From contig NZ_JAHUZE010000001.1 of assembly GCF_019218265.1 (NCBI RefSeq), positions 1,054,001 through 1,118,000 on the forward strand: a stretch of DNA of 64,000 bases. The letters are read 5' to 3'. The notes under the pieces are model-generated. The model had not been told where the DNA came from. It did not search any database and was given only the letters and a program-made list of their open reading frames with translations. Position numbers and translations under genes: made by a program. The DNA is from Maritimibacter dapengensis (GTDB taxonomy: Bacteria; Pseudomonadota; Alphaproteobacteria; Rhodobacterales; Rhodobacteraceae). Below are positions 1-64,000 of the stretch, in pieces. Every line of letters begins with the position of its first letter. Within the stretch, counting starts at the first letter, position 1.

Positions 1-1823
1 TTCATGGCGAGGAGTTGCGTGAGCATGGCGCTTTCGATGTCGCGGTCCAGCTCGACCGCGCGTTTCTGGTAGGCTTCATTCTCGCTCGCGGGCACGTTCG
101 GATCCCAGAAATTCGCAAGTTCGCGGATCATCTGGCGGTCGTGCTTGAAGAACGTGCGTTCGACCTCGTTCGCCTCGAACTCGGACATGCCAATATTTTC
201 AAGCACGTAGCGGCCTGCGCGGAGCGACGAGTCGAACATTTCCCGGACGATGTCATTCGCGCCGACCTGATAGAGGGCGTAGACATGCGCGCGGTCGCGG
301 GCGCGCACGATAATATGGAGATCGGGCCGCACCTGCCGGGCATGTGCGACGATGCGGTTTGCCGCTTCGGGGTTGTTCACGGTGACGACGAGGACCTGCG
401 CCGTTTCGAGCCCGGCGGCCTTAAGCAGATCGGGGCGCGTCGGGTCGCCGTAAAAGCCCTTTACCCCGAACTTTCGCATCATCTGAATGGTTTGCAGATT
501 GTTGTCGAGAACCGTGGTCTTGAAGCCGGCCGAGCGGACCAACCGGTTCACGACCTGACCGAACCGCCCGATGCCGACGATGATGACGCCGTGTTTCTCG
601 TCGATCTCGTCTTCTTTCGCGGTCTCGGGCGCGTCTTTCGTGCGCCGCGCGTAGAGATCGTAGGCGATGAAGAAGAGGGGTGTGAACAACATGGAAAGCG
701 CGATTACGGTGAGGAGGTCGTTGCCGATCGCGGAGGTAATGACGCCTTGCTGGCTTGAGAACGAGACCAGCAGGAAGCCGAATTCGCCGGCCTGCGCAAG
801 GCCGAGGGTGAACAGCCACAGGTTTCGCCCGCGGAGTTTGAAGATCCAGCCGAGTGGTGCGAGAACCGCCGCTTTCGCGGCCATCAGGGCGAGCGCGAGG
901 GCGAGGAAACGGACGGGTTCTGCGAGGAAACCGCCCACGTCCATGCCCGCGCCGACGGTGATGAAGAACAGCCCCAAAAGCAGACCCTTGAACGGTTCGA
1001 TGTCGGTTTCAAGTTCGTGGCGAAACTCGGAGTTGGCGAGCATCACGCCGGCCAGAAACGTTCCGAGTGCGGGCGAAAGGCCGACCAGATTCATGAGCGT
1101 CGCGATCCCGACGACGATGAGCAGCGCGACTGCGGTGTACATTTCACGCAGGCGGGCGGCGTCGATGAAACGAAAAAGCGGGCGTGCGAGGTATCGTCCC
1201 CCGAAGACGATGGCGAGGACCGCGCCGACGGTGGCGAGCGCGACACCCCAGGCGGGCAGGCCTTCGACGAGGGACATGACCTCATGCTCGCCGTTTTCGG
1301 GATGCGCGGCGCGGGTGGCGAGAAACGGCATCAGCGCGAGCATGGGGATGACCGCGATATCCTGCGTCAGCAGGACCGAAAACATGGATCTGCCGCCAGC
1401 GGATTGCATGAGACCCTTCTCTGTGAGGGTCTGCAGGACGATAGCGGTCGAAGAGAGCGCGAGCATCAGGCCGACTGCAAGCGCGACCTGCCAGTTCGCG
1501 CCGAGCCAGATCACCACCAGTGTCAGGAGTGCGGTGGTCACGGCGACCTGTAACCCGCCCAGGCCCATGAGCCTGTGCCGCATGTCCCACAATGCGCCGG
1601 GATCGAGTTCGAGGCCGATGATGAACAGCATCATCACGACGCCGAACTCGGCAAAATGGCGCAGGCCTTCGGCGTCGCCCGCGTCGATCCCGGTGATCGG
1701 ACCGATGAGCAGCCCGGCGACGAGGTAGCCAAGGACCGAGCCGAGACCGAGCCGCGCCGCGATCGGAACAGCGATCACGGCGGCGGCCAGATAGATCGTC
1801 GCATTGAGAAGGAATGTTTCCAT
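1..1823 (-). CDS. Kef-type monovalent cation:proton antiporter (CPA2), 3' end cut by window
   Basis: Predicted inner-membrane K+(Na+)/H+ antiporter of the CPA2 (KefB/KefC) family. I translated the minus strand from the ATG at 1823; the frame stays open to the window edge, so at least 607 residues are present and the C-terminus is missing. The first ~380 residues are a string of hydrophobic helices beginning METFLLNATIYLAAAV. From about residue 405 comes a cytoplasmic RCK/TrkA-N domain with the nucleotide-binding GIGRFGQ loop and an acidic residue (VLDN) at the end of the second strand. KefB and KefC are glutathione-gated in enterobacteria; the partner KefF/KefG is not visible here. The gene lies 66 bases downstream of the PAS-domain gene on the same strand. 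Family is certain; ion specificity is not. Confidence 0.9.
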   Translation of the reverse strand, partial: METFLLNATIYLAAAVIAVPIAARLGLGSVLGYLVAGLLIGPITGIDAGDAEGLRHFAEFGVVMMLFIIGLELDPGALWDMRHRLMGLGGLQVAVTTALLTLVVIWLGANWQVALAVGLMLALSSTAIVLQTLTEKGLMQSAGGRSMFSVLLTQDIAVIPMLALMPFLATRAAHPENGEHEVMSLVEGLPAWGVALATVGAVLAIVFGGRYLARPLFRFIDAARLREMYTAVALLIVVGIATLMNLVGLSPALGTFLAGVMLANSEFRHELETDIEPFKGLLLGLFFITVGAGMDVGGFLAEPVRFLALALALMAAKAAVLAPLGWIFKLRGRNLWLFTLGLAQAGEFGFLLVSFSSQQGVITSAIGNDLLTVIALSMLFTPLFFIAYDLYARRTKDAPETAKEDEIDEKHGVIIVGIGRFGQVVNRLVRSAGFKTTVLDNNLQTIQMMRKFGVKGFYGDPTRPDLLKAAGLETAQVLVVTVNNPEAANRIVAHARQVRPDLHIIVRARDRAHVYALYQVGANDIVREMFDSSLRAGRYVLENIGMSEFEANEVERTFFKHDRQMIRELANFWDPNVPASENEAYQKRAVELDRDIESAMLTQLLAM

Positions 1824-1889
1824 AACTTCATATCGCAAGGGTCGCGAAGCTTGGCAACGGCGACCGCCAATGTCATCGGCGAAAAGACG

Positions 1890-3164
1890 TCAGTTCCCGA
1901 GCGAGTCCTGAATTTCGCGCCCGAGACGTATGATCTGATCAAGTCTTGCGCTGATCCGGTCCTGGAAGACCTTGAGTTGTGCGATGATGTCTCCGAGGCT
2001 GTCACCTGCGGTCGTGCTTCGTGCGCTTTCGATCTTGCACATGACACGGGTCGTGGACAGGCCGAGGACATGTCGGTCCATCTTTTCGCAGGCGGCGAGG
2101 ATGCGGCGGGATTCGTCGAGCACGTGGTCGCGGGCCGATGCTGCCTTGTCGGTGTAGTGAGCCACGAGGCTGCGCAGGATGGTCCGTTCCTCGTCGATGT
2201 CGAGATGGCCAAGTTTGCGGCGCTCGAATTCGAGCTGGCGGTCGCATTCAACGAGGATGCGAGACATTCCGTGGATGAATAGGGACGTGGTGACGCTGGT
2301 CTTGATCCCCGCGAAATTGCTGTTTTCTCCGATCACGTTCGCTTCGAACCAGTCGGACATGTCGCGTGACATCGACCCGTAGTTCTTGGACAGGGTCGAG
2401 ATCGGGCCTCCGGTCGCTTCGATACGTGACGCGATGACGCGCAAGTTATGCGGCACCGTCGCCATTGCGTTGAAATCCGCAGCGAGCGCTTCGGATTCGA
2501 TTTTCAGCTGTTCGGCATGTTGGAGTGTCCGGTTCATGGCGTGCGTGCGTCCGGACACGGTGGTGTCGAGCAACACGTCGCGCGCGATCAGTTCTTCGGC
2601 CAAAGCGTGGGTTGAGAAACCCTCGTAACTCGGGAAGCCGAGGTCGCGGATACGGTCGAGCAATTCTTCCGCACTCTTCCCGGGGTCGAGGCGTTCGTCG
2701 TTCTCACGGCGTCGCAGGTCAGCGTAAAGGTCTTCGACCGTCGCGAGCATCGGGCTTGTCGGTTTGATGCGGGCCGAGAGGTATCCGCCCTCGATCGGCG
2801 CAATGACGGCATAAACCCAGTAGTGAAGGCCATCTTTCGCGCGGTTCTTCACATACGCGCCAACGGGCCGACCCGCCTTGATCGTCTCCCACAAGAGCCA
2901 GAAGACGGCGCGCGGCATGTCAGGGTGGCGAATGAGCTTGTGAGGCGCGCCTTCGAGTTCGTCCCAGTCGTAGTGCGCAACCCGGCGAAAGACATAATTG
3001 CCTGACTTGACCACGCCGCGCTCATCCGTGCGCGAAAAGAAGACCTCTCCGACATCGAACGGCGCTTCGCCGCTGGATGGCCGTAATTCGTTTCGTTTTT
3101 CCAAGAAGCTCAAGACATGGCTCTCCGCATCGACCGGTGTCGTTTGGAAAGCCTTAGCAGCCAA
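1890..3164 (-). CDS. Aer-like PAS-domain protein lacking an MCP signalling domain
   Basis: A 424-residue cytoplasmic protein with no membrane segment or signal peptide. Residues ~38-130 read as an aerotaxis-type PAS domain (VFFSRTDERGVVKSGNYVF, later HPDMPRAVFWLLW and VYAVIAPI), like the N-terminal redox/energy sensor of Aer. Aer-type receptors continue into a HAMP and a methyl-accepting coiled coil with the conserved hairpin tip; here the remaining ~290 residues are helical but show no recognisable tip. The protein may be a stand-alone sensor or an adaptor that has lost direct CheA contact. The start is a TTG (3164) with poor ribosome-site spacing, chosen because no ATG lies near the N-terminus of the domain. 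It sits 33 bases after the 1019-residue gene, so the two may be co-transcribed. Confidence 0.7.
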   Translation of the reverse strand: MAAKAFQTTPVDAESHVLSFLEKRNELRPSSGEAPFDVGEVFFSRTDERGVVKSGNYVFRRVAHYDWDELEGAPHKLIRHPDMPRAVFWLLWETIKAGRPVGAYVKNRAKDGLHYWVYAVIAPIEGGYLSARIKPTSPMLATVEDLYADLRRRENDERLDPGKSAEELLDRIRDLGFPSYEGFSTHALAEELIARDVLLDTTVSGRTHAMNRTLQHAEQLKIESEALAADFNAMATVPHNLRVIASRIEATGGPISTLSKNYGSMSRDMSDWFEANVIGENSNFAGIKTSVTTSLFIHGMSRILVECDRQLEFERRKLGHLDIDEERTILRSLVAHYTDKAASARDHVLDESRRILAACEKMDRHVLGLSTTRVMCKIESARSTTAGDSLGDIIAQLKVFQDRISARLDQIIRLGREIQDSLGN

Positions 3165-3197
3165 GCCTTTTCGGGACGTTAACCGCGCCGGGACTCG

Positions 3198-6100
3198 TCA
3201 GCCGAGTGGGAGGACGTCCAGCGCCATTTGGCGGCCGCCCTTCTGATAGACCAGCCGCGATGCGGATATGGCCGTGACCCGGCCTCCGTCGAGATTGTCG
3301 CCGATCGAAACCTTGACGTATCGCCCGGAAGACAGGCGCACGAGCGCGCGCCTGGAGGCATTGGAGCCATAGACGCCAATGAGGTTGATTTTGCGCAGGT
3401 TCAGGGCGTTCTTCATTGTCGCCGTTCGGGCAACCGACGCAGACGAGGGGATCGCGGGCTGCGTCGTTGCGGCGGCGGCTTCGATGACCTGGCCACTGTC
3501 GCCTGCGGATTGTTCCGGTTCGGGTGGGCGTTCGCGCGTGCGCGCCTGAGCCACGGCGACGATTTCGGCCATGTTGCCCGGTCGGGTGCTTGGCCGGACC
3601 GATGCGTTCACGGCGAGATCGGTAGCGGCGACGATGGCGGTTTCATCAGGCTCGGACACTTCGTCTTCGAGCGGATCGGCGGCATCCGCCGTTTCGGTTT
3701 CGTCTCCGTCCTCGGCAGGTGACTCCGCCTCGGCCTCGGCCACAGCGACGTCGATGTCGAGATCGGACGGACGGGCGCGCGGCGAGACCTGGCCCAATTC
3801 CGCGACGGTCTGCCCGCCGAGGCGCGCGCGTTCGGCAAGTTCGTTGAGGTTGCCCGGGCGTGTGCGCGGCGTGAGGCCTGGATCTTCAGCGAGATCCGGC
3901 GCGAGGGCGGCGTCATCCTGCACCTCGGGGGCGGGGACGATGCCTTCGGGACGCGGCGCCGGGGTGACGGGCGGGCGACCTTGGGTCACGAGAACGCCGA
4001 CAGGGGAAACCGAGCCTTCGGGCGTTGCGATCACCAGGCCGTCTTCGTTCAGGTCGAAGGTGGTGCCCGGTGGGGGCGGCGGGGGCGGTGCGATCGGGCT
4101 CTCGCCGCCGACAGGGCCAAGGTCGGGCAAGGCCAGCGCATCGTTCGAAGAAATCGCGGGGTCGATCGACGCCACGTAGATGTCATCGCCGCGTGCGGTG
4201 TCGGGGTCAGCGGGCGTGTCGGGGGCGCGCACCCAGACGCCGGTCGATGCATAGGATTCGGCAGCTTCCTCGGGCGTCGGGCGATCCCCGCTCGGGGTCG
4301 GCGTTGTCGCGACGTCCGGCGCCGGTTCTTCGACCGCCGCTTCCTCGGCCAAGGGCTCGGGCTCTTCGACCGGGGCAGGTATTGCCGTTTCGGTTTCAGG
4401 TTCCGGATTGAAGAGGGCCGCGTCTTCGTCCGTAAGAATGAACGTCGACCAGAGCGCGGCGCCTGCGAGAAGCAGGAGAAGAAGCAACGTCAGTATCAGG
4501 CCCATTCCAACGGACGAGCGTTTCTGCGCAGTGCTTTGTCCGCGGCGCGCGCCGAAGACGGTAAGCGCTTCGGCTTCCTTGGCGCGGGGGGATTTCTCGG
4601 AGTCGCCCGGCGGTTTGGCTTCGACTGTTGCGCCACGATCCTTGCGGCCCAGGAACCCACGGCGTTTCGCAGGTGGTTCCGTTTCGGCCGGCTCGGGGTC
4701 GGAGATTTGCGACGGTTCCGGGTCCGGCGTGCCGGGAAGGTCGTCGATCTGCGGCGGTATCAGGGCCGTTTCACCGGGCTTGTCTTTCGCAGCAGACGCT
4801 TTCGCCTCGGCACGGCGGGCCAAACCAGAGCGCACATCGGCAATCCGGCCCGAAAGGCGGCTTCCAAGTCCTGCCTTGTCGGAGGCGTCGTCGGCAGCGT
4901 CTGCGGGCGCATGGCCGAGCGCGCGCGCCATTGCGAGACGTTGTTTCTCGGCCTCGCCAACCAGACGCGGGGCGGGTGGTGGATCGTCCACGATCACCTT
5001 GGGCGAAGGTGCAGTGCGCGTCTCGCCCTGAACATCGCTTGTAATTTCAGGCGTTTTCGCGCCCGTTGTCGCACCCTCGTCAGTGCCAGGCGTGTCGCGG
5101 CGGGTCGAGAACGAAGGTTCTTGGGCCTGCGCCTCGTCGGGCTTGGTCTGTTTGCGTTGGTTCTTTCCTTGCCCAGACGCCTTTATGGCCGGGGCAGGTG
5201 GCAGGTTGTCATCATCTGATCTCTGAACCGGTCGGTAGCTTTTGGTGTCGGTTGCGTCGTCCGGCGTCGGCGGGAAAGGCGCGAGGATCGGCGTGGTGAC
5301 CACTTCGCGCTGGCCCGATTTTCGCGATCCGGCCGTGCTGCGTTTTCCAGCCCCTTTGCGGCCTGGGCCATCGGCCTGTGAAGATGTGTTCTTCGGCTCG
5401 GGTTGCGCGGTTTCACGCGGCTGAAACACCAGCTTTTCCGGCGCTTTCTGATCTTTTTGACCTGTCTCGGGGCGCTCTACGTCGGAGTCTGCCGTTTCCG
5501 GTTCGGTCGGCAACGTGCCCTGCAGCGTGGATGCGGCGGGTTCCGGCTCTTCCGGTTGAGGTTCGGGCGTCAGCTCTTTGCCGAGGTCCGGGAATGGGTC
5601 GATGTCGGCAGGTTCGGTCGGGTCCGGGTTTTCCGTTGCGGCCGGTGCCTGAGGCTCCTCAATCGGTTCGGGTTGTTCGGCCGGAGCCGTCGACTCATCG
5701 GTCTCGAGATCGCGGGGGTTCTTCGGGACCGGGGACGTGTCAGGAACCACACGTTCCGTCGGCGAAAGGATTTCGGAAGCCGCGTCGGTCTTGCCGAAGA
5801 AAGGCTCGCCAGAGAAGGCACCCTTTTCGGGGCGCGCGACGAAACTGACGGGATTGAAACCGAATTGCTTCGCGAAACCCTCGGCTTCTTCCATCGTCTC
5901 CCGCGCGAGCACCGCGACCCGAGCGGTTTCACCGTCGGCGCGCCAGTCGAACACCAGTTCAGAGACCGGGTAGGGCGTGAGCCCTTCCAGGGCGACTCGT
6001 ATCTGGACTTCGCGCGCGACGTCATCAGGGCCAGGGGCTTTGACCGTCGTGTAGAGGATCTGCGAATCCGGGATGACGAGCTTGGTGGTGAGTTGCCCGT

Positions 6101-6257
6101 CCGCAAGGGAATCGGCACGATCACGCAGCTCCGCGAGATGGTCCGACATCTTCGGGTCGTCGAGTGCGACTTCGCCCAAGCGCACCCAGCCACCCTTCTT
6201 GCGAAAGAGGACACTGATGCCGTCATGGCTGAGATCAAGCGCAAAATCCGGCTTCAT
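3198..6257 (-). CDS. Single-span protein with PilM/GspL-like N-terminus and PilP/GspC-like C-terminus
   Basis: A 1019-residue protein. Residues 1-~160 (begins MKPDFALDLSHDGISVLF) resemble the actin-like cytoplasmic fold of PilM/GspL: a phosphate-1-like DLSHDGI start, a strand-rich core and LDGL/EGLTPYP-type elements. Residues ~165-580 are a long Pro/Glu/Lys-rich, low-complexity linker. One transmembrane helix (about 583-607, leucine-rich) is followed by a second acidic Pro-rich linker, with repeated R-x-RPGN/RPSD boxes, and a final ~70-residue globular piece (NLRKINLIGVYGS...GRYVKVSIGD) that resembles the periplasmic homology region of PilP/GspC. So one chain would link the cytoplasm to the outer periplasm. 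No other pilus or secretion gene is nearby. Function is unknown; the domain reading is by pattern only and needs profile comparison. Confidence 0.6.
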   Translation of the reverse strand: MKPDFALDLSHDGISVLFRKKGGWVRLGEVALDDPKMSDHLAELRDRADSLADGQLTTKLVIPDSQILYTTVKAPGPDDVAREVQIRVALEGLTPYPVSELVFDWRADGETARVAVLARETMEEAEGFAKQFGFNPVSFVARPEKGAFSGEPFFGKTDAASEILSPTERVVPDTSPVPKNPRDLETDESTAPAEQPEPIEEPQAPAATENPDPTEPADIDPFPDLGKELTPEPQPEEPEPAASTLQGTLPTEPETADSDVERPETGQKDQKAPEKLVFQPRETAQPEPKNTSSQADGPGRKGAGKRSTAGSRKSGQREVVTTPILAPFPPTPDDATDTKSYRPVQRSDDDNLPPAPAIKASGQGKNQRKQTKPDEAQAQEPSFSTRRDTPGTDEGATTGAKTPEITSDVQGETRTAPSPKVIVDDPPPAPRLVGEAEKQRLAMARALGHAPADAADDASDKAGLGSRLSGRIADVRSGLARRAEAKASAAKDKPGETALIPPQIDDLPGTPDPEPSQISDPEPAETEPPAKRRGFLGRKDRGATVEAKPPGDSEKSPRAKEAEALTVFGARRGQSTAQKRSSVGMGLILTLLLLLLLAGAALWSTFILTDEDAALFNPEPETETAIPAPVEEPEPLAEEAAVEEPAPDVATTPTPSGDRPTPEEAAESYASTGVWVRAPDTPADPDTARGDDIYVASIDPAISSNDALALPDLGPVGGESPIAPPPPPPPGTTFDLNEDGLVIATPEGSVSPVGVLVTQGRPPVTPAPRPEGIVPAPEVQDDAALAPDLAEDPGLTPRTRPGNLNELAERARLGGQTVAELGQVSPRARPSDLDIDVAVAEAEAESPAEDGDETETADAADPLEDEVSEPDETAIVAATDLAVNASVRPSTRPGNMAEIVAVAQARTRERPPEPEQSAGDSGQVIEAAAATTQPAIPSSASVARTATMKNALNLRKINLIGVYGSNASRRALVRLSSGRYVKVSIGDNLDGGRVTAISASRLVYQKGGRQMALDVLPLG

Positions 6258-6641
6258 GGCGCGTGCTTGTCTGCTTCCCTCTAAAGTTGGGCCCGTTCCG
6301 TTTGCGGCTTCGGGGCCCGAAAGTTCTTGGGAAACTATAGCAGGTCACTGTGCAAGGAAAGCGAAACGGGGCGAGTTTTCGAGTTTGGGCCGGATAATCC
6401 AAGACTCGCGCGGCTTTTTGCCGAAAGTTGCGGGAATTCCAGTGAAATTTTCCGCTGCGGCTTGAACGACGGGTGCGGGAATCAGCCTGAGCAACGCGGC
6501 GTTTGTGTTTGAAAAGTCCAAACCCGGCGTACTGCCGGTTGGCCGTATGGTGACGGCGTTGGAGCACATTTCCGCCTCCACAGGAACCGGAGGTGCGAAT
6601 AGTGCGATCCGGTTGCCGACCGCGCGAGGTGGTGACGCAAA
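6258..6641. other. Divergent intergenic region between the 1019-aa gene and the GTA remnant
   Basis: These 384 bases separate two divergently transcribed genes and should hold both promoters. I see no convincing ORF: the open frames crossing it on the minus strand run antisense into g1 and look like shadows. A run of A/T-rich patches (around 6336-6350 and 6440-6455) is compatible with promoters, but no clean -35/-10 pair was found. Confidence 0.4.
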
Positions 6642-6983
6642 ATGAGTGAGACTTCCGACAATTCCAATCCACCGCTCGAGGCGGACGTCGATGTTCATGT
6701 CGTCGCAAAACGCAGTTTCCTGCGTGCGCTCAAAGCATTCAACGCAGCGATGGCCGAACTGGAGGCCGATCCGTCGATCGACCTTGCCGATGCGAGAAGT
6801 CGTTCCGCCGAGTTGCGCCGGACCATGCAGACCGTTCTCGAAGAAAGGAAACGCTGTGAAGAGTATGCAAACCGGCGGCAGGACGGCAGTGAACAAAGAG
6901 ATGGCGCGTTCGATACCGAACAGGCGCGGGCGCAGATCGAACGCCGCCTGGCTCGCATCCGCCGCGCCGAGGATCAAGGCTGA
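6642..6983 (+). CDS. Gene transfer agent g1 homologue, probable small terminase subunit
   Basis: A 113-residue, highly charged, helical protein (MSETSDNSNPPLEADVDVH at the start, then LRALKAFNAAMAELEADPS). In RcGTA-type clusters of Rhodobacterales a protein of about this size lies directly upstream of, and overlaps, the large terminase gene; it has been shown in Rhodobacter capsulatus to act as the small terminase that recruits DNA. Position, size, helical character and overlap with the terminase-derived reading frame support the call; sequence identity was not testable here. It appears intact although the genes it serves are deleted, so it may now be non-functional or be drifting. Start: ATG at 6642 preceded by a weak GGTGACGCAAA leader. 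Confidence 0.65.
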   Translation: MSETSDNSNPPLEADVDVHVVAKRSFLRALKAFNAAMAELEADPSIDLADARSRSAELRRTMQTVLEERKRCEEYANRRQDGSEQRDGAFDTEQARAQIERRLARIRRAEDQG

Positions 6984-9366
6984 CTTCCTCGATCAGCTGT
7001 CGGCCTCGGAATTGCAGGCCCTGCCATTCCTGTTCGAGTTCTGGGCACTGGACCATCAGGTGCCGCCGGGCGGCCCGTGGCGATCTTGGGTCATCCTTGG
7101 GGGACGAGGAGCGGGAAAGACGCGTGCTGGGGCGGAATGGGTCCGGTCCGAGGTCGAAGGTCATACGCCACGGTCTGCCGGGAAGTCGCGTCGCGTCGCA
7201 CTGATCGGCGAGACGTTCGAGCAGGTGCGGGCGGTCATGATCTTCGGCGAGTCCGGCATTCTGGCCTGTTCGCCGCCTGACCGGCGCCCGGTCTGGGAAG
7301 CCACACGCCGTCAGCTGGTCTGGCCGAACGGGGCCGTGGCGCAGGCGTTTTCCGCATCGGAGCCCGAAGCGCTCAGGGGCCCGCAGTTCGACGCGGCCTG
7401 GGCCGACGAGATTGGCTGCGCAGCAATCGACAAGGGGACCAACGAGCCCAACAAATTCGTTGATCCGAAATCGTCGGAAAGTGCGTTGCCTCGATTTTCG
7501 AACGGTCGGTGCGACGATTTCATGCAGGCACAGTATCTTCGGGCGCTTAGAGAGTATTGGGAAGACCCGGACAACAACCCGGTCGACCCCCAGACCGGCG
7601 TTCAGATGGTCGACATGGCCCGCGCTCATGTCTGGGCATGGGACGCCCGACCGTATCCCTGGTTTCCGAACCGGCGCGGGCTCTGGGGAGATTGGCCGAA
7701 TTACGAGCGCGGCCATTGGCTCAACGGGCGCGCTTCGATGCGCAGCCTCGAAAGCGTGGTCTCGGAGATCTGTCACCGCTCGGGCGTCACGGCCATCGAC
7801 ACGACGCGCCTTTATGGCAGCTTGCGCGGATACACCGTCGGTGACGTGACCGACGCACGGGCCGCGCTTCAGCCGTTGATGACGGCTTACGGTTTCGAGG
7901 CCGCCGAACGCGACGGCGTGGTCGCTTTCTTCACGCGAAGCGGGAAACCCGGAGCCGAACTGGAACCGGAACGTTTCGCGGTCAGTGATGAGGTCGAAGG
8001 TGACTTGCAGCTCACCCGTGCGCCGGAAGCCGACCTCGCCGGCCGCGTGCGTCTGAGTTTTGCCGAAGAGGGCGGGGATTACGGCGCACGCGCGACCGAG
8101 GCGGTGTTCGCGGATGAAGAGACGCACGGGGTGTCGGTATCCGAACTTCCCCTCGTCCTGACCTCTTCGGAAGCACAGGCCATAGCGGAGCGTTGGCTGG
8201 CCCAGTCGCGGGTTTCTCAGGACAGGGCGCGGTTTGCTCTCGCGCCGTCGGACATGTCCTGCCGGGCCGGCGACGTGGTGCGGATCGGGACCGAGACGGG
8301 GGCGGCGGACTTCCGCATCGACCGTGTCGAACATGCCGGGATGCAGATTGTTCAGGCCGTGCGTGTGGAACCAGGCGTTTTCGAGGCCGGGGAGGCAGGC
8401 GACCGCCCTCCACGGTTGTCGGGTTTCACACCATCGGTGCCGGTGACGGCGATCTGGTTGGATCTGCCCCTTCTGACCGGCGACGAAGTGGAGCACGCGC
8501 CCCATCTTGCCGTCGTCGCGGACCCCTGGCCGGGGGATGTTTCGGTTTTCTCGTCGGCCACCGACAATGGGTATCGCCTCAATCGCGTGATCCGTCGCCC
8601 CGCGCTATTCGGCGTGACCGAAAACGCGATGCCGAAAGCTTCGCCGGGTCTCATTGACTGCGGTCCCGCCTTGCGGGTCAGGATGCCACGCGGCGCGCTG
8701 TCTTCGTCGGGCGAGACCGCGATGCTCAATGGCTCGAACGTTGCGGCGATCGGGCTGGGTGGACCCGACGGATGGGAAATCTTTCAATTCGCGGAAGCGG
8801 TTCTCGTCGAGGAGGGGGTGTACGAGCTGTCGGGGCGGTTGCGCGGGCAGGCGGGAAGCGATCCGTTCATTCCCGAAACATGGGACGCCGGGGCGATGGT
8901 CGTGTTCCTTGATCGGGCCGTGCGCCAGATCGGGCTACCGCGATCGGCGCGGGGATTTGAGCGGCACTACCGCATCGGCCCGGCATCCGAGCCGCTGGAC
9001 GATGAGAGCCATGTGCATGAAATCGTGGCGACGAACGGCGTCGGTTTGCGTCCTTACCGCCCCGTCCATTTGGCGAGCGCGTGGAACGCGGGAGATCTTT
9101 CGGTTCGCTGGATCCGGCGGTCCCGTATTGACGGCGATTCATGGCAAGGCTTTGAGGTGCCGATCGGGCATGGGGGCGAACAATACTCCGTGCGCGTGGT
9201 TCATGACGGAACCGTCGTGCGTGAGGCGACGGTGACGGCGCCGATATGGACTTACACGGCCGGGATGCAGGCTGCCGATGAGGTGACGCGTCCCTTCAAG
9301 GTCGACGTCGCGCAGGTGTCCCAGAGTTTCGGGCCAGGGCCTGCGGCGCGGATCGAGATCAACTGA
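6889..9366 (+). CDS. In-frame chimera: GTA large terminase N-terminus fused to GTA g15 C-terminal half
   Basis: An 825-residue open frame made of two unrelated gene transfer agent proteins. Residues 1-~174 are the N-terminal ATPase part of the large terminase (g2): FLFEFWALDHQVPP, the Walker A loop ILGGRGAGKTRAGAEW, then RGPQFDAAWADE, which holds the Walker B acidic pair. At 7405-7415 the sequence switches to the middle of g15, the baseplate/host-specificity protein: IGCAAIDKGTNEPNKF, DPKSSESALPRFS, MVDMARAHVWAWDARP (end of its TIM-barrel-like domain), followed by ~600 residues of tail-associated beta-rich domains to its natural C-terminus. Missing are the terminase nuclease domain, g3-g14 and the first half of g15. 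The GTG at 6889 has AGGA five bases before it; ATG 6865 and ATG 6901 are alternatives. Such a product cannot package DNA; it is best viewed as a deletion remnant with an intact frame. Confidence 0.85.
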   Translation: MNKEMARSIPNRRGRRSNAAWLASAAPRIKADFLDQLSASELQALPFLFEFWALDHQVPPGGPWRSWVILGGRGAGKTRAGAEWVRSEVEGHTPRSAGKSRRVALIGETFEQVRAVMIFGESGILACSPPDRRPVWEATRRQLVWPNGAVAQAFSASEPEALRGPQFDAAWADEIGCAAIDKGTNEPNKFVDPKSSESALPRFSNGRCDDFMQAQYLRALREYWEDPDNNPVDPQTGVQMVDMARAHVWAWDARPYPWFPNRRGLWGDWPNYERGHWLNGRASMRSLESVVSEICHRSGVTAIDTTRLYGSLRGYTVGDVTDARAALQPLMTAYGFEAAERDGVVAFFTRSGKPGAELEPERFAVSDEVEGDLQLTRAPEADLAGRVRLSFAEEGGDYGARATEAVFADEETHGVSVSELPLVLTSSEAQAIAERWLAQSRVSQDRARFALAPSDMSCRAGDVVRIGTETGAADFRIDRVEHAGMQIVQAVRVEPGVFEAGEAGDRPPRLSGFTPSVPVTAIWLDLPLLTGDEVEHAPHLAVVADPWPGDVSVFSSATDNGYRLNRVIRRPALFGVTENAMPKASPGLIDCGPALRVRMPRGALSSSGETAMLNGSNVAAIGLGGPDGWEIFQFAEAVLVEEGVYELSGRLRGQAGSDPFIPETWDAGAMVVFLDRAVRQIGLPRSARGFERHYRIGPASEPLDDESHVHEIVATNGVGLRPYRPVHLASAWNAGDLSVRWIRRSRIDGDSWQGFEVPIGHGGEQYSVRVVHDGTVVREATVTAPIWTYTAGMQAADEVTRPFKVDVAQVSQSFGPGPAARIEIN

Positions 9367-9381
9367 CGCGGCTGCTGGCCT

Positions 9382-9741
9382 TCACCCATTGGCGCAGGAG
9401 ATGCACGTCGGGACGGCAGGATCGAAGTTCAGTCGCGCTTCGGCGATCGCTTCGCCGCAGTCCATGCAAAACCCGTATTCACCTTCGTCGATCCGTTCGA
9501 AGGCTGCCGCGATCCTTTTGCGCTGGGCCTCGCGGCGTGCGGCCGTGGCCTTTGCCATCGCTTGCCCCTGCAATGCGTCCATGCGACTGAGCCGGCCGAC
9601 CGATTGCTGATCGAGTGTCACCACGTTCTTGCCGGCCTCGCCAAGCGCATCCTCAGCGTCTAACGCAGCCAGTGTTTCATCAAGTCGCTGGCGATACACT
9701 GCTATTTGCGCTTCATCCATGAGCGTGATTGATCCCATCAC
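9382..9741 (-). CDS. DksA/TraR-type zinc-finger protein
   Basis: A 119-residue member of the DksA/TraR family, which binds the secondary channel of RNA polymerase and modulates initiation. The helical N-terminal two thirds include VVTLDQQSVGRLSRMDALQG, and the C-terminus has a four-cysteine zinc motif CMDCGEAI...CISC, followed by an ordinary end. The acidic coiled-coil-tip pattern of classical DksA is not obvious, so it belongs to the shorter relatives. An internal ATG at 9720 (MDEAQIAVYRQ) may be the real start, since neither has a strong ribosome site. It is convergent with the GTA chimera (15-base gap) and divergent from cysE; from memory, the order GTA g15, DksA/TraR, cysE is common in roseobacters. 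Confidence 0.85.
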   Translation of the reverse strand: MMGSITLMDEAQIAVYRQRLDETLAALDAEDALGEAGKNVVTLDQQSVGRLSRMDALQGQAMAKATAARREAQRKRIAAAFERIDEGEYGFCMDCGEAIAEARLNFDPAVPTCISCANG

Positions 9742-9807
9742 AGGTTTGCGTTTGGAAAATCGACCCTATCTGGGGTATCAGGACCACGCAACAACATGGA
9801 GCCAGGC

Positions 9808-10626
9808 ATGGCCAAAGCCGACATACAGCCCCGGATCGTCGATCCCGTTTGGGACAGGATCACCTCGGAAGCCCACGAAGCGGTGGCCAAGGAGCCGCTT
9901 ATGGGCGGGCTAATTCATGCCTGTATCCTGCACCACAAGACGCTGGCCAAAGCGCTGTCCTACCGCATCGCCGCGAAGCTTTCGTCGAACGAAATGTCGA
10001 TGATGGTCTTGCGCGAGGTCGCGAACGAGGCCTACGCGGTCTCACCCGAACTGGTGGAAGCGGCGCGCGCCGACCTCTCTGCGGTCATGGAGCGTGATCC
10101 CGCGACGCATCGGATGCTTCAGCCGATCCTTTACTTCAAGGGCTTCCAGGGGATGCAGGCGCACCGGCTCGCGCATTGGCTCTGGGAAGAGGGGCGCGAG
10201 GATCTTGCCTACTTCCTGCAGATGCGCTGCTCCGAGGTCTATGGCATCGACATCCACCCTGCCGCGCGAATCGGTAAGGGAATCATGATCGACCACGCGC
10301 ATTCCATCGTGATTGGTGAAACCGCGGTCGTGGGAGACAATGTGTCGATGCTTCATTCGGTGACGCTCGGCGGAACCGGGAAAGAAGAAGAGGACCGGCA
10401 TCCGAAGATCGGAGACGAAGTTCTGATCGGGGCAGGGGCCAAAGTGCTTGGCAATATCACCGTCGGATGCTGTTCGCGGATTGCCGCAGGCTCGGTCGTT
10501 CTGTCCGATGTGCCGCCCGCGTCTACCGTCGCAGGCGTGCCCGCCAAGGTTGTGGGCGAGGCCGGGTGCGAGCATCCGTCGGTGTCGATGAACCAGATGT
10601 TCGGACCCCGCGCCGCCGAGGAGTGA
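9808..10626 (+). CDS. cysE: Serine O-acetyltransferase
   Basis: CysE transfers acetyl from acetyl-CoA to L-serine, the first committed step of cysteine synthesis, in the cytoplasm. The 272-residue product has the helical N-terminal domain (DRITSEAHEAVAKEPLMG) and the left-handed beta-helix of hexapeptide repeats, with IGKGIMIDHAHSIVIGE, containing the catalytic histidine region, and VSMLHSVTLGGTGK. Length is typical for the family. ATG 9808 is preferred over ATG 9796 because GGAG lies six bases before it. It is monocistronic by appearance, with the DksA/TraR gene divergent upstream. No Cys-responsive leader was seen. Confidence 0.97.
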   Translation: MAKADIQPRIVDPVWDRITSEAHEAVAKEPLMGGLIHACILHHKTLAKALSYRIAAKLSSNEMSMMVLREVANEAYAVSPELVEAARADLSAVMERDPATHRMLQPILYFKGFQGMQAHRLAHWLWEEGREDLAYFLQMRCSEVYGIDIHPAARIGKGIMIDHAHSIVIGETAVVGDNVSMLHSVTLGGTGKEEEDRHPKIGDEVLIGAGAKVLGNITVGCCSRIAAGSVVLSDVPPASTVAGVPAKVVGEAGCEHPSVSMNQMFGPRAAEE

Positions 10627-10714
10627 GCGCCGCGCATAGCCTCTGTTGTGGTGAGGACTTGCACAATTCCTACATTTTGTGCGGGTGGTTTTGGAACTTA
10701 CCCACGGTGTTCAT

Positions 10715-10728
10715 CGTTTCTTAGGAAA
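10715..10728. promoter_or_regulatory. Shared motif CGTTTCTTAGGAAA upstream of peptide A
   Basis: CGTTTCTTAGGAAA contains a TTTC-N4-GAAA dyad 44 bases before the ATG of the first peptide. A near-identical copy (12 of 14 bases) lies upstream of peptide B at 10895. It may be an operator or a promoter element; the binding factor is unknown. Confidence 0.35.
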
Positions 10729-10771
10729 GCGACCCACAAGTTCGGGTTGCCACGGTACTGGGAGACGACAC

Positions 10772-10840
10772 ATGAAACCTTTTGCATTCCTCACCATCGG
10801 TTGGCTCGCGGCCGGCACCATGCTCGCCGTCATCGCCTGA
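10772..10840 (+). CDS. 22-residue membrane peptide, copy A
   Basis: A very short frame encoding MKPFAFLTIGWLAAGTMLAV plus IA, a single hydrophobic helix. It has a credible ribosome site (GGGAGA eight bases before the ATG) and ends 28 bases before a terminator hairpin. A second frame of exactly the same length and character follows at 11027. No function is known to me. Coding evidence is the SD, the composition, the terminator and the twin; no comparative data were available. Confidence 0.6.
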   Translation: MKPFAFLTIGWLAAGTMLAVIA

Positions 10841-10868
10841 GACGCCACCCGATACGCAATTGAATATG

Positions 10869-10892
10869 AACCCGGCCTCTGCGGCCGGGTTT
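10869..10892 (+). terminator. Intrinsic terminator after 22-aa peptide A
   Basis: The sequence forms a hairpin AACCCGGCC-TCT-GCGGCCGGGTTT followed by TTCTCGTTT. The stem is GC-rich and perfect over eight pairs. It lies 28 bases after the stop of the 22-residue frame. Confidence 0.7.
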
Positions 10893-10894
10893 CT

Positions 10895-10908
10895 CGTTTC
10901 TAGGGAAA
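10895..10908. promoter_or_regulatory. Shared motif CGTTTCTAGGGAAA upstream of peptide B
   Basis: Second copy of the TTTC-N4-GAAA dyad, 119 bases before the ATG of peptide B and immediately after the terminator of peptide A. The 12-of-14 match to the copy at 10715 suggests that the two peptide genes arose by duplication together with their control region, or are controlled together. Confidence 0.35.
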
Positions 10909-11026
10909 ACATCACAAGTAAGCGTTTGAGTCCCATGGGCAATTTCCCGCCCATCCTGACCTGGATCAATGACTTTCACGAAAAACTACGGCACAACGAT
11001 CCGGTAACAGACAGTGGAGATACTCT

Positions 11027-11095
11027 ATGCTTCGTATGTGGTTTGCGACCGTCCTTGGCTTTGCGGCTCTTTACGCGGTTGCCATTGCCGCCTGA
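11027..11095 (+). CDS. 22-residue membrane peptide, copy B
   Basis: Encodes MLRMWFATVLGFAALYAVAI plus AA, again 22 residues and one hydrophobic helix ending in alanines. GGAGA lies seven to eight bases before the ATG. A terminator follows at 11116. The gene is preceded by its own ~130-base leader containing a small hairpin (10935-10954), so it is probably transcribed separately from copy A. It is too short for standard gene finders. Size and layout recall hydrophobic type I toxin peptides such as Ibs, but this is only an analogy. Confidence 0.6.
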   Translation: MLRMWFATVLGFAALYAVAIAA

Positions 11096-11115
11096 CGGCA
11101 CCATCGAAACACAGA

Positions 11116-11150
11116 AAAAGGGCGCTGGGATTTCCGAGCGCTCTTTTCTT
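11116..11150 (+). terminator. Intrinsic terminator after peptide B (possibly bidirectional)
   Basis: AAAAGGGCGCT, a ten-base loop, then AGCGCTCTTTT forms a stem with one G-T wobble and a T-rich tail on the plus strand. It also lies 19 bases beyond the minus-strand AhpD-like gene and its A-run gives T residues on that strand, so it may serve both. Confidence 0.7.
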
Positions 11151-11168
11151 TTGCCTGTCTGATTTGTG

Positions 11169-11519
11169 CTATTCCGCCGCGACAGCCGGCGCCAGCTGGT
11201 CGAACGCTTCGAGCGCATGCGCGCCGTACATATAGGCAGGCCCACCGCCCATCGAAATCGCGACCGAGATCGTTTCGGCCACTTCGGTCCGGGTCACGCC
11301 CGCGCGGATCGCGGCCTTCATGTGAAACCCGATGCAATCGTCGCAATGCGTCGCCATCGCGATTGCCAACGCCATCAGCTCCTTGTGCTTCACGCTGACG
11401 TCGCCCTCGAAGAACGCGCCCCGGTGCATTGCCGAAAACCCTTGTGCCGCTTTCGGCTGAACCGCGCGAAACTTCTCCAGATTGTCGGTAGTATTGGCGA
11501 GGTAGTCTTTGAAATCCAT
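11169..11519 (-). CDS. Carboxymuconolactone decarboxylase/AhpD-like protein
   Basis: A 116-residue, all-helical protein of the CMD/AhpD fold. The redox motif is visible as HCDDCIGFHMKAAIRAG, where CxxC and the following histidine are the AhpD-type peroxidase/disulfide reductase residues; VAETISVAISMGGGPAYMYG is the second conserved helix pair. Such small proteins usually form trimers or hexamers and act in peroxide or alkylhydroperoxide detoxification, but the true substrate cannot be read from sequence. An AGGAGCGCACC leader precedes the ATG at 11519. It stands alone between the peptide genes and a small membrane protein on the same strand. Confidence 0.85.
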   Translation of the reverse strand: MDFKDYLANTTDNLEKFRAVQPKAAQGFSAMHRGAFFEGDVSVKHKELMALAIAMATHCDDCIGFHMKAAIRAGVTRTEVAETISVAISMGGGPAYMYGAHALEAFDQLAPAVAAE

Positions 11520-11611
11520 GGTGCGCTCCTTGTGCTCGGCCCCCCTGATCGGGACCTAGCGTGACGCGCGGCGATCTGCCTTGAGACATATCAAGTAATG
11601 TGAATGCGTCG

Positions 11612-11926
11612 CTAGCCCGGGTCACGCTCCGCCATCACACGCCCGAAATGCCACCCGAGAAAAAGCGCCATCAGGATCGCTCCAATTATGAAGGTCACGG
11701 CATCAAACAGCCGCCCCGGATCGAACCCGGTGGGCGCGAGAAGGGCCCAAGCGATGACTGCATTCGTGGTGCCCCAAGCGACATTGACCATCGGGCGCGA
11801 CATGCCGATGCCGGGAGGGCTAGCGAAAGGCGAGGGGAACACGCGACCTTGGACGCCCGCGACAAAATGGGGAACGGCATTCACGGCGAAGACCGCTCCG
11901 AAGAAATAGGCCAGCAGACTGAGCAT
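11612..11926 (-). CDS. Small integral membrane protein of unknown function
   Basis: A 104-residue hydrophobic protein beginning MLSLLAYFFGAVFAVNAVPH. It has about three predicted membrane helices (N-terminal; VAWGTTNAVIAWALL; FDAVTFIIGAILMALFLGWH) and a polar end. The ATG at 11926 is preferred over an upstream one at 11989 because GGGAGG lies seven bases before it. I do not recognise a named family with certainty. Neighbours give no clear hint: the AhpD-like gene follows on the same strand, about 90 bases away. Confidence 0.7.
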   Translation of the reverse strand: MLSLLAYFFGAVFAVNAVPHFVAGVQGRVFPSPFASPPGIGMSRPMVNVAWGTTNAVIAWALLAPTGFDPGRLFDAVTFIIGAILMALFLGWHFGRVMAERDPG

Positions 11927-11987
11927 CGAACCTCCCTTGGTTTCGCCCAGCTTCGCCCGCATCGCGCCGCGGCTCAACCCGCCATGC

Positions 11988-12025
11988 AAAAGGGCCGCGC
12001 GATCTTTCGCACGGCCCTTCTTTTT
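11988..12025 (-). terminator. Hairpin terminator downstream of pdhC
   Basis: Stem AAAGGGCCG(CG)...(CA)CGGCCCTT with TTTT on the minus strand after the stem and a longer T-run on the plus strand. It lies 15 bases beyond the pdhC stop. Confidence 0.6.
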
Positions 12026-12039
12026 GCTGCATGTCCGGA

Positions 12040-13377
12040 TCAGGCCAGCATCACCATCGGGTTTTCTAGGTTCTGCACGATCTGCTCCAAAAGCTCCGCG
12101 CCAAGTGCCCCGTCGATGACCCGGTGATCGACGCTGAGCGTCACGCTCATCACCGTCGCCACCTCGATCTCGCCTTCGGCATTGACGACGGGCTTCTTCA
12201 CGCCCGAGCCGACCGCGAGGATCGCACCGTGCGGCGGGTTGATGACCGCGTCGAAATTGTCGATGCCGAACATGCCGAGGTTCGAAACCGCGAAGCTCCC
12301 GCCCTGATACTCATGCGGCGCAAGCTTACGGTCGCGGGCGCGAGTGGCGAGGTCTTTCATCTCTGCGGACAGGGCCGAGAGTGACTTCATATCCGCGTCC
12401 TTCAGAACCGGCGTGAACAGACCGCCCTCGATGGCCACGGCCACCGCGACATCCGACGGCTTCAGCTTCAGCACCCGGTCACCGGCCCAGACAGCGTTGG
12501 CATCCGGCACGGCCTGAAGCGCGAGCGCCGAAGCCTTGATGATGAAGTCGTTGACCGACAGCTTCACGCCACGCCCTTCAAGCTGCTTGTTGAGCTGCGA
12601 GCGGAACTTGAGCAAAGCGTCGAGCTTGATGTCGCGCCGCAGGTAGAAGTGCGGAATGGTCTGCTTGGCCTCGGTGAGGCGCGCGGCGATCGTCTTGCGC
12701 ATCCCGTCGAGCTTGACCTCGTCGTACTCGCGGCCTTCGTACATCTTGACCACCGCATCGGTCGATGGACCGGCAGGTGCGGCGGCGGGAGCATCGGCCT
12801 TGGCAGGCGCGTCCGACTTGGCGGGCTTGTCCGAAGGTTTCGCATCGACGACGTCGGCCTTCACGATCCGGCCCTTGGGACCGGATCCGTTGATCTGGCT
12901 CAGGTCGAGCCCCTTGTCCGCAGCGATCCGGCGGGCGAGGGGCGAGGCGAAGATGCGCGCCCCCTTGTCGTCCGTCTGTGCCGGCACCGGGCCGGACGAC
13001 CCGCTGTCAGCGGGCGTGGGCGAGCCGCCATTGTCGCCTTTCGCGGCCTCTTTCGAAGCATCGTTGTCCGACTTGGCCGAGGACGACTTGTCAGAGCCGG
13101 ACGCGGCTCCGGTGTCGATATCGTCGGCGCTTTCGCCCTCTTCGAGAAGCACCGCGATCGGCGTGTTGACCTTCACGCCCTCCGTGCCGCCTTCGATCAG
13201 GATCTTGCCGATCACGCCTTCGTCCACGGCTTCAAACTCCATCGTCGCCTTGTCGGTTTCAATTTCGGCCAGAAGGTCGCCCGAGCTGACCTCGTCGCCC
13301 TCCTTGACCAGCCATTTCGCAAGCGTGCCCTCTTCCATCGTGGGCGAGAGGGCGGGCATCAGGATTTCCGTTGGCAT
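12040..13377 (-). CDS. pdhC: Pyruvate dehydrogenase E2, dihydrolipoamide acetyltransferase
   Basis: E2 core of the pyruvate dehydrogenase complex; it moves the acetyl group from lipoyl-lysine to CoA. The 445-residue chain has one N-terminal lipoyl domain (lipoylated lysine in [10 protein letters not shown], residue ~42), an Ala/Pro/Lys/Asp-rich linker, the peripheral subunit-binding domain ([20 protein letters not shown], about 140-175) and the C-terminal acyltransferase with the catalytic DHRVIDGA motif near residue 418. It is last in ftsB-pdhA-pdhB-pdhC order, 12 bases after pdhB, and is followed by a terminator. E3 (lpd) is not in the window. The lipoyl domain is nearly identical to that of pdhB, suggesting duplication. 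Confidence 0.97.
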
Positions 13378-13389
13378 CGCGCTCTCTCC

Positions 13390-14796
13390 TTACTTGTAGG
13401 TCACGGTCTTCACGGCCTCGACCACCTCTTCGGTGGTCACCAGCGCGTGTTTTTCAAGGTTCGCGGCATAGGGCATCGGTACGTCCTTGCCGGTGCAGGT
13501 GATGACCGGCGCGTCGAGGTAGTCGAACGCTTCCTGCATCAGGACCGAGCTGATCGTCGCCCCGATCGAGGCGACCGGCCAGCCTTCTTCGACCGTCACG
13601 CAGCGATTGGTTTTCTTGACGCTTTCGATCACGGTCTTTGTGTCCATCGGCCGCAGGGTCCGCAGGTCGATGACTTCCGCAGAAATCCCGTCCTTGCCCA
13701 GCAACTCGGCGGCTTCCAGCGCGTATTTCATGCCGATCCCGAAGGATACGATGGTCACGTCGTCGCCTTTCTGCCAGATGCGGGCCTTGCCGAAGGGAAC
13801 GGTGTAATCGTCCATCACCGGCACCTCGAAGGAATGGCCGTAGAGCAACTCGTTTTCGAGGAAGACGACCGGCGTGTCGCCGCGAATTGCGGTTTTCAGC
13901 AGCCCCTTCGCATCGGCGGCGGAGTAGGGCATCGCCACGTGCAGGCCCGGGACCTGTGCGTACCAGGCAGCGTAGTCTTGCGAGTGCTGGGCGGCCACGC
14001 GGGCGGCGGCCCCGTTCGCACCCCGGAAAACGACCGGCACGCTCATCTGGCCGCCGGACATATAGCGCGTCTTGGCGGCGGTGTTGATGATCTGGTCGAT
14101 CGCCTGCATCGCGAAGTTGAAGGTCATGAACTCCACGATCGGGCGAAGGCCGCCCATCGCGGCCCCGGTCGCAAGACCGGTGAAGCCATGCTCGGTGATC
14201 GGCGTGTCGATCACGCGCTTCGCGCCAAACTCATCCAGAAGCCCCTGGCTGACCTTGTATGCCCCCTGATATTCGGCAACTTCCTCGCCCATCAGGAAAA
14301 CGGTGTCGTCCGCGCGCATCTCTTCAGCCATCGCATCGCGCAACGCTTCGCGCACGGTCTGCGTTTTCATCTCGGTGCCTTCGGGGATTTCCGGGTCTTC
14401 CACCGGCTCCGGCTCGGGAATCGAGGCCGCGGGTTGCGAAGACATGGGCTTCGCGGTGTCGGTGTCGTCTATTTTCGCGTGCGAGGCGTCGGACGAAGAC
14501 CCCTCACCTGAGGCGGATGAGGATGACGAGGTTTCGATGTCCTCGGCGCTTTCACCTTCTTCGACCAGCACGGCGATCGGGGTGTTCACCTTCACGCCTT
14601 CAGTGCCTTCTCCGATCAGGATCTTGCCCACGGTGCCTTCGTCCACCGCTTCGAATTCCATCGTCGCCTTGTCGGTCTCGATCTCGGCGAGGATATCGCC
14701 GGATTTGACCTCGTCGCCTTCCTTGACGAGCCATTTCGCCAGCGTGCCCTCTTCCATCGTGGGGCTGAGCGCGGGCATGAGAATTTCGGTAGCCAT
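13390..14796 (-). CDS. pdhB: Pyruvate dehydrogenase E1 beta with N-terminal lipoyl domain
   Basis: Beta subunit of the thiamine-diphosphate-dependent E1 component. At 468 residues it is ~140 longer than ordinary E1 beta because of an added lipoyl domain (residues 1-80, lysine in [10 protein letters not shown]) and a Ser/Glu/Pro linker to ~140. The E1 beta body starts at [14 protein letters not shown], with [20 protein letters not shown] and [19 protein letters not shown] typical of the family, and ends in the transketolase C-domain. Lipoylated E1 beta is known in several alphaproteobacteria such as Rhizobium and Zymomonas. It lies between pdhA (21-base gap) and pdhC (12-base gap) in one operon. 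Confidence 0.97.
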
Positions 14797-14817
14797 TTCA
14801 GTAATCTCCTCCCGGCC

Positions 14818-15807
14818 TTACGCGTAGATGTCCGTCCAGAGCTCGTCGAGCGCCGGTTCCGGGCTTTCACGGGCAAAGTCGGCCGCTTCGCTGACGATCC
14901 CCTTGATGTCCTTGTCGATGGCCTTCAGGTCGTCCTCGGAGGCGTGTTTGCCCTGCAGGATCAGGTCACGCACGTGTTCGATGGCATCCTTTTCCTCGCG
15001 GATCTTCTGGACTTCCTCACGGGTCCGGTACTTTGCCGGGTCCGACATCGAGTGGCCACGGTAGCGGTAGGTCTTCATCTCGAGGATGTAGGGGCCCTTG
15101 CCGTCGCGACAGTGTTTCACGGCTTTTTCGCCCGCCGCCTTCACCGCGAGCACGTCCATGCCGTCGACCTCTTCGCCCTTGATCCCGTAAGCCGCGCCGC
15201 GTTCCCACAGGGACGGGGACTTGGTCGAACGCTGCACGCTGGTGCCCATGGCATATTGGTTGTTCTCGATGACGAAGATCACCGGAAGCTCCCAGAGCTG
15301 CGCCATGTTGTAGGTCTCGTAGACCTGACCCTGGTTCGCTGCACCGTCACCGAAATAGGCGAAATTCACGCCGCCGGTTTCAAGGTACTTGTCCGCGAAA
15401 GCGAGCCCCGCGCCGATCGGCACCTGCGCGCCCACGATGCCATGCCCGCCATAAAAGCGCTTCTCGGTCGAGAACATGTGCATCGACCCGCCCTTGCCCT
15501 TGGAATAGCCGCCCTCGCGCCCGGTCAGTTCGGCCATGACGCCTTTGGGGTCCATGCCACAGGCAAGCATGTGCCCGTGGTCCCGGTATGAGGTCACGCG
15601 GCTGTCACGTTCGTCGGCGGCAGCTTCCAGCCCGACGACGACTGCTTCCTGACCGATGTAGAGGTGGCAGAAGCCACCGATCAGGCCCATGCCGTAGAGC
15701 TGGCCGGCCTTTTCCTCGAATCGGCGGATGAGCAGCATTTCGCGATAGAACTTGAGCAGCTCTTCCTTGGATGTGTTTGATTTCTTTGGGCTTCTGGCTG
15801 CTGCCAT
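14818..15807 (-). CDS. pdhA: Pyruvate dehydrogenase E1 alpha
   Basis: Alpha subunit of the heterotetrameric E1 that decarboxylates pyruvate with thiamine diphosphate. The 329-residue product contains FYREMLLIRRFEEKAGQLYG, the thiamine-diphosphate motif GDGAANQGQVYE...ENNQYAMGTS and the phosphorylation-loop-like region RYRGHSMSDPAKYR. Length is standard. It is the first gene of pdhABC; AGGAAAGG lies just upstream of the ATG and a 20-bp dyad lies 27-46 bases upstream, which suggests transcriptional control of the whole operon (see 15834). Confidence 0.97.
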   Translation of the reverse strand: MAAARSPKKSNTSKEELLKFYREMLLIRRFEEKAGQLYGMGLIGGFCHLYIGQEAVVVGLEAAADERDSRVTSYRDHGHMLACGMDPKGVMAELTGREGGYSKGKGGSMHMFSTEKRFYGGHGIVGAQVPIGAGLAFADKYLETGGVNFAYFGDGAANQGQVYETYNMAQLWELPVIFVIENNQYAMGTSVQRSTKSPSLWERGAAYGIKGEEVDGMDVLAVKAAGEKAVKHCRDGKGPYILEMKTYRYRGHSMSDPAKYRTREEVQKIREEKDAIEHVRDLILQGKHASEDDLKAIDKDIKGIVSEAADFARESPEPALDELWTDIYA

Positions 15808-15833
15808 CGGGCCTTTCCTCCGCTGTCCGAATA

Positions 15834-15853
15834 ATAGTTTAGCGTTAAACTAT
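15834..15853. promoter_or_regulatory. 20-bp dyad upstream of pdhA (probable operator)
   Basis: ATAGTTTA-GCGT-TAAACTAT has perfect eight-base inverted arms. It lies 27-46 bases before the pdhA start codon, in an otherwise AT-rich patch where the promoter should be. The size and shape fit a dimeric helix-turn-helix regulator; the identity of that regulator is unknown. Confidence 0.6.
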
Positions 15854-15983
15854 CCTATAACGGAAAATGCTTCGTCATGCGAGAGGGTTTCTGCCGCTGC
15901 GTCACCTTGGCATTCCGCTGCGTATGGAATCGGCGCGAAACGTGTGCAGTCGTGGAGAAAACTATGGGGGGGTCGCACTGGGT

Positions 15984-16286
15984 TCAGCGCAGAACGATTT
16001 CGTCCGCGCGGGTCAGTCCAAGTACTTCGCGGGCCTGCGCATCCAGCAGGTCGAGGTCCAGGTAACGATCCGATATGCGGCGGGTCTTGTTTTCAAGCGC
16101 CTCGATCTCGGTCATCAGTCGGGCCTGCTCGGCACGCAACTCCTGCGCCTCGGCCTCGATGCGGATGCGGCGGAACAGCCCGTAGTCGCCCTGAACGGAT
16201 GCGAAGGTGAAATACACTCCGGCCAGGATAAGCCCGAAGAGATAGATCACGCCACCGATGCCGGTCTGTTTGCGGGGTCCGCTCAT
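15984..16286 (-). CDS. FtsB/DivIC-type septum formation initiator
   Basis: A 100-residue bitopic division protein. It has a short cytoplasmic N-terminus, one membrane helix (IGGVIYLFGLILAGVYFTF, about 10-30), then a coiled coil (IEAEAQELRAEQARLMTEIE) and a C-terminal tail (YLDLDLLDAQAREVLGLTRA) typical of FtsB/DivIC. It should act in the FtsQLB-like subcomplex of the divisome. It lies 176 bases upstream of pdhA on the same strand; in other alphaproteobacteria ftsB often sits between eno and pdhA, and here eno is 40 kb away. Confidence 0.9.
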   Translation of the reverse strand: MSGPRKQTGIGGVIYLFGLILAGVYFTFASVQGDYGLFRRIRIEAEAQELRAEQARLMTEIEALENKTRRISDRYLDLDLLDAQAREVLGLTRADEIVLR

Positions 16287-16458
16287 GTGTTTCTGCCTCG
16301 ATCCGCGCCTCTTGCGGGCGCCGTGGAATGACTATGTCACAGGCGATTCGGCATGTGAATCCCTTTTCGAATCGAACCGGCATTTTCCTGCTTCTCGCGC
16401 GACGTCACCGCTTTCCCGAAACCGGGGCAGGGCGTTAGTCTCAATATCAGGAGGAGCC

Positions 16459-18081
16459 ATGACCGAGAAAACGACCGCGCCCGAGACCGAACTCGCCACG
16501 CATTCGGTGGAGAACCAGCCCGGACCACCACCCGCGGCCGACCTCTGGGCGACCGACAGGCCACTTCGCGAAACGCTCGAGACGGCGGGCGGACGGCGCG
16601 AGGTCGCGGCAAAGGCAGGCGCGGGTTTCGGGTCTACCGAGCTTCGGCACGCGGGAGAGGAGGCGCGGCGGCATCCACCGGAGTTACGCCTGTTCGACCG
16701 GGCGGGACGACGGCTCGACGAGGTGGCGTTCCATCCCGGCTATCACGAGATCATGTCGGCGGGCATGGAGCACGGCTACGCCCATGTCGCCTGGGACGGT
16801 GCACCCGGGGGGCACGCGACCCATGCCGCGATGGTCTACATGCTGAGCCAGGTGGAACCTGCGATATGCTGTCCACTCACGATGACCTATGCCGCCGTGC
16901 CGGCTCTCAGCGCGACCCCCGAGGCGGCAGCGGTGTGGCAGCCGAAACTGACGGCTCATAAGTACGACCCGGCCATCGCGCCGGTCGCCGCCAAACGGTC
17001 GGCCACGATGGGTATGGCCATGACCGAGAAACAAGGCGGTTCGGACGTGCGGGCCAATTCGACGCGGGCTGTGCGAAGCGGTGACGACTGGGTGCTGACC
17101 GGCCACAAGTGGTTCTGCTCAGCCCCCATGTCCGACGGCTTCCTGACGCTTGCGCAGACCGACAACGGATTGTCCTGTTTTCTCGTCCCGCGTTGGCTGG
17201 ATGAAGGCCGCAATGGCATCCGCATCCAGCGGCTCAAGGCGAAGCTCGGCAATATCGCGAATGCCTCTTCCGAAATCGAATACCACGGAGCGCGCGCGAC
17301 GCTTCTGGGCGAAGATGGGCGCGGCGTGAACACGATCATCGAGATGGTGCACCACACGCGGCTCGACACGGCGATGGCGCCGGCAGGGTTGATGCGGGCC
17401 GCGCTGGTCGAAGTGAACCACTGGATTTCCGGGCGACGGACATTTCAGAAACGGCTGATCGACCAACCCTTGATGCGGACGGTGGTCGCGGACCTCGTGC
17501 TGGACTGGGAAGGCGCGCTGGCGCTCGGGATGCGCGCGGCGCAGGCGTTTGATGGCGACACCCCCGAAGAAAGGTCCTTCGCCCGGATCGCGGTGGCGCT
17601 GGCGAAATACAATTCGAACAAGCGCGCGCCTCAGGTGATCGTGGAAGCGATGGAATGCCTTGGCGGCATGGGCTACGTCGACGACACGCCAATGCCCATG
17701 TTCTATCGCGAAGCGCCGCTCAATTCGATCTGGGAGGGGTCGGGGAACGTGATCTGTCTCGATATCCTGAGGACGCTGGCGCGAGACCCCGGCGCGGGCG
17801 AGGCGCTGCGCTCAGAACTGGAAGCGGCGACAGGGGTCGACCGACGCTATGACGCGGCGCTCGGCGCGCATATGGAGCGTTGGCCGGGCTTGCCCGAAGA
17901 AGCCGAAGTGCGGTGGTTCGCCGAGAGCCTTGCGGGCCTGCTGGCGGGTTCGGTGCTCCTGCGCACGGGGCACCCGGCGGTTGCGGACGGGTGGGTCGCC
18001 ACGCGTGTGGCCGGAAATCGCGGGCTGATCCCCGGATCGGTGAGTGGTCTGGATACTGAAGCGCTTCTGGCGCGGCTGTGA
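16459..18081 (+). CDS. AidB-type acyl-CoA dehydrogenase
   Basis: A 540-residue FAD-dependent protein of the AidB branch of acyl-CoA dehydrogenases. It begins with the AidB-like THSVENQPGP and carries the flavin-binding segments MGMAMTEKQGGSDVRANSTR and HKWFCSAPMSDGFLTLAQT, plus the C-terminal signature ECLGGMGYVDDTPMPMFYRE and SIWEGSGNVICLD. In E. coli AidB is part of the adaptive response to alkylation and binds DNA; here it may equally be an isovaleryl-CoA-like dehydrogenase. GGAGGAG lies four bases before the ATG at 16459, so longer upstream frames are not used. It ends at a bidirectional hairpin shared with the aldolase gene. Confidence 0.92.
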   Translation: MTEKTTAPETELATHSVENQPGPPPAADLWATDRPLRETLETAGGRREVAAKAGAGFGSTELRHAGEEARRHPPELRLFDRAGRRLDEVAFHPGYHEIMSAGMEHGYAHVAWDGAPGGHATHAAMVYMLSQVEPAICCPLTMTYAAVPALSATPEAAAVWQPKLTAHKYDPAIAPVAAKRSATMGMAMTEKQGGSDVRANSTRAVRSGDDWVLTGHKWFCSAPMSDGFLTLAQTDNGLSCFLVPRWLDEGRNGIRIQRLKAKLGNIANASSEIEYHGARATLLGEDGRGVNTIIEMVHHTRLDTAMAPAGLMRAALVEVNHWISGRRTFQKRLIDQPLMRTVVADLVLDWEGALALGMRAAQAFDGDTPEERSFARIAVALAKYNSNKRAPQVIVEAMECLGGMGYVDDTPMPMFYREAPLNSIWEGSGNVICLDILRTLARDPGAGEALRSELEAATGVDRRYDAALGAHMERWPGLPEEAEVRWFAESLAGLLAGSVLLRTGHPAVADGWVATRVAGNRGLIPGSVSGLDTEALLARL

Positions 18082-18114
18082 CGCATACGCCTAGAAGCGG
18101 TCCCTTTAACGACA

Positions 18115-18140
18115 AAGGCCCGCGCCGAAACGCGGGCCTT
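18115..18140. terminator. Bidirectional hairpin between aidB-like gene and aldolase gene
   Basis: AAGGCCCGCG-CCGAAA-CGCGGGCCTT lies between two convergent genes. The stem is perfect over nine to ten pairs; flanking T-runs are weak on both strands. Confidence 0.6.
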
Positions 18141-18162
18141 CGAAAACTCCGGCGAGCCGATT

Positions 18163-19053
18163 TCAGGTGATCGACGCGCGGTAGATCTTGTCGATGGCTT
18201 TCCCGATCGTCTCGTTGAACTCGTCGTCCGATTGCTGGGCCGATAGCCCTTCGGTCAGCGCGCGCGAGAAGCTGGCGATCATACCCTGGTTCTTGGTCAA
18301 GAGGTCGCAAGCCTCCTCCCGCGAGTACCCGCCCGACAGCGCCACGACGCGGATCACGCGCGGATGCGCGATGAGCGTGCCGTAATGGTTCGCGACGGTT
18401 GGAAGCGTCAACTTGAGCATGATGTCCTGACCTTCGTCGAGTGTCTCCAATTGCTTGGTGATCTCTTCCAGCAGGATGTCTTCGGCCTCTTCCTTGTCGG
18501 AAATGCTGATCGTCACTTCCGGTTCGAGGATCGGCACAAGCCCCTTTGCGAGGATCTGCTTCCCGATCTCGAATTGCTGGGCCACATTCGCGGCGATGCC
18601 GTCACGGTTGGCCGCCGAAATGACCGACCGCATCTTGGTGCCGAACACGCCGTTGTTGTTCGCACGGTCGAGCAGGGAACCGAGTTCCGGCATCGGCTTC
18701 ATGAGCTGACAGCCGTTTTCCTCGGCCTCAAGTCCCTTGTCGACCTTGAGGAACGGAACGACCCCGCGCTCTTCCCAAAGGAAGCGCGCCGAGGGCTTGC
18801 CGCCGATCTCGCGGTCCATGGTCATTTCGAACAGGATCGCACCGATCACCTTGTCGCCAGTGAAGGAGGGGGCCTTTGCGATGCGGGCGCGCATGTCGTG
18901 GATCAGGTCGAACATCTCGGCTTCGGACGAATAGCCGTCTTCGTCGATCCCGTAGAGGCGCAGCGCTTTTGGGGTCGACCCGCCCGACTGGTCCAGCGCG
19001 GCGATGAAGCCTCCACCCGTTTCCATCTGTTTGCGCATGTCAGCTTGGCTCAT
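18163..19053 (-). CDS. Class I fructose-bisphosphate aldolase
   Basis: A 296-residue Schiff-base aldolase that interconverts fructose-1,6-bisphosphate with the two triose phosphates. Family marks are [20 protein letters not shown] near the N-terminus, the central [16 protein letters not shown] and [12 protein letters not shown], and [14 protein letters not shown] near the C-terminus (glycine-rich phosphate loop). The start at 19053 ([10 protein letters not shown]) is chosen because it begins at the usual N-terminus and GGGGAC lies before it; a longer frame to 19275 has no support. It lies near pgk on the same strand, so three glycolytic/gluconeogenic genes (with eno at 57 kb) are in this window. 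Confidence 0.95.
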
Positions 19054-19136
19054 GTGTCGTCCCCGTGGCTTTTTCGTTTCCCCTGTCATAGCAGGGCCGG
19101 CGCGGGGCGCAATTCTGGTCGCGCTAACGCGGGGCG

Positions 19137-19919
19137 CTATTCGCCGGTTTCGGTCCAGAAAAACTGGTTCAGCCGGGCCGAGAGGCCGCCGGGAAGAAAC
19201 CGGCTCGCAAAGGCCGTCAGGTTGGGCATGACACCGGGGATCACGTTGCGCCGCCCACGCATCATACCGCGCCATGCGGTTTCGGCGAGCTTCGCGCTAT
19301 CGGCCGGGGGCATCATCCGGGTGAGCCATGTCTCGCCCATCGCGGCGGCGTCGAAGAAGCCGGTTTCGGTCGCGCCGGGGCAAAATGCGGTGACGGTGAT
19401 GCGGTCAGGCTTGCCCTCGATGTTGAGCGCGTTGGAAAGGTTGAGCATGAACGCCTTGGAGGCGTGATAGGCGGCCATGGTGGGAGCCGGGAAATAGGCG
19501 GCGAGCGAGGCGACCATCAGGATCTTGCCGCCAGTGCCACGCGCGCGGAAGGTCGACATCGCGGCCATGGCAAGCTCGTTGGCCGACGTCACGTTCACAG
19601 CGATGAGGGCGCGAGCGGCCTCGGGGTCGTCGCCATGCAGGCCATGGGTGCCGAGGCCCGCGTTGTTCACGAGCACCTCGATCTCGCGCCCTTCGGTGGC
19701 CTCGGACCAGAGCGCTTGCGCCGCGCCATGTTGCGACAAATCAGCGGTGATGATCTCGACCTTGTTGGTGCGGCCCGCTGCGGTGAATTCCGCGGCGAGC
19801 GCCTCCATCGGTTCCCGCCGGCGGGCTGTGAGGATCAGGTCGTAGCCTTCGAGTGCTGCGAGCCGGGCGAAATCGCGGCCGAAGCCGGAGGAGGCACCGG
19901 TGATGAGCGCCCAGGCCAT
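19137..19919 (-). CDS. Short-chain dehydrogenase/reductase
   Basis: A 260-residue NAD(P)-dependent oxidoreductase of the classical SDR family. The cofactor loop is TGASSGFG near the N-terminus, NNAG follows in [10 protein letters not shown], and the catalytic serine and YxxxK lie in [20 protein letters not shown], then K. The substrate cannot be inferred. It starts one base beyond the pgk stop on the same strand with GGAAGAG before the ATG, so it is probably translated from the pgk transcript. The C-terminal tail ([15 protein letters not shown]) is longer than the minimal SDR and may be membrane-associated. Confidence 0.92.
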
Positions 19920-19920
19920 G

Positions 19921-21114
19921 TCACTCTTCCAGTGCGGCGACGCCGGGGAGTGTCTTGCCTTCCATCCATTCGAGGAACGCGCCGCCCGCGGTCGAGACAT
20001 AGGTGAATTGATCTGCCACCCCGGCCTGGTTCAGCGCGGCGACCGTGTCGCCTCCGCCCGCGACCGAGACAAGGCTGCCTTCAGAGGTCAGTTTGGCGGC
20101 CTTTTGCGCGGCGGCGTTGGTGGCTTTGTCGAAGGGCTCGATCTCGAACGCGCCGAGGGGGCCGTTCCAGATGAGCGTGGCCGAGGCCGCGAAGGCGTCG
20201 GTGATCTGGTCGACCGTTTCGGGGCCCGCGTCGAGGATCATCATGTCGGCGGGACAGGCGTCGGCGGCGACGGTCTCGCTGTCGGCCCCGGCCTTGAATT
20301 CGCGGGCGATCACCACGTCGGTCGGCAACAGGATCGTGCAGCCCGTGGTCTCGGCTTTTTCCATGATCTCACGCGCGGTCTCGGCCATGTCGTGTTCGCA
20401 CAGCGACGCGCCCACGTCGATGCCCTTCGCGGCGAGAAAGGTGTTGGCCATGCCGCCACCGATCACCAGCGTGTCGACCTTTTCGATCAGGTTGCCCAGA
20501 AGCTCGAGCTTGGTCGACACTTTCGCACCGCCCACAACGGCGGTCACAGGGCGCACCGGGCTGGCCAGCGCGCTTTCGAGCGCCTTCAACTCGGCTTCCA
20601 TGAGCCGGCCGGCGCAGGACGGCAGGAGCTTCGCCACGCCTTCGGTCGAAGCATGGGCGCGGTGCGCCGCCGAAAAAGCGTCGTTCACATAGACCTCGCC
20701 AAGTGCCGCGAGGGAGGCGGCGAAAGTCGCATCGTTCTCGGTCTCTTCGGCATGAAAGCGCGTGTTTTCCAGCAACACCACCGTGCCGTCTTCCTGGTTC
20801 GCAACTGCCATCTTGGCGGGACCGCCGACGCAATTCTCGGCGAAGACGACCGGCACGCCGAACGCTTTTTCAAGCGCGGGCTGGATGCGCGAGAGCGACA
20901 TGTCCGGGTTCTTCTTGCCCTTGGGCCGTCCGAAATGAGCGAGCAGGACAGGGCGGCCGCCCGCGTCGATGATATCCTTCACGGTGGGAACGATCCGGTC
21001 GATCCGGGTCGTGTCGGTGACGTTTCCCGCATCGTCCAGCGGCACGTTGATATCCACGCGAACCAGCACGGCTTTGCCGCTCAGGTCCATATCGTCCAGC
21101 GTTTTCCAGCTCAT
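19921..21114 (-). CDS. pgk: Phosphoglycerate kinase
   Basis: Converts 1,3-bisphosphoglycerate and ADP to 3-phosphoglycerate and ATP. The 397-residue sequence contains the signature [15 protein letters not shown], the substrate-binding [11 protein letters not shown], the hinge/nucleotide loop [15 protein letters not shown] and the C-terminal [16 protein letters not shown]. Length is standard. [14 protein letters not shown] is the usual start (ATG 21114); an upstream ATG at 21138 is not needed. The cyclophilin genes are divergent upstream and the SDR follows directly. Confidence 0.98.
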
Positions 21115-21249
21115 GATCGTACTCCACTCTTGCGTCACCTAGAGACACCCTGTGCGCGTGAGTTGCAATGGCGCGCCCATGGTTTTTTCGGCCCTTGTGC
21201 GCGGCGTCGCGGACCCATACTTTTCGCGCGACCAGAAAAGGAGGCTCTC

Positions 21250-21759
21250 ATGGCCGATATCAAAGACCCGGAAAACACGATCCTGATGGAGCTCAAGGAC
21301 GGCACCGTGACGATCGAGCTTCTGCCGGACGTTGCACCCCAGCACGTGGGCCGTATGAAAGAGCTGGCCCGCGCCGGCAAATATGACGGCGTGGTCTTTC
21401 ACCGCGTGATCGAAGGCTTCATGGCGCAGACCGGCGATGTGGAACACGGCAACCTCGACGGCGGCGGCGAGCTTCGCCGGGCCGGAACCGGCGGCTCGGA
21501 GCTTCCCGACCTGCCCGCCGAATTCTCGAAGGTGCCTCATGCGCGCGGATCGCTCGGGGCGGCCCGTTCGGCCAATCCGAATTCGGCCAACAGCCAGTTC
21601 TTCATCAACTTCAAGGACAACGACTTCCTGAACGGCCAGTATACCGTTTATGGCCAGGTGATCTCGGGCATGGAACATGTCGACGCGATCACGCGGGGCG
21701 AGCCGCCGATGTATCCGGACAAGATGATCTCGGTAAAGGTGGCCGCCGATGTCGAGTAA
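21250..21759 (+). CDS. Cytoplasmic cyclophilin-type peptidyl-prolyl isomerase
   Basis: A 169-residue cyclophilin that speeds proline cis/trans isomerisation. Catalytic and binding residues appear in VVFHRVIEGFMAQTGD (arginine of FHR, glutamine of MAQTGD), SANSQFFINF and the short loop typical of bacterial PpiB. There is no signal peptide, so it is cytoplasmic. AGGAGG lies seven bases before the ATG at 21250. The next cyclophilin gene overlaps its end by 11 bases; the two are clearly a tandem duplication with different locations. Confidence 0.95.
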   Translation: MADIKDPENTILMELKDGTVTIELLPDVAPQHVGRMKELARAGKYDGVVFHRVIEGFMAQTGDVEHGNLDGGGELRRAGTGGSELPDLPAEFSKVPHARGSLGAARSANPNSANSQFFINFKDNDFLNGQYTVYGQVISGMEHVDAITRGEPPMYPDKMISVKVAADVE

Positions 21760-22372
21760 ACTCGTCGCCTGGATCATCTTTGCGGTCGGTGTCGGGATCG
21801 TCGGGGCCTATTGGTTCTCGACCCTCGAACGCGACCCGATGGTCGTGAACGCCGCGCCCGGCGAAGCGGGCGGGCCGCAGATCGAGATCACCGTCGCGGG
21901 CGAGGCGAACGGCACGGTGACCGTCGAATTGTTCGAAAACCTTGCGCCGGAACATGCCGCGCGGATCGTCACGCTGGCGGAAGAGGGCGCTTACGACGGC
22001 GTCGTCTTCCATCGCGTGATCGACGGTTTCATGGCCCAGACCGGCGACGTGGAATTCGGCAAGGCGGGCGGCGACATGCGCCGCGCCGGGACGGGCGGGT
22101 CGCAATACCCCGACCTTCCCGCCGAGTTCTCGCAAGAGAGCTTCGAGGCCGGAACGGTTGGCATGGCCCGCAGCCAAAGCCCGGACAGCGCCAACAGCCA
22201 GTTCTTCATCATGTTCGAACCAGCGCCGCATCTGGACGGGGCCTACACGGTCGTGGGCCGGGTGATCGAGGGCATGGACGTGGTGAACGAGATCAAACGC
22301 GGCGATGGGCCAAACGGCGCAGTCGTCGGCGCGCCCGACGTAATGCAGAGCGTTCGTGTGATCGAAGAATAA
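21749..22372 (+). CDS. Membrane-anchored (periplasmic) cyclophilin-type peptidyl-prolyl isomerase
   Basis: A 207-residue cyclophilin with an N-terminal membrane helix (LVAWIIFAVGVGIVGAYWF, about 5-23) and a catalytic domain facing the periplasm. FHRVIDGFMAQTGD and DSANSQFFIMF are conserved. It overlaps the cytoplasmic cyclophilin gene by 11 bases and is likely co-translated. The helix has no obvious cleavage site, so it is more likely an anchor than a signal peptide. A terminator follows at 22381. Confidence 0.95.
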   Translation: MSSKLVAWIIFAVGVGIVGAYWFSTLERDPMVVNAAPGEAGGPQIEITVAGEANGTVTVELFENLAPEHAARIVTLAEEGAYDGVVFHRVIDGFMAQTGDVEFGKAGGDMRRAGTGGSQYPDLPAEFSQESFEAGTVGMARSQSPDSANSQFFIMFEPAPHLDGAYTVVGRVIEGMDVVNEIKRGDGPNGAVVGAPDVMQSVRVIEE

Positions 22373-22380
22373 GATATCTG

Positions 22381-22403
22381 AAGGCCCGCGAAATGCGGGC
22401 CTT
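22381..22403 (+). terminator. Terminator of the cyclophilin operon
   Basis: AAGGCCCGC-GAAAT-GCGGGCCTT, nine perfect pairs, then TCTGTG. It lies eight bases after the stop of the second cyclophilin gene and just short of the end of the opposing 28-residue frame. Confidence 0.7.
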
Positions 22404-22409
22404 CTGTGC

Positions 22410-22496
22410 TCAGGCGACCGCGATCAGCAATATGAAAGCGGAGAAGCACAGCCATTCAAAAATCGGTATATTATAGCGCTTTGCAGCAGTAAGCAT
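22410..22496 (-). CDS. 28-residue membrane peptide
   Basis: A short frame encoding MLTAAKRYNIPIFEWL followed by CFSAFILLIAVA. The first part is polar and basic, the last ~16 residues are one hydrophobic helix. The ribosome site is unusually good (AGGAGGGG, five bases before the ATG), which is the main support for translation. The ending LLIAVA resembles those of the two 22-residue peptides at 10.8-11.1 kb. A weak TTGTTA/TAGTGG promoter-like pair lies upstream. Not recognised in any family by me. Confidence 0.55.
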   Translation of the reverse strand: MLTAAKRYNIPIFEWLCFSAFILLIAVA

Positions 22497-22711
22497 TGTC
22501 CCCTCCTAGTCTGCTTTCCACTATCTACCCTGGAATTGGTTAACAAAAGCCTTTTGGGCGAAACACCATGAATTCGTTTCGTTTCAAGGCCGTCCCTCGC
22601 GCCAATCAAACGAAATCTCGGGTATTGTTTCTGAGACTCGAAAGCTCACCACGCGAGCGGTTCACGAAAAACCGATGTGACAGGAATCGTTTCGGGTGAC
22701 AGGCTCACGCC

Positions 22712-23668
22712 ATGCTGCGCCTCTGCCTGCTCCTGCTCCTTGTCGGATTGCCTGCCCATTCCGATCCTGCGTTCTGGAAAAACGAATTTCCCAGGACAGA
22801 TTTTTCCAGACGAACGATCGAGTCTTGGGGCGAGATACTTTCGGGCGGTCCGCCGCGTGACGGTATACCTGCCTTGAACGACCCTGCGATGATCGCGGTC
22901 GGGCAGGCCGATCTGCCCGCGCGTGAGCCGGTGATTGCGGTTGAACTCGATGGCGCGCCCTCGCGCGCTTATCCGATCCGCTACCTGATCTGGCATGAGA
23001 TCGTGAACGACCGGGTCGGGGACGTGCCGGTAGCGGTGACCTTCTGTCCGTTGTGCAACTCGGCCCTGACCTTCGACCGCCGGCACGCGGGGCGGGTTCT
23101 CACTTTTGGTGTGACTGGCAAGCTGCGCGCCTCGGACATGGTGATGTATGACCGCGAGACAGAGAGCTGGTGGCAGCAGGCCGTGGGCGAGGGGATCGTG
23201 GGGGAATTTGCAGGCGATACGCTCGTCCAACTGCCGTCGTGGATGGAGGCGTGGTCGGTCTTCGCCGCTCGCAATCCGGAGGGGTTGGTCATGGCCGAGC
23301 CGGAGCATCGGCGCAATTACGGCGCGAACCCTTACGTGGGGTATGACAGCCGGAAGCGCCCCTATCCGTTCTTCACGGGCGAGCCTCCGCCAAACGGTGT
23401 GCCCGCGCTCGCGCGCATCGTGCGGGTGGGCGACCGGGCCTGGCCGATGTCACGGTTGACGCCGGGCGAAAGCCTTAGCGAGGCGGGCGTGACGATCACA
23501 TGGGCACATGATCAGGCAAGCGCGCTGGACGCGCAGGTGATGGGCGAGGCCGACACAGTCGCCGCAATCCGTGTGCAGGACGCGCAGGGCGCGGATCTGC
23601 CCCACGACGTCATGTTCGCGTTCGCTTTCCACGCATTCTATCCCGACGGGAAATGGATGCTGGAATAG
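22712..23668 (+). CDS. Exported DUF3179 protein
   Basis: A 318-residue protein with a cleavable signal peptide (MLRLCLLLLLVGLPAHS, cut near residue 17). The DUF3179 signature VTFCPLCNSALTFDR is present, with two cysteines that could bind metal or form a disulfide, plus FGVTGKLRASDMVMYDRETE and SWWQQAVGEGIVGE. The family is widespread and uncharacterised; its location here would be the periplasm. It is a single gene ending at a hairpin shared with acnA. The frame begins at ATG 22712, the signal peptide start; no clear SD was found. Confidence 0.88.
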   Translation: MLRLCLLLLLVGLPAHSDPAFWKNEFPRTDFSRRTIESWGEILSGGPPRDGIPALNDPAMIAVGQADLPAREPVIAVELDGAPSRAYPIRYLIWHEIVNDRVGDVPVAVTFCPLCNSALTFDRRHAGRVLTFGVTGKLRASDMVMYDRETESWWQQAVGEGIVGEFAGDTLVQLPSWMEAWSVFAARNPEGLVMAEPEHRRNYGANPYVGYDSRKRPYPFFTGEPPPNGVPALARIVRVGDRAWPMSRLTPGESLSEAGVTITWAHDQASALDAQVMGEADTVAAIRVQDAQGADLPHDVMFAFAFHAFYPDGKWMLE

Positions 23669-23681
23669 GTATTCGAAACGA

Positions 23682-23711
23682 AAAAGCCCCAGTCAATCGA
23701 CCGGGGCTTTT
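23682..23711. terminator. Bidirectional terminator between DUF3179 gene and acnA
   Basis: AAAAGCCCC, a 12-base loop, then GGGGCTTTT, between two convergent genes. The A-run and T-run make it effective in both directions. Confidence 0.8.
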
Positions 23712-23731
23712 CCAATCCTGTCAGGCGTGTA

Positions 23732-26482
<2,751 letters not shown>

Positions 26483-26701
26483 GTCTGGCTCCTCTGCTGG
26501 ACGAAATCGTTGCCCTGCATTTGCCCGGTCTGGGTGAGTCTTGCAAGGGGTCAGGCGGCAATTCGGTATACTATTGCACACATTTCTTCGTGAAACCCGC
26601 GACCGACCGGGCCGCACCGCGTTTCAATTTCTCTCAAAACCTTGATTGGCCGGTGAAGCGGCGCTCGTCTATTCAGGATGCACTCAATCGGGGACGACTT
26701 C

Positions 26702-27415
26702 ATGACATCTTGGATCAAGGCAGGGCTTTTTCTGGTGGCCGGGCTCGCGGCATCGCCGTCACTGGCGGGCGAGAAACCTGTGGTCCTTGTGGAGCTGTTC
26801 ACCTCGCAAGGCTGTTCATCCTGTCCGCCGGCCGACGCATTGCTGGCCGAGCTTGCGCAGCGGGACGATGTCCTGCCTCTCGCGCTTCACGTCGACTACT
26901 GGGATTACATCGGGTGGAAAGACCGTTTCGCGCGGCCCGAACACACAAAGCGTCAAAAAGGCTACGCGCACGTGGCGGGGGCCGGAACGATTTACACGCC
27001 GCAAATGGTCGTGGGCGGCGTGGATCACGTCGTCGGATACAAGCCGATGAAGATCGCAGACCTGATGCGCAAGCACGAGGCAGCGCTGGCGAGCGTGGAT
27101 GTGGTCGCCGTGCACGACGGCTCGGTGATGCAGATCAAATGCAAGGCGAAAGCCGGGGCGAACCTTCCCAGCGAGGTATACGTCGATCTTGTAAGCTACG
27201 ATCCAAGCGAGACCGTCTCGATCAAGCATGGCGAGAATGCAGGTGAGACCATTTCCTACGCCAATATCGTGCGCGATTGGAGACGGCTTGAAACCTGGGA
27301 CGGCAAAGGCGAACTGGTGGTGGATGCGATGGAACCCGAGGAAGGGTTGCACATGGCCCTGATCCTTCAGGAGCCGGGTCCGGGACGCGTGCTGGCAGCC
27401 TACCGGATCGACTGA
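26702..27415 (+). CDS. Exported DUF1223 thioredoxin-like protein
   Basis: A 237-residue protein with a signal peptide (MTSWIKAGLFLVAGLAASPS, cut after about residue 22, SLAG). The mature part begins with the DUF1223 pattern VVLVELFTSQGCSSCPPADA, a thioredoxin-like fold with a CxxC. DYWDYIGWKDRFARPEHTKR and GAGTIYTPQMVVGG are also conserved. The family is uncharacterised; the CxxC suggests a periplasmic redox role. Start 26702 is taken because the signal peptide begins there, not at ATG 26678. It is divergent from acnA and stands alone. Confidence 0.9.
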   Translation: MTSWIKAGLFLVAGLAASPSLAGEKPVVLVELFTSQGCSSCPPADALLAELAQRDDVLPLALHVDYWDYIGWKDRFARPEHTKRQKGYAHVAGAGTIYTPQMVVGGVDHVVGYKPMKIADLMRKHEAALASVDVVAVHDGSVMQIKCKAKAGANLPSEVYVDLVSYDPSETVSIKHGENAGETISYANIVRDWRRLETWDGKGELVVDAMEPEEGLHMALILQEPGPGRVLAAYRID

Positions 27416-27523
27416 AAACCTTTCCTTTGGCGAAGTATGGTGTTCACGCGGGCTCTGGTGGTCTGTCTCGGTTCGCCTTCGCAGACAGCCACGAACCCGG
27501 ATGGCGGCGCTTTTCGATGCCCT

Positions 27524-28393
27524 TCAGGTCACCCGTTCGCGGTGCCAGACATAGACCCCGGCGATCACGATGATCGTTGCACCGATCCACGTGGCGAGGT
27601 CCGGATATTCTCCGAAGATCACCATCCCCCAGAACGCCGCGATCAACAGCCCGAGGTAGGAAAATGGTGCAATCGCGCCGGCTTCGGCAAACTGCACCGC
27701 CCGGATCAGGAAGAACTGTCCAAGCGATCCGGCCACCCCGATCAACAGCATCAGGAAGATCGTGAACGGGGCCGGGGTCTCCCAGAAAAACGGCACCACG
27801 AGCGTCGTGGCAAGTGCGCCAAGCAAAGCCGCGTAGAAAAGCGAGGTGCGCGGGTCTTCGTCATGCCCGACCTTTCGCGTGATGAGCACGAAGCTCGCAT
27901 ACCCTGTGGCGGCGATGAGTGGCAAAAAGGCGGCCGGCGAAAAGACATCCGTGCCCGGGCGAATGATGATGAGTGCGCCGATCAGAGCTGCGCCAACACC
28001 GAAGGCGCGGCGCGGGCCGAAGGTCTCACCCAGAAGAAGTGCGCCGCCAAGCGTGATCAGGATTGGATTGATGTCCATGATCGCCGTCGCTTCCGCCAGG
28101 TCCAGTTTCGTGAGCGACAGGAAAAAGAGGGACGTTCCCATGAGCAGGAAGGCCGATCGCAGGAATTGCAGGAATGGATAGCGGGTGCGCGCAATTGTGC
28201 GCAGGTTCGGCAGGAAAATCAGCGTGACGAGCGCGGTCTGACCGGCGTAACGCGCCCAGACGGCCATCGCCACGTGCACGTCCTGTGCCACCAGCTTGGC
28301 GATCACGTCCATCGTCGCCATGAAGAATATCCCCGTCATGTAGAAAAGGATGCCCTTGGCGGGGTTCTGTCCGGGGATCGCCTGAGTCGTCAT
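27524..28393 (-). CDS. EamA/DMT-family transporter
   Basis: A 289-residue integral membrane protein with ten predicted helices in two EamA repeats, starting with NPAKGILFYMTGIFFMATMD and with LGGALLLGETFGPRRAFGVG at the end of the first repeat and FGEYPDLATWIGATIIVIAG at the end of the second. These are the standard DMT superfamily landmarks (GExxxxxxxxGxxLI-like). Substrates in this family range from amino acids to metabolites and cannot be predicted. It lies 81 bases beyond fliG on the same strand. A second EamA protein is at 59.8 kb. Confidence 0.92.
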   Translation of the reverse strand: MTTQAIPGQNPAKGILFYMTGIFFMATMDVIAKLVAQDVHVAMAVWARYAGQTALVTLIFLPNLRTIARTRYPFLQFLRSAFLLMGTSLFFLSLTKLDLAEATAIMDINPILITLGGALLLGETFGPRRAFGVGAALIGALIIIRPGTDVFSPAAFLPLIAATGYASFVLITRKVGHDEDPRTSLFYAALLGALATTLVVPFFWETPAPFTIFLMLLIGVAGSLGQFFLIRAVQFAEAGAIAPFSYLGLLIAAFWGMVIFGEYPDLATWIGATIIVIAGVYVWHRERVT

Positions 28394-28474
28394 CGCGCGA
28401 CGTTATGCGCAGCGACTAGCGTTGGCAATTTGCCGAGTAGGTTCATTCGTCCGGTGGCCTGACGCCGGGCCGGA

Positions 28475-29569
28475 CTATTCTTCGTCTCCGGATAACAGGA
28501 GTATTTCGCCCGCCGCCTCGAGCTCGCGGATGGCCGAGACGATGGTGTTCATCGCCTCTTCCGCATCCTTGTCCTTGACCTTGCCTACATTCGCCATCTC
28601 CTCTCGGATCTGGTCGGCCATGCGTTTCGAAATGTTTTCGAGGATGAACTCTGCGGCTTTTTGCAATGGCCCGGTGGCCCCGGCGAGCGCCGTGATGAGC
28701 ACCGCCTGATCGACGTCGCGCGTGATCTTGGGGATGTCGCGGGCGTCGATGCGTTCGGGGATGTTGGCGAAGGTGAAGATCGCCTTGCGCACCTCTTCGG
28801 CAAACGCCGCGTCTTCTTCGTCCAACCCGGTCAGCACGTCGTCGCGCGTGGCGCCCGGCGCGAAGTTCAGGATCGCGCCGACCCGTTCCACGGGCCCGTC
28901 CGCGAAAGCGCGGCTCGGCTGCGCATCGAGCCGTTCGACGACCGCGCGCCCGATCCGGTCGACCACCTCGGGCGCGACGCCGCCGGTGAGCGAGATCGCG
29001 TAGGCGAGTTTTCGGGCGCGAGGGCCGGGGATCTGGCCGAGAAGTGCGGCCGCGGTCGAGACCTTGAGCTTCGAGAGCAATACCGCCGCGACCTCGGTGC
29101 TTTCCTCTTCGAGCACGGGGAGCAGGCTGTTGGGGTCCAGTCCCGCGATCGTTTCCCACGGGTCGCCGCTGAAATTGAAACCCTTGGCCTTGCGGATGCG
29201 TGCGACCGTGGCGGGGGAAATCGTGCCATCCAGAACGGACAGCGCCCCCTCGAGACCGCCGGGAAAGGACAGGCCCACCGCCTCGATCTCTTCCACGAAT
29301 TCGTCGATCACCGATTTGAGCGTCACCCGGTCTACGAAGCGCATGGTCGACATCTGGTGGGCGAGTTCGGTCTGCATTGCGTCGGGCAGGTCGGCAAGCT
29401 TCAATTCCACGCCTTCGGACAGCAAAAGCCGCACGATGATCGCGGCCTTCTGTTTGCGCGACAGGGCCCGGGGCGTTGCGGCGGGCAAAGCGGTATTGCC
29501 CAATTCCGCAATGTCGGGCAGGTCCGGCAGCATGCCGTCTCCGTCGAATCTGCTGAGCGCGTCCGACAC
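28475..29569 (-). CDS. fliG: Flagellar motor switch protein FliG
   Basis: FliG of the flagellar C-ring, which couples stator torque to rotor rotation. The 364-residue protein has the N-terminal domain (LSRKQKAAIIVRLLLSEG), a middle domain and a C-terminal torque domain with AIFTFANIPERIDARDIPKI, the DVDQAVLITALAGA helix and the charged ISKRMADQIREEM segment. The middle-domain EHPQ motif of well-studied FliG is not evident (EEEST at the equivalent place). The GTG at 29569 is chosen because AGGAGGG lies five bases before it; a TTG at 29593 extends the frame. No other flagellar gene is in the window, so it is an orphan copy or a split cluster. Confidence 0.93.
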   Translation of the reverse strand: MSDALSRFDGDGMLPDLPDIAELGNTALPAATPRALSRKQKAAIIVRLLLSEGVELKLADLPDAMQTELAHQMSTMRFVDRVTLKSVIDEFVEEIEAVGLSFPGGLEGALSVLDGTISPATVARIRKAKGFNFSGDPWETIAGLDPNSLLPVLEEESTEVAAVLLSKLKVSTAAALLGQIPGPRARKLAYAISLTGGVAPEVVDRIGRAVVERLDAQPSRAFADGPVERVGAILNFAPGATRDDVLTGLDEEDAAFAEEVRKAIFTFANIPERIDARDIPKITRDVDQAVLITALAGATGPLQKAAEFILENISKRMADQIREEMANVGKVKDKDAEEAMNTIVSAIRELEAAGEILLLSGDEE

Positions 29570-29685
29570 GCGACCCTCCTGCCATGGCCCCAATCGGATG
29601 CAGATTGGCAGTCGCAGGTTAAGGCTGAACTAACATCGCGCGGGAAACCGCTCAAATTGCAGCTTTTTTCCGGCCCGCGCCACTG

Positions 29686-30219
29686 TCAGTAAGTCGTCGT
29701 CGAACCTGTGAGAATCGCGGTCTCGAGCGCTTCGGCGGGCCATCCGCCTTCGCCACCACGCGCACGGATTTCAACCAATTGGTCAAAGGCCTCTTCGATC
29801 CGGCCCTGCTCGACAAAGCCTTGGCCCATGTACGAACGCGCGAGCAGGTTGTCGGGATTGGCGGACAGCGCGGCTTGGTAAAAGGTCTCGGCACCTTCCA
29901 TGTCACCCATGCCGCGTGCGACGAACCCTTTGTAGGTCAGGACACGGGCGTCCTGTTGGTCGGACATGGCCGCAAGCACGTGCAGCGTGTCACTGAGCCG
30001 CCCGGCATAGGCGAGCTCCCGCGCGGCTTCGTAAAGCTCATCGTCCGTGAGGCTGCTTTCCTTGGGCGCCACGCATTTTCCGGCGTCTTCATCCCAGACC
30101 AGGCCGTCTTCACAAGACGAGGTTTCGGTCGGTTTGGGCGGGGCGTCCGTTTCCGTCCCAACAGCAAGCGCCAGTTGGGGCAGGGCCACGGCCGTTGCCA
30201 GCGCGATCAGGTGCCTCAC
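29686..30219 (-). CDS. Exported TPR protein with Cys-motif domain
   Basis: A 177-residue protein with a signal peptide (HLIALATAVALPQLALAV). The mature N-terminus carries the motif SCEDGLVWDEDAGKCVA (C-x-D-G...C-V), shared with the two small genes upstream. Residues ~75-165 are three tetratricopeptide-like repeats (DARVLTYKGFVARGMGDMEG, AETFYQAALSANPDNLLARS, MGQGFVEQGRIEEAFDQLVE). It begins with a GTG that overlaps the TGA of the previous gene (GTGA), so translation is probably coupled. Function unknown; likely periplasmic, with the repeats binding a partner. Confidence 0.75.
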   Translation of the reverse strand: MRHLIALATAVALPQLALAVGTETDAPPKPTETSSCEDGLVWDEDAGKCVAPKESSLTDDELYEAARELAYAGRLSDTLHVLAAMSDQQDARVLTYKGFVARGMGDMEGAETFYQAALSANPDNLLARSYMGQGFVEQGRIEEAFDQLVEIRARGGEGGWPAEALETAILTGSTTTY

Positions 30220-30377
30220 GCGCCGACGTCTTTCGTCTCGACGCAGGTCGAGCTGTCGGCGTCGAAGGTGTAGCCGTCCTTGCACGACATGGAAGCGGTG
30301 TCGTGGGACGGGCAAGCCATCGCAAGCGCGGGCAATATGGCGAGCGCCGCGGCTGTCAGAAGGGTCTTGGCGTTCAT
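30216..30377 (-). CDS. Small exported Cys-motif protein, copy 1
   Basis: A 53-residue precursor with a signal peptide (MNAKTLLTAAALAILPALAM, cut at ALAMA-C). The mature part is only ~34 residues: it has the motif SCKDGYTFDADSSTCVE plus one cysteine near the N-terminus. GGAGACG lies before the ATG at 30377. Its stop overlaps the start of the TPR gene. It and the 52-residue gene at 30471 are paralogues by motif. I do not recognise a family. Confidence 0.65.
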   Translation of the reverse strand: MNAKTLLTAAALAILPALAMACPSHDTASMSCKDGYTFDADSSTCVETKDVGA

Positions 30378-30470
30378 CGTGATCGTCTCCCTGTTGGACT
30401 TGTTTGACGTCACGGTAGCACGATTCCCCTCCTCAATCGTTCACACGACCGAGAGTGTGCGAAACGTCGC

Positions 30471-30629
30471 CTAGCTCGACACGACAACGCAGGTCTTGGT
30501 CTTTTCGTCGTAGGTCGTGCCGTCCTTGCAATTCGCGTGGGCGCGTTCGCAGGACGTGCTCTCCTGCGCCAGTGCCGCGACGGGGGCCAAGGCGAGTGCG
30601 GCGGACGCGATGAGGGTCTTGAGGATCAT
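30471..30629 (-). CDS. Small exported Cys-motif protein, copy 2
   Basis: A 52-residue precursor, found by translating the minus strand by eye. It has a signal peptide (MILKTLIASAALALAPVAAL, cut after ALA) and a short mature part with NCKDGTTYDEKTKTCVV, the same C-x-D-G...C-V motif as its two downstream neighbours, and another cysteine (SCERA). GGAGAG lies before the ATG. It is about 94 bases upstream of copy 1 on the same strand. Confidence 0.65.
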   Translation of the reverse strand: MILKTLIASAALALAPVAALAQESTSCERAHANCKDGTTYDEKTKTCVVVSS

Positions 30630-30673
30630 GGCTGAACTCTCCGTGCTGGTTTCGCGAACCCTAACACGGAGAA

Positions 30674-30699
30674 GCGCCAGCGCGACTTCACGCTGGCGC
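30674..30699 (-). terminator. Hairpin between purB and the Cys-motif genes
   Basis: GCGCCAGCG-CGACTTCA-CGCTGGCGC, nine perfect pairs, eight bases past the purB stop. The T-run is poor (TTCTCC), so termination may need Rho. Confidence 0.5.
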
Positions 30700-30707
30700 G
30701 AGCGGGG

Positions 30708-32015
30708 TCAGGCGTCGCCGAAGACCCGCTTGAAGATCGTGTCGACATGCTTGGTGTGGTAATCCATGTCGAACTTGGCGCGGATGCCGTCTTCGCCGAG
30801 CGCCGCCACGACCTCGGGGTCGTTCAGCAGCAGTTCCTGAAAATCGAGCCGCTCCTCCCAGACCTTGAGCGCGTTGCGCTGGACCATGGAATAGGCGTCC
30901 TCGCGGCTGACACCGGCTTGGGTCAGCGCCAGAAGCACGCGCTGCGACATCACCAGACCCGGGAATTTGTTCATGTTTTCAAGCATATTCTCGGGATAGA
31001 TGATCATCTTGTCCACTACGCCGGCCAGACGATTGAGCGCGAAGTCGAGCGTCACGGTGGCATCGGGACCGATTCCGCGCTCGACGGAGGAGTGCGAGAT
31101 GTCGCGCTCATGCCAGAGCGCCACGTTCTCCATCGCCGGGATCACGGTCATGCGCACGAGCCGCGCGAGACCCGTGAGGTTCTCGGTCAGAACCGGGTTT
31201 TTCTTGTGCGGCATCGCCGACGAGCCCTTCTGCCCCATCGAGAAGAATTCGGCCCCTTCCAGCACCTCGGTGCGCTGCATGTGGCGAATCTCGATCGCGA
31301 CGTTTTCAATCGACGAGGCGATGACGCCGAGCGTGGCGAAGAACATGGCGTGGCGGTCACGCGGGATCACCTGGGTCGAGATCGGCTCGGGCTTGAGGCC
31401 CAGTTTCTCGCAGACATGCTCCTCGACTGCCGGGTCAATGTTGGCGAAGGTGCCGACCGCACCGGAAATCGCGCCGGTGGCGACCTCTTCCCGTGCCGCT
31501 TTCAGGCGGGCAAGGTTGCGGTCGAACTCGGCATAGAAACGTGCGAAGGTCAGGCCCATCGTGGTCGGCTCGGCATGGATGCCATGGCTGCGACCGACGC
31601 GGACGGTCATCTTGTGCTCCACCGCGCGCTTTTTCAGCGCGGCGAGCACCTTTTCCACGTCCGCGATCAGGATGTCCGCAGCGCGCGCGAGTTGCACGTT
31701 CAGGCAGGTGTCGAGCACGTCCGACGATGTCATGCCCTGATGGACGAAGCGCGCCTCGTCGGACCCCACGTGCTCGGCCAGATGGGTGAGGAACGCGATC
31801 ACATCATGTTTCGTCACCGCTTCGATCTCGTCGATGCGGGCGACGTCGAACTCCACATCCCTGGCTTTCCAGACCGCTTCGGCGTTCTCGCGCGGGATCA
31901 CGCCCAGATCGGCTTGCGCGTCGCAGGCATGGGCCTCGATCTCATACCAGATCTTGAACTTGGTGGCGGGTTCCCAGATGTCGGTCATCTCTTTGCGGGC
32001 ATAGCGCGGGATCAT
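30708..32015 (-). CDS. purB: Adenylosuccinate lyase
   Basis: Acts twice in purine synthesis: it splits SAICAR and adenylosuccinate, releasing fumarate. The 435-residue protein shows HDVIAFLTHLAEH near the N-terminus, the active-site FVHQGMTSSDVLDTC and the fumarase/lyase signature KGSSAMPHKKNPVLTE. Length and the start MIPRYARKEMTDIW are standard. It lies upstream of the Cys-motif genes and is divergent from the DUF6314 gene; no purine leader was noticed. Confidence 0.97.
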   Translation of the reverse strand: MIPRYARKEMTDIWEPATKFKIWYEIEAHACDAQADLGVIPRENAEAVWKARDVEFDVARIDEIEAVTKHDVIAFLTHLAEHVGSDEARFVHQGMTSSDVLDTCLNVQLARAADILIADVEKVLAALKKRAVEHKMTVRVGRSHGIHAEPTTMGLTFARFYAEFDRNLARLKAAREEVATGAISGAVGTFANIDPAVEEHVCEKLGLKPEPISTQVIPRDRHAMFFATLGVIASSIENVAIEIRHMQRTEVLEGAEFFSMGQKGSSAMPHKKNPVLTENLTGLARLVRMTVIPAMENVALWHERDISHSSVERGIGPDATVTLDFALNRLAGVVDKMIIYPENMLENMNKFPGLVMSQRVLLALTQAGVSREDAYSMVQRNALKVWEERLDFQELLLNDPEVVAALGEDGIRAKFDMDYHTKHVDTIFKRVFGDA

Positions 32016-32093
32016 GGGCGGCGGGCCTTTCGGTTTGTGACGTGATCGCGCGCGTCATAGACTGAACCGCGCAGGGGAACAAGCGAGGGCATA

Positions 32094-32498
32094 TTGCGGC
32101 GATTGGGCGATTTCGAAGGGCGTTGGCGGGTCGCGCGGCGGATCGACGATTGGGCGTTGGGCCGGTCGGGCACGTTCGAGGGCACCGTCCTGTTTTCCCC
32201 GCGTGAGGACGGGCTGCTCTATCACGAGGCGGGCGAGCTTCAGATGGAGGGCGCGCCGGTCATGGCGGCGACGCGCGATTACCTTTGGCGCGAGCGGGAC
32301 GATGGCATCGACGTTTATTTTGACGATGGCCGGTTTTTTCATCGCGTCGGACCCACCGCGGCGCATTGGTGCGATCCGGACCAATACGACGTGTCCTATG
32401 ATTTCACGCTCTGGCCGGACTGGGCGAGCGTCTGGGACGTCAGGGGGCCGCGCAAGAATTACCGGATGGAGAGCGCCTACACCCGGATTTCACCCTGA
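32094..32498 (+). CDS. DUF6314 family protein
   Basis: A 134-residue cytoplasmic protein beginning LGDFEGRWRVARRIDDW and containing FEGTVLFSPREDGLLYHEAG and FFHRVGPTAAHWCDPDQYDV, matching my memory of the DUF6314 family. It looks like a small lipocalin-like barrel. The start is a TTG at 32094, with GAGGG seven bases upstream; no in-frame ATG exists near. Function unknown. It is divergent from purB (78-base gap) and precedes bioY by 107 bases. Confidence 0.7.
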   Translation: MRRLGDFEGRWRVARRIDDWALGRSGTFEGTVLFSPREDGLLYHEAGELQMEGAPVMAATRDYLWRERDDGIDVYFDDGRFFHRVGPTAAHWCDPDQYDVSYDFTLWPDWASVWDVRGPRKNYRMESAYTRISP

Positions 32499-32605
32499 GA
32501 AACGCACGGGATCGGTGAGGGCGCTAACAACGCGACGGCTTGCGCAACAGGTCTGCCTGCGGCAATAAGACCGGGATGAACATGAAATTCTCAATGGGGG
32601 ACCCC

Positions 32606-33199
32606 ATGGCAATCACGATGAACGACAAGGTGCTGAGCGAAGCTTTCGGCCCGACCGAAGGAACCGCGAAAATCGCGAAGGACGTGGCGCTGGTCATCGC
32701 CGGTATCGCGCTGATGACGCTCGCTGCGAAGATCCGCGTGCCGATGTGGCCGGTGCCGATCACCATGCAGACCTTCGGGGCGCTGACCGTCGGGGCCGTG
32801 TTGGGTGCGCGGCTCGGGCTTTTCGCGCTGGTCGGCTACCTTGCGCTCGGGATGCTGGGGCTTCAGGTTTTCACCGGTGACAGCGCGGGCCTTGCCTACA
32901 TGGCCGGGCCGACCGCGGGCTACCTCGTGGGCTTCGTGGCCGCCGCCGGCGTGATGGGCGTCCTTGCCCGCCGTGGCTGGGACCGGTCGTTCGCGCATAT
33001 GGCCGGTGCCATGCTGATCGGCAACGCCGTGATCTATCTCTTCGGGATGCCGTGGATGGCTTACCTCTTCCTTGCCGACAATGGCGCGGCCTGGGTGTTC
33101 CAGTATGGCATGGGCAACTTCCTCGTCGGCGACGCGCTCAAGCTGGTTCTGGCCGCGTTGGTCGTGCCGGGGCTGTGGAAGCTTCTCGGCTCCAAGTAA
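32606..33199 (+). CDS. bioY: Biotin transporter substrate-binding S component BioY
   Basis: BioY binds biotin in the membrane and works alone or with ECF energising components (BioM, BioN), which are not in this window. The 197-residue sequence has six predicted helices and family segments IRVPMWPVPITMQTFGALTV, ARLGLFALVGYLALGMLGLQ and MAGPTAGYLVGFV. The start at 32606 (MAITMNDK) has GGGGGA just before it; upstream ATGs at 32577/32582 extend the frame with weaker support. A BioR-type TTATxxATAA operator was not seen. Terminator follows. Confidence 0.93.
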   Translation: MAITMNDKVLSEAFGPTEGTAKIAKDVALVIAGIALMTLAAKIRVPMWPVPITMQTFGALTVGAVLGARLGLFALVGYLALGMLGLQVFTGDSAGLAYMAGPTAGYLVGFVAAAGVMGVLARRGWDRSFAHMAGAMLIGNAVIYLFGMPWMAYLFLADNGAAWVFQYGMGNFLVGDALKLVLAALVVPGLWKLLGSK

Positions 33200-33223
33200 G
33201 CCGCTCACATCGCAGAAAAACCG

Positions 33224-33255
33224 AAAGGCGCGAAGCGGGGCTTCGCGCCTTTTTT
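33224..33255. terminator. Strong bidirectional terminator between bioY and dnaB
   Basis: AAAGGCGCGAAG-CGGGG-CTTCGCGCCTTT with further T residues on the plus strand. It lies between the convergent bioY and dnaB. Confidence 0.85.
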
Positions 33256-33289
33256 CGTGTCTCTAGTCGCCGGACGTGCAGGTGCGAGG

Positions 33290-34795
33290 TCAGTAGCCTT
33301 CGCCGCCCTGTTGCTGCCAGGGCTGGACGAGGTTGCCGAAGCGGGTGAAACGGCCCTCGAAGCTGAGTTCGACGGTGCCGATGGGGCCGTGGCGCTGCTT
33401 GCCGATAATGACCTCGGCCTTGCCGTGAAGGCGCTCCATCCGTTCCTGCCATTCCGCCATTTCGTCGAGCTTGTCGTCGGACGGTTTCTCGCGTTCGGCG
33501 TAATATTCCTCGCGGAACACGAACATGACGACGTCCGCGTCCTGCTCGATCGAGCCCGATTCACGCAGGTCCGAGAGCTGGGGCCGCTTGTCGTCGCGGC
33601 TTTCGACCTGACGCGACAACTGCGAGAGGGCCACGACCGGAATATCGAGCTCCTTGGCGATGGCCTTGAGGCCCATCGAGATCTCGGCGATTTCGTTCAC
33701 CCGGTTCTCGGCGGTGCCGCGCACGAGCTGAAGGTAGTCGACGAAAAGCGCGTCCAGCCCGTGCTGGCGCTTGAGCCGCCGCGCACGCGCGGCAAGCTGC
33801 GCGATGGGGAGAGCGGGGGTGTCGTCGATGAAGAGAGGGCAGCTTTCGAGCGCCTGCGCCGCATCGACGAAGCGGCGGAATTCGCCCTCGGTCATGTCGC
33901 CGCGCCGGATCTGCTCGGACGGAACCTCGGACGCTTCGGACAGGATACGGGCGGCGAGCTGTTCGGCGGACATTTCGAGCGAGAAGAACCCGACGACACC
34001 GCCATTCACCGCGCCCTCGGACCCGTCCTCGAGTTTGCCGCGCTTGTAGGCTTTGGCGATGTTGAAGGCGATGTTGGTGGCGAGCGAGGTTTTCCCCATG
34101 GAGGGGCGACCGGCGAGGATCAGGAGGTCGGAGCGATGCAGGCCGCCCAACTTCTTGTCCATGTCGGTCAGGCCGGTCGACACGCCTGCAAGTCCGCCGT
34201 CACGCTTGTAGGCGGCGTTGGCGACCGAGACGGCGTCGGTGACAGCCTGTAGGAAGCTTTGAAAACCCGTCGAGGACTTGCCGGTTTCGGCCAGCTTGTA
34301 GAGCGCCTGTTCGGCGGCGACGATCTGTTCGGTCGGCGGCTCTTCGGTGGTGAAGGTCTGCGCACGCCCGGTGATCTCACCACCCAGGCGGATCAGCTCA
34401 CGCCGCTGGTGCATCTCGTAGATAAGCTGGGCGTAGTCGCGCGCCGCGAAGGACGAGATCGCGGCCCCCGCGAGACGGGCGAGGTATTGCGGACCACCGA
34501 GTTCCTTCAGCCCCTCGTCATCCTCCATGAACGCCTTGAGCGTCACCGGCGAGGCGAGCGCATTCTTTGAGATACGCTTCTCCGCATGGCCGTAGATGCG
34601 GCTGTGAACCGGCTCGTAAAAGTGCTCGGCCTTCACGATCTGCGAGACGCGTTCGTAGACGTCGTTGTTCGTCAGGATCGCGCCGAGAAGCTGTTGTTCG
34701 GCTTCGATGTTGTGCGGCATGACATCGGCGAACGCGCCGGAGGATTCATCGCCGCCACCGTCACCCCCGCCGGGGATCTGCGAAAATTCGTTCAT
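33290..34795 (-). CDS. dnaB: Replicative DNA helicase DnaB
   Basis: Hexameric 5'-3' helicase of the replication fork. The 501-residue protein has the N-terminal primase-contact domain (NIEAEQQLLGAILTNNDVYE) and the RecA-like C-domain with Walker A GRPSMGKTSLATN near residue 231, VGFFSLEMSAEQLAARILSE and LDALFVDYLQLVRG (Walker B). Near the end, EVIIGKQRHGPIGTVELSFE is the C-terminal arginine-finger region. No intein. Start 34795 (MNEFSQIPGGG) has GGGAG upstream. It is the last gene of the minus-strand run pyrC-pyrE-dnaB but has its own 204-base leader. Confidence 0.97.
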   Translation of the reverse strand: MNEFSQIPGGGDGGGDESSGAFADVMPHNIEAEQQLLGAILTNNDVYERVSQIVKAEHFYEPVHSRIYGHAEKRISKNALASPVTLKAFMEDDEGLKELGGPQYLARLAGAAISSFAARDYAQLIYEMHQRRELIRLGGEITGRAQTFTTEEPPTEQIVAAEQALYKLAETGKSSTGFQSFLQAVTDAVSVANAAYKRDGGLAGVSTGLTDMDKKLGGLHRSDLLILAGRPSMGKTSLATNIAFNIAKAYKRGKLEDGSEGAVNGGVVGFFSLEMSAEQLAARILSEASEVPSEQIRRGDMTEGEFRRFVDAAQALESCPLFIDDTPALPIAQLAARARRLKRQHGLDALFVDYLQLVRGTAENRVNEIAEISMGLKAIAKELDIPVVALSQLSRQVESRDDKRPQLSDLRESGSIEQDADVVMFVFREEYYAEREKPSDDKLDEMAEWQERMERLHGKAEVIIGKQRHGPIGTVELSFEGRFTRFGNLVQPWQQQGGEGY

Positions 34796-34999
34796 ATCGA
34801 CTCCCAGATGCCTGTTCGGGGCGGCTCGTCGGCACCCCGCATGTGCTCGTCTGTTTTTGTGTTTGCCGGGTGTAGCGAACGTGCAGGGACGGGTGCAATC
34901 TTGATATCTTTGTGGATAACCCAAGCCATACCACATGGTGTGGGCAAATCACAGCGTACTACGACATTTCGCTAAGTGAGGCGGTGAGTCGCCTGAAAT
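34796..34999. other. Intergenic leader of dnaB
   Basis: The 204 bases between the pyrE stop and the dnaB start include AT-rich patches (34900-35000) that may hold the dnaB promoter. No ORF or clear hairpin was seen. Confidence 0.35.
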
Positions 35000-35680
35000 T
35001 TATGTGCTTTTGTGGGCGTCCTGCCACGCTCTCGGGTCGTTCAGGAAGGTTTCGACCTCGGCCAGAGTCTCGGGCGAAAACGCGCCTTGCGCGCGGGCTT
35101 CGGCGAGCACATCCCACCATGTGCAGAGCGCGTGAAGCTGAACCCCATGATCGCCAAGGGTTTTCTCGGTTTCCGGGAAAATGCCGTAGTAGAAGATGAC
35201 CGCCGTATGCCCACAGGTCGCCCCGGTTTCGCGAATCGCATCCACGAACGAGAGCTTCGATCCGCCGTCTGTCGTCAGGTCTTCGACCAGCAGAACGCGC
35301 TGACCTTCGGTCATGTCGCCTTCGATCCTCGCGTTGCGTCCGTAGCCCTTGGGTTTCTTTCGGACATAGGTCATGGGCAGCGCGAGACGCTCGGCCATGA
35401 GTGCGGCGAACGGAATGCCGGCGGTTTCGCCGCCCGCCACGTTGTCGAACGCTTCGAACCCCGCGTCGCGCATGACCGTGACCGCGAGGAAATCCATCAG
35501 CGTCGCGCGCATGCGCGGGTAGGAGATCAGCTTGCGGCAGTCGATATAAGTCGGGCTGGGCAAGCCGGAGGCGAGGGTGAACGGGTCCTCGGGGCGGAAA
35601 TTCACCGCGCCGATTTCAAGGAGCATCCGGGCGGTGAGCCGCGCGATTTCGGTCTTGTCGGGGAAGGAGGTGGGGATCAT
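35000..35680 (-). CDS. pyrE: Orotate phosphoribosyltransferase
   Basis: Makes OMP from orotate and PRPP in pyrimidine synthesis. The 226-residue protein contains the PRPP-binding motif [37 protein letters not shown] at the N-terminus and the flexible-loop lysines in [13 protein letters not shown]. It starts 12 bases beyond the pyrC stop, so the two are one operon. Length and motif order are typical. Confidence 0.97.
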
Positions 35681-35692
35681 GGCGGGCTCCAG

Positions 35693-36730
35693 TTAACTCA
35701 CGGACCAATGGATCGGGCGGGCCGGGTCGAACACGGTGACGGTTTCGCCCCCGGCGGCAATGGTTTTGGGAATATCCACGCGTGCGCCTTTGGTCAGCGT
35801 CAGGGTCTCGTCACTGACCGGCAGGCGATAGAAGGCGGGGCCGTTGAGCGAGACGAAGGCCTCATATGTGTCGAGCGCATCTTGTTCATCGAACACCTCG
35901 GCAATGCAGGCCAGCGCGATCGGCGCGGTGAAGGCCCCGGCGGCGCAACATTCGGCTTCCTTGCGGTGGGTCGGGTGCGGTGCGCTGTCGGTGCCCAGAA
36001 AGACCCGGTCGAAGCCCGAGGTGGCGAGCGAAACGAGCGCGTCGCGGTGGTCACGCCTTTTGAGGATCGGCAGGCAGTAGTAATGCGGGCGCATCCCGCC
36101 GACGAGCATGTCGTTCCGGTCGAGCATCAGGTGCTGCACGGTGATCGTGGCGGCAAGGTCCGCGTCACCCGCACGGACGTAATCGGCGGCTTGCGCGGTG
36201 GTGATATGCTCCATCACGACGCGCAGGCCCGGTGTCTTTGTGCGGATCGGGTCGAGCACACGCTCGATGAACACGGCTTCTCGGTCGAAGATGTCGATCT
36301 CGGGGTCGGTCACTTCACCATGGACGCAGAGCGGCAGGCCGATCTCGGCCATGGTGTCCAGAACGCAGCGCACCCTGTCGAAATCGGTCACGCCGGAGGC
36401 GGAATTGGTGGTGGCCCCGGCGGGGTAGAGTTTGACCGCCGTCACCAGCCCGCTTTCGGCAGCCTTGCGCACGTCCTCGGGGTCGGTGTCTTCGGTCAGG
36501 TAGAGCGTCATCAGCGGCTCGAACGTCATGCCCTGGGGCAGAGCGGCCATGATGCGGGCGCGGTATGCGCTGGCATCGTCTCCGGTCACGACCGGGGGCA
36601 CGAGGTTCGGCATGACGATGGCGCGGCCGAAATGGCGGGCGGTTTCTGGCAGGACGGCCTTCAGCATCGCGCCATCGCGCAGGTGCAGGTGCCAATCGTC
36701 GGGGCGGCGGATCGTAAGGCTCTGGGTCAT
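35693..36730 (-). CDS. pyrC: Dihydroorotase (class II)
   Basis: Zinc enzyme that cyclises carbamoyl-aspartate to dihydroorotate. The 345-residue protein is the class II type: [13 protein letters not shown] holds the metal-binding histidines, [14 protein letters not shown] follows, and [20 protein letters not shown] carries the catalytic aspartate. Start [14 protein letters not shown] at ATG 36730; the ORF extends upstream to 37012 without domain or ribosome-site support. It lies 65 bases past the last glycosyltransferase gene on the same strand and 12 bases ahead of pyrE. Confidence 0.96.
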
Positions 36731-36795
36731 CGGTTCGGGAAATAGCGTGGCGGGGCGGGGAGGGCTAGGGGGAATTGCCGTAGAACGCCGGAAGG

Positions 36796-37842
36796 CTATC
36801 GGTCCAGCTCCGCCGCCTTCTGCCCGTAGGCGATGAGGCGTTTGGCAGCCTCCAGCGAGAGGGGCCGGGCCGGGGGGCTCATGAGAAGCCGTCCGAACAG
36901 CGCCCGGTTCGGTTCCTCGAGCATCAGAGTCTCGAAACGTTGCCGCCGCCATTCCACCGCCGCCGCGTGCATCTCGGCCAGCGGCCCGTCGGCCATGAGC
37001 CGGTCCATCCACGGGTCGCGCAGGGCGTCGGATTGGCGGATCGAGGTGTCCTCCTCGGCGACCCAGTTTCGTTCGGTCCAGTAGTCCAGCCCCAGCGCGT
37101 CGCCTTCATGCACGGCTCGGCCCCGGTCACGCTTGAGGATATAGCTTTCCATCGCGCCAAGCGGGTAATGGTTGAGCTGCGCCAGCCCGTAATTGGGCCG
37201 ACCATAGGGCGAGAAGATCACACCCTTTTGGAAGCGCACCCCCAGTTCGCGGCCTTCGCCGTCGAACCAGCGGGTTTTCTCGACCTTGCCCGACTTGGGC
37301 GCGCGGGGGCGGTGGACCCCGAGTTTTCCGTAGGCGCCATCGTTGCGATAAAGCGTCTTGAACATGCTGGCGCGCCACGGCCAATACAGGATTTCCGGCG
37401 CGGCATGGGTGAATTGCGAAGTCACCGGCGCGTCGCGGAACGCCACGACCCCGCCATTGCCAAAAAGCCGCCATGTCAGCGTGATCGCGTCTGCATCCGG
37501 CAAGGCGTCGAGCAGGGCGGGAAGGGTGTGATCGCCGATGTGGATGTTGACGAATTCGTCCACGTCGAGGGCGCAGAGCCAGTCGGCCTCGCGCACCGCC
37601 GGGTGTCTGTCGGCCAGCTTCAGCCCCGTGAACTGAATGCCGCCGTCATCGTAAGGGCCATCGTTGCGGATGTGGTGGACTGGTGCGATCTCGGCCAGCC
37701 GATCGAGCATCGCGTCCGTTCCGTCGTCGCAGTCGTTGGACAACACCACGAGGTCGGTGAACCCGACGCCAAGGTGGTGCGCCACCCATTCGATCAGAAA
37801 AGCGCCTTCGTTTCGGACCGTCAGGACGGCGGTTGAGCGCAT
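36796..37842 (-). CDS. Glycosyltransferase family 2 type protein, glycan operon gene 5
   Basis: A 348-residue GT-A-like glycosyltransferase (GT2-like, PF13704 type). It starts [20 protein letters not shown], with [15 protein letters not shown] and the metal-binding [13 protein letters not shown]. The same pattern occurs in the proteins at 38.6-41.0 kb and 41.7-42.7 kb. The start overlaps the end of the FkbM gene (ATGA), so it is the last of a translationally coupled set. Acceptor and sugar are unknown; it probably modifies a surface polysaccharide or glycoprotein. Confidence 0.85.
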
Positions 37843-38591
37843 CACCAGTCTTTCTTGAACACCACGACCTTGCGCTGGCTCGCTTTCGGGAAATAGGTGA
37901 GCCCGGCCCGGTGCATCGCGTCGAACACCCGGCGCGTGCCGGCTTCGCCGATCCACTGGGGGTGGATTTCGATCACCGCAAGGCGCAGGCCGGTCAGCTT
38001 CGCCTTGTCGAACAGGTCCGCCTCGGCGCCCTCGATGTCGCAGACCAGCACGTTCGGTTTGATCGCGGTCCAGACCGTATTGATGTTGTGCACCTCGATC
38101 TCATGCGTCGCGACGATGGGCGAGTCGATGGTCTTCGGGTTTTCTTCGAGCGACGAGGTCAGCATGTTCTCGCGCTGATAAAAAGTCGCGGTGCCTTTCT
38201 TGGGGCCGACGATGGCATGGTTCACGGTGACGTTCTTGATCCCGTTCAGCGCGTGGACCTCTTTCATGTAAGGGATGAGCGTCGGGTTCGGTTCATAGAC
38301 GTGGACGTGATCGGCGCCGCAGCCCTTGGACATGATCGAGGACATGAAACCGATCCCGCCCCCGAGTTCGAGCACCGTGTCGCCCGGACGGACATGGGGC
38401 CGCACCGCTTCGGCCTCGGTCTTCTCGTAGTTTCGCCGCTTGAGCGCGCGTCGAATGCGCGGGTTGAGGACGTCTTCGTCGTCCGGAAACCTGATGCCCC
38501 GGCACTTGATGGTGTCGGCCTCGGCCATGTCAGCGCCGATCGGTGCCGGCGTCATGCGGACCTCTTCGGTCGGTTCTTGTGCAAGTCCCAT
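37842..38591 (-). CDS. FkbM-family methyltransferase
   Basis: A 249-residue S-adenosylmethionine-dependent methyltransferase of the FkbM type. The SAM-binding motif I is PGDTVLELGGGIGFMSSIMS, followed by EPNPTLIPYMKEVHALNGIK (acidic residue after the second strand), VLVCDIEGAEADLFDKAKL and VIEIHPQW near the end. FkbM enzymes often O-methylate sugars or polysaccharides. It sits in the glycan operon, 38 bases after the 780-residue GT gene, and overlaps the next GT gene by ATGA. It therefore probably caps or decorates the glycan made by its neighbours. Confidence 0.9.
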   Translation of the reverse strand: MGLAQEPTEEVRMTPAPIGADMAEADTIKCRGIRFPDDEDVLNPRIRRALKRRNYEKTEAEAVRPHVRPGDTVLELGGGIGFMSSIMSKGCGADHVHVYEPNPTLIPYMKEVHALNGIKNVTVNHAIVGPKKGTATFYQRENMLTSSLEENPKTIDSPIVATHEIEVHNINTVWTAIKPNVLVCDIEGAEADLFDKAKLTGLRLAVIEIHPQWIGEAGTRRVFDAMHRAGLTYFPKASQRKVVVFKKDW

Positions 38592-38629
38592 GGTTCGCTC
38601 CTATCCGTCTTGCCTGTCGTTCTGCCTTT

Positions 38630-40972
38630 TCAACTTTCCATATCGAGCGCGAGGGCAAAGGCCACGCGCTCCATCTCGGTGAGCTTCGTGCTCAGGGCCT
38701 GATCGTAAAGCTCTTGAAATTCCGGTGTCTCGTGAAGCTCTGCGGCCTTCGCCTTGTGCCACGCGAACCCCGCCTCGTGGATCTCTCGCAGCGTGTCGTC
38801 CTCGAGCAGTCGCTCGATCTCGGCCCGGACACGCGGGATATTGCGTTTGATCGTCACGTCGCGGTTTCCGCCCCAATCCATGCGGACCCAGTAATTGATG
38901 CCGATGGACCGGTCGACGTGGAGCGCGCGGCCGCGTTGCCGTTTGATGAGAAAGCTCTCCGCCGACCGCAGCGCATAATGGTTCAGTTGCAGGAGGTCGT
39001 AGCCGATCGTCTTGAGGTCCGAGCGCCAGCCGTTTTCCTTGTACTTTTCGGTCATCACCTGACCCGAGCCGTTCACCCATTGCACCGCGTCCCGGTGCGC
39101 TTCATCCAGCTTGTTGGGCCGGTGGCAGGAGAATTTCTCATAGGCCCCGATGTTCTTCGTCATCGTCTTGAACCCCCAGGCGGTGTGGGGCTTCGGGCAG
39201 TATTTCGGGGCGGCATCGTCGAACTGGTCGATGACGAGGTCATCGGCGAGCTTGGTCACGCCATTGTGGCCGAAGAGCCGCCAGGTCATTGCGACATTGG
39301 TGGCGTCGGGCACGCGTTCGAAGAAATCGTCGAGCGTGCCGTTTCCGCAGCGCACGTTGATGAACTCGTCCACGTCGATATGAATCACCCAGTCGGCGTT
39401 CTGGATCACCGGCTCCTTCAACGCCTTGTTAAGCGCGTATTGCTGTGGCGAGTTGCCCTTCCACACCGTGTTGTCGCGGTGTTGAAGGATGCCAAGCTCT
39501 TGGAGCCGGTCGAGAAGCTCGGCGGTGCCGTCGGTGCAGTCGTTGGTGTAGATCAGGAAGTGATCGACGCCGATCATGCGGTGATAGGCGACCCATTCAA
39601 GGATATAGGGCGCTTCGTTCTTCATACATCCGACGATGACGTTGCCTGAGCGCCCGTCCGGCAGGTCGCGCATCGGTTCTTCTGTGAAGGCGGCGGCGAT
39701 CTCTTCCTCGTTCACGCGGCCCAGCCGATTGTGCGGCGCGAAGCGGCCGGAACGCAGGTGATGGAAGTTTTCCTTCGCGCGAGGGGTAAAAAGCTCTTCC
39801 GCGACCGGCGTGAGTGCCCCATCGCCATCAGGACGCGCGCCGTTCGCGCGCGCCTTTGCGGCGTCTTCCTGCTGACGGCGATATTCGGCGGTGAACGCGT
39901 CGATCCGGGGGAGCGCAGCGGCGGCGTATTGCGTGGCGCGATAGCCCAGCGTGGGTTCGGCCTCGGCATATGGCAGGGCCGGGGGCGGCGCGGTGAGCGT
40001 CGTTTCGATTGCCGGGAACCGGTCGATCACCGGGGCGAGGCGGGGCGCGAAAAATGCGGAGAGGGCCGAGAGGCTTCCGGGGTCGAGCGGCGGACCCGGT
40101 TGCTCGATCTCGGTCATGAAGCGGCTCCACAATTGGCGCGGGATGATCCGACCCTTTTCCATGAGCTTGCCGAAAACGATATTGAGTTGCCGCGCACGGG
40201 CCAGCGTCTCGGACGAGGGTGCTGGTGTGCGTTCCCCGACATTGGCCTTGCCGATGTTCGCGTCGATCCCGAGCATGGCGATGACTTCGTCAGTCGCGCG
40301 CTCCGAGGCAAAAAGGTTGGGGTCGTGGGCCCGGAAGGTCACACTATCCGCGCCGAAGACGCCGGACCAGTTCTCGTGCAGTTCCGCGAGGTCGATCCAG
40401 TGGGGCGGCGCCTGCACTTCGGGAAAGTCGTGGGTGCCCGGTACGATCCGTGTCCAGCTTTTAAGCGAAGCCGCGCGCCAGCGGTCGGCCCCGATCAAGT
40501 CAAGCTCCTGGGTGAGATCGGCGCGGCGACCGACCAGGACCTGCTCGGTGAAATGTGCGAGCAACAGGCGGCTTGGCTCGTCGACATGGGCTACGACCTC
40601 GATCTGGTCCGAGAGCGTCAGGAGCAGGGCGCGCAGGCGCTGAATCTCTGTCGAGTTCGGCAGCGTGGCCAATTGGTGCGAGGACAGGACCAGCACATCG
40701 GGGGCATGACGCGTGACTTCGGCCATCAGGTCTTCGCGCACCCGTTTGGCGAGCGCGGCCTGCGCCGGATTCGGGCCGAAGCCGCGCGCGTGGCGAAGCG
40801 GGTCGACGTGACCCGGTTCGGTCACGGCCATGTAAAGCTTCGTGTGGTTCTTGCGCGCAAGCCCGGAGACCAGAATGCCTGCCTTGGCGAGTTGACCGCG
40901 CTTGTCGTCCATCACGCTTTGCAACCGTTCGGCACCGCAGCCTGGAAGCCCGATATGCAGGACAATCCGCAT
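38630..40972 (-). CDS. Sulfotransferase-like domain fused to glycosyltransferase domain
   Basis: A 780-residue protein with two parts. Residues 1-~300 resemble a sulfotransferase/P-loop domain: MRIVLHIGLPGCGAERLQSV has a start like HIGxxKTGT but lacks the lysine and the TT pair of the PAPS-binding loop, so the domain may be inactive. From about residue 443, NVIVGCMKNEAPYILEWVAY begins a GT2-like domain with NDCTDGTAELLDRL and IHIDVDEFINVRCGNGT, like the two other glycosyltransferases here. ATG 40972 overlaps the stop of the upstream sulfotransferase gene (ATGA). A central region (300-440) is less clear. It probably adds a sugar in the same pathway; the N-terminal part may bind the substrate. 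Confidence 0.8.
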   Translation of the reverse strand: MRIVLHIGLPGCGAERLQSVMDDKRGQLAKAGILVSGLARKNHTKLYMAVTEPGHVDPLRHARGFGPNPAQAALAKRVREDLMAEVTRHAPDVLVLSSHQLATLPNSTEIQRLRALLLTLSDQIEVVAHVDEPSRLLLAHFTEQVLVGRRADLTQELDLIGADRWRAASLKSWTRIVPGTHDFPEVQAPPHWIDLAELHENWSGVFGADSVTFRAHDPNLFASERATDEVIAMLGIDANIGKANVGERTPAPSSETLARARQLNIVFGKLMEKGRIIPRQLWSRFMTEIEQPGPPLDPGSLSALSAFFAPRLAPVIDRFPAIETTLTAPPPALPYAEAEPTLGYRATQYAAAALPRIDAFTAEYRRQQEDAAKARANGARPDGDGALTPVAEELFTPRAKENFHHLRSGRFAPHNRLGRVNEEEIAAAFTEEPMRDLPDGRSGNVIVGCMKNEAPYILEWVAYHRMIGVDHFLIYTNDCTDGTAELLDRLQELGILQHRDNTVWKGNSPQQYALNKALKEPVIQNADWVIHIDVDEFINVRCGNGTLDDFFERVPDATNVAMTWRLFGHNGVTKLADDLVIDQFDDAAPKYCPKPHTAWGFKTMTKNIGAYEKFSCHRPNKLDEAHRDAVQWVNGSGQVMTEKYKENGWRSDLKTIGYDLLQLNHYALRSAESFLIKRQRGRALHVDRSIGINYWVRMDWGGNRDVTIKRNIPRVRAEIERLLEDDTLREIHEAGFAWHKAKAAELHETPEFQELYDQALSTKLTEMERVAFALALDMES

Positions 40973-41658
40973 CAGGCTTTGCCCGTGTGTGCCGAGAAGT
41001 CGATGACCGGGTCTTCGCCGTCGGTGAAATCGTCGTCTGCATCTGCGGCCTTGTGGTTTTCGTTCACGTTGGCCTTGCCCCACCAGGGCAGGTCGACGCC
41101 GGTGAACGCCGCGATCTTGTTGCGCGCATCCGGGTCCGCGATGTCGAACTCAAGGAAATCGTCAGCACCGTCAAAGACATGGCGGCAAAAGGAGATGTGA
41201 CCTTCGATCCAGCGCTCGATCTCTCCGGGAGACCCGCCGTGCCATTGCGGCAGGCCCGGCACGTGGTTTTCGGGAAGCCGCGTCTTGCCAAGGTTGGACC
41301 AGCGCCGAATGCTGTCGGCGTGTTTGGCGGGATCTCGGGCCGAGAGCAGAAATTTTGCGCCGGGATGCGTGCGTCGGATCGCGTCGATCAAGGCCCAGTC
41401 GGTCTGAGGCCAGAAGTTCCGCCCGCGCCGGACCACGGAAATCTCGGTGAAGGCATCGCAATGCGGCATGTATTGCAGCGGGTCGCCGGTCTCGAAATAA
41501 CCCAGATACATTAGGCGCCCGACGAAGCCGCCCTTGCTCCCGTCCGGTTTGCGCATCATCCAGTCGGCGACGGTCAGACCGGCGGCGGCAAAGGCGGTGG
41601 CGAGCGTCGTGGTGCCCGATTTCGGAAGGCCGAGATTGACGATTTTCGGGACGGTCAT
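40972..41658 (-). CDS. Sulfotransferase family protein
   Basis: A 228-residue protein with a canonical PAPS-binding P-loop near the N-terminus, VNLGLPKSGTTTLATAF. Further conserved parts are AKFLLSARDPAKHADSIRRW and the acidic C-terminus. It should transfer sulfate from PAPS to a hydroxyl of a carbohydrate or lipid. Its ATG overlaps the stop of the upstream glycosyltransferase (ATGA) and its stop overlaps the next start, so coupling through the operon is tight. A separate active sulfotransferase beside a protein with a degenerate one is notable. Confidence 0.88.
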   Translation of the reverse strand: MTVPKIVNLGLPKSGTTTLATAFAAAGLTVADWMMRKPDGSKGGFVGRLMYLGYFETGDPLQYMPHCDAFTEISVVRRGRNFWPQTDWALIDAIRRTHPGAKFLLSARDPAKHADSIRRWSNLGKTRLPENHVPGLPQWHGGSPGEIERWIEGHISFCRHVFDGADDFLEFDIADPDARNKIAAFTGVDLPWWGKANVNENHKAADADDDFTDGEDPVIDFSAHTGKA

Positions 41659-42677
41659 GCGATGATCTCCATCAACGCCTGTTCGGCGGGGCTTTCCGAT
41701 GGGGCGGCGCGAAGGCGGTTGGCAAGCGCGGCATAATCCGGGTCGGCACGAAGGGCTTCGATCCGGGCCCGGTGGGCGTCGACGGCGGCGGCGTGACACC
41801 GCGCGACGTGTGCATCGCTTAACAAGCGCGCCATCTCGTCGCGCAGGCGCGGAAGGTGCCGTTGGATCGAGCGATCCTCCCACGCCGCGTCGTTGCGTTC
41901 GCGCCAATACGTGTCGTCGAAGTCTCGGTGTTCGCGGTTCACGTCGCCCCGATCGTTTTTCACCAGATAGCTGTCGAGCGAGCGCAGGGCGTAATGGTTC
42001 AGCGTGGCGAAGTCGCGCGCGCCCTTGGCGGGGAACTTGCGCCTGCGGTTCTTGTTCGCGGCGACACGGAATTTCCACGGCACGTCACGGCCCGACCCGT
42101 CGGTCCATGCCGGTCGCTCGGCTTTCTTGATCCCGCCCTTCATGAAAGGACGGTGGGCGCCGAAATACTGCACCGGAAAATCCGCACGGGTGAGCGTTTT
42201 GACCTCCTGCGCAAGCTCGTCGCACCAGACGTCCGGGTTATGCGAGCGGTTGAATTGTTCGATCACCGGGCGGTCCTCGAAGTCCTCGACGCCGCCGTTG
42301 GCGAAGAACTGGAAGGTGACGGATATGGCGGCGGGGTTGCCGCAGGCCTCGATCAGCTCGGGGATCGTGCCGTCGCCAATGCGGATGTTCAGAAACTCGT
42401 CCGCATCGGCGATCCAGACCCAGTCCGCGCCGGTGACGAGAGGATGTCTGGCGGCGTGTTTGAGCGCCTCCATCTGGTAGTTCCGGCCCTCGGCGGGGTT
42501 GTCGAGATGGGTCACGACCCCCTGCGCCGCGAGCGCGTCGAGCAGGGCGTCTGTGCCGTCGGTGCAATCGTTTGAATAGAACAGGAAATCCGTCACGCCG
42601 ATCAGCCGGTTGAACGCGATCCATTCGATCAGGAATGGGCCTTCGTTCTTCACACAGGTCACGGCTGTGATGCGCAT
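41655..42677 (-). CDS. Glycosyltransferase family 2 type protein, glycan operon gene 1
   Basis: A 340-residue protein, first in the minus-strand glycan operon. It starts MRITAVTCVKNEGPFLIEWI and has YSNDCTDGTDALLDALAA plus the DxD-like IADADEFLNIRIGDGTIPEL. The first residue could also be the GTG at 42680. It is a GT-A type transferase of the PF13704 kind, homologous to genes 3 and 5 of the operon. C-terminal ~60 residues are helical. The stop overlaps the sulfotransferase start. The promoter should lie in the AT-rich 42.68-42.91 kb gap. Confidence 0.85.
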   Translation of the reverse strand: MRITAVTCVKNEGPFLIEWIAFNRLIGVTDFLFYSNDCTDGTDALLDALAAQGVVTHLDNPAEGRNYQMEALKHAARHPLVTGADWVWIADADEFLNIRIGDGTIPELIEACGNPAAISVTFQFFANGGVEDFEDRPVIEQFNRSHNPDVWCDELAQEVKTLTRADFPVQYFGAHRPFMKGGIKKAERPAWTDGSGRDVPWKFRVAANKNRRRKFPAKGARDFATLNHYALRSLDSYLVKNDRGDVNREHRDFDDTYWRERNDAAWEDRSIQRHLPRLRDEMARLLSDAHVARCHAAAVDAHRARIEALRADPDYAALANRLRAAPSESPAEQALMEIIA

Positions 42678-42775
42678 CACCGCACCCCGCCAATGGATTT
42701 GCGAGGAGTCTCCATGTCGTCCGCCTGCTCGTTCGTGCCGGATTTGCCCGGTCTAGTGCATGTTCATTGCTGCTA

Positions 42776-42804
42776 GATGTTTCAAAAACCGCGTTAAACG
42801 TCAA
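42776..42804 (-). promoter_or_regulatory. Possible promoter of the glycan operon
   Basis: On the minus strand, TTGACG (42804-42799) is followed after 17 bases by AACATC, in a conspicuously AT-rich patch ~100 bases before the first glycosyltransferase gene. The -10 match is weak. The divergent MoxR gene shares this gap. Confidence 0.3.
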
Positions 42805-42910
42805 CTTTTTAGAGAATTCGGAATAACTTGGGGCGCGATCTGTTGCTTTGCCGTGCGGCCCCTTGACCTATCTGGCCCCGCATGTCCCATTTGGGCCAAG
42901 GAGGATGTCC

Positions 42911-43822
42911 ATGACGCAATTGCCCGAGAGCATCGACGGGGTCGAACGCATGTTGGCCGACCAGAATTACGTGGTCGGTCGTGCGCTCGCCACGGTGACA
43001 TACCTTGCCCTCACGCTGGGGCGGCCGCTGTTTCTCGAAGGCGAGGCGGGGGTCGGCAAGACGGAACTGGCCAAGGCGCTGGCGGCGGCGCTCGGACGGC
43101 GATTGATCCGGCTGCAATGCTACGAAGGGCTGGATGCGTCCTCGGCGGTCTATGAATGGAACTTCCCGGCGCAGATGGTCGCGATCCGTACGGCGGAGGT
43201 GACGGAAGGAACAGATCGGGAGGCGCTGACCGATGAGCTGTTCTCGGATCGGTTTCTCATTCGCCGCCCTTTGCTCGAAGCGATGTCCCCGCAGGCGGGC
43301 GGCGCGCCGGTGCTGCTGATCGACGAGCTGGACCGGACCGACGAGCCGTTCGAGGCGTTCCTGCTGGAGGCGTTGTCGGATTACCAGGTGACGATCCCGG
43401 AGCTTGGAACGATCAACGCGCCGGAGCCGCCCATTGTGATCCTGACCTCGAACCGGACGCGCGAGGTGCATGATGCGCTCAAGCGCAGGTGCCTCTATCA
43501 CTGGGTCGATTACCCGAATTTCGACCGCGAGATGGAAATCCTCGCCGCCCGCGCGCCGGAGGCGTCCGACGCGCTCTCGCGCGAGATCGTGGCGTTCGTC
43601 CAGCGGCTTCGCACGGAGGATCTGTTCAAGAAACCGGGGGTGGCCGAGACGATAGACTGGGCCAAATGCCTGTTGGCGCTCGACACGATCACCCTTTCAC
43701 CCGAGGTGATCGCGGATACCTTGGGCGCGATCCTGAAATACCAGGACGATATCCAGAGGCTTGCGGGGTCGGAGGCGGTGAAGATCCTCGAAGACAGCCG
43801 CAAGGCATTGGAGGGCGTGTGA
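42911..43822 (+). CDS. MoxR/CoxD-type AAA+ ATPase
   Basis: A 303-residue AAA+ ATPase of the MoxR clade. Walker A is LEGEAGVGKTELAKALAA, Walker B is VLLIDELDRTDEPFEAF, and sensor-1 lies in PPIVILTSNRTREVHDALKR. MoxR proteins act as chaperones that insert metal cofactors or activate enzymes, usually with a VWA-domain partner encoded next door; that partner follows here after 24 bases. Start 42911 has AGGAGG before it. No CO dehydrogenase or methanol dehydrogenase gene is near, so the client is unknown. Confidence 0.92.
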   Translation: MTQLPESIDGVERMLADQNYVVGRALATVTYLALTLGRPLFLEGEAGVGKTELAKALAAALGRRLIRLQCYEGLDASSAVYEWNFPAQMVAIRTAEVTEGTDREALTDELFSDRFLIRRPLLEAMSPQAGGAPVLLIDELDRTDEPFEAFLLEALSDYQVTIPELGTINAPEPPIVILTSNRTREVHDALKRRCLYHWVDYPNFDREMEILAARAPEASDALSREIVAFVQRLRTEDLFKKPGVAETIDWAKCLLALDTITLSPEVIADTLGAILKYQDDIQRLAGSEAVKILEDSRKALEGV

Positions 43823-43846
43823 CAGGGCCGGTGAGGGAGACCTGAC

Positions 43847-45100
43847 ATGGTCGAGTATCCGGACATCGACCTGCCCGAAAACCCACGGCTGACCGCGAAC
43901 ATGACCCACTTCGCGCGGGCATTGCGGGCGGCGGGCATGAAGGCGGGGCCGGGCAAAGTGATCGAGGCCGCCCGCGCCGTGGCTGCCGTCGGGTTCACCG
44001 ACAAGACCGACTTCTACTGGACGCTTCACGCGGTGTTCGTGTCGAAGCCCGAGGAACGACGCGTGTTCTCGCAGGTGTTTCGGCTCTACTGGCGCGATCC
44101 GCGTTACCTCGAGCACATGATGTCGCTCATGCTGCCCGCCGTGCGCGGTGTGCAGGAGGAACGCGCCGCGGCCCCGGCGGAGAAGCGCGCGGCGGAGGCG
44201 CTTCTCGACGGGATGGAGCCGGATCTGCCCGAAAGCGCGCAGGACGAGGCCGAGGAAACCCAGATCGAGGTCGACGCCTCGCTCACCATGTCGGGCGAGG
44301 AACGGCTCAGGACGCTGGATTTCGAGCAAATGTCGAATGCCGAGGTCGCCGAGGCGAAGCGGATGCTCGCGCGGTTGAGCCTGCCGGTCAAACCGCTCAA
44401 GTCCCGCCGCACGCAGGCCGCCAATGGCGGGCGGCTTCCCGATTGGCGGCGCACGATGCGCGACGCGATGCGGCAGGGCGGCGATCTGCGCGATCTGGCC
44501 ACGAAAGAGCGGCGCATCCGTTGGCCGAACCTCGTGGTGCTGTGCGACATTTCGGGGTCGATGTCGTCTTACAGCCGAATGGTTTTGCATTTTCTGCATT
44601 CGGTTGCGAACCAGAAGGGCGCGGGTTGGGCCAAGGTGCATGGTTTCACCTTCGGGACGCGGCTGACCAACATCACCCGCCACCTCGCCACGCGAGACGT
44701 GGACGCGGCACTCGCCGCCGCCGGGGCGGAAGCGCAGGATTGGGAAGGCGGCACGCGGATCGGCGAATGTCTTCACGACTTCAACCGAGACTGGTCGCGC
44801 AGGGTCATGGGGCAGGGCGCGGTGGTGCTCATCATCACCGACGGGTTGGACCGCGATGACCCCGACCGTTTGCGACGCGAGATGGAGCGTCTGCAATTGT
44901 CGGCGCGCCGGGTGATCTGGCTCAACCCGCTTCTGAGATGGGAGGGGTTCGCGCCGAAGGCTGCCGGTATCCGCGCTATGCTGCCGCATGTGGACGCGTT
45001 TCGCGCGGGTCACAACATCGCCTCGCTCGAGGCGCTTGCGACCGCGTTGTCACGCCCGGACGATCCCGGCGAAAAGGCGCGGCTCATGGCCTTGATCTGA
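43847..45100 (+). CDS. VWA-domain protein (CoxE-like) partner of the MoxR ATPase
   Basis: A 417-residue cytoplasmic protein with a CoxE-like N-terminal region (NPRLTANMTHFARALRAAG) and a C-terminal von Willebrand A domain. The metal-ion-dependent adhesion motif is VVLCDISGSMSSYSRM (DxSxS). Proteins of this type pair with MoxR/CoxD ATPases in enzyme maturation. The arginine-rich RRTMRDAMRQGGDLRDLATK lies ahead of the VWA domain. The gene is 24 bases after its ATPase partner, so they form an operon. The target enzyme is not in the window. Confidence 0.9.
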   Translation: MVEYPDIDLPENPRLTANMTHFARALRAAGMKAGPGKVIEAARAVAAVGFTDKTDFYWTLHAVFVSKPEERRVFSQVFRLYWRDPRYLEHMMSLMLPAVRGVQEERAAAPAEKRAAEALLDGMEPDLPESAQDEAEETQIEVDASLTMSGEERLRTLDFEQMSNAEVAEAKRMLARLSLPVKPLKSRRTQAANGGRLPDWRRTMRDAMRQGGDLRDLATKERRIRWPNLVVLCDISGSMSSYSRMVLHFLHSVANQKGAGWAKVHGFTFGTRLTNITRHLATRDVDAALAAAGAEAQDWEGGTRIGECLHDFNRDWSRRVMGQGAVVLIITDGLDRDDPDRLRREMERLQLSARRVIWLNPLLRWEGFAPKAAGIRAMLPHVDAFRAGHNIASLEALATALSRPDDPGEKARLMALI

Positions 45101-45173
45101 GCGGCCCTTACCCCCCTTTGTTAACCTCTTCCTTAACACCGGCCTGGAAACGGCTACGTTTTCAGTTGGTTGG

Positions 45174-45211
45174 AGATTCCGGGATTCTAGAATTCTAGAA
45201 TCCCGGAATCT
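45174..45211. repeat. Perfect 38-bp palindrome with 8-bp periodicity
   Basis: AGATTCCGGGATTCTAG continues to the mirror copy CTAGAATCCCGGAATCT around the centre AATT, with no mismatch over 19 bases per arm. The sequence is made of 8-bp units of form RATTCYRG repeated four times. It lies in the 180-base gap between two convergent genes, apart from the terminator at 45235. Such a loop-less dyad could be a protein-binding site or a cruciform-forming element; I know no named family. Confidence 0.85.
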
Positions 45212-45234
45212 GTCGGGAAGGCAGACGCGGCATG

Positions 45235-45256
45235 AAAAAGGGCGCCCGAAGCGCCC
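45235..45256 (-). terminator. Terminator of the lytic transglycosylase gene
   Basis: On the minus strand, GGGCGC-TTCGG-GCGCCC is followed by TTTTTC. It lies 29 bases past the stop at 45285. Confidence 0.75.
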
Positions 45257-45284
45257 GATCTTCATCCGTTGTGACGGTGTTCCT

Positions 45285-45770
45285 TCAGCTGCGCAGGCCG
45301 GTCTCGTAGAGGAGCCCCTGGCGCTTCGCCTCGTAATAATAGCCCCGCGCATACCACCCCATCGCCGCGTCGATGTCGCCGCCCGAGACCATGTACGCGC
45401 CGCGCAAGTATTTGCCCGCGTATCGGAGGTTCACGTCGGGGTTCAGCAATTCCTTGGCGGGGCCGCGATGGCCCATAGTGCGAGCGGTCTGGGGCAGGAT
45501 TTGCAGAAGTCCGTAATACGGCCCATTGCGCGCGGCCGGATTGTGAGTGGATTCGCGTATCGCTTGCCGGTGCACCAACTCGCGCGGGATTTGGTAGTGG
45601 TCGGCCCATTTGTTGATGAGACCGCGCAATTCGGGCGTTTCGTTGGGGTAGAGCGGCGGATCGAAACGCGTCGGCTCGGATTTGGTCGCCGTGGTGAAAT
45701 CGACCCGTGCACAGGCCGACAACCCGGCGAGTGCGAGCGCGATGGCGGCGCGGCGGCTCACGTTCTGCAT
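45285..45770 (-). CDS. Lytic transglycosylase lipoprotein (SLT fold)
   Basis: A 161-residue precursor. The signal sequence ends in a lipobox (ALAGLSAC, cysteine near residue 20), so it is probably a lipoprotein. The catalytic domain has the SLT signature HRQAIRESTHNPAARNGPYY with the active glutamate in RES, then GLLQILPQTARTMG and GWYARGYYYEA at the end. It cleaves peptidoglycan in the periplasm. The start MQNVSRRAAI at 45770 is preferred to the longer frame at 45800. It stands alone on the minus strand, 89 bases past the P450 gene. Confidence 0.9.
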   Translation of the reverse strand: MQNVSRRAAIALALAGLSACARVDFTTATKSEPTRFDPPLYPNETPELRGLINKWADHYQIPRELVHRQAIRESTHNPAARNGPYYGLLQILPQTARTMGHRGPAKELLNPDVNLRYAGKYLRGAYMVSGGDIDAAMGWYARGYYYEAKRQGLLYETGLRS

Positions 45771-45859
45771 GGAATTTGTCTCCAACTGTCCCGGCGCCAC
45801 TCTGCCGTGATTCCCCCAAGGCGGGAAAGCAGAGCGGGTCCCGATCGGCGTCGGATCGC

Positions 45860-47068
45860 CTAGCGGATCGCGACCGGGAACGCTGTGTATCCCCGGAAGC
45901 GCGCCAGTGGCAGGCGGGTGCGTGGGCCCGTGCCGTGCAGGTCCGGACAGCGCGCGACCAGCTTGCCGATGGCAATGCGGCCTTCGATCCGGGCCAGCGT
46001 CGCCCCGAGGCAGACGTGGAGGCCGGTGATGAAGGCGATCTGACGGTTCGGTTTGCGGACGATGTCCACGCGGTCCGGGTCGGGAAATTGCGCGGGATCA
46101 CGGTTCGCGGCGGCAATCGAGGTGTGGATATAGGTGCCCTTAGGCAGCACGCGGTCCTTGAGCGCGATGTCTTCCCCGGCAAGCCGATTGCCGATCTGAA
46201 GCGGGCTTTCGACACGCAGAAATTCCTCGATCGCGGACGTGATCAGCTCCGGGTCGTCCTTCAGGCGCTGATGCTCGTCGGGGGTGTCGAGAAGCACGCC
46301 CATGGAATTGCCGACGAGCGAGGTGGTCGTCTCATGCCCGGCGTTGAGCAAAAAGATGCAGTTCTGGATCAGTTCTTCCTGTGAGAGCCGCCGCCCCTCG
46401 TGCTCTCCGAAAATGAGCGCTTCCAGCACTTCGCCCTGCGCAGCACCATCGGGATGTGCGCGGCGGTGGGTGATGAGATCGTCGAGAATCTCGGAAAACT
46501 CGGTCACGGCGGCGTTTCCTTCCGCCATCCGGTCGGGGGGCACCTCCGGGTCCAGCGCGCCAAGAATGGCGAGCGAATAGCCGCGAAGCTTGGGCCGCAG
46601 GTCTTCGGGGATGCCGAGCATGAAGCTGATGATCTCGGTGGGGAGCACCTTGGCGAAGTCGTCGATCATGTCGAACTGGCCCATGTCGACCACCTTGTCG
46701 ATGAGCCGGTCTACGATCCGGTCGATCAGCGGTTCGAATTCAGCGAGTTTGCGCGGGGTGAAGGCCCCGGAGATCAGGCGGCGCACCGTCGTATGATAGG
46801 GCGGGTCGTTGAAGACGAGGCTCGTCGTGTGGTGATGGCCGAGCGGGCAGGCTCCGAACTTTTCGCCGAAGGCTTCGGTCTTGTCCGACAGCATGTCGCG
46901 GCTTTGGTAGACCTTCTGAACATCCGCATAACGGGTGAGAAACACCGAACCGTCGGGGTTCGTATGCACCGGGCTTTCGCGACGCAACGCGTGCAGGGTC
47001 GGGTAGGGGTTCTCGATGAACTCCGCCCCGATCCGGTTCAGGTCGAAACCCGCAATCGTCCCATCCAT
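45860..47068 (-). CDS. Cytochrome P450
   Basis: A 402-residue soluble bacterial P450. The oxygen-activating helix is LNAGHETTTSLVG, the ExxR region is AIEEFLRVES, and the haem loop is FITGLHVCLGATLAR with the cysteine ligand near residue 352. Such proteins hydroxylate small substrates using external ferredoxin and reductase, not seen here. The ABM monooxygenase gene lies 87 bases upstream on the same strand, which may mean joint function. Substrate unknown; closest by character to CYP107/CYP109-type P450s, but this is a guess. Confidence 0.95.
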   Translation of the reverse strand: MDGTIAGFDLNRIGAEFIENPYPTLHALRRESPVHTNPDGSVFLTRYADVQKVYQSRDMLSDKTEAFGEKFGACPLGHHHTTSLVFNDPPYHTTVRRLISGAFTPRKLAEFEPLIDRIVDRLIDKVVDMGQFDMIDDFAKVLPTEIISFMLGIPEDLRPKLRGYSLAILGALDPEVPPDRMAEGNAAVTEFSEILDDLITHRRAHPDGAAQGEVLEALIFGEHEGRRLSQEELIQNCIFLLNAGHETTTSLVGNSMGVLLDTPDEHQRLKDDPELITSAIEEFLRVESPLQIGNRLAGEDIALKDRVLPKGTYIHTSIAAANRDPAQFPDPDRVDIVRKPNRQIAFITGLHVCLGATLARIEGRIAIGKLVARCPDLHGTGPRTRLPLARFRGYTAFPVAIR

Positions 47069-47155
47069 GTCGTCCTCCCTTCGGCGCTGCGACCGCCGTG
47101 CCGGCCGAGGCTATCCGTCCGACGCAACCGCTTGCAACCCCGACGATGACCGGGC

Positions 47156-47452
47156 TCAGACGTCGATCAGATCGTAGTGGCGAATATCGCGTGCTTCGAC
47201 AAGTTCGGCCTCGGCGGGGTCGATGTGGGGGCTCGTGATATCCTCGCCGACGAAGGCCTGAAGCGCGTCCAGATCGCGCCAGACCATTACGAAGCTGAAT
47301 TGTCTCGGGCTGTCGGCCCGGGCAGCGCCGGGCAGAATTTGCACGAGGCCGGGTTGAGACGTCATCAGCGGAATGGCGGTGTCATGGAAAAAACGAGCGA
47401 AGGCGTCTTCTTTGCCGGGCCTTACGGTCACCTGGAATATGCGCATGATCAT
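47156..47452 (-). CDS. Antibiotic biosynthesis monooxygenase (ABM) domain protein
   Basis: A 98-residue ferredoxin-like alpha/beta protein of the ABM type. It begins MIMRIFQVTVRPGKEDAFAR, contains PGLVQILPG and FSFVMVWRDLDALQAF, and ends in a short acidic tail. ABM proteins are small dimeric oxygenases or regulators that act on quinol-like substrates. GGGAGG lies before the ATG at 47452; a longer frame to 47578 has no support. It directly precedes the P450 gene. Confidence 0.85.
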   Translation of the reverse strand: MIMRIFQVTVRPGKEDAFARFFHDTAIPLMTSQPGLVQILPGAARADSPRQFSFVMVWRDLDALQAFVGEDITSPHIDPAEAELVEARDIRHYDLIDV

Positions 47453-47581
47453 GGTGGTCCTCCCGTCGTTCGCCCCGCGCGATCCACGCGGGGACCGTTT
47501 CGAGTATACCACATACGCGTTCAGCCCGACTTGCGATGCCGGGGAACCCGTCAGGCCCCCACGTTCCCGGATCGGCAAACG

Positions 47582-47612
47582 AAAAAGGCCGCCCCCCCGG
47601 GCGCGGCCTTTC
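47582..47612 (-). terminator. Terminator of the rpsF-rpsR-rplI operon
   Basis: On the minus strand AAGGCCGC...GCGGCCTTTTTC, an eight-pair stem with a C/G-rich loop and a T-run, 20 bases past the rplI stop. Confidence 0.8.
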
Positions 47613-47632
47613 CGATACGATGGAAGAGAGGA

Positions 47633-48265
47633 TCATTCCTCGTCTTCGGCAGCCTCTTCATCGTCCGACTGTTCCTCGACCGCTTCGGCAAGGTCGTCGT
47701 CTTCCGAGGTGGCCGCGCCGATGTCGTCGAACAATTCGGCGATCTCGAATTCCGCTGCGGCTTCTTCTTCCGCGGCGAGTTCCTGGATCGACTTGCCCGA
47801 GGCTTGCAGTTCGGCTTCTTCCGGCGAGCGGGCGACGTTCAGTTCGATCGTCACCATGACTTCCGGGTGCAGGTGGATTTCCACTTCGTGCAGACCCAGG
47901 TTCTTGATCGGCTCACGGATGAGCACCTGTTTGCGGTCGACCGAGTAGCCTTCTTCGGTCGCGACGTCGGCGGCGTCACGTGTGGTGACGGACCCGTACA
48001 GGTTGCCACCGTCGGACGCAGCACGAATCACGACGAACTGCTGGCCGCCGAGTTTGTCGGCGAGGCTTTCGGCTTCTTTCTTGGATTCCAGGTTGCGCGC
48101 TTCAAGCTGCGCTTTCTGGTCCTCGAACTGCTCGATATTGGCTTTCGACGCGGTCAGCGCCTTGCCCTGCGGCAGAAGGTAGTTGCGCGCGAAGCCGGGC
48201 TTCACGTCAACGACTTCACCCATCTGCCCGAGCTTGGCGACACGTTCCAGAAGGATAACTTCCAT
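47633..48265 (-). CDS. rplI: 50S ribosomal protein L9 with acidic C-terminal extension
   Basis: L9 binds domain V of 23S rRNA. The 210-residue chain has the N-terminal domain ([20 protein letters not shown]), the long connecting helix ([20 protein letters not shown]) and the C-terminal domain to about residue 150. The remaining ~60 residues are almost entirely Asp, Glu and Ala (ending in [10 protein letters not shown]), unlike the usual ~150-residue protein. Such tails are seen in Rhodobacterales. It is third in rpsF-rpsR-rplI, 11 bases after rpsR. Confidence 0.96.
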
Positions 48266-48276
48266 GGGACTTCTCC

Positions 48277-48504
48277 TTACTTCACGGCGTAGGGCAGAAG
48301 GGCGAGGAAGCGGGCGCGCTTGATCGCGCGGGCGAGTTCACGCTGCTTCTTCGCCGAGACTGCGGTGATGCGGGACGGAACGATCTTGCCGCGCTCAGAG
48401 ATGTAGCGCTGAAGCAGTTTCGTGTCCTTGAAATCGATCTTGGGCGCGTTCTCACCGGAGAACGGGCAGACCTTGCGACGGCGGAAAAACGGTTTCGCGG
48501 CCAT
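48277..48504 (-). CDS. rpsR: 30S ribosomal protein S18
   Basis: A 75-residue basic protein that binds S6 and 16S r[23 protein letters not shown] is its N-terminal signature and [20 protein letters not shown] its core. It lies 18 bases after rpsF. No duplicate, cysteine-free paralogue was seen in the window. Confidence 0.97.
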
Positions 48505-48522
48505 GGTTTAGCTCCTCTTCTC

Positions 48523-48882
48523 TCAGCGATCGCGACGTTCGCGGCGCTCGCCACGTTCGTCTTTTTTCTGCATCTGAACCGACGGGCCTTCTTCGTGCTC
48601 TTTGACCTTGATGGTCATCACACGCATGACGTCGTCATGCAGGCGCATCAGGCGTTCCATTTCCTGAACAGCGGTCGACGGAGCGTCCGTTTTCAGGAAG
48701 GCATAGTGGCCTTTGCGGTTCTTGTTGATCTTGTAGGCCATCGTCTTGACGCCCCAGTATTCCGAGTCGACGACGCTTCCGCCGTTATCGGTGAGGACGG
48801 TCGAGAAATGTTCGACGAGACCCTCTGCTTGCGCGTTGGACAGATCCTGACGCGCAATCATGACATGCTCATAAAGCGGCAT
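48523..48882 (-). CDS. rpsF: 30S ribosomal protein S6
   Basis: A 119-residue protein starting MPLYEHVMIARQDLSNAQAE, with KTMAYKINKNRKGHYAFLKT, ending in a Lys/Arg/Glu-rich tail that is common in alphaproteobacteria. The ATG at 48882 is chosen because it matches the family N-terminus. First gene of rpsF-rpsR-rplI; a promoter-like pair and a leader hairpin lie upstream (see 48914 and 48984). Confidence 0.97.
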   Translation of the reverse strand: MPLYEHVMIARQDLSNAQAEGLVEHFSTVLTDNGGSVVDSEYWGVKTMAYKINKNRKGHYAFLKTDAPSTAVQEMERLMRLHDDVMRVMTIKVKEHEEGPSVQMQKKDERGERRERRDR

Positions 48883-48913
48883 GAGTGCTCCAATTTTCCA
48901 GGCGCGCTTCAAA

Positions 48914-48940
48914 GGACGGGTGATCCTTCCGCTCCCGTCC
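48914..48940 (-). promoter_or_regulatory. Leader hairpin ahead of rpsF (possible S6/S18 autoregulation)
   Basis: The minus strand forms GGACGGG, a 13-base loop, then CCCGTCC. It lies 32-58 bases before the rpsF start. The rpsF-rpsR leaders of many bacteria bind the S6-S18 complex; the CCG loop of that motif is not evident here, so the call is tentative. Confidence 0.35.
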
Positions 48941-48983
48941 ACGAGAGGCCACGCGGTTCATCATCCACGCGGAAGGATGGGGC

Positions 48984-49011
48984 CTTATACAGGTCAACGG
49001 TCGCATTGCAA
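48984..49011 (-). promoter_or_regulatory. Probable promoter of rpsF-rpsR-rplI
   Basis: On the minus strand TTGCAA (49011-49006) and TATAAG (48989-48984) are 16 bases apart. The predicted transcript start is about 95 bases upstream of rpsF, leaving room for the leader hairpin at 48914. This is a fair sigma-70-type pair for the group. Confidence 0.5.
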
Positions 49012-49142
49012 GAGCGCAAGACGCCTTCGGGCCTGTCGCGCAAGGCGCTGCGCCCCGCTATTACCCCGGCCCCGCCCAAATCACGCCCAAATTATGAACG
49101 ACTATAGGGGCGTCAAATAACCGTTTGGGAGTGGGATCGGTC

Positions 49143-49727
49143 ATGAACATGGTTTCCGGAGACCTCGACTTCGATCTGGAAGGGATCGAACTGGAGATGC
49201 TCGAGGGCATCGCCGAGGCAGAAGCGACACCTTGGGGCTACATCGTCAACGGTGGCGCCGAACCCGGCCAGTCGCCGCTGCGCACGGCAGGCGCGCGCTT
49301 CATCGGCGCGATTCTCATGCTCGCCGGTGCCGGTCTCTGGATGGTTCCCGACAGCACCTACGGCGCAGAAATCTTCGCCATGAAGCTGTCCGCGTTGGTT
49401 CTCTTCGTCACGTTCGGCGGTGCTCTCGTCTGGTTCGGGCGCAATCGCCCGGGGCTGGAAGTGCAGGTCGACACCAGCCGGCAGGAATTGCGGATCGGTC
49501 AGCGCACCATCAGCGGAAAATTCAAACTGCTCGACATGCTGCGGTTCGGCGAAGTGGGATCGGTGTATCTCATGCGGAACGGCGCTCAGGGCAAACCGTC
49601 GCGCCTCTACCTTCGTGTCGGGCAGGACGGCTCCACCGGCATCGAGATCCTCAGGGGCTCGCAACGCACCCTCGAACGCCTGCGACTGAAACTGCTCGAC
49701 GACCTCTCCAGCGCCCGCCACGTCTGA
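49143..49727 (+). CDS. Membrane protein of unknown function with C-terminal beta-rich domain
   Basis: A 194-residue protein. After an acidic N-terminus (DFDLEGIELEMLEGIAEAE) come two membrane helices (about 53-72 and 78-97) and then a basic, strand-rich ~95-residue domain (LEVQVDTSRQELRIGQRTIS, VGSVYLMRNGAQGKPSRLYL) that looks like a small PH-like or FHA-free beta domain. I do not recognise the family, though such proteins occur in Rhodobacterales. GGGAG and GGGA precede the ATG at 49143; a TTG at 49125 is an alternative. It sits divergent from rpsF and just before fabD. Confidence 0.7.
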   Translation: MNMVSGDLDFDLEGIELEMLEGIAEAEATPWGYIVNGGAEPGQSPLRTAGARFIGAILMLAGAGLWMVPDSTYGAEIFAMKLSALVLFVTFGGALVWFGRNRPGLEVQVDTSRQELRIGQRTISGKFKLLDMLRFGEVGSVYLMRNGAQGKPSRLYLRVGQDGSTGIEILRGSQRTLERLRLKLLDDLSSARHV

Positions 49728-49750
49728 GCCATTCACCATCGCTTTCTCAC

Positions 49751-49774
49751 ACGGCGGGCCGTTGCGCCCGCCGT
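49751..49774 (+). terminator. Terminator between the membrane-protein gene and fabD
   Basis: ACGGCGGGC-CGTTGC-GCCCGCCGT followed by TTCT, nine pairs, 23 bases past the stop at 49727. Confidence 0.65.
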
Positions 49775-49815
49775 TTCTGCGCGGTATCCCCTCGGAAACG
49801 GTATAGGAGGGGCGC

Positions 49816-50757
49816 ATGAGCCGTGCATTCGTATTTCCCGGACAAGGGGCGCAGACAATCGGCATGGGCCGGGAACTGGCCGATGCCTATCCCGCGTCAA
49901 AAGCGGTGTTCGACGAGGTCGACGAGGCGCTCGGCGAAAAGCTCTCCAGCCTGATCTGGGAGGGCGAGGCGGACGAGCTGACCCTGACTCAGAACGCGCA
50001 GCCTGCGCTGATGGCGACCTCGCTCGCGGCGATGCGGGCGCTCGAGGCGGAAGGCGTGAGCATCGAGGCGGCTGGGTTCGTGGCCGGGCATTCGCTGGGC
50101 GAATACTCCGCGCTGGCCGCAGCCGGGTCTCTGTCGGTCGGCGATACCGCGAAGCTTCTGCGCACGCGCGGGCAGGCGATGCAGGAAGCCGTTCCGGTCG
50201 GCGTCGGTGCCATGGCCGCGCTCCTGGGGCTCGATTTCGAAACAGCCAAATCCGTTGCGGAAGAAGCCGCCCAGGGCGAGGTGTGTCAGGCCGCCAACGA
50301 CAACGATCCCGCGCAGGTGGTCGTTTCCGGCCACAAGGGCGCCGTCGAGCGCGCCGTGGAGATCGCGAAAGGCAAGGGCGCGCGGCGGGCCGTGATGCTC
50401 CCCGTGTCGGCCCCGTTCCATTGCGCGCTGATGCAGCCTGCCGCCGATGTGATGGCCGAGGCGCTGTCCGGCGTCACGATCAAAGCCCCGAGCGTGCCGC
50501 TGGTCGCCAATGTGCGTGCCGAGGCGGTGACCGACCCCGACACGATCCGCAAGCTGCTTGTCGAGCAAGTCACAGGGTCTGTGCGCTGGCGCGAAAGCGT
50601 GGCCTACATGGCCAGCGAGGGCGTCACGAGCATATGGGAGATTGGCGCGGGCAAAGCCCTTATCGGTATGGTCCGGCGGATCGCCAAGGATGTCGAAACA
50701 CGCAACGTTGGCACGCCCGATGATGTGAGAGCAGCGGCCGAGAGCCTCAACGATTGA
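49816..50757 (+). CDS. fabD: Malonyl-CoA:ACP transacylase
   Basis: Loads malonyl onto acyl carrier protein. The 313-residue protein has the acyltransferase signature FVFPGQGAQTIGMGRELADA, catalytic serine in AGHSLGEYSALAAAG and histidine in PVSAPFHCALM. First gene of fabD-fabG-acpP-fabF-mltG; GGAGG lies before the ATG, and fabG starts 18 bases after its stop. Confidence 0.98.
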   Translation: MSRAFVFPGQGAQTIGMGRELADAYPASKAVFDEVDEALGEKLSSLIWEGEADELTLTQNAQPALMATSLAAMRALEAEGVSIEAAGFVAGHSLGEYSALAAAGSLSVGDTAKLLRTRGQAMQEAVPVGVGAMAALLGLDFETAKSVAEEAAQGEVCQAANDNDPAQVVVSGHKGAVERAVEIAKGKGARRAVMLPVSAPFHCALMQPAADVMAEALSGVTIKAPSVPLVANVRAEAVTDPDTIRKLLVEQVTGSVRWRESVAYMASEGVTSIWEIGAGKALIGMVRRIAKDVETRNVGTPDDVRAAAESLND

Positions 50758-50775
50758 TGCAGGAAAGGACGACAG

Positions 50776-51513
50776 ATGTTTGATCTGACAGGAAAATACG
50801 CGCTGGTGACTGGTGCGTCTGGCGGCATCGGCGGCGCCATCGCCAAGGCGCTCCATGACGCCGGCGCGACCGTCGGTCTGTCCGGCACCCGCGAAGAACC
50901 GCTCAAGCAACTGGCCGGCGAACTGGGCGAACGCGCCCATGTGCTGCCCTGCAACCTGTCGGACCCTGAAGCGGTCGAGGCGCTGCCGAAACAAGCCGCC
51001 GAGGCGATGGGGGGGCTCGATATCCTCGTCAATAACGCCGGGATCACGCGCGACCAGATTTTCATGCGCATGTCGGACGAGGATTGGCAGAGCGTGATCG
51101 ACGTGAACCTGACCGCGACCATGCGCCTGTGCCGGGGCGTGATGCGCCCGATGATGAAAGCGCGCTGGGGCCGGATCATCAACATCTCGTCCATCGTCGG
51201 CGCAACGGGCAATCCGGGGCAGGTGAACTACGCCGCATCGAAGGCCGGGATGGTCGGGCTGACCAAATCCATCGCCTATGAGGTCGCCTCGCGCGGGATC
51301 ACCGCGAACTGCGTCGCGCCCGGTTTCATCGCCACTGCGATGACCGATAAGCTCAACGACGACCAGAAGGACGCGATCAACAAGCAGATACCGGCCGCCC
51401 GCATGGGCACGCCTGAGGAAATCGCGGCGGCGGTGCTCTATCTCGCCTCGCCGGAAGCCGGCTACGTCACCGGTTCGACGCTGCACGTGAATGGCGGCAT
51501 GGCGATGCTCTGA
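50776..51513 (+). CDS. fabG: 3-oxoacyl-ACP reductase
   Basis: NADPH-dependent SDR that reduces beta-ketoacyl-ACP. The 245-residue protein has the cofactor loop TGASGGIGG, NNAGITRDQIFMRMSDEDW, the active-site serine in INISSIVGATGNPGQ and the YAASKAG tyrosine/lysine, with the FabG ending ITGSTLHVNGGMAM-type (VTGSTLHVNGG). 18 bases after fabD; 207 bases before acpP. Confidence 0.98.
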   Translation: MFDLTGKYALVTGASGGIGGAIAKALHDAGATVGLSGTREEPLKQLAGELGERAHVLPCNLSDPEAVEALPKQAAEAMGGLDILVNNAGITRDQIFMRMSDEDWQSVIDVNLTATMRLCRGVMRPMMKARWGRIINISSIVGATGNPGQVNYAASKAGMVGLTKSIAYEVASRGITANCVAPGFIATAMTDKLNDDQKDAINKQIPAARMGTPEEIAAAVLYLASPEAGYVTGSTLHVNGGMAML

Positions 51514-51720
51514 CCCACAAGATCAGCGGCTTATGGGCCGCTGGGTCAAGCGAGGGACAAATCATTTGCCCTCACGCTTTGTTGTGCTAAAGAGCGCGAA
51601 GTTTCCGCCTTGGCGACAATCGTCTCCGGGCGTTTCGCGGCTTGACCGTGGGACAGTCGATACGGCCCGCCAAGGGCTTAATGAAGAGGCCAAGCGCCTG
51701 AAAACTGTGAGGATTTTGAT

Positions 51721-51954
51721 ATGAGCGACGTCGCAGATCGCGTGAAGAAAATCGTTGTCGAGCACCTCGGCGTGGAAGAAGACAAGGTCGTGGAATCGGC
51801 GTCCTTCATCGACGACCTCGGCGCGGACAGCCTCGACACCGTCGAGCTGGTCATGGCGTTCGAAGAAGAGTTCGGCATCGAGATCCCGGACGACGCTGCC
51901 GAGACGATCCAGACCTTCGGCGATGCGGTGAAGTTCATCAAAGAAGCCACCTGA
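51721..51954 (+). CDS. acpP: Acyl carrier protein
   Basis: A 77-residue acidic carrier. The phosphopantetheine serine is in [18 protein letters not shown]. The protein is typical in length and charge. A TTGCCCTCA-type -35 candidate occurs at 51566 upstream, and a similar one upstream of fabF (about 52074). A terminator follows at 51978, so acpP is probably expressed at a higher level than its neighbours. Confidence 0.98.
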
Positions 51955-51977
51955 TCGGCGGTTCATCGTGATACGAG

Positions 51978-52003
51978 ACGGCGCTCTTCGGGGCGCCGTT
52001 TTT
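51978..52003 (+). terminator. Terminator of acpP
   Basis: ACGGCGC-TCTTCGGG-GCGCCGT followed by TTTT, 23 bases past the acpP stop. Confidence 0.8.
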
Positions 52004-52139
52004 CGTTGCGCGGTCGGGGTGGGCGAGGCCCTGCCGATCGCGGTTTTCGAAAAGAGGGCTTGTGGTTTCACACTTGCCCTCATGGGGGGTGGCGCGGTAT
52101 CCAGCGCCCGTTGAAAAGAACAAAAAGAGGGCGGTCGTC

Positions 52140-53408
52140 ATGGAAAAACGTCGCGTTGTCGTCACCGGTCTGGGCATGGTTACGCCGTTGGCCTGCGGGG
52201 TCGAGGAAACCTGGAGCCGCATTCTGGACGGACAATCCGGGGCCGGGCCGATCACACGGTTCGACGCATCCCGTGTGACCACCAAATACGCCTGCGAGAT
52301 CCCCTATGGCGACGGCTCGAACGCCACGTTCAACCCCGATGACTGGATGGATCCGAAAGATCGCCGCAAGGTCGACGACTTCATCCTTTACGGCATGACC
52401 GCCGCGATGCAGGCGGTCCGCGATGCCGGGCTCGAGAATGTCTCGGACGAGGAAGCGCTGCGCACGGGCGTCATGATCGGGTCGGGCATCGGCGGGCTGA
52501 ACTCCATCGCCGAAACCACGCTGATGATGGCCGAGAAGGGCCCGCGTCGCGTCTCGCCCTTCTTCATCCCCGGCGCTCTGATCAACCTGATCTCGGGCCA
52601 GGTGTCGATCAAATACGGCTTCAAGGGACCGAACCACGCGGTCGTCACCGCCTGTTCCACCGGCGCGCATGCGATCGGTGACGCGGCACGTCTGATCATG
52701 CTGGGCGATGCCGACACCATGGTCGCGGGCGGCGCGGAAGCGGCGATTTCCGAGCTGGGCATTGCCGGCTTCAACGCCTGCAAGGCGCTGTCGACGAAGC
52801 GCGAGGATGCGCCTGAAACCGCGAGCCGGCCCTATGACGAAGACCGCGACGGGTTTGTCATGGGCGAGGGCGCAGGCATCGTCGTGCTCGAAGAATATGA
52901 ACACGCCAAGGCGCGCGGGGCCAAGATCTACGCCGAAATCCTCGGCTATGGCCTGTCGGGCGACGCCTTTCACATCACCGCCCCGTCCGAAGACGGCGAC
53001 GGAGGGTTCCGGGCGATGCAGGCCGCGCTCAACTCCGCCGGTCTCACGCCGGATGCCGTCGACTACATCAACGCGCATGGCACCTCGACGATGGCCGACG
53101 TGATCGAGCTCGCCGCGGTCGAGCGTCTCTTGGGCGATCATGCGAAGAACGCGACCATGTCTTCCACGAAGTCCTCCATCGGCCACCTTCTCGGTGCCGC
53201 AGGCTCCGTCGAGGCGATCTTCTCGATCCTCGCCCTGCGCGATCAGGTTGCCCCGCCGACCATCAACCTCGACAACCCGGCGGTGGAGCCCAAGCTCTCG
53301 CTCGCGGCGAACAAGGCCGAGAAGCGCGACATCAACGTGGCCCTGTCCAATTCCTTCGGGTTCGGCGGCACCAATGCCTGCCTCATCATGGGTAAGGCTG
53401 ACGGCTGA
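52140..53408 (+). CDS. fabF: Beta-ketoacyl-ACP synthase II
   Basis: Condensing enzyme that elongates acyl-ACP with malonyl-ACP. The 422-residue protein has the active-site cysteine in TACSTGAHAIGDAARL, DYINAHGTSTMADVIELAAV and SIGHLLGAAGSVEAIFSI (two histidines), and ends NSFGFGGTNACLIM. Start MEKRRVVVTGLG at 52140; a longer frame from 52062 has no homology. Its TGA overlaps the mltG ATG by one base. Confidence 0.97.
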   Translation: MEKRRVVVTGLGMVTPLACGVEETWSRILDGQSGAGPITRFDASRVTTKYACEIPYGDGSNATFNPDDWMDPKDRRKVDDFILYGMTAAMQAVRDAGLENVSDEEALRTGVMIGSGIGGLNSIAETTLMMAEKGPRRVSPFFIPGALINLISGQVSIKYGFKGPNHAVVTACSTGAHAIGDAARLIMLGDADTMVAGGAEAAISELGIAGFNACKALSTKREDAPETASRPYDEDRDGFVMGEGAGIVVLEEYEHAKARGAKIYAEILGYGLSGDAFHITAPSEDGDGGFRAMQAALNSAGLTPDAVDYINAHGTSTMADVIELAAVERLLGDHAKNATMSSTKSSIGHLLGAAGSVEAIFSILALRDQVAPPTINLDNPAVEPKLSLAANKAEKRDINVALSNSFGFGGTNACLIMGKADG

Positions 53409-54562
53409 TGTGGCGCAACATCGCCTCCAATGCGTTGACCCTGTTCATCGTGCTTCTCGTCGTGATCGGGGGCGTGATCGGCTGGGGTAAACGTGAGTAT
53501 TCGGCGCAAGGCCCGCTGACCGAGGCGATCTGCCTCAAGGTCGAAAGCGGGTCCAATTTCTCGCGCGTGTCCGACAAGCTCGAAGCCGAGGGCGCGATCA
53601 CAAGCCCTGCGATCTTCCGGATGGGCGCGGATTATTCCGGCAAGTCGACGCAGCTCAAGGCCGGGTCGTTCCTGGTCGAGGAAGGCGCATCGATGGAAGA
53701 GATCATCGACGTCGTCACCCGTGGCGGCGCGTCGACCTGCGGCACCGAGGTGGTCTACCGCGTCGGCGTGAACGCGTCCGAATATCAGGTGCGCGAGCTC
53801 GATCCGGCGACCCAGGATTTCCGCACGGTGGCCGAATTCGCTCCTGACGAAGAGATCCCGGCGGCCTACACCCGCGTTCGGGCCGAGGCCGATACCCGGT
53901 TCCGCGTGGCGATCGCCGAAGGCGCGACCTCGTGGCAGATCGTCGATGCCCTGCGCAAGGCCGAGTTCCTGACAGGCGATGTCGAGGAGATCCCGGCCGA
54001 GGGCACGCTCGCACCCGACAGCTACGAAATGAGGCCCGGAGACGAGATTTCCGGCGTCATCACGCGCATGGAGGCCGCGCAATCCGCACGCATCGCCAGC
54101 GCGTGGGACGACCGTGCATCCGACTTGCCCTATGACACGCCCGAAGAGGCGCTCATCATGGCCTCCATCGTCGAAAAGGAAACCGGCGTGGCCGAAGAAC
54201 GCCCGCAGGTGGCCAGCGTGTTCATCAACCGCCTGAACCAGGGCATGAGGCTTCAGACCGACCCGACGGTGATCTATGGCATCACCAACGGGCAGGGCGT
54301 GTTGGGGCGCGGTCTGCGTCAGTCGGAACTGCGCGCCGAGACGCCCTACAACACCTATGTCATCGACGGGATGCCGCCCACGCCCATCGCCAACCCCGGC
54401 GAAGCGGCAATCCGCGCGGCGCTCAACCCGGCCTCGACCGATTACCTCTTCTTCGTCGCCGACGGCACCGGCGGCCACGCTTTCGCCGAGACGCTGGAAG
54501 AGCACAACCGCAACGTCGCCCGCTGGCGCGAGATCGAGGCGGAGCGCGCCGAGAACCAGTAA
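53408..54562 (+). CDS. mltG: Endolytic transglycosylase MltG
   Basis: Membrane-anchored peptidoglycan transglycosylase thought to end glycan strand synthesis. The 384-residue protein has a membrane helix (ALTLFIVLLVVIGGVIGWG, about 7-25), a LysM-like beta region (NFSRVSDKLEAEGAITSPA) and the YceG catalytic part with the active glutamate in MASIVEKETGVAEERPQVAS, then INRLNQGMRLQTDPTVIYG. It overlaps fabF by one base, a common arrangement (fabF-mltG) in alphaproteobacteria. Confidence 0.95.
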   Translation: MWRNIASNALTLFIVLLVVIGGVIGWGKREYSAQGPLTEAICLKVESGSNFSRVSDKLEAEGAITSPAIFRMGADYSGKSTQLKAGSFLVEEGASMEEIIDVVTRGGASTCGTEVVYRVGVNASEYQVRELDPATQDFRTVAEFAPDEEIPAAYTRVRAEADTRFRVAIAEGATSWQIVDALRKAEFLTGDVEEIPAEGTLAPDSYEMRPGDEISGVITRMEAAQSARIASAWDDRASDLPYDTPEEALIMASIVEKETGVAEERPQVASVFINRLNQGMRLQTDPTVIYGITNGQGVLGRGLRQSELRAETPYNTYVIDGMPPTPIANPGEAAIRAALNPASTDYLFFVADGTGGHAFAETLEEHNRNVARWREIEAERAENQ

Positions 54563-54609
54563 GGTCGGCGCGATCCCTTTCATCGTTTCCTAAATACTTC
54601 GGGGGGATC

Positions 54610-54676
54610 GGTGACCGGTGTCCGGTCACCGTGGGGGGCTGGCCCCCCGCATGGCCGGATTGCGCCCCGGCGCAAT
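54610..54676. repeat. Three consecutive hairpins between mltG and the cupin gene
   Basis: GGTGACCGG-TGT-CCGGTCACC (54610-54630), GGGGGGC-TG-GCCCCCC (54633-54648) and ATTGCGCC-CC-GGCGCAAT (54659-54676) follow each other without a gap of more than about ten bases. The genes either side are convergent, so they could terminate both; no T-run is present. The GGGGGCTGGCCCCC core is familiar from intergenic DNA of roseobacters. Confidence 0.7.
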
Positions 54677-54689
54677 TCGGTCATCAACG

Positions 54690-55118
54690 TCAGCCGACAG
54701 GAATGTCGAACGCCGGCGGGGCAAGCTCGAAACCTTCGAACCGGAACCCTGGTGCAACGGTGCAGGAGACGAGCGTGTAATCGCCTTCGCTCCACGCCGA
54801 TTGCCAGTGATGGGCGGGCACGAGCGCCTGTTGCTGTCCCGGGGCATCGGCGAGGGGCCGGATGCGATGTTCGACTGCTGGCCCGGTGTCATCTGCCGAG
54901 ATCGCGACGACGAGGGGCGCGCCGGCGAGGTGGAACCATTGCTCCACCGCGTCGACCTTGTGCCAATGGCTCCGCGCCCCGGCTTTCAGCAGGAAATGGA
55001 TGACCGTGTAGGCGTCGCGCCCGCCGTCCGGGTCCGGCGCGCGGATGATTTCGCGAAACCAGCCGCCTTCAGGATGCGGCATGAGGCCGAGCGCGTCGAT
55101 GATGTCGTCTGCGGTCAT
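54690..55118 (-). CDS. Cupin-fold DUF985 protein
   Basis: A 142-residue single-domain cupin. MTADDIIDALGLMPHPEGGW is the N-terminal signature, FREIIRAPDPDGGRDAYTVI follows, and the cupin motifs are SHWHKVDAVEQWFHLAG and VPAHHWQSAWSEGDYTLVS. DUF985 proteins are uncharacterised metal-binding or sugar-epimerase-like enzymes. Start 55118; the ORF extends upstream to 55454 without support. It is divergent from the 60-residue gene. Confidence 0.88.
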   Translation of the reverse strand: MTADDIIDALGLMPHPEGGWFREIIRAPDPDGGRDAYTVIHFLLKAGARSHWHKVDAVEQWFHLAGAPLVVAISADDTGPAVEHRIRPLADAPGQQQALVPAHHWQSAWSEGDYTLVSCTVAPGFRFEGFELAPPAFDIPVG

Positions 55119-55226
55119 GTCTGACCCTAGGCCGGGAGCGGCGGGCGAGGGAAGCCCTCGGTTTTTGGGGCTCGCCACAAGGCGTGGTATGATGGACCGA
55201 TCATGGACATGACGGGAGGACTGGAC

Positions 55227-55409
55227 ATGGATATGCAACAGGTCAGCCAATACGCGCGCTCGCTCTACGACGCGCATGGAGACAAGGCCGAAGCGGAGGC
55301 GGCGGCGAAGATGCGCGCTTGCGCGGAAGCGGGCAAGAACAAGGAAGCAGAGGACTGGCAATCGGTCCGCGCGTCGATCCGGGCCCTGCGCGGCGCGAAC
55401 CAAAGCTGA
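55227..55409 (+). CDS. Small conserved-looking cytoplasmic protein
   Basis: A 60-residue helical protein (MDMQQVSQYARSLYDAHGDK, then ADKAEAEAAAKMRACAEAGK-like). The start at 55227 is preferred over ATG 55203, because GGGAGGA lies six bases before it. From memory such ~60-residue proteins occur in Rhodobacterales; function unknown. It is divergent from the cupin gene and precedes the AT-rich island. Confidence 0.6.
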   Translation: MDMQQVSQYARSLYDAHGDKAEAEAAAKMRACAEAGKNKEAEDWQSVRASIRALRGANQS

Positions 55410-55693
55410 CCGCGCGCAAGGACGCCACGAAAAAGGCCCGCCACACGGGCGCAAGCTCCTTGCCGTTTATGGTACACCGCAGTTTCGATGGCGAGGCCCC
55501 GATATCGCGTCGGTGTTCAACTGCGCTCGCAGCAATCTGCGGGGGCGGTGTCAACGCGAATGCCTGCTTTGCGGACTTTGTTGCCGTTCGCCGCGAGTGC
55601 TCGATTTGCGCTGCGGTTGCGAAGGCCCTTATGAAAGAGGGCGGAATGCGGGCGTTCGCTGCGAGTTGCCCGAACGGCCGCTTACAAGGTGAC
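55410..55693. other. Intergenic stretch at the edge of an AT-rich island
   Basis: These 284 bases hold no gene I can support. A weak hairpin GCCCG-CCACA-CGGGC lies near 55436. Open frames on the plus strand have no start site, no family match and poor codon structure. It may be the boundary of a transferred segment. Confidence 0.4.
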
Positions 55694-56728
55694 TCATTCC
55701 TTGAAGGAAAGCCTTTGACCTGTCTCATCGACCAGACGGGTAAACGCTGCTTCCCCCGCCTCGTCGACCAAGTATTCAAAGCCGGGTACTTGATACATTT
55801 CTAACACTTCCGCGAGTTGCTTCAGGGACCAAGGTCGAAAGACCTGATCAGATCCGTCTGGAAGTTTGGTTTTCGTGTTGGGAACGACCGCCATTTGCTG
55901 GAACCTAAATGTGTCTACATCTTCAGCGTGAAAATAACGGTGTGTGGCGTCGCGAAGTGCAGATTTATAGTGAACTCGGGCTGCTAACTCATCAAACTGA
56001 ATTGGATGAAGTTGCTGACGCGCTAGTCCGAATGGACCAAGGTCCGCCATTTCATGTTGCAGCCCACCATCGCCAACAAAAGCGAACCCAAGATCGCCGA
56101 AGCGCACACAAATCGACTTTCCGAAGATGTTGGTCGAAAGGTTAAACGACCCATAATTTTTATCTTCGTCCAAAGCGTAGACATAAAGCGTAAATGGATG
56201 CTGAGTATGGATGGCGCGGAACAGAATGCGTTTTCGCCAAGACTGCAAAAGCAGATGTAGCAAAAACATCTCGTCCATAGCGTCGGGAGGAAAAATCGAT
56301 CCCAATTCAGGTTGGCGCTGATCATACAGCAGCGCTGCCTCTTTATACAAAATCCCAACCAGAATTTTTGCCATCCACCGCCCAACTTCGTAGCTATCAG
56401 CGACGGACCACTCCGGAATATTGTCGGCCGAGAGTTTGCTGACATAGTTCTCGGTCTTTCCAAGGACTTCTCCGTTACACACCGAGCATGCTGGCACGCG
56501 CAGATTTCTATAGGGCAGCAAACTACCGTTTAGCAGTCCCAGTTGGCTGTCCCAAATGTTGAACCGATTTTGAAGCCATTTTGGAATTACATGTTCGCCC
56601 TTACCCTTTGTGGGTTCGTCACCGCAAAGAAAGCACCGTCCCGCGTTGATATTGTTCGGATCTAACGCTCGCTCCGTAAGGCGAAAAACATAATCAGCTG
56701 GAAGTTGTTCTCTCAAAAAATCGGGCAT
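55694..56728 (-). CDS. HNH-like zinc-finger protein in an AT-rich island
   Basis: A 344-residue protein from the ATG at 56728 (MPDFLREQLPADYVFRLTER). The visible motif is CFLCGDEPTKGKGEHVIPKW followed, 40 residues on, by RVPACSVCNGEVLGKTE: two CxxC pairs around EHVIPKWL. This looks like the HNH nuclease core, where H of EHVIP is catalytic and the cysteines bind zinc. The other ~250 residues have no family I recognise. Base use differs: the line 56341-56400 is about 43% GC against ~65% in the neighbouring fab genes, suggesting recent transfer. No methylase or other defence gene is adjacent. The role could be anti-phage, but this is only a guess. Confidence 0.7.
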   Translation of the reverse strand: MPDFLREQLPADYVFRLTERALDPNNINAGRCFLCGDEPTKGKGEHVIPKWLQNRFNIWDSQLGLLNGSLLPYRNLRVPACSVCNGEVLGKTENYVSKLSADNIPEWSVADSYEVGRWMAKILVGILYKEAALLYDQRQPELGSIFPPDAMDEMFLLHLLLQSWRKRILFRAIHTQHPFTLYVYALDEDKNYGSFNLSTNIFGKSICVRFGDLGFAFVGDGGLQHEMADLGPFGLARQQLHPIQFDELAARVHYKSALRDATHRYFHAEDVDTFRFQQMAVVPNTKTKLPDGSDQVFRPWSLKQLAEVLEMYQVPGFEYLVDEAGEAAFTRLVDETGQRLSFKE

Positions 56729-56972
56729 GGGCTGCGCCAGCCTAGGCAGAGAAGTCGTTGCTGCGCAACCGTCGGTTTCGCGTTTTTCTAGGTCGTCATC
56801 TGATTTCCAAAGCTGCCGTTCGATCTTGGTACGCCTAGTGTCCGCTCTGGCCCGCTCGTGACGCTGCGGGCTTCGCTGCAAGTGCGAAATTGGCATCGCG
56901 GCGACGGCCAATCTGGCCTCCAACCGATCATTTCCCCGTCGTCGGGGCGACCTGATCTACAACGCATCAGGT
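56729..56972. other. Stretch between the HNH-like gene and the eno terminator
   Basis: No gene is supported here. Base composition returns to GC-rich near 56860. The HNH-like gene promoter should be in 56729-56850. A hairpin CCTGAT-(9)-ATCAGG at 56951-56971 precedes the eno terminator. Confidence 0.4.
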
Positions 56973-56973
56973 C

Positions 56974-56996
56974 AGGCCCGCCATGCGGGCGGGCCT
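56974..56996 (-). terminator. Terminator of eno
   Basis: AGGCCCGCC-ATGCG-GGCGGGCCT, nine pairs, 23 bases beyond the eno stop on the minus strand. Tail is weak (TGACC). Confidence 0.6.
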
Positions 56997-57018
56997 TGTT
57001 GGGTGTTCGTGACGCCGG

Positions 57019-58332
<1,314 letters not shown>

Positions 58333-58458
58333 CTAACGATGCCGCAGGGGAAGGGAAAGGGGCGGATGGGCCACGGCTTGACCTGTTCAGGAATTGAACC
58401 ATTGAGAAAATCGGGCCGGGTCGCTAGAACCCTCGGACTTGGACGAGGAGGAGAGCCC

Positions 58459-59754
58459 ATGAGCGCCAAAGTGATCATCGCCGGTGGCGGCATCGGTGGC
58501 CTGTCGGTCGCGCTGACCCTCAACCAGATCGGGGTGGACTGCGTGGTCTACGAGGCGGCGCGGGAGATGAAGCCCCTTGGCGTCGGCATCAACCTGCAAC
58601 CCAACGCGGTGCGCGAGTTGGCCGATCTCGGCTTTACCGAGGACGATCTGGACCGCGTCGGCGTTCCGGCGCGCGAATGGGCGCTGGTCGGGCTCAATGG
58701 CAATGACATCTATTCCGAGACGCGCGGCAAGGGCGCCGGCTATCACTGGCACCAATACGCGGTTCATCGCGGCAAGTTCCACGTCCTCCTGTGGGATACG
58801 TTCGTGGAGCGTGCCGGGGCCGGGGCCGCGGTGCTGGGCGCACGGGTCACGGGATACAGACAGGATGCCACGGGCGTCACGGTCACGATCGAACATGCGG
58901 ACGGCACGGTCAGCGAGGATCACGGCAGCCTTCTGATCGGCGCGGACGGGATTCATTCCGCGATCCGCGCGCAGATGCACCCGGATCAACCCCCGATCAA
59001 CTGGGGCGGGGCGCTCATGTGGCGCGGGACGACCATGGCCAAGCCGATCCGCACGGGATCGTCCTTCGTCGGCCTCGGCACGCATGAACACCGCATGGTG
59101 ATCTATCCGATCAGCCACCCGGACCCCGAAACCGGGCTGGCCGAAATCAACTGGATCGCGGAAATGACGCTCAAGGATACCGCAGGCTGGGAGAAATCCG
59201 GTTGGTTCCGCCCCGTCGAGATCGACGAATTCGTCGGGCATTTCGAACAGTTCACCTATGATTGGCTGGACGTGCCCGCGATGTTGCGCGACGCGGACGT
59301 GGCCTATGAAAACCCGATGATCGACCGCGACCCGATTCCGACCTGGCGCGACGGGCGCGTGGCGCTGATGGGGGATGCAGCCCATGCGATGTATCCGACC
59401 GGGTCGAACGGTGCGAGCCAGGCCATCGTCGATGCGCGCGTTCTGGGCGCGAAGCTGGTAGCGCATGGCGTCAGTGAAGCGGCGCTCGCGGCCTTCGACG
59501 AGGCGCTGTGCGGCCCGATCTCCGAGGTAATCCTGCGCAACCGTGGCGCGGGCCCCTTCGGGCTCCTCAACATGGTCGACGAGCGGTGCGGCGGAGCGTT
59601 CGACGATATCGACGACGTGATCCCCGAGGCGGAACGGCGCGACTTCATGGCGAAGTATCAGGCGGCAGCGGGGTTCGCGCGGGACGCGTTGAACGAGGCT
59701 GCGCCGACCATCGCACCGGGTGCAAACGTGCGCGAGGCGACCCCGGCGGAGTGA
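58459..59754 (+). CDS. FAD-dependent aromatic-ring monooxygenase
   Basis: A 431-residue flavoprotein of the UbiH/salicylate-hydroxylase type. The FAD loop is IIAGGGIGGLSVALTL, then LLIGADGIHSAIRAQM and the second flavin motif RVALMGDAAHAMYPTGSNGA. It should hydroxylate a phenolic or similar ring using NAD(P)H; the substrate cannot be told. GGAGGAGAG lies before the ATG at 58459; longer frames upstream are antisense to eno. It is monocistronic and divergent from eno. Confidence 0.9.
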   Translation: MSAKVIIAGGGIGGLSVALTLNQIGVDCVVYEAAREMKPLGVGINLQPNAVRELADLGFTEDDLDRVGVPAREWALVGLNGNDIYSETRGKGAGYHWHQYAVHRGKFHVLLWDTFVERAGAGAAVLGARVTGYRQDATGVTVTIEHADGTVSEDHGSLLIGADGIHSAIRAQMHPDQPPINWGGALMWRGTTMAKPIRTGSSFVGLGTHEHRMVIYPISHPDPETGLAEINWIAEMTLKDTAGWEKSGWFRPVEIDEFVGHFEQFTYDWLDVPAMLRDADVAYENPMIDRDPIPTWRDGRVALMGDAAHAMYPTGSNGASQAIVDARVLGAKLVAHGVSEAALAAFDEALCGPISEVILRNRGAGPFGLLNMVDERCGGAFDDIDDVIPEAERRDFMAKYQAAAGFARDALNEAAPTIAPGANVREATPAE

Positions 59755-59775
59755 CCGGGGGAGCGTCCGCCCTGC

Positions 59776-60678
59776 CTAGCCCGGCCGGACCGGCGAAGCC
59801 GAGAGCGCGCGACGTTCGGCGCGGTGCAGACGCGCCTCGCGCAGGATCGTATAAAGCCCGGCGCTCACGATCAGGCCGGCCCCGAAGATCGTGTAGCCGT
59901 CCGGCACTTCCGAGAATACGAAGAACGCGAACAGGATCGCGAACACAAGCCGGGTATAGCGAAACGGCGTGACGGCGGGAACGTCGCCGATCTGCATGGC
60001 GCGGGTCAGCGTGTAATACCCGACCATCCCGAGCACGGTGGCGGTGACGATGATCGCGCTGTCGGTCGCCGTGGGCAGGACCGCCGGCTCTCCCACGACA
60101 AGCAGGACCGTTCCCGAAATGAGACCCATCGCGAAGCCCCAGCTCGAAGTCTGAAGCGGGTGCACACCGTTAGGCAGCCTGCGTGTCGCAACATCGCGAA
60201 CGGCCAGCCCGATGGCCGCACCCAGACCCAGAAGCGCCTCCACGCGGAAGCTGTCCATGCCCGGGCGCAGGATCACGATCACACCGACCACCCCGATCCC
60301 GATGGCAAGCCAACGTCGCCAGCCCACGCTCATCCCGAGAAACAGGATCGCGCCGAGGTTCACGAACAGCGGATTGGCCTGCAAGAGTGCCGACAAAAGG
60401 CCGAGGGGCAGGATCATCAACCCGACGACGAAACACGTGGTGCCGACGAGTTCACCAAGGTTGCGGATCAGGATCACGGGATGAAAGAACAAGGGCGACA
60501 GGGCCGAATGCCCGCGCATCTGCGCGAGCAGCCCGAAGACAATGGCCCCCAGTCCCCCCAGAAGGACGAGCACTTCTCCCAGCGGCACACGCTGGGTGAC
60601 GATCTTCACGAACACGTCCTCGGTGGCGAAAAACGCCATCGAAAGCACCATCAGGGCCGCTCCGCGCAGATTGTCCAT
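59776..60678 (-). CDS. EamA/DMT-family transporter
   Basis: A 300-residue membrane protein with ten predicted helices in two EamA repeats. It begins MDNLRGAALMVLSMAFFATE and has GAILFLGMSVGWRRWLAIG and FFVFSEVPDGYTIFGAGLIV at the repeat ends. Substrate unknown. It is convergent with the FAD monooxygenase gene (21-base gap) and divergent from the GNAT gene. A relative lies at 27.5 kb. Confidence 0.92.
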   Translation of the reverse strand: MDNLRGAALMVLSMAFFATEDVFVKIVTQRVPLGEVLVLLGGLGAIVFGLLAQMRGHSALSPLFFHPVILIRNLGELVGTTCFVVGLMILPLGLLSALLQANPLFVNLGAILFLGMSVGWRRWLAIGIGVVGVIVILRPGMDSFRVEALLGLGAAIGLAVRDVATRRLPNGVHPLQTSSWGFAMGLISGTVLLVVGEPAVLPTATDSAIIVTATVLGMVGYYTLTRAMQIGDVPAVTPFRYTRLVFAILFAFFVFSEVPDGYTIFGAGLIVSAGLYTILREARLHRAERRALSASPVRPG

Positions 60679-60792
60679 GTCGTGCGATTCCCCGTTGCGC
60701 CGTCAGCCGGTGGTAGCGCCAACGCCCGTCCGATGAAAGCTCTGCCGTAGCGAAATCCGAACGCACGCAACACCTTATGCTAGGTTGACCCC

Positions 60793-61254
60793 ATGTCTGG
60801 TTCCCTGCACATCCTTCCTCTTGCCCCCGGCGACCAGGCCGCGCTGGCGCACCTGTGGCGTGCAAGTGTCCGTTACATGGGCCTCGATCAGCCGAAACTG
60901 ACCGATCTTGCCTTTTTCGAGGGCAAGCTCGCCGACGTTGCCCAGACATGCGAGGTCTGGGTGGCCTGGACGGACGAGCCCGATCGTGAACGCATGGGTT
61001 TTCTCGCGCTCGATCTCCCGGCGCGCGTCTTGGACCAGCTTTTCATTCATCCCGACGCGTTCGGGGCCGGCGTGGGCCGGAGCCTTCTGGATCATGCCAA
61101 AATGCGCCTGCCTGACGGATTTACGCTCTACACGCCGACGGCCAATGCCCGCGCGCGGCGGTTTTACGAGGCAGGGGGGATGGTCGTGACCCATGATGAC
61201 GTCCACCCGGTCTGGGGTCATCCCGTCACCCATTACCGCTGGCCGGCGGCCTGA
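60793..61254 (+). CDS. GNAT-family N-acetyltransferase
   Basis: A 153-residue acetyl-CoA-dependent acetyltransferase. The acetyl-CoA loop is LFIHPDAFGAGVGRSLLDHA (R/Q-x-x-G-x-G/A type). ANARARRFYEAGGMVVTHD is the C-terminal conserved part. Substrate unknown. The start at 60793 is the only in-frame ATG that precedes the domain. It is convergent with the DUF1697 gene, which ends four bases later. Confidence 0.88.
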   Translation: MSGSLHILPLAPGDQAALAHLWRASVRYMGLDQPKLTDLAFFEGKLADVAQTCEVWVAWTDEPDRERMGFLALDLPARVLDQLFIHPDAFGAGVGRSLLDHAKMRLPDGFTLYTPTANARARRFYEAGGMVVTHDDVHPVWGHPVTHYRWPAA

Positions 61255-61258
61255 CAGC

Positions 61259-61801
61259 TTATCCTGCGCGATGTGTGACCATCTCGCACAATGTGTCCAC
61301 CGTGTTGAGGTTCCGGGCGGTCGTTGCCACGCCAAGGGCGCGTTCGATGCGTTCGGCCAGTTTCGAGCGCCCGATGCCGTCGGGCGCGTGGAGATAGAAC
61401 AAACGTCCATCCAGCCTGAAGCGTTCGTCGTCGCGCGCGAGGTTTGTCAGAAGGTCGAGGTCTGGCGCCACGGGTGTGTCTTCGCAGAACCAGATATGGC
61501 CGGTCTTGGGGTCGCTCCGTGCTTCGGGAAACGGAAACGCCGCGCACGCCGCGAGCATTTCCTCGCCGCCGATCAGCATGACACGCGGGCGAAACCCCAT
61601 CGCGGCGTCAATCCCGGCTTCAAGTGCGTCCTGAAATGCGCCCTTCGAGACGATGCCGGTGAAGACGGCATTGCCCGACTGGATGTAGGTTCCGACATCC
61701 TGCGCGCCGAGTTGGCCCATGATCTTCTTGAGGTCCGCCATCGGCAGCTTGTTCTTGCCGCCCACGTTGATACCGCGCAGGAGGCAGACCCAGGTTTTCA
61801 T
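61259..61801 (-). CDS. DUF1697 family protein
   Basis: A 180-residue protein starting MKTWVCLLRGINVGGKNKLP, with the conserved QLGAQDVGTYIQSGNAVFTG and GRSKLAERIERALGVATTARN. DUF1697 is widespread and uncharacterised. Its ATG overlaps the TGA of the PhzF gene (ATGA), so translation is coupled. It ends four bases short of the convergent GNAT gene. Confidence 0.88.
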   Translation of the reverse strand: MKTWVCLLRGINVGGKNKLPMADLKKIMGQLGAQDVGTYIQSGNAVFTGIVSKGAFQDALEAGIDAAMGFRPRVMLIGGEEMLAACAAFPFPEARSDPKTGHIWFCEDTPVAPDLDLLTNLARDDERFRLDGRLFYLHAPDGIGRSKLAERIERALGVATTARNLNTVDTLCEMVTHRAG

Positions 61802-62622
61802 AGGACCAGTTTTCCTTCCATCACCCGCACAGCAGAGCCGGTCACGGTCACACTGTCCTTGCGGGCCTCCACCTCGATGATCGAGGGGCGGCCCATGTCG
61901 TCGCCCTGCCGGATCACGAGGTCGAGCGAACCACCATCGGCCAATAGCGCCCCGAGCGCCGCCGCAGCAGAGCCGGTGGCGGGGTCTTCGGCGATGTTGT
62001 CGAGCGGGGCGAACATCCGGGCGTGGACCGCTGTCTCGTCGCGCACATAGGCGTAGATCGCGAAATCCAAACCGTTCGGATAACGCGCCGCGCCTTCGCG
62101 AAACGCTGCGACATCCGGCACGAGGTCGGCCAGGGCGGCGCGGTCGGTCAACTCGACGAATGTGAACTCCAGCCCGACCCCCGCCATGATCGGTGCGCTT
62201 GCGATCGTGGTCTCGGGCGTGCCGATGGCACGGGCGACCAGCGCTGCATCGGGTTCGGCGATGACCGAAAGCGGGCGGGTGTTCGTGAACGACGCACGTC
62301 CGCCCTGCGACCACACGGCGATCTCGCCGATCCCCAGCTCCAGCACGAATTCCGGCCCCAGCCCCGCTTCGCCCAGCATGACAGCCGTGCCGATGGTGGG
62401 ATGACCCGCGAAGGGCACCTCCATCGTCGGTGTGAAAATGCGAACCTTGGCAACGCCCCCGGCTTCAGGCGGGTAGAGGAACACGGTTTCCGAGAAATTG
62501 AATTCCCGCGCGATCTTTTGCAGCTGCGCCTCGCCCAATTCCGCCGCGTTCGGGATGATGGCCAGGGGATTGCCGCCGAAGGGGCGCGCCGTGAACACGT
62601 CATAAACGAGGTAGTCGGTCAT
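61798..62622 (-). CDS. PhzF-family isomerase
   Basis: A 274-residue protein of the PhzF/diaminopimelate-epimerase-like fold. The N-terminus is YLVYDVFTARPFGGNPLAII and the middle motifs are FNFSETVFLYPPEA and TPTMEVPFAGHPTIGTAVML. The C-terminal domain has EDPATGSAAAALGALLADGG with a catalytic-loop glutamate/aspartate. Substrate unknown; PhzF itself acts in phenazine synthesis, and most homologues do not. It is coupled to DUF1697 downstream and lies one base past the antiporter stop. Confidence 0.9.
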   Translation of the reverse strand: MTDYLVYDVFTARPFGGNPLAIIPNAAELGEAQLQKIAREFNFSETVFLYPPEAGGVAKVRIFTPTMEVPFAGHPTIGTAVMLGEAGLGPEFVLELGIGEIAVWSQGGRASFTNTRPLSVIAEPDAALVARAIGTPETTIASAPIMAGVGLEFTFVELTDRAALADLVPDVAAFREGAARYPNGLDFAIYAYVRDETAVHARMFAPLDNIAEDPATGSAAAALGALLADGGSLDLVIRQGDDMGRPSIIEVEARKDSVTVTGSAVRVMEGKLVL

Positions 62623-62623
62623 C

Positions 62624-63895
62624 TCACATCAACTCCGGTTCGCGCCCGACACGGGTCGCCAGCGCCTTGACCGTAAGCCCTTGAACGATGATCGAGAAGA
62701 TCACGACGATATAGGTCGCGGCGAGGATGAGCGGTTTCCATTCGCTGTCGGGCAGGGACAGCGCCAGCGCGACCGAGATGCCGCCTTTCAGCCCGCCCCA
62801 CGTCATGATCGGGATCACGCCGGGCGAGAAATCGCGGAAGGGTTTGAGGATCAGGACCGGGACCGCGACCGCAGCGAGCCGCGCGACGAGGGCCAAGCCA
62901 ATGGCGAACACGCCGGCGAGGAAGGTGTCCATGGTGAAGGCGACGATGAAGACCTCGAAGCCGATCATCAGGAACAGGACCGCGTTCAGGATCTCGTCGA
63001 TGAGCCGCCAGAACGCGTCGACATAATCGCGCGTCTCCTCGCTCATCCCGTGTTTCGCGCCCACGTCACCGATCAGAAGCCCCGCGGAGACCGCCATGAT
63101 CGGGGCCGAGACGTGGAGCGCGACGGCAAGCTCGTAACCGCCGAAGGCAAGGCCGAGGGTGATGAGCACTTCGAGCGAGTAATCGTCTATGAGCCGCATG
63201 ACGCGGAAGGTGAGCCAGCCGAGAGCGATCCCCAGAAGCGCGCCGCCAAGTGCTTCCTGAAAGAAAAGCGTGGCGGCGTCACCGAGACCACCACCCCCGC
63301 CGTGATCGTCGCCGCCATGTCCACCTGCCACGACCGGGAAGGCGAGGCCGACGAGGACGAGATAGACCACGTATCCCACACCATCGTTGAACAGCGACTC
63401 GCCCGCGATCTTGGTCTCCAAGGATTTTCGCAGCGAGGCTTCGCGCAGCACGCCCAGCACCGCAACCGGGTCGGTGGGCGAGATCAGCGCGCCGAAGACG
63501 AGCGCGATCAGGAAGGGCATTCCGGTGATCCAATGGAACCCGGTCCCCACGATAACCGTCGACAGCGCCACGCCGATCGTCGCCATCAGGAACACAAGAC
63601 GCCATTGCTCGCGTAGATCCGCGATCTTCACGTGCAGCGCGCCTGCGAAAAGCAAAAGCCCCAGCATCCCCTCCAGAAGCGCCTCGGAGAAGTCGATGTT
63701 GCCGACGATCCCGGTCACGGTTTCGGCCATGTTCAGGCTTGGAAACAGCGCCTCCAGCCCGAGAATGACGAGCGAGGCGGCGAGCGACACGACGAGAATT
63801 CCAATGGCGGCAGGGAGCTTGAGGAATAAGTAGTTGATGGCACCGAAGGCCCCGGCGAGAACGATGAGAAGCGATGCGATCTGAAGAAATGTCAT
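62624..63895 (-). CDS. CPA1-type Na+/H+ antiporter (NhaP-like)
   Basis: A 423-residue membrane protein with about 12 predicted helices. The core motifs are FGALISPTDPVAVLGVLREA (the family ND/DP ion site region) and GESLFNDGVGYVVYLVL; PIMTWGGLKGGISVALALS is the third conserved element. A His/Asp/Gly-rich loop (GGHGGDDHGGGGGLGD) at residue ~200 could bind metal. There is no large C-terminal domain. It lies at the 5' end of a minus-strand set with PhzF and DUF1697, one base apart, so they form an operon. 63896-64000 beyond it is intergenic with nothing seen. Confidence 0.92.
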   Translation of the reverse strand: MTFLQIASLLIVLAGAFGAINYLFLKLPAAIGILVVSLAASLVILGLEALFPSLNMAETVTGIVGNIDFSEALLEGMLGLLLFAGALHVKIADLREQWRLVFLMATIGVALSTVIVGTGFHWITGMPFLIALVFGALISPTDPVAVLGVLREASLRKSLETKIAGESLFNDGVGYVVYLVLVGLAFPVVAGGHGGDDHGGGGGLGDAATLFFQEALGGALLGIALGWLTFRVMRLIDDYSLEVLITLGLAFGGYELAVALHVSAPIMAVSAGLLIGDVGAKHGMSEETRDYVDAFWRLIDEILNAVLFLMIGFEVFIVAFTMDTFLAGVFAIGLALVARLAAVAVPVLILKPFRDFSPGVIPIMTWGGLKGGISVALALSLPDSEWKPLILAATYIVVIFSIIVQGLTVKALATRVGREPELM

Positions 63896-64000
63896 GGGCC
63901 AACCTGCGCGAATTTCCAGTTAGCTAGCACGCTCCTGTGCGCAGGCAAACACAGAAGGACGCGAGGGCGCGGTTGACTTCGTAACCGTTGCAACGTTCCT

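Follow-up and report, generated by a model that had tools for sequence, protein, structure and literature searches.

The window, a stretch of 64,000 nt from Maritimibacter dapengensis, carries at positions 6889-9366 of its plus strand a single open frame of 825 codons and a stop, in which residues 1-174 of the large terminase (TerL) of a gene transfer agent (GTA), Walker B glutamate included, are followed by the second half of the megatron, a baseplate protein (Table 1). The terminase start closes at the glutamate of FDAAWADE and the megatron begins at the next codon; the rest of the ATPase domain and the nuclease domain are absent. The terminase part matches Pfam Terminase_6N (6982-7410, E 4.5e-14, profile positions 2-104 of 215) and the part from 7411 matches the NCBIfam model GTA_megatron (NF048004) over positions 649-1298 of 1299 with 749.6 bits, a score below the curated cut-off of 800; the same part gave further Pfam matches to GTA_TIM (214-299 of 299), Phage-tail_3 and Rcc01698_C. 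The ORF and these matches bear out the first-pass annotation, which had described one terminase-g15 frame of about 825 codons, and the g1 gene that it had called intact is indeed open. Searches of Pfam, NCBIfam and PHROGs with this small ORF were without match, and its name is based on its position and on the accessible part of PMC6854486, where gp1 is described as the RcGTA small terminase that binds the TerL ATPase domain.

Table 1. Features of the fused GTA locus and its flanks (positions in the window)
Feature	Position	Strand	Basis or remark
Left flank: divergent 1019-aa gene, weak PilP-like match	3198..6257	-	Relatives adjoin the full cluster in 7/7 congener stretches
g1-like ORF (small-terminase position), 113 aa, open	6642..6983	+	48% identity with the ORF at the same place in congener G006
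Start of the GTA large terminase (residues 1-174), from Walker A (GGRGAGKT) through the Walker B glutamate	6889..7410	+	Terminase_6N
Junction codons GAG (TerL Glu 174) / ATT (first megatron residue)	7408..7413	+	Common to 30/30 fused loci
Megatron (g15) C-terminal half, NCBIfam model 649-1298	7411..9366	+	NF048004; alignment to RcGTA chain 6tba_8A
End of megatron peripheral domain	about 7411-7683	+	Borders transferred from PMC7296036 (part of the source)
Megatron central domain	about 7684-8406	+	Borders transferred from PMC7296036 (part of the source)
Megatron fibre-binding domain	about 8407-9363	+	Borders transferred from PMC7296036 (part of the source)
Right flank: DksA/TraR zinc-finger protein	9382..9741	-	Same place in 5/7 congener stretches
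Right flank: serine acetyltransferase cysE	9796..10626	+	cysE in 6/7 congener stretches

The sections of PMC7296036 available to us divide the megatron, which carries the tail fibres, into iris/penetration (1-46), adhesin-like (47-229), peripheral (230-744), central (745-984) and fibre-binding (985-1304) domains. Judged from these borders, the chimera would thus keep g1, the beginning of the TerL ATPase domain and the central and fibre-binding domains, and would lose the nuclease, iris and adhesin-like parts. An AlphaFold model of the chimera, built from a 59-row alignment with six fused rows, had a mean pLDDT of 74.5 and a pTM of 0.52; it was confident at residues 81-160 (block means 73-92) and over most of 291-825. 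Confidence was low in the Walker A region as well as after the joint (residues 175-221 and 233-260 under 50, and 175-282 mostly under 55), and the model contains no confident chimeric fold just past the joint.

The genome of the window (G000) is reported as 100% complete in 20 contigs, and its one megatron match is the fused one. The GTA capsid of congener G006 had no match in G000, while the positive controls G007, G451 and G464 matched at 67-89%; a DNA search of G000 with the G006 core was also empty, a weak result, the search having scored 40 of 94 candidates with no positive control. We thus rejected a core relocated elsewhere in the genome, mainly on the capsid search. The locus resembles the RcGTA-type cluster (Rhodobacter capsulatus rcc01682-rcc01698) in its locus type, its g1, the start of the TerL ATPase and the end of the megatron, and cysE adjoins the fusion as it adjoins the full clusters of the congeners. 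It differs in having lost core genes (the capsid was tested) and in holding TerL and megatron in one frame. With the capsid gene, a complete large terminase and a complete megatron all missing, it does not qualify as a functional RcGTA-type cluster. The unlinked GTA genes are nevertheless present without stops in G000, as matches to DUF2793, DUF6456 and GTA_holin_3TM; we take DUF2793 to be the RcGTA tail fibre and DUF6456 to be the GafA-type regulator.

The full cluster was found in seven same-genus genomes, where 11,062-11,301 bp separate the two points joined in the window. Congeners that keep both genes far apart thus support the proposal of an in-frame union of g2 and g15 through loss of the GTA core, the deletion being somewhat shorter than the roughly 12 kb first put forward. 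The flanking genes of the window border the full cluster in these sister genomes as well, with the counts given in Table 1; in a wider set, a megatron match lay within the fetched stretch at 77 of 80 cysE loci. When compared with G006 and G007, the two halves of the window frame aligned as expected for TerL (residues 1-174, 75-77% identity) and for the megatron (residues 175-825, 71-73%), and in the megatron-half tree the megatron half of the frame is nested inside its own genus.

We then looked at other genomes. A protein search untied to the junction gave at least 14 of 394 family genomes (393 genus codes) with one match across both halves and, after retrieval, the junction gap was 0 with no extra residue in all 14. 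A search with the junction pattern over 390 genomes of the order matched in 20 (reversed control, 0), 19 of them terminase-like; the remaining one, G540, had letters that were not TerL-like and was left out of the count. Two more family genomes, G368 and G086, were found fused later, and the frequency of the fused allele is at least 16/394 in the family and 19/390 in the order, about 4-5% of the sample. Loci from Ruegeria sediminis (L029), Ruegeria sp. HKCCA6707 (L059) and uncultured Ruegeria 4-22 (L087) were added from a cysE search, whereas L035, L064 and L091 were excluded as duplicate contigs of G074, G271 and G659. This gave a total of 30 fused loci in at least 21 genus codes, with an identical codon-to-codon junction (gap 0) in every one: as in the window, the TerL Walker B glutamate (Glu 174) is directly followed by megatron residue 649 in one frame in the 29 other loci. 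The first residue past the joint is variable (I, L, Y, F, M, T), the preceding Asp-Glu is invariant, and the Walker B Asp is of the TerL type in all 30 fusions, where the intact megatron has Thr. No offset near-miss junction was seen; the pattern search is blind to such junctions, but the fusions from the protein search were exact in 14 of 14 cases. At the level of sequence, the recurrence and the exactness of the TerL::megatron junction are solid.

These counts bear on the possibility of an assembly collapse or another data artefact. The fused loci were studied as assemblies; there are however 30 of these assemblies, some of 1-6 contigs, and no long repeat lies at the two sites. A GTA-capsid match was absent from 23 of the 27 fused genomes and those in the other four were only 28-35% identical and prophage-like, and some fusions (G086, G343, G553 and L059) have decayed further. 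We consider an artefact scarcely credible.

Other deletions of the GTA cluster (G010, G020, G025, KLH11, G464, G506, G613, G668, G107) share with the fusion the loss of the core with terminase and/or megatron remnants. Unlike the fusion, they have varied breakpoints, and among them only G025 was seen to be fused in frame, at another place. In IMG/VR the junction pattern had 0 matches, and none of 46 GTA-related loci from P0001 contained W.DE.GC in any frame.

We next asked how the fused state is distributed on trees of the two halves, keeping in mind that the state changes counted on both trees may include losses. On the TerL-half DNA tree (77 of 81 rows, L108, L159, L195 and L059 being omitted for stops), the fused state required 22 changes, at least 15 of them forced by starred branches, against a shuffled mean of 23.0; the fused state is unclustered on this tree. 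On the megatron-half tree (132 rows) there were 21 changes, at least 18 of them forced, against a shuffled mean of 26.5 with 1 of 500 shuffles as low, and the fusions are somewhat clustered, G110/G248 and G635/G573 being neighbours. Each half mostly groups with the intact clusters of its own genus. Residue +1 behaves in the same way: its mean frequency in intact congeners was 0.877, whereas a draw from the fusions of other genera would give 0.186 (n=20). In comparisons between genera, 13 windows near the joint, down to the last 9 bp, revealed no haplotype specific to the fusions (one-sided permutation P 0.10-0.94), and over 406 fused pairs the megatron halves were no closer than cysE predicts (mean residual +0.009). 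One fused haplotype spreading between genera was rejected, the haplotype-window and cysE-residual tests being both without signal. Within genera there were exceptions at 60-120 bp before the joint, where fusion-fusion and fusion-intact distances were 0.122 and 0.148 in g68 and 0.111 and 0.212 in g402; in the remaining bins the two were alike (an indel shifts the register of the g318 fusion L197 from 30 bp into the C side onwards, and those bins are meaningless for L197). The g402 pairs and L115/L087 were also closer than cysE predicts (residuals -0.16 to -0.11). We read these data as pointing to repeated formation of the chimera from each lineage's own cluster.

The same data can be read in another way. 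A single ancient fused allele may have persisted at low frequency as a polymorphism, or moved from species to species, both its flanks being rewritten by recombination with intact alleles up to the edge of non-homology. The identical joint would then be inherited and convergence would not be needed, and fusions scattered on both trees are what polymorphism would give. On either side the fusion is homologous to intact alleles as far as the joint, at which branch migration would be expected to stop. The related megatron halves of L115 and L087 in the Ruegeria group, whose TerL-half neighbours are different, fit this scheme, as does the mutual closeness of the g68 and of the g402 fusions before the joint, and the fused pairs nearest relative to cysE (g402, L115/L087) are congeners. 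What weighs against common descent is the lack of any significant excess likeness of fusions between genera down to the last 9 bp, the genus-specific residue +1 and the near-zero mean megatron residual relative to cysE; the allele would also have had to persist through the history of the family. We regard common descent as rather unlikely.

If the chimera formed repeatedly, one has to explain why it formed at the same place. When the two sites were compared in 45 intact clusters, exact matches within 9 bp of the joint reached at most 2-8 bp, and of all TerL x megatron position pairs 18% (median) were at least as alike over 20 bp. By comparison, the seven congener clusters each contain 1199-2497 repeats of exactly 8 bp, plus longer ones, at least 3 kb apart. 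A microhomology hot spot was thus rejected as a sufficient cause, and the GAG-AT proposed in the first-pass annotation at 7408-7412 is unconvincing as the cause of the deletion: since the two sites have little DNA in common, microhomology fails to account for the recurrence. A DNA recognition site was rejected because synonymous conservation is not raised at either site in the 45 intact clusters (third-codon variation near the sites and elsewhere, 0.41 and 0.47 for TerL, 0.50 and 0.50 for the megatron), and a hairpin bridging the two sites because their inner flanks are not complementary (z mean 0.24, highest 2.21). What the sites do have in common is a glutamate codon, that of Walker B in TerL and that of a TE-x-G motif in the megatron, a motif which we take to resemble the nucleophile motif of clan GH-A glycosidases. 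A shared glutamate codon in otherwise unremarkable DNA points to the protein and not to the DNA, although the AlphaFold model offers no confident chimeric fold.

In this light we weighed a private, recent and neutral scar left by a chance deletion at a short microhomology. The window halves group with their own genus and the deletion is absent from the seven congeners, as this would predict. The same joint is however present in 29 other loci, and the exact runs near it are short compared with the many 8-bp repeats of each congener cluster; the 30 loci, the spread over at least 21 genus codes and the at least 15-18 forced state changes contradict a private event, and we find this reading highly improbable. 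A precise excision, site-specific or guided, that repeatedly removes the core and leaves an open frame as a by-product, most fusions being recent, would account for the exact joint, the few clades of fusions, the own-genus flanks and the mostly intact state of the remaining GTA loci. No shared recognition or core sequence for site-specific excision was found at the two sites, although a 2-bp core such as GA is conceivable; the free synonymous variation at both sites, the share of position pairs that are equally alike and the non-complementary inner flanks all argue against such an excision, and we know of no recombinase for it. The excess of amino-acid change in the Ruegeria-group fusions argues in addition against all of them being fresh. 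Precise excision is in our view distinctly unlikely. Precise internal excisions that restore an in-frame gene are known from the skin/sigK and nifD elements; unlike these, the present loci contain no att-like repeat that we could find, and they join halves of two different genes.

We then studied whether the chimera frame is kept. It is open, with at least 827 aa, in 26 of the 30 fused loci and broken in G343, G086, G553 and L059. In the first three of these the DUF6456 frame is shortened as well (198, 300 and 281 aa, respectively), and DUF2793 is open in G343, absent from G086 and interrupted by a stop in G553. In the 24 open-chimera genomes searched, DUF6456 frames are of at least 360 aa and DUF2793 is present in 22, being missing from G123 and G168; for all fused genomes the counts are 24/27 (DUF2793) and 27/27 (DUF6456). 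The nine genomes with other GTA breaks gave 8/9 and 9/9, with stops or short DUF6456 frames in G010, G613 and G020, and the 19 genomes without a match among the family-search matches listed gave 1/19 and 3/19. Since the otherwise broken genomes also mostly keep the other GTA loci, this retention may only mean recency. The holin was discarded as an age marker, since 69 of 74 genomes have it, whether they are fused, otherwise broken or intact.

Substitution patterns among relatives gave a mixed picture. Terminal-branch N/S in the TerL half was the same in fusions (0.66) and in their intact sisters (0.64), and in the megatron half it was slightly raised (0.87 versus 0.76, P 0.0035), with trios counted for 28 of 30 fusions on the N half and 22 of 29 on the C half (L194 was too short, and seven were passed over because of their distance) and with sisters picked by distance and reused, meaning that the tests are not independent. 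In the Ruegeria group N/S was higher in fused than in intact genes for both the central domain (0.58 versus 0.30) and the fibre-binding domain (0.76 versus 0.52), whereas g402 showed no rise (0.26 versus 0.23 and 0.46 versus 0.55). Pairwise dN/dS of the TerL half for the closest Ruegeria-group fusions was 0.04-0.10, like that of intact pairs; the median over all pairs rose from 0.087 (intact-intact) through 0.181 to 0.233 (fused-fused), a rise that may reflect relaxation or sampling. If the raised N/S of the Ruegeria group is taken as neutral drift since the deletion, seven of its eight fusions (the decayed L059 being omitted) would be predicted to contain 14 stops, and the probability that all seven stay open is 8e-7 before indels are considered. 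Under these assumptions neutral decay would be rejected for the seven fusions, and selection on the chimera frame is likely; the open frames would also fit very recent deletions if the raised N/S had some other origin. The first-pass annotation had left the choice between a recent event and a useful chimera: the 26 open frames and the Ruegeria-group estimate, with its assumptions, favour the useful chimera, and recency is not favoured.

Altogether, we think the odds somewhat better than even that the same codon-exact chimera arose independently many times within one family, either for a selected GTA-cheater or interference function or by an undescribed precise excision. In the more specific reading that we prefer, with a probability of roughly 0.45, the GTA locus of the Rhodobacteraceae would have a deletion allele that recurs with codon exactness, is mostly kept open by selection and is possibly a non-producer allele. 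A deletion of 11-12 kb would remove the core, that is the TerL end, the portal, protease, capsid and tail genes and the first half of the megatron, and would join the TerL Walker B glutamate codon directly to the codon that follows the megatron's own conserved glutamate. The allele would have formed separately in many lineages, selection presumably preserving its frame. The exactness might then reflect selection on the protein product, a complete Walker A/B half with a baseplate half, and not on a DNA site. Such an allele could avoid lytic GTA production, and what is left, namely g1, the start of the TerL ATPase, the fibre-binding end of the megatron and usually a tail-fibre gene, might serve as an adhesion or interference module. 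A non-producer allele retaining a fibre-binding module is the function we tentatively prefer. Several points speak against the selected deletion allele. Exactly one codon junction out of millions makes a strong demand on selection, and the AlphaFold model contains no confident chimeric fold past the joint. The fusions form few clades, which would be surprising for a useful gene that is neither an evolutionary dead end nor polymorphic within species; on the megatron-half tree they are somewhat clustered, and those of g68 and of g402 are closer to each other at 60-120 bp before the joint. The retention of the other GTA loci may only mean recency, and N/S of the fusions is near that of intact sisters, a pattern that very recent deletions would produce as well.

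Kogay and Zhaxybayeva (2024, PMC10883770) describe GTA clusters that were lost or became pseudogenes, with proposed cheater lineages. In the part of that paper available to us, these clusters are producer-derived non-producers scattered on the tree, as the fusion would be, and are unlike it in that the fusion is an identical, codon-exact and mostly open chimera and not the outcome of random decay. Incomplete clusters were discarded in that study, according to the same part, and the words fusion and terminase are absent from its text as we had it. Our literature searches, mostly of open-access papers and including the accessible parts of PMC9836097, PMC6209664, PMC6854486, PMC7296036 and PMC10883770, returned no report of a TerL::megatron fusion.

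GTA production kills the producer, and the fused allele is a sequence-defined, recognisable and putatively non-producing allele carried by about 4-5% of the genomes sampled. Asexual lineages show a twiggy distribution, and that of the fused allele is similar. The allele is amenable to within-species PCR typing, to deletion and to competition. How GTA production survives against cheaters is an open question, as stated in the parts of PMC10883770 and PMC6209664 that were accessible. The recurrent, codon-exact joining of two unrelated genes with little homology at the sites would be hard to obtain with known deletion mechanisms and is directly testable; if true, either a selected recurrent chimera or an undescribed precise excision would represent an evolutionary event of a new kind.

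The cysE gene (serine acetyltransferase) lies near the GTA (gene transfer agent) locus, and the fetched stretch also held a match to the megatron (g15) in 77 of the 80 cysE loci. Gene transfer by RcGTA, the Rhodobacter capsulatus GTA, is reported to be impaired upon loss of cysE1 (PMC9552610).

The placement of the DUF2793 gene (Pfam family) relative to the common chimera, TerL residues 1-174 joined in frame to the second megatron half, varied by genus: in several the gene adjoined the 3' end of the chimera, and in others it was distant. It was immediately downstream of the fusion in genomes G171, G248, G408, G424, G458, G175, G110, G605 and G368. The two open fusions for which no such gene was detected, L118 (G168) and L116 (G123), lie near one another on the tree of megatron halves.

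Locus L106 (G025) carries a terminase::megatron fusion of another make, likewise in frame and 615 aa long, where the TerL side of the joint falls near residue 58 and the megatron side begins about 148 residues deeper than at the common joint. Locus L060 is a further deletion with its ends in the same gene pair as the common chimera, TerL and megatron, whose remnants are apparently out of frame. Further partial GTA deletions or breaks, with differing breakpoints, were observed in L107 (G010), L108 (G020) and L198-L202; these loci are serviceable controls.

Coordinates of the features, for the window or the named locus
Feature	Source	Position	Remark
cysE	window	9796-10626	near GTA locus
Terminase::megatron fusion	L106 (G025)	about 6378-8222	
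TerL-megatron deletion	L060 (Rhodobacteraceae bacterium KLH11)	8413-9253	TerL start, 64 bp, then final 100 residues of megatron
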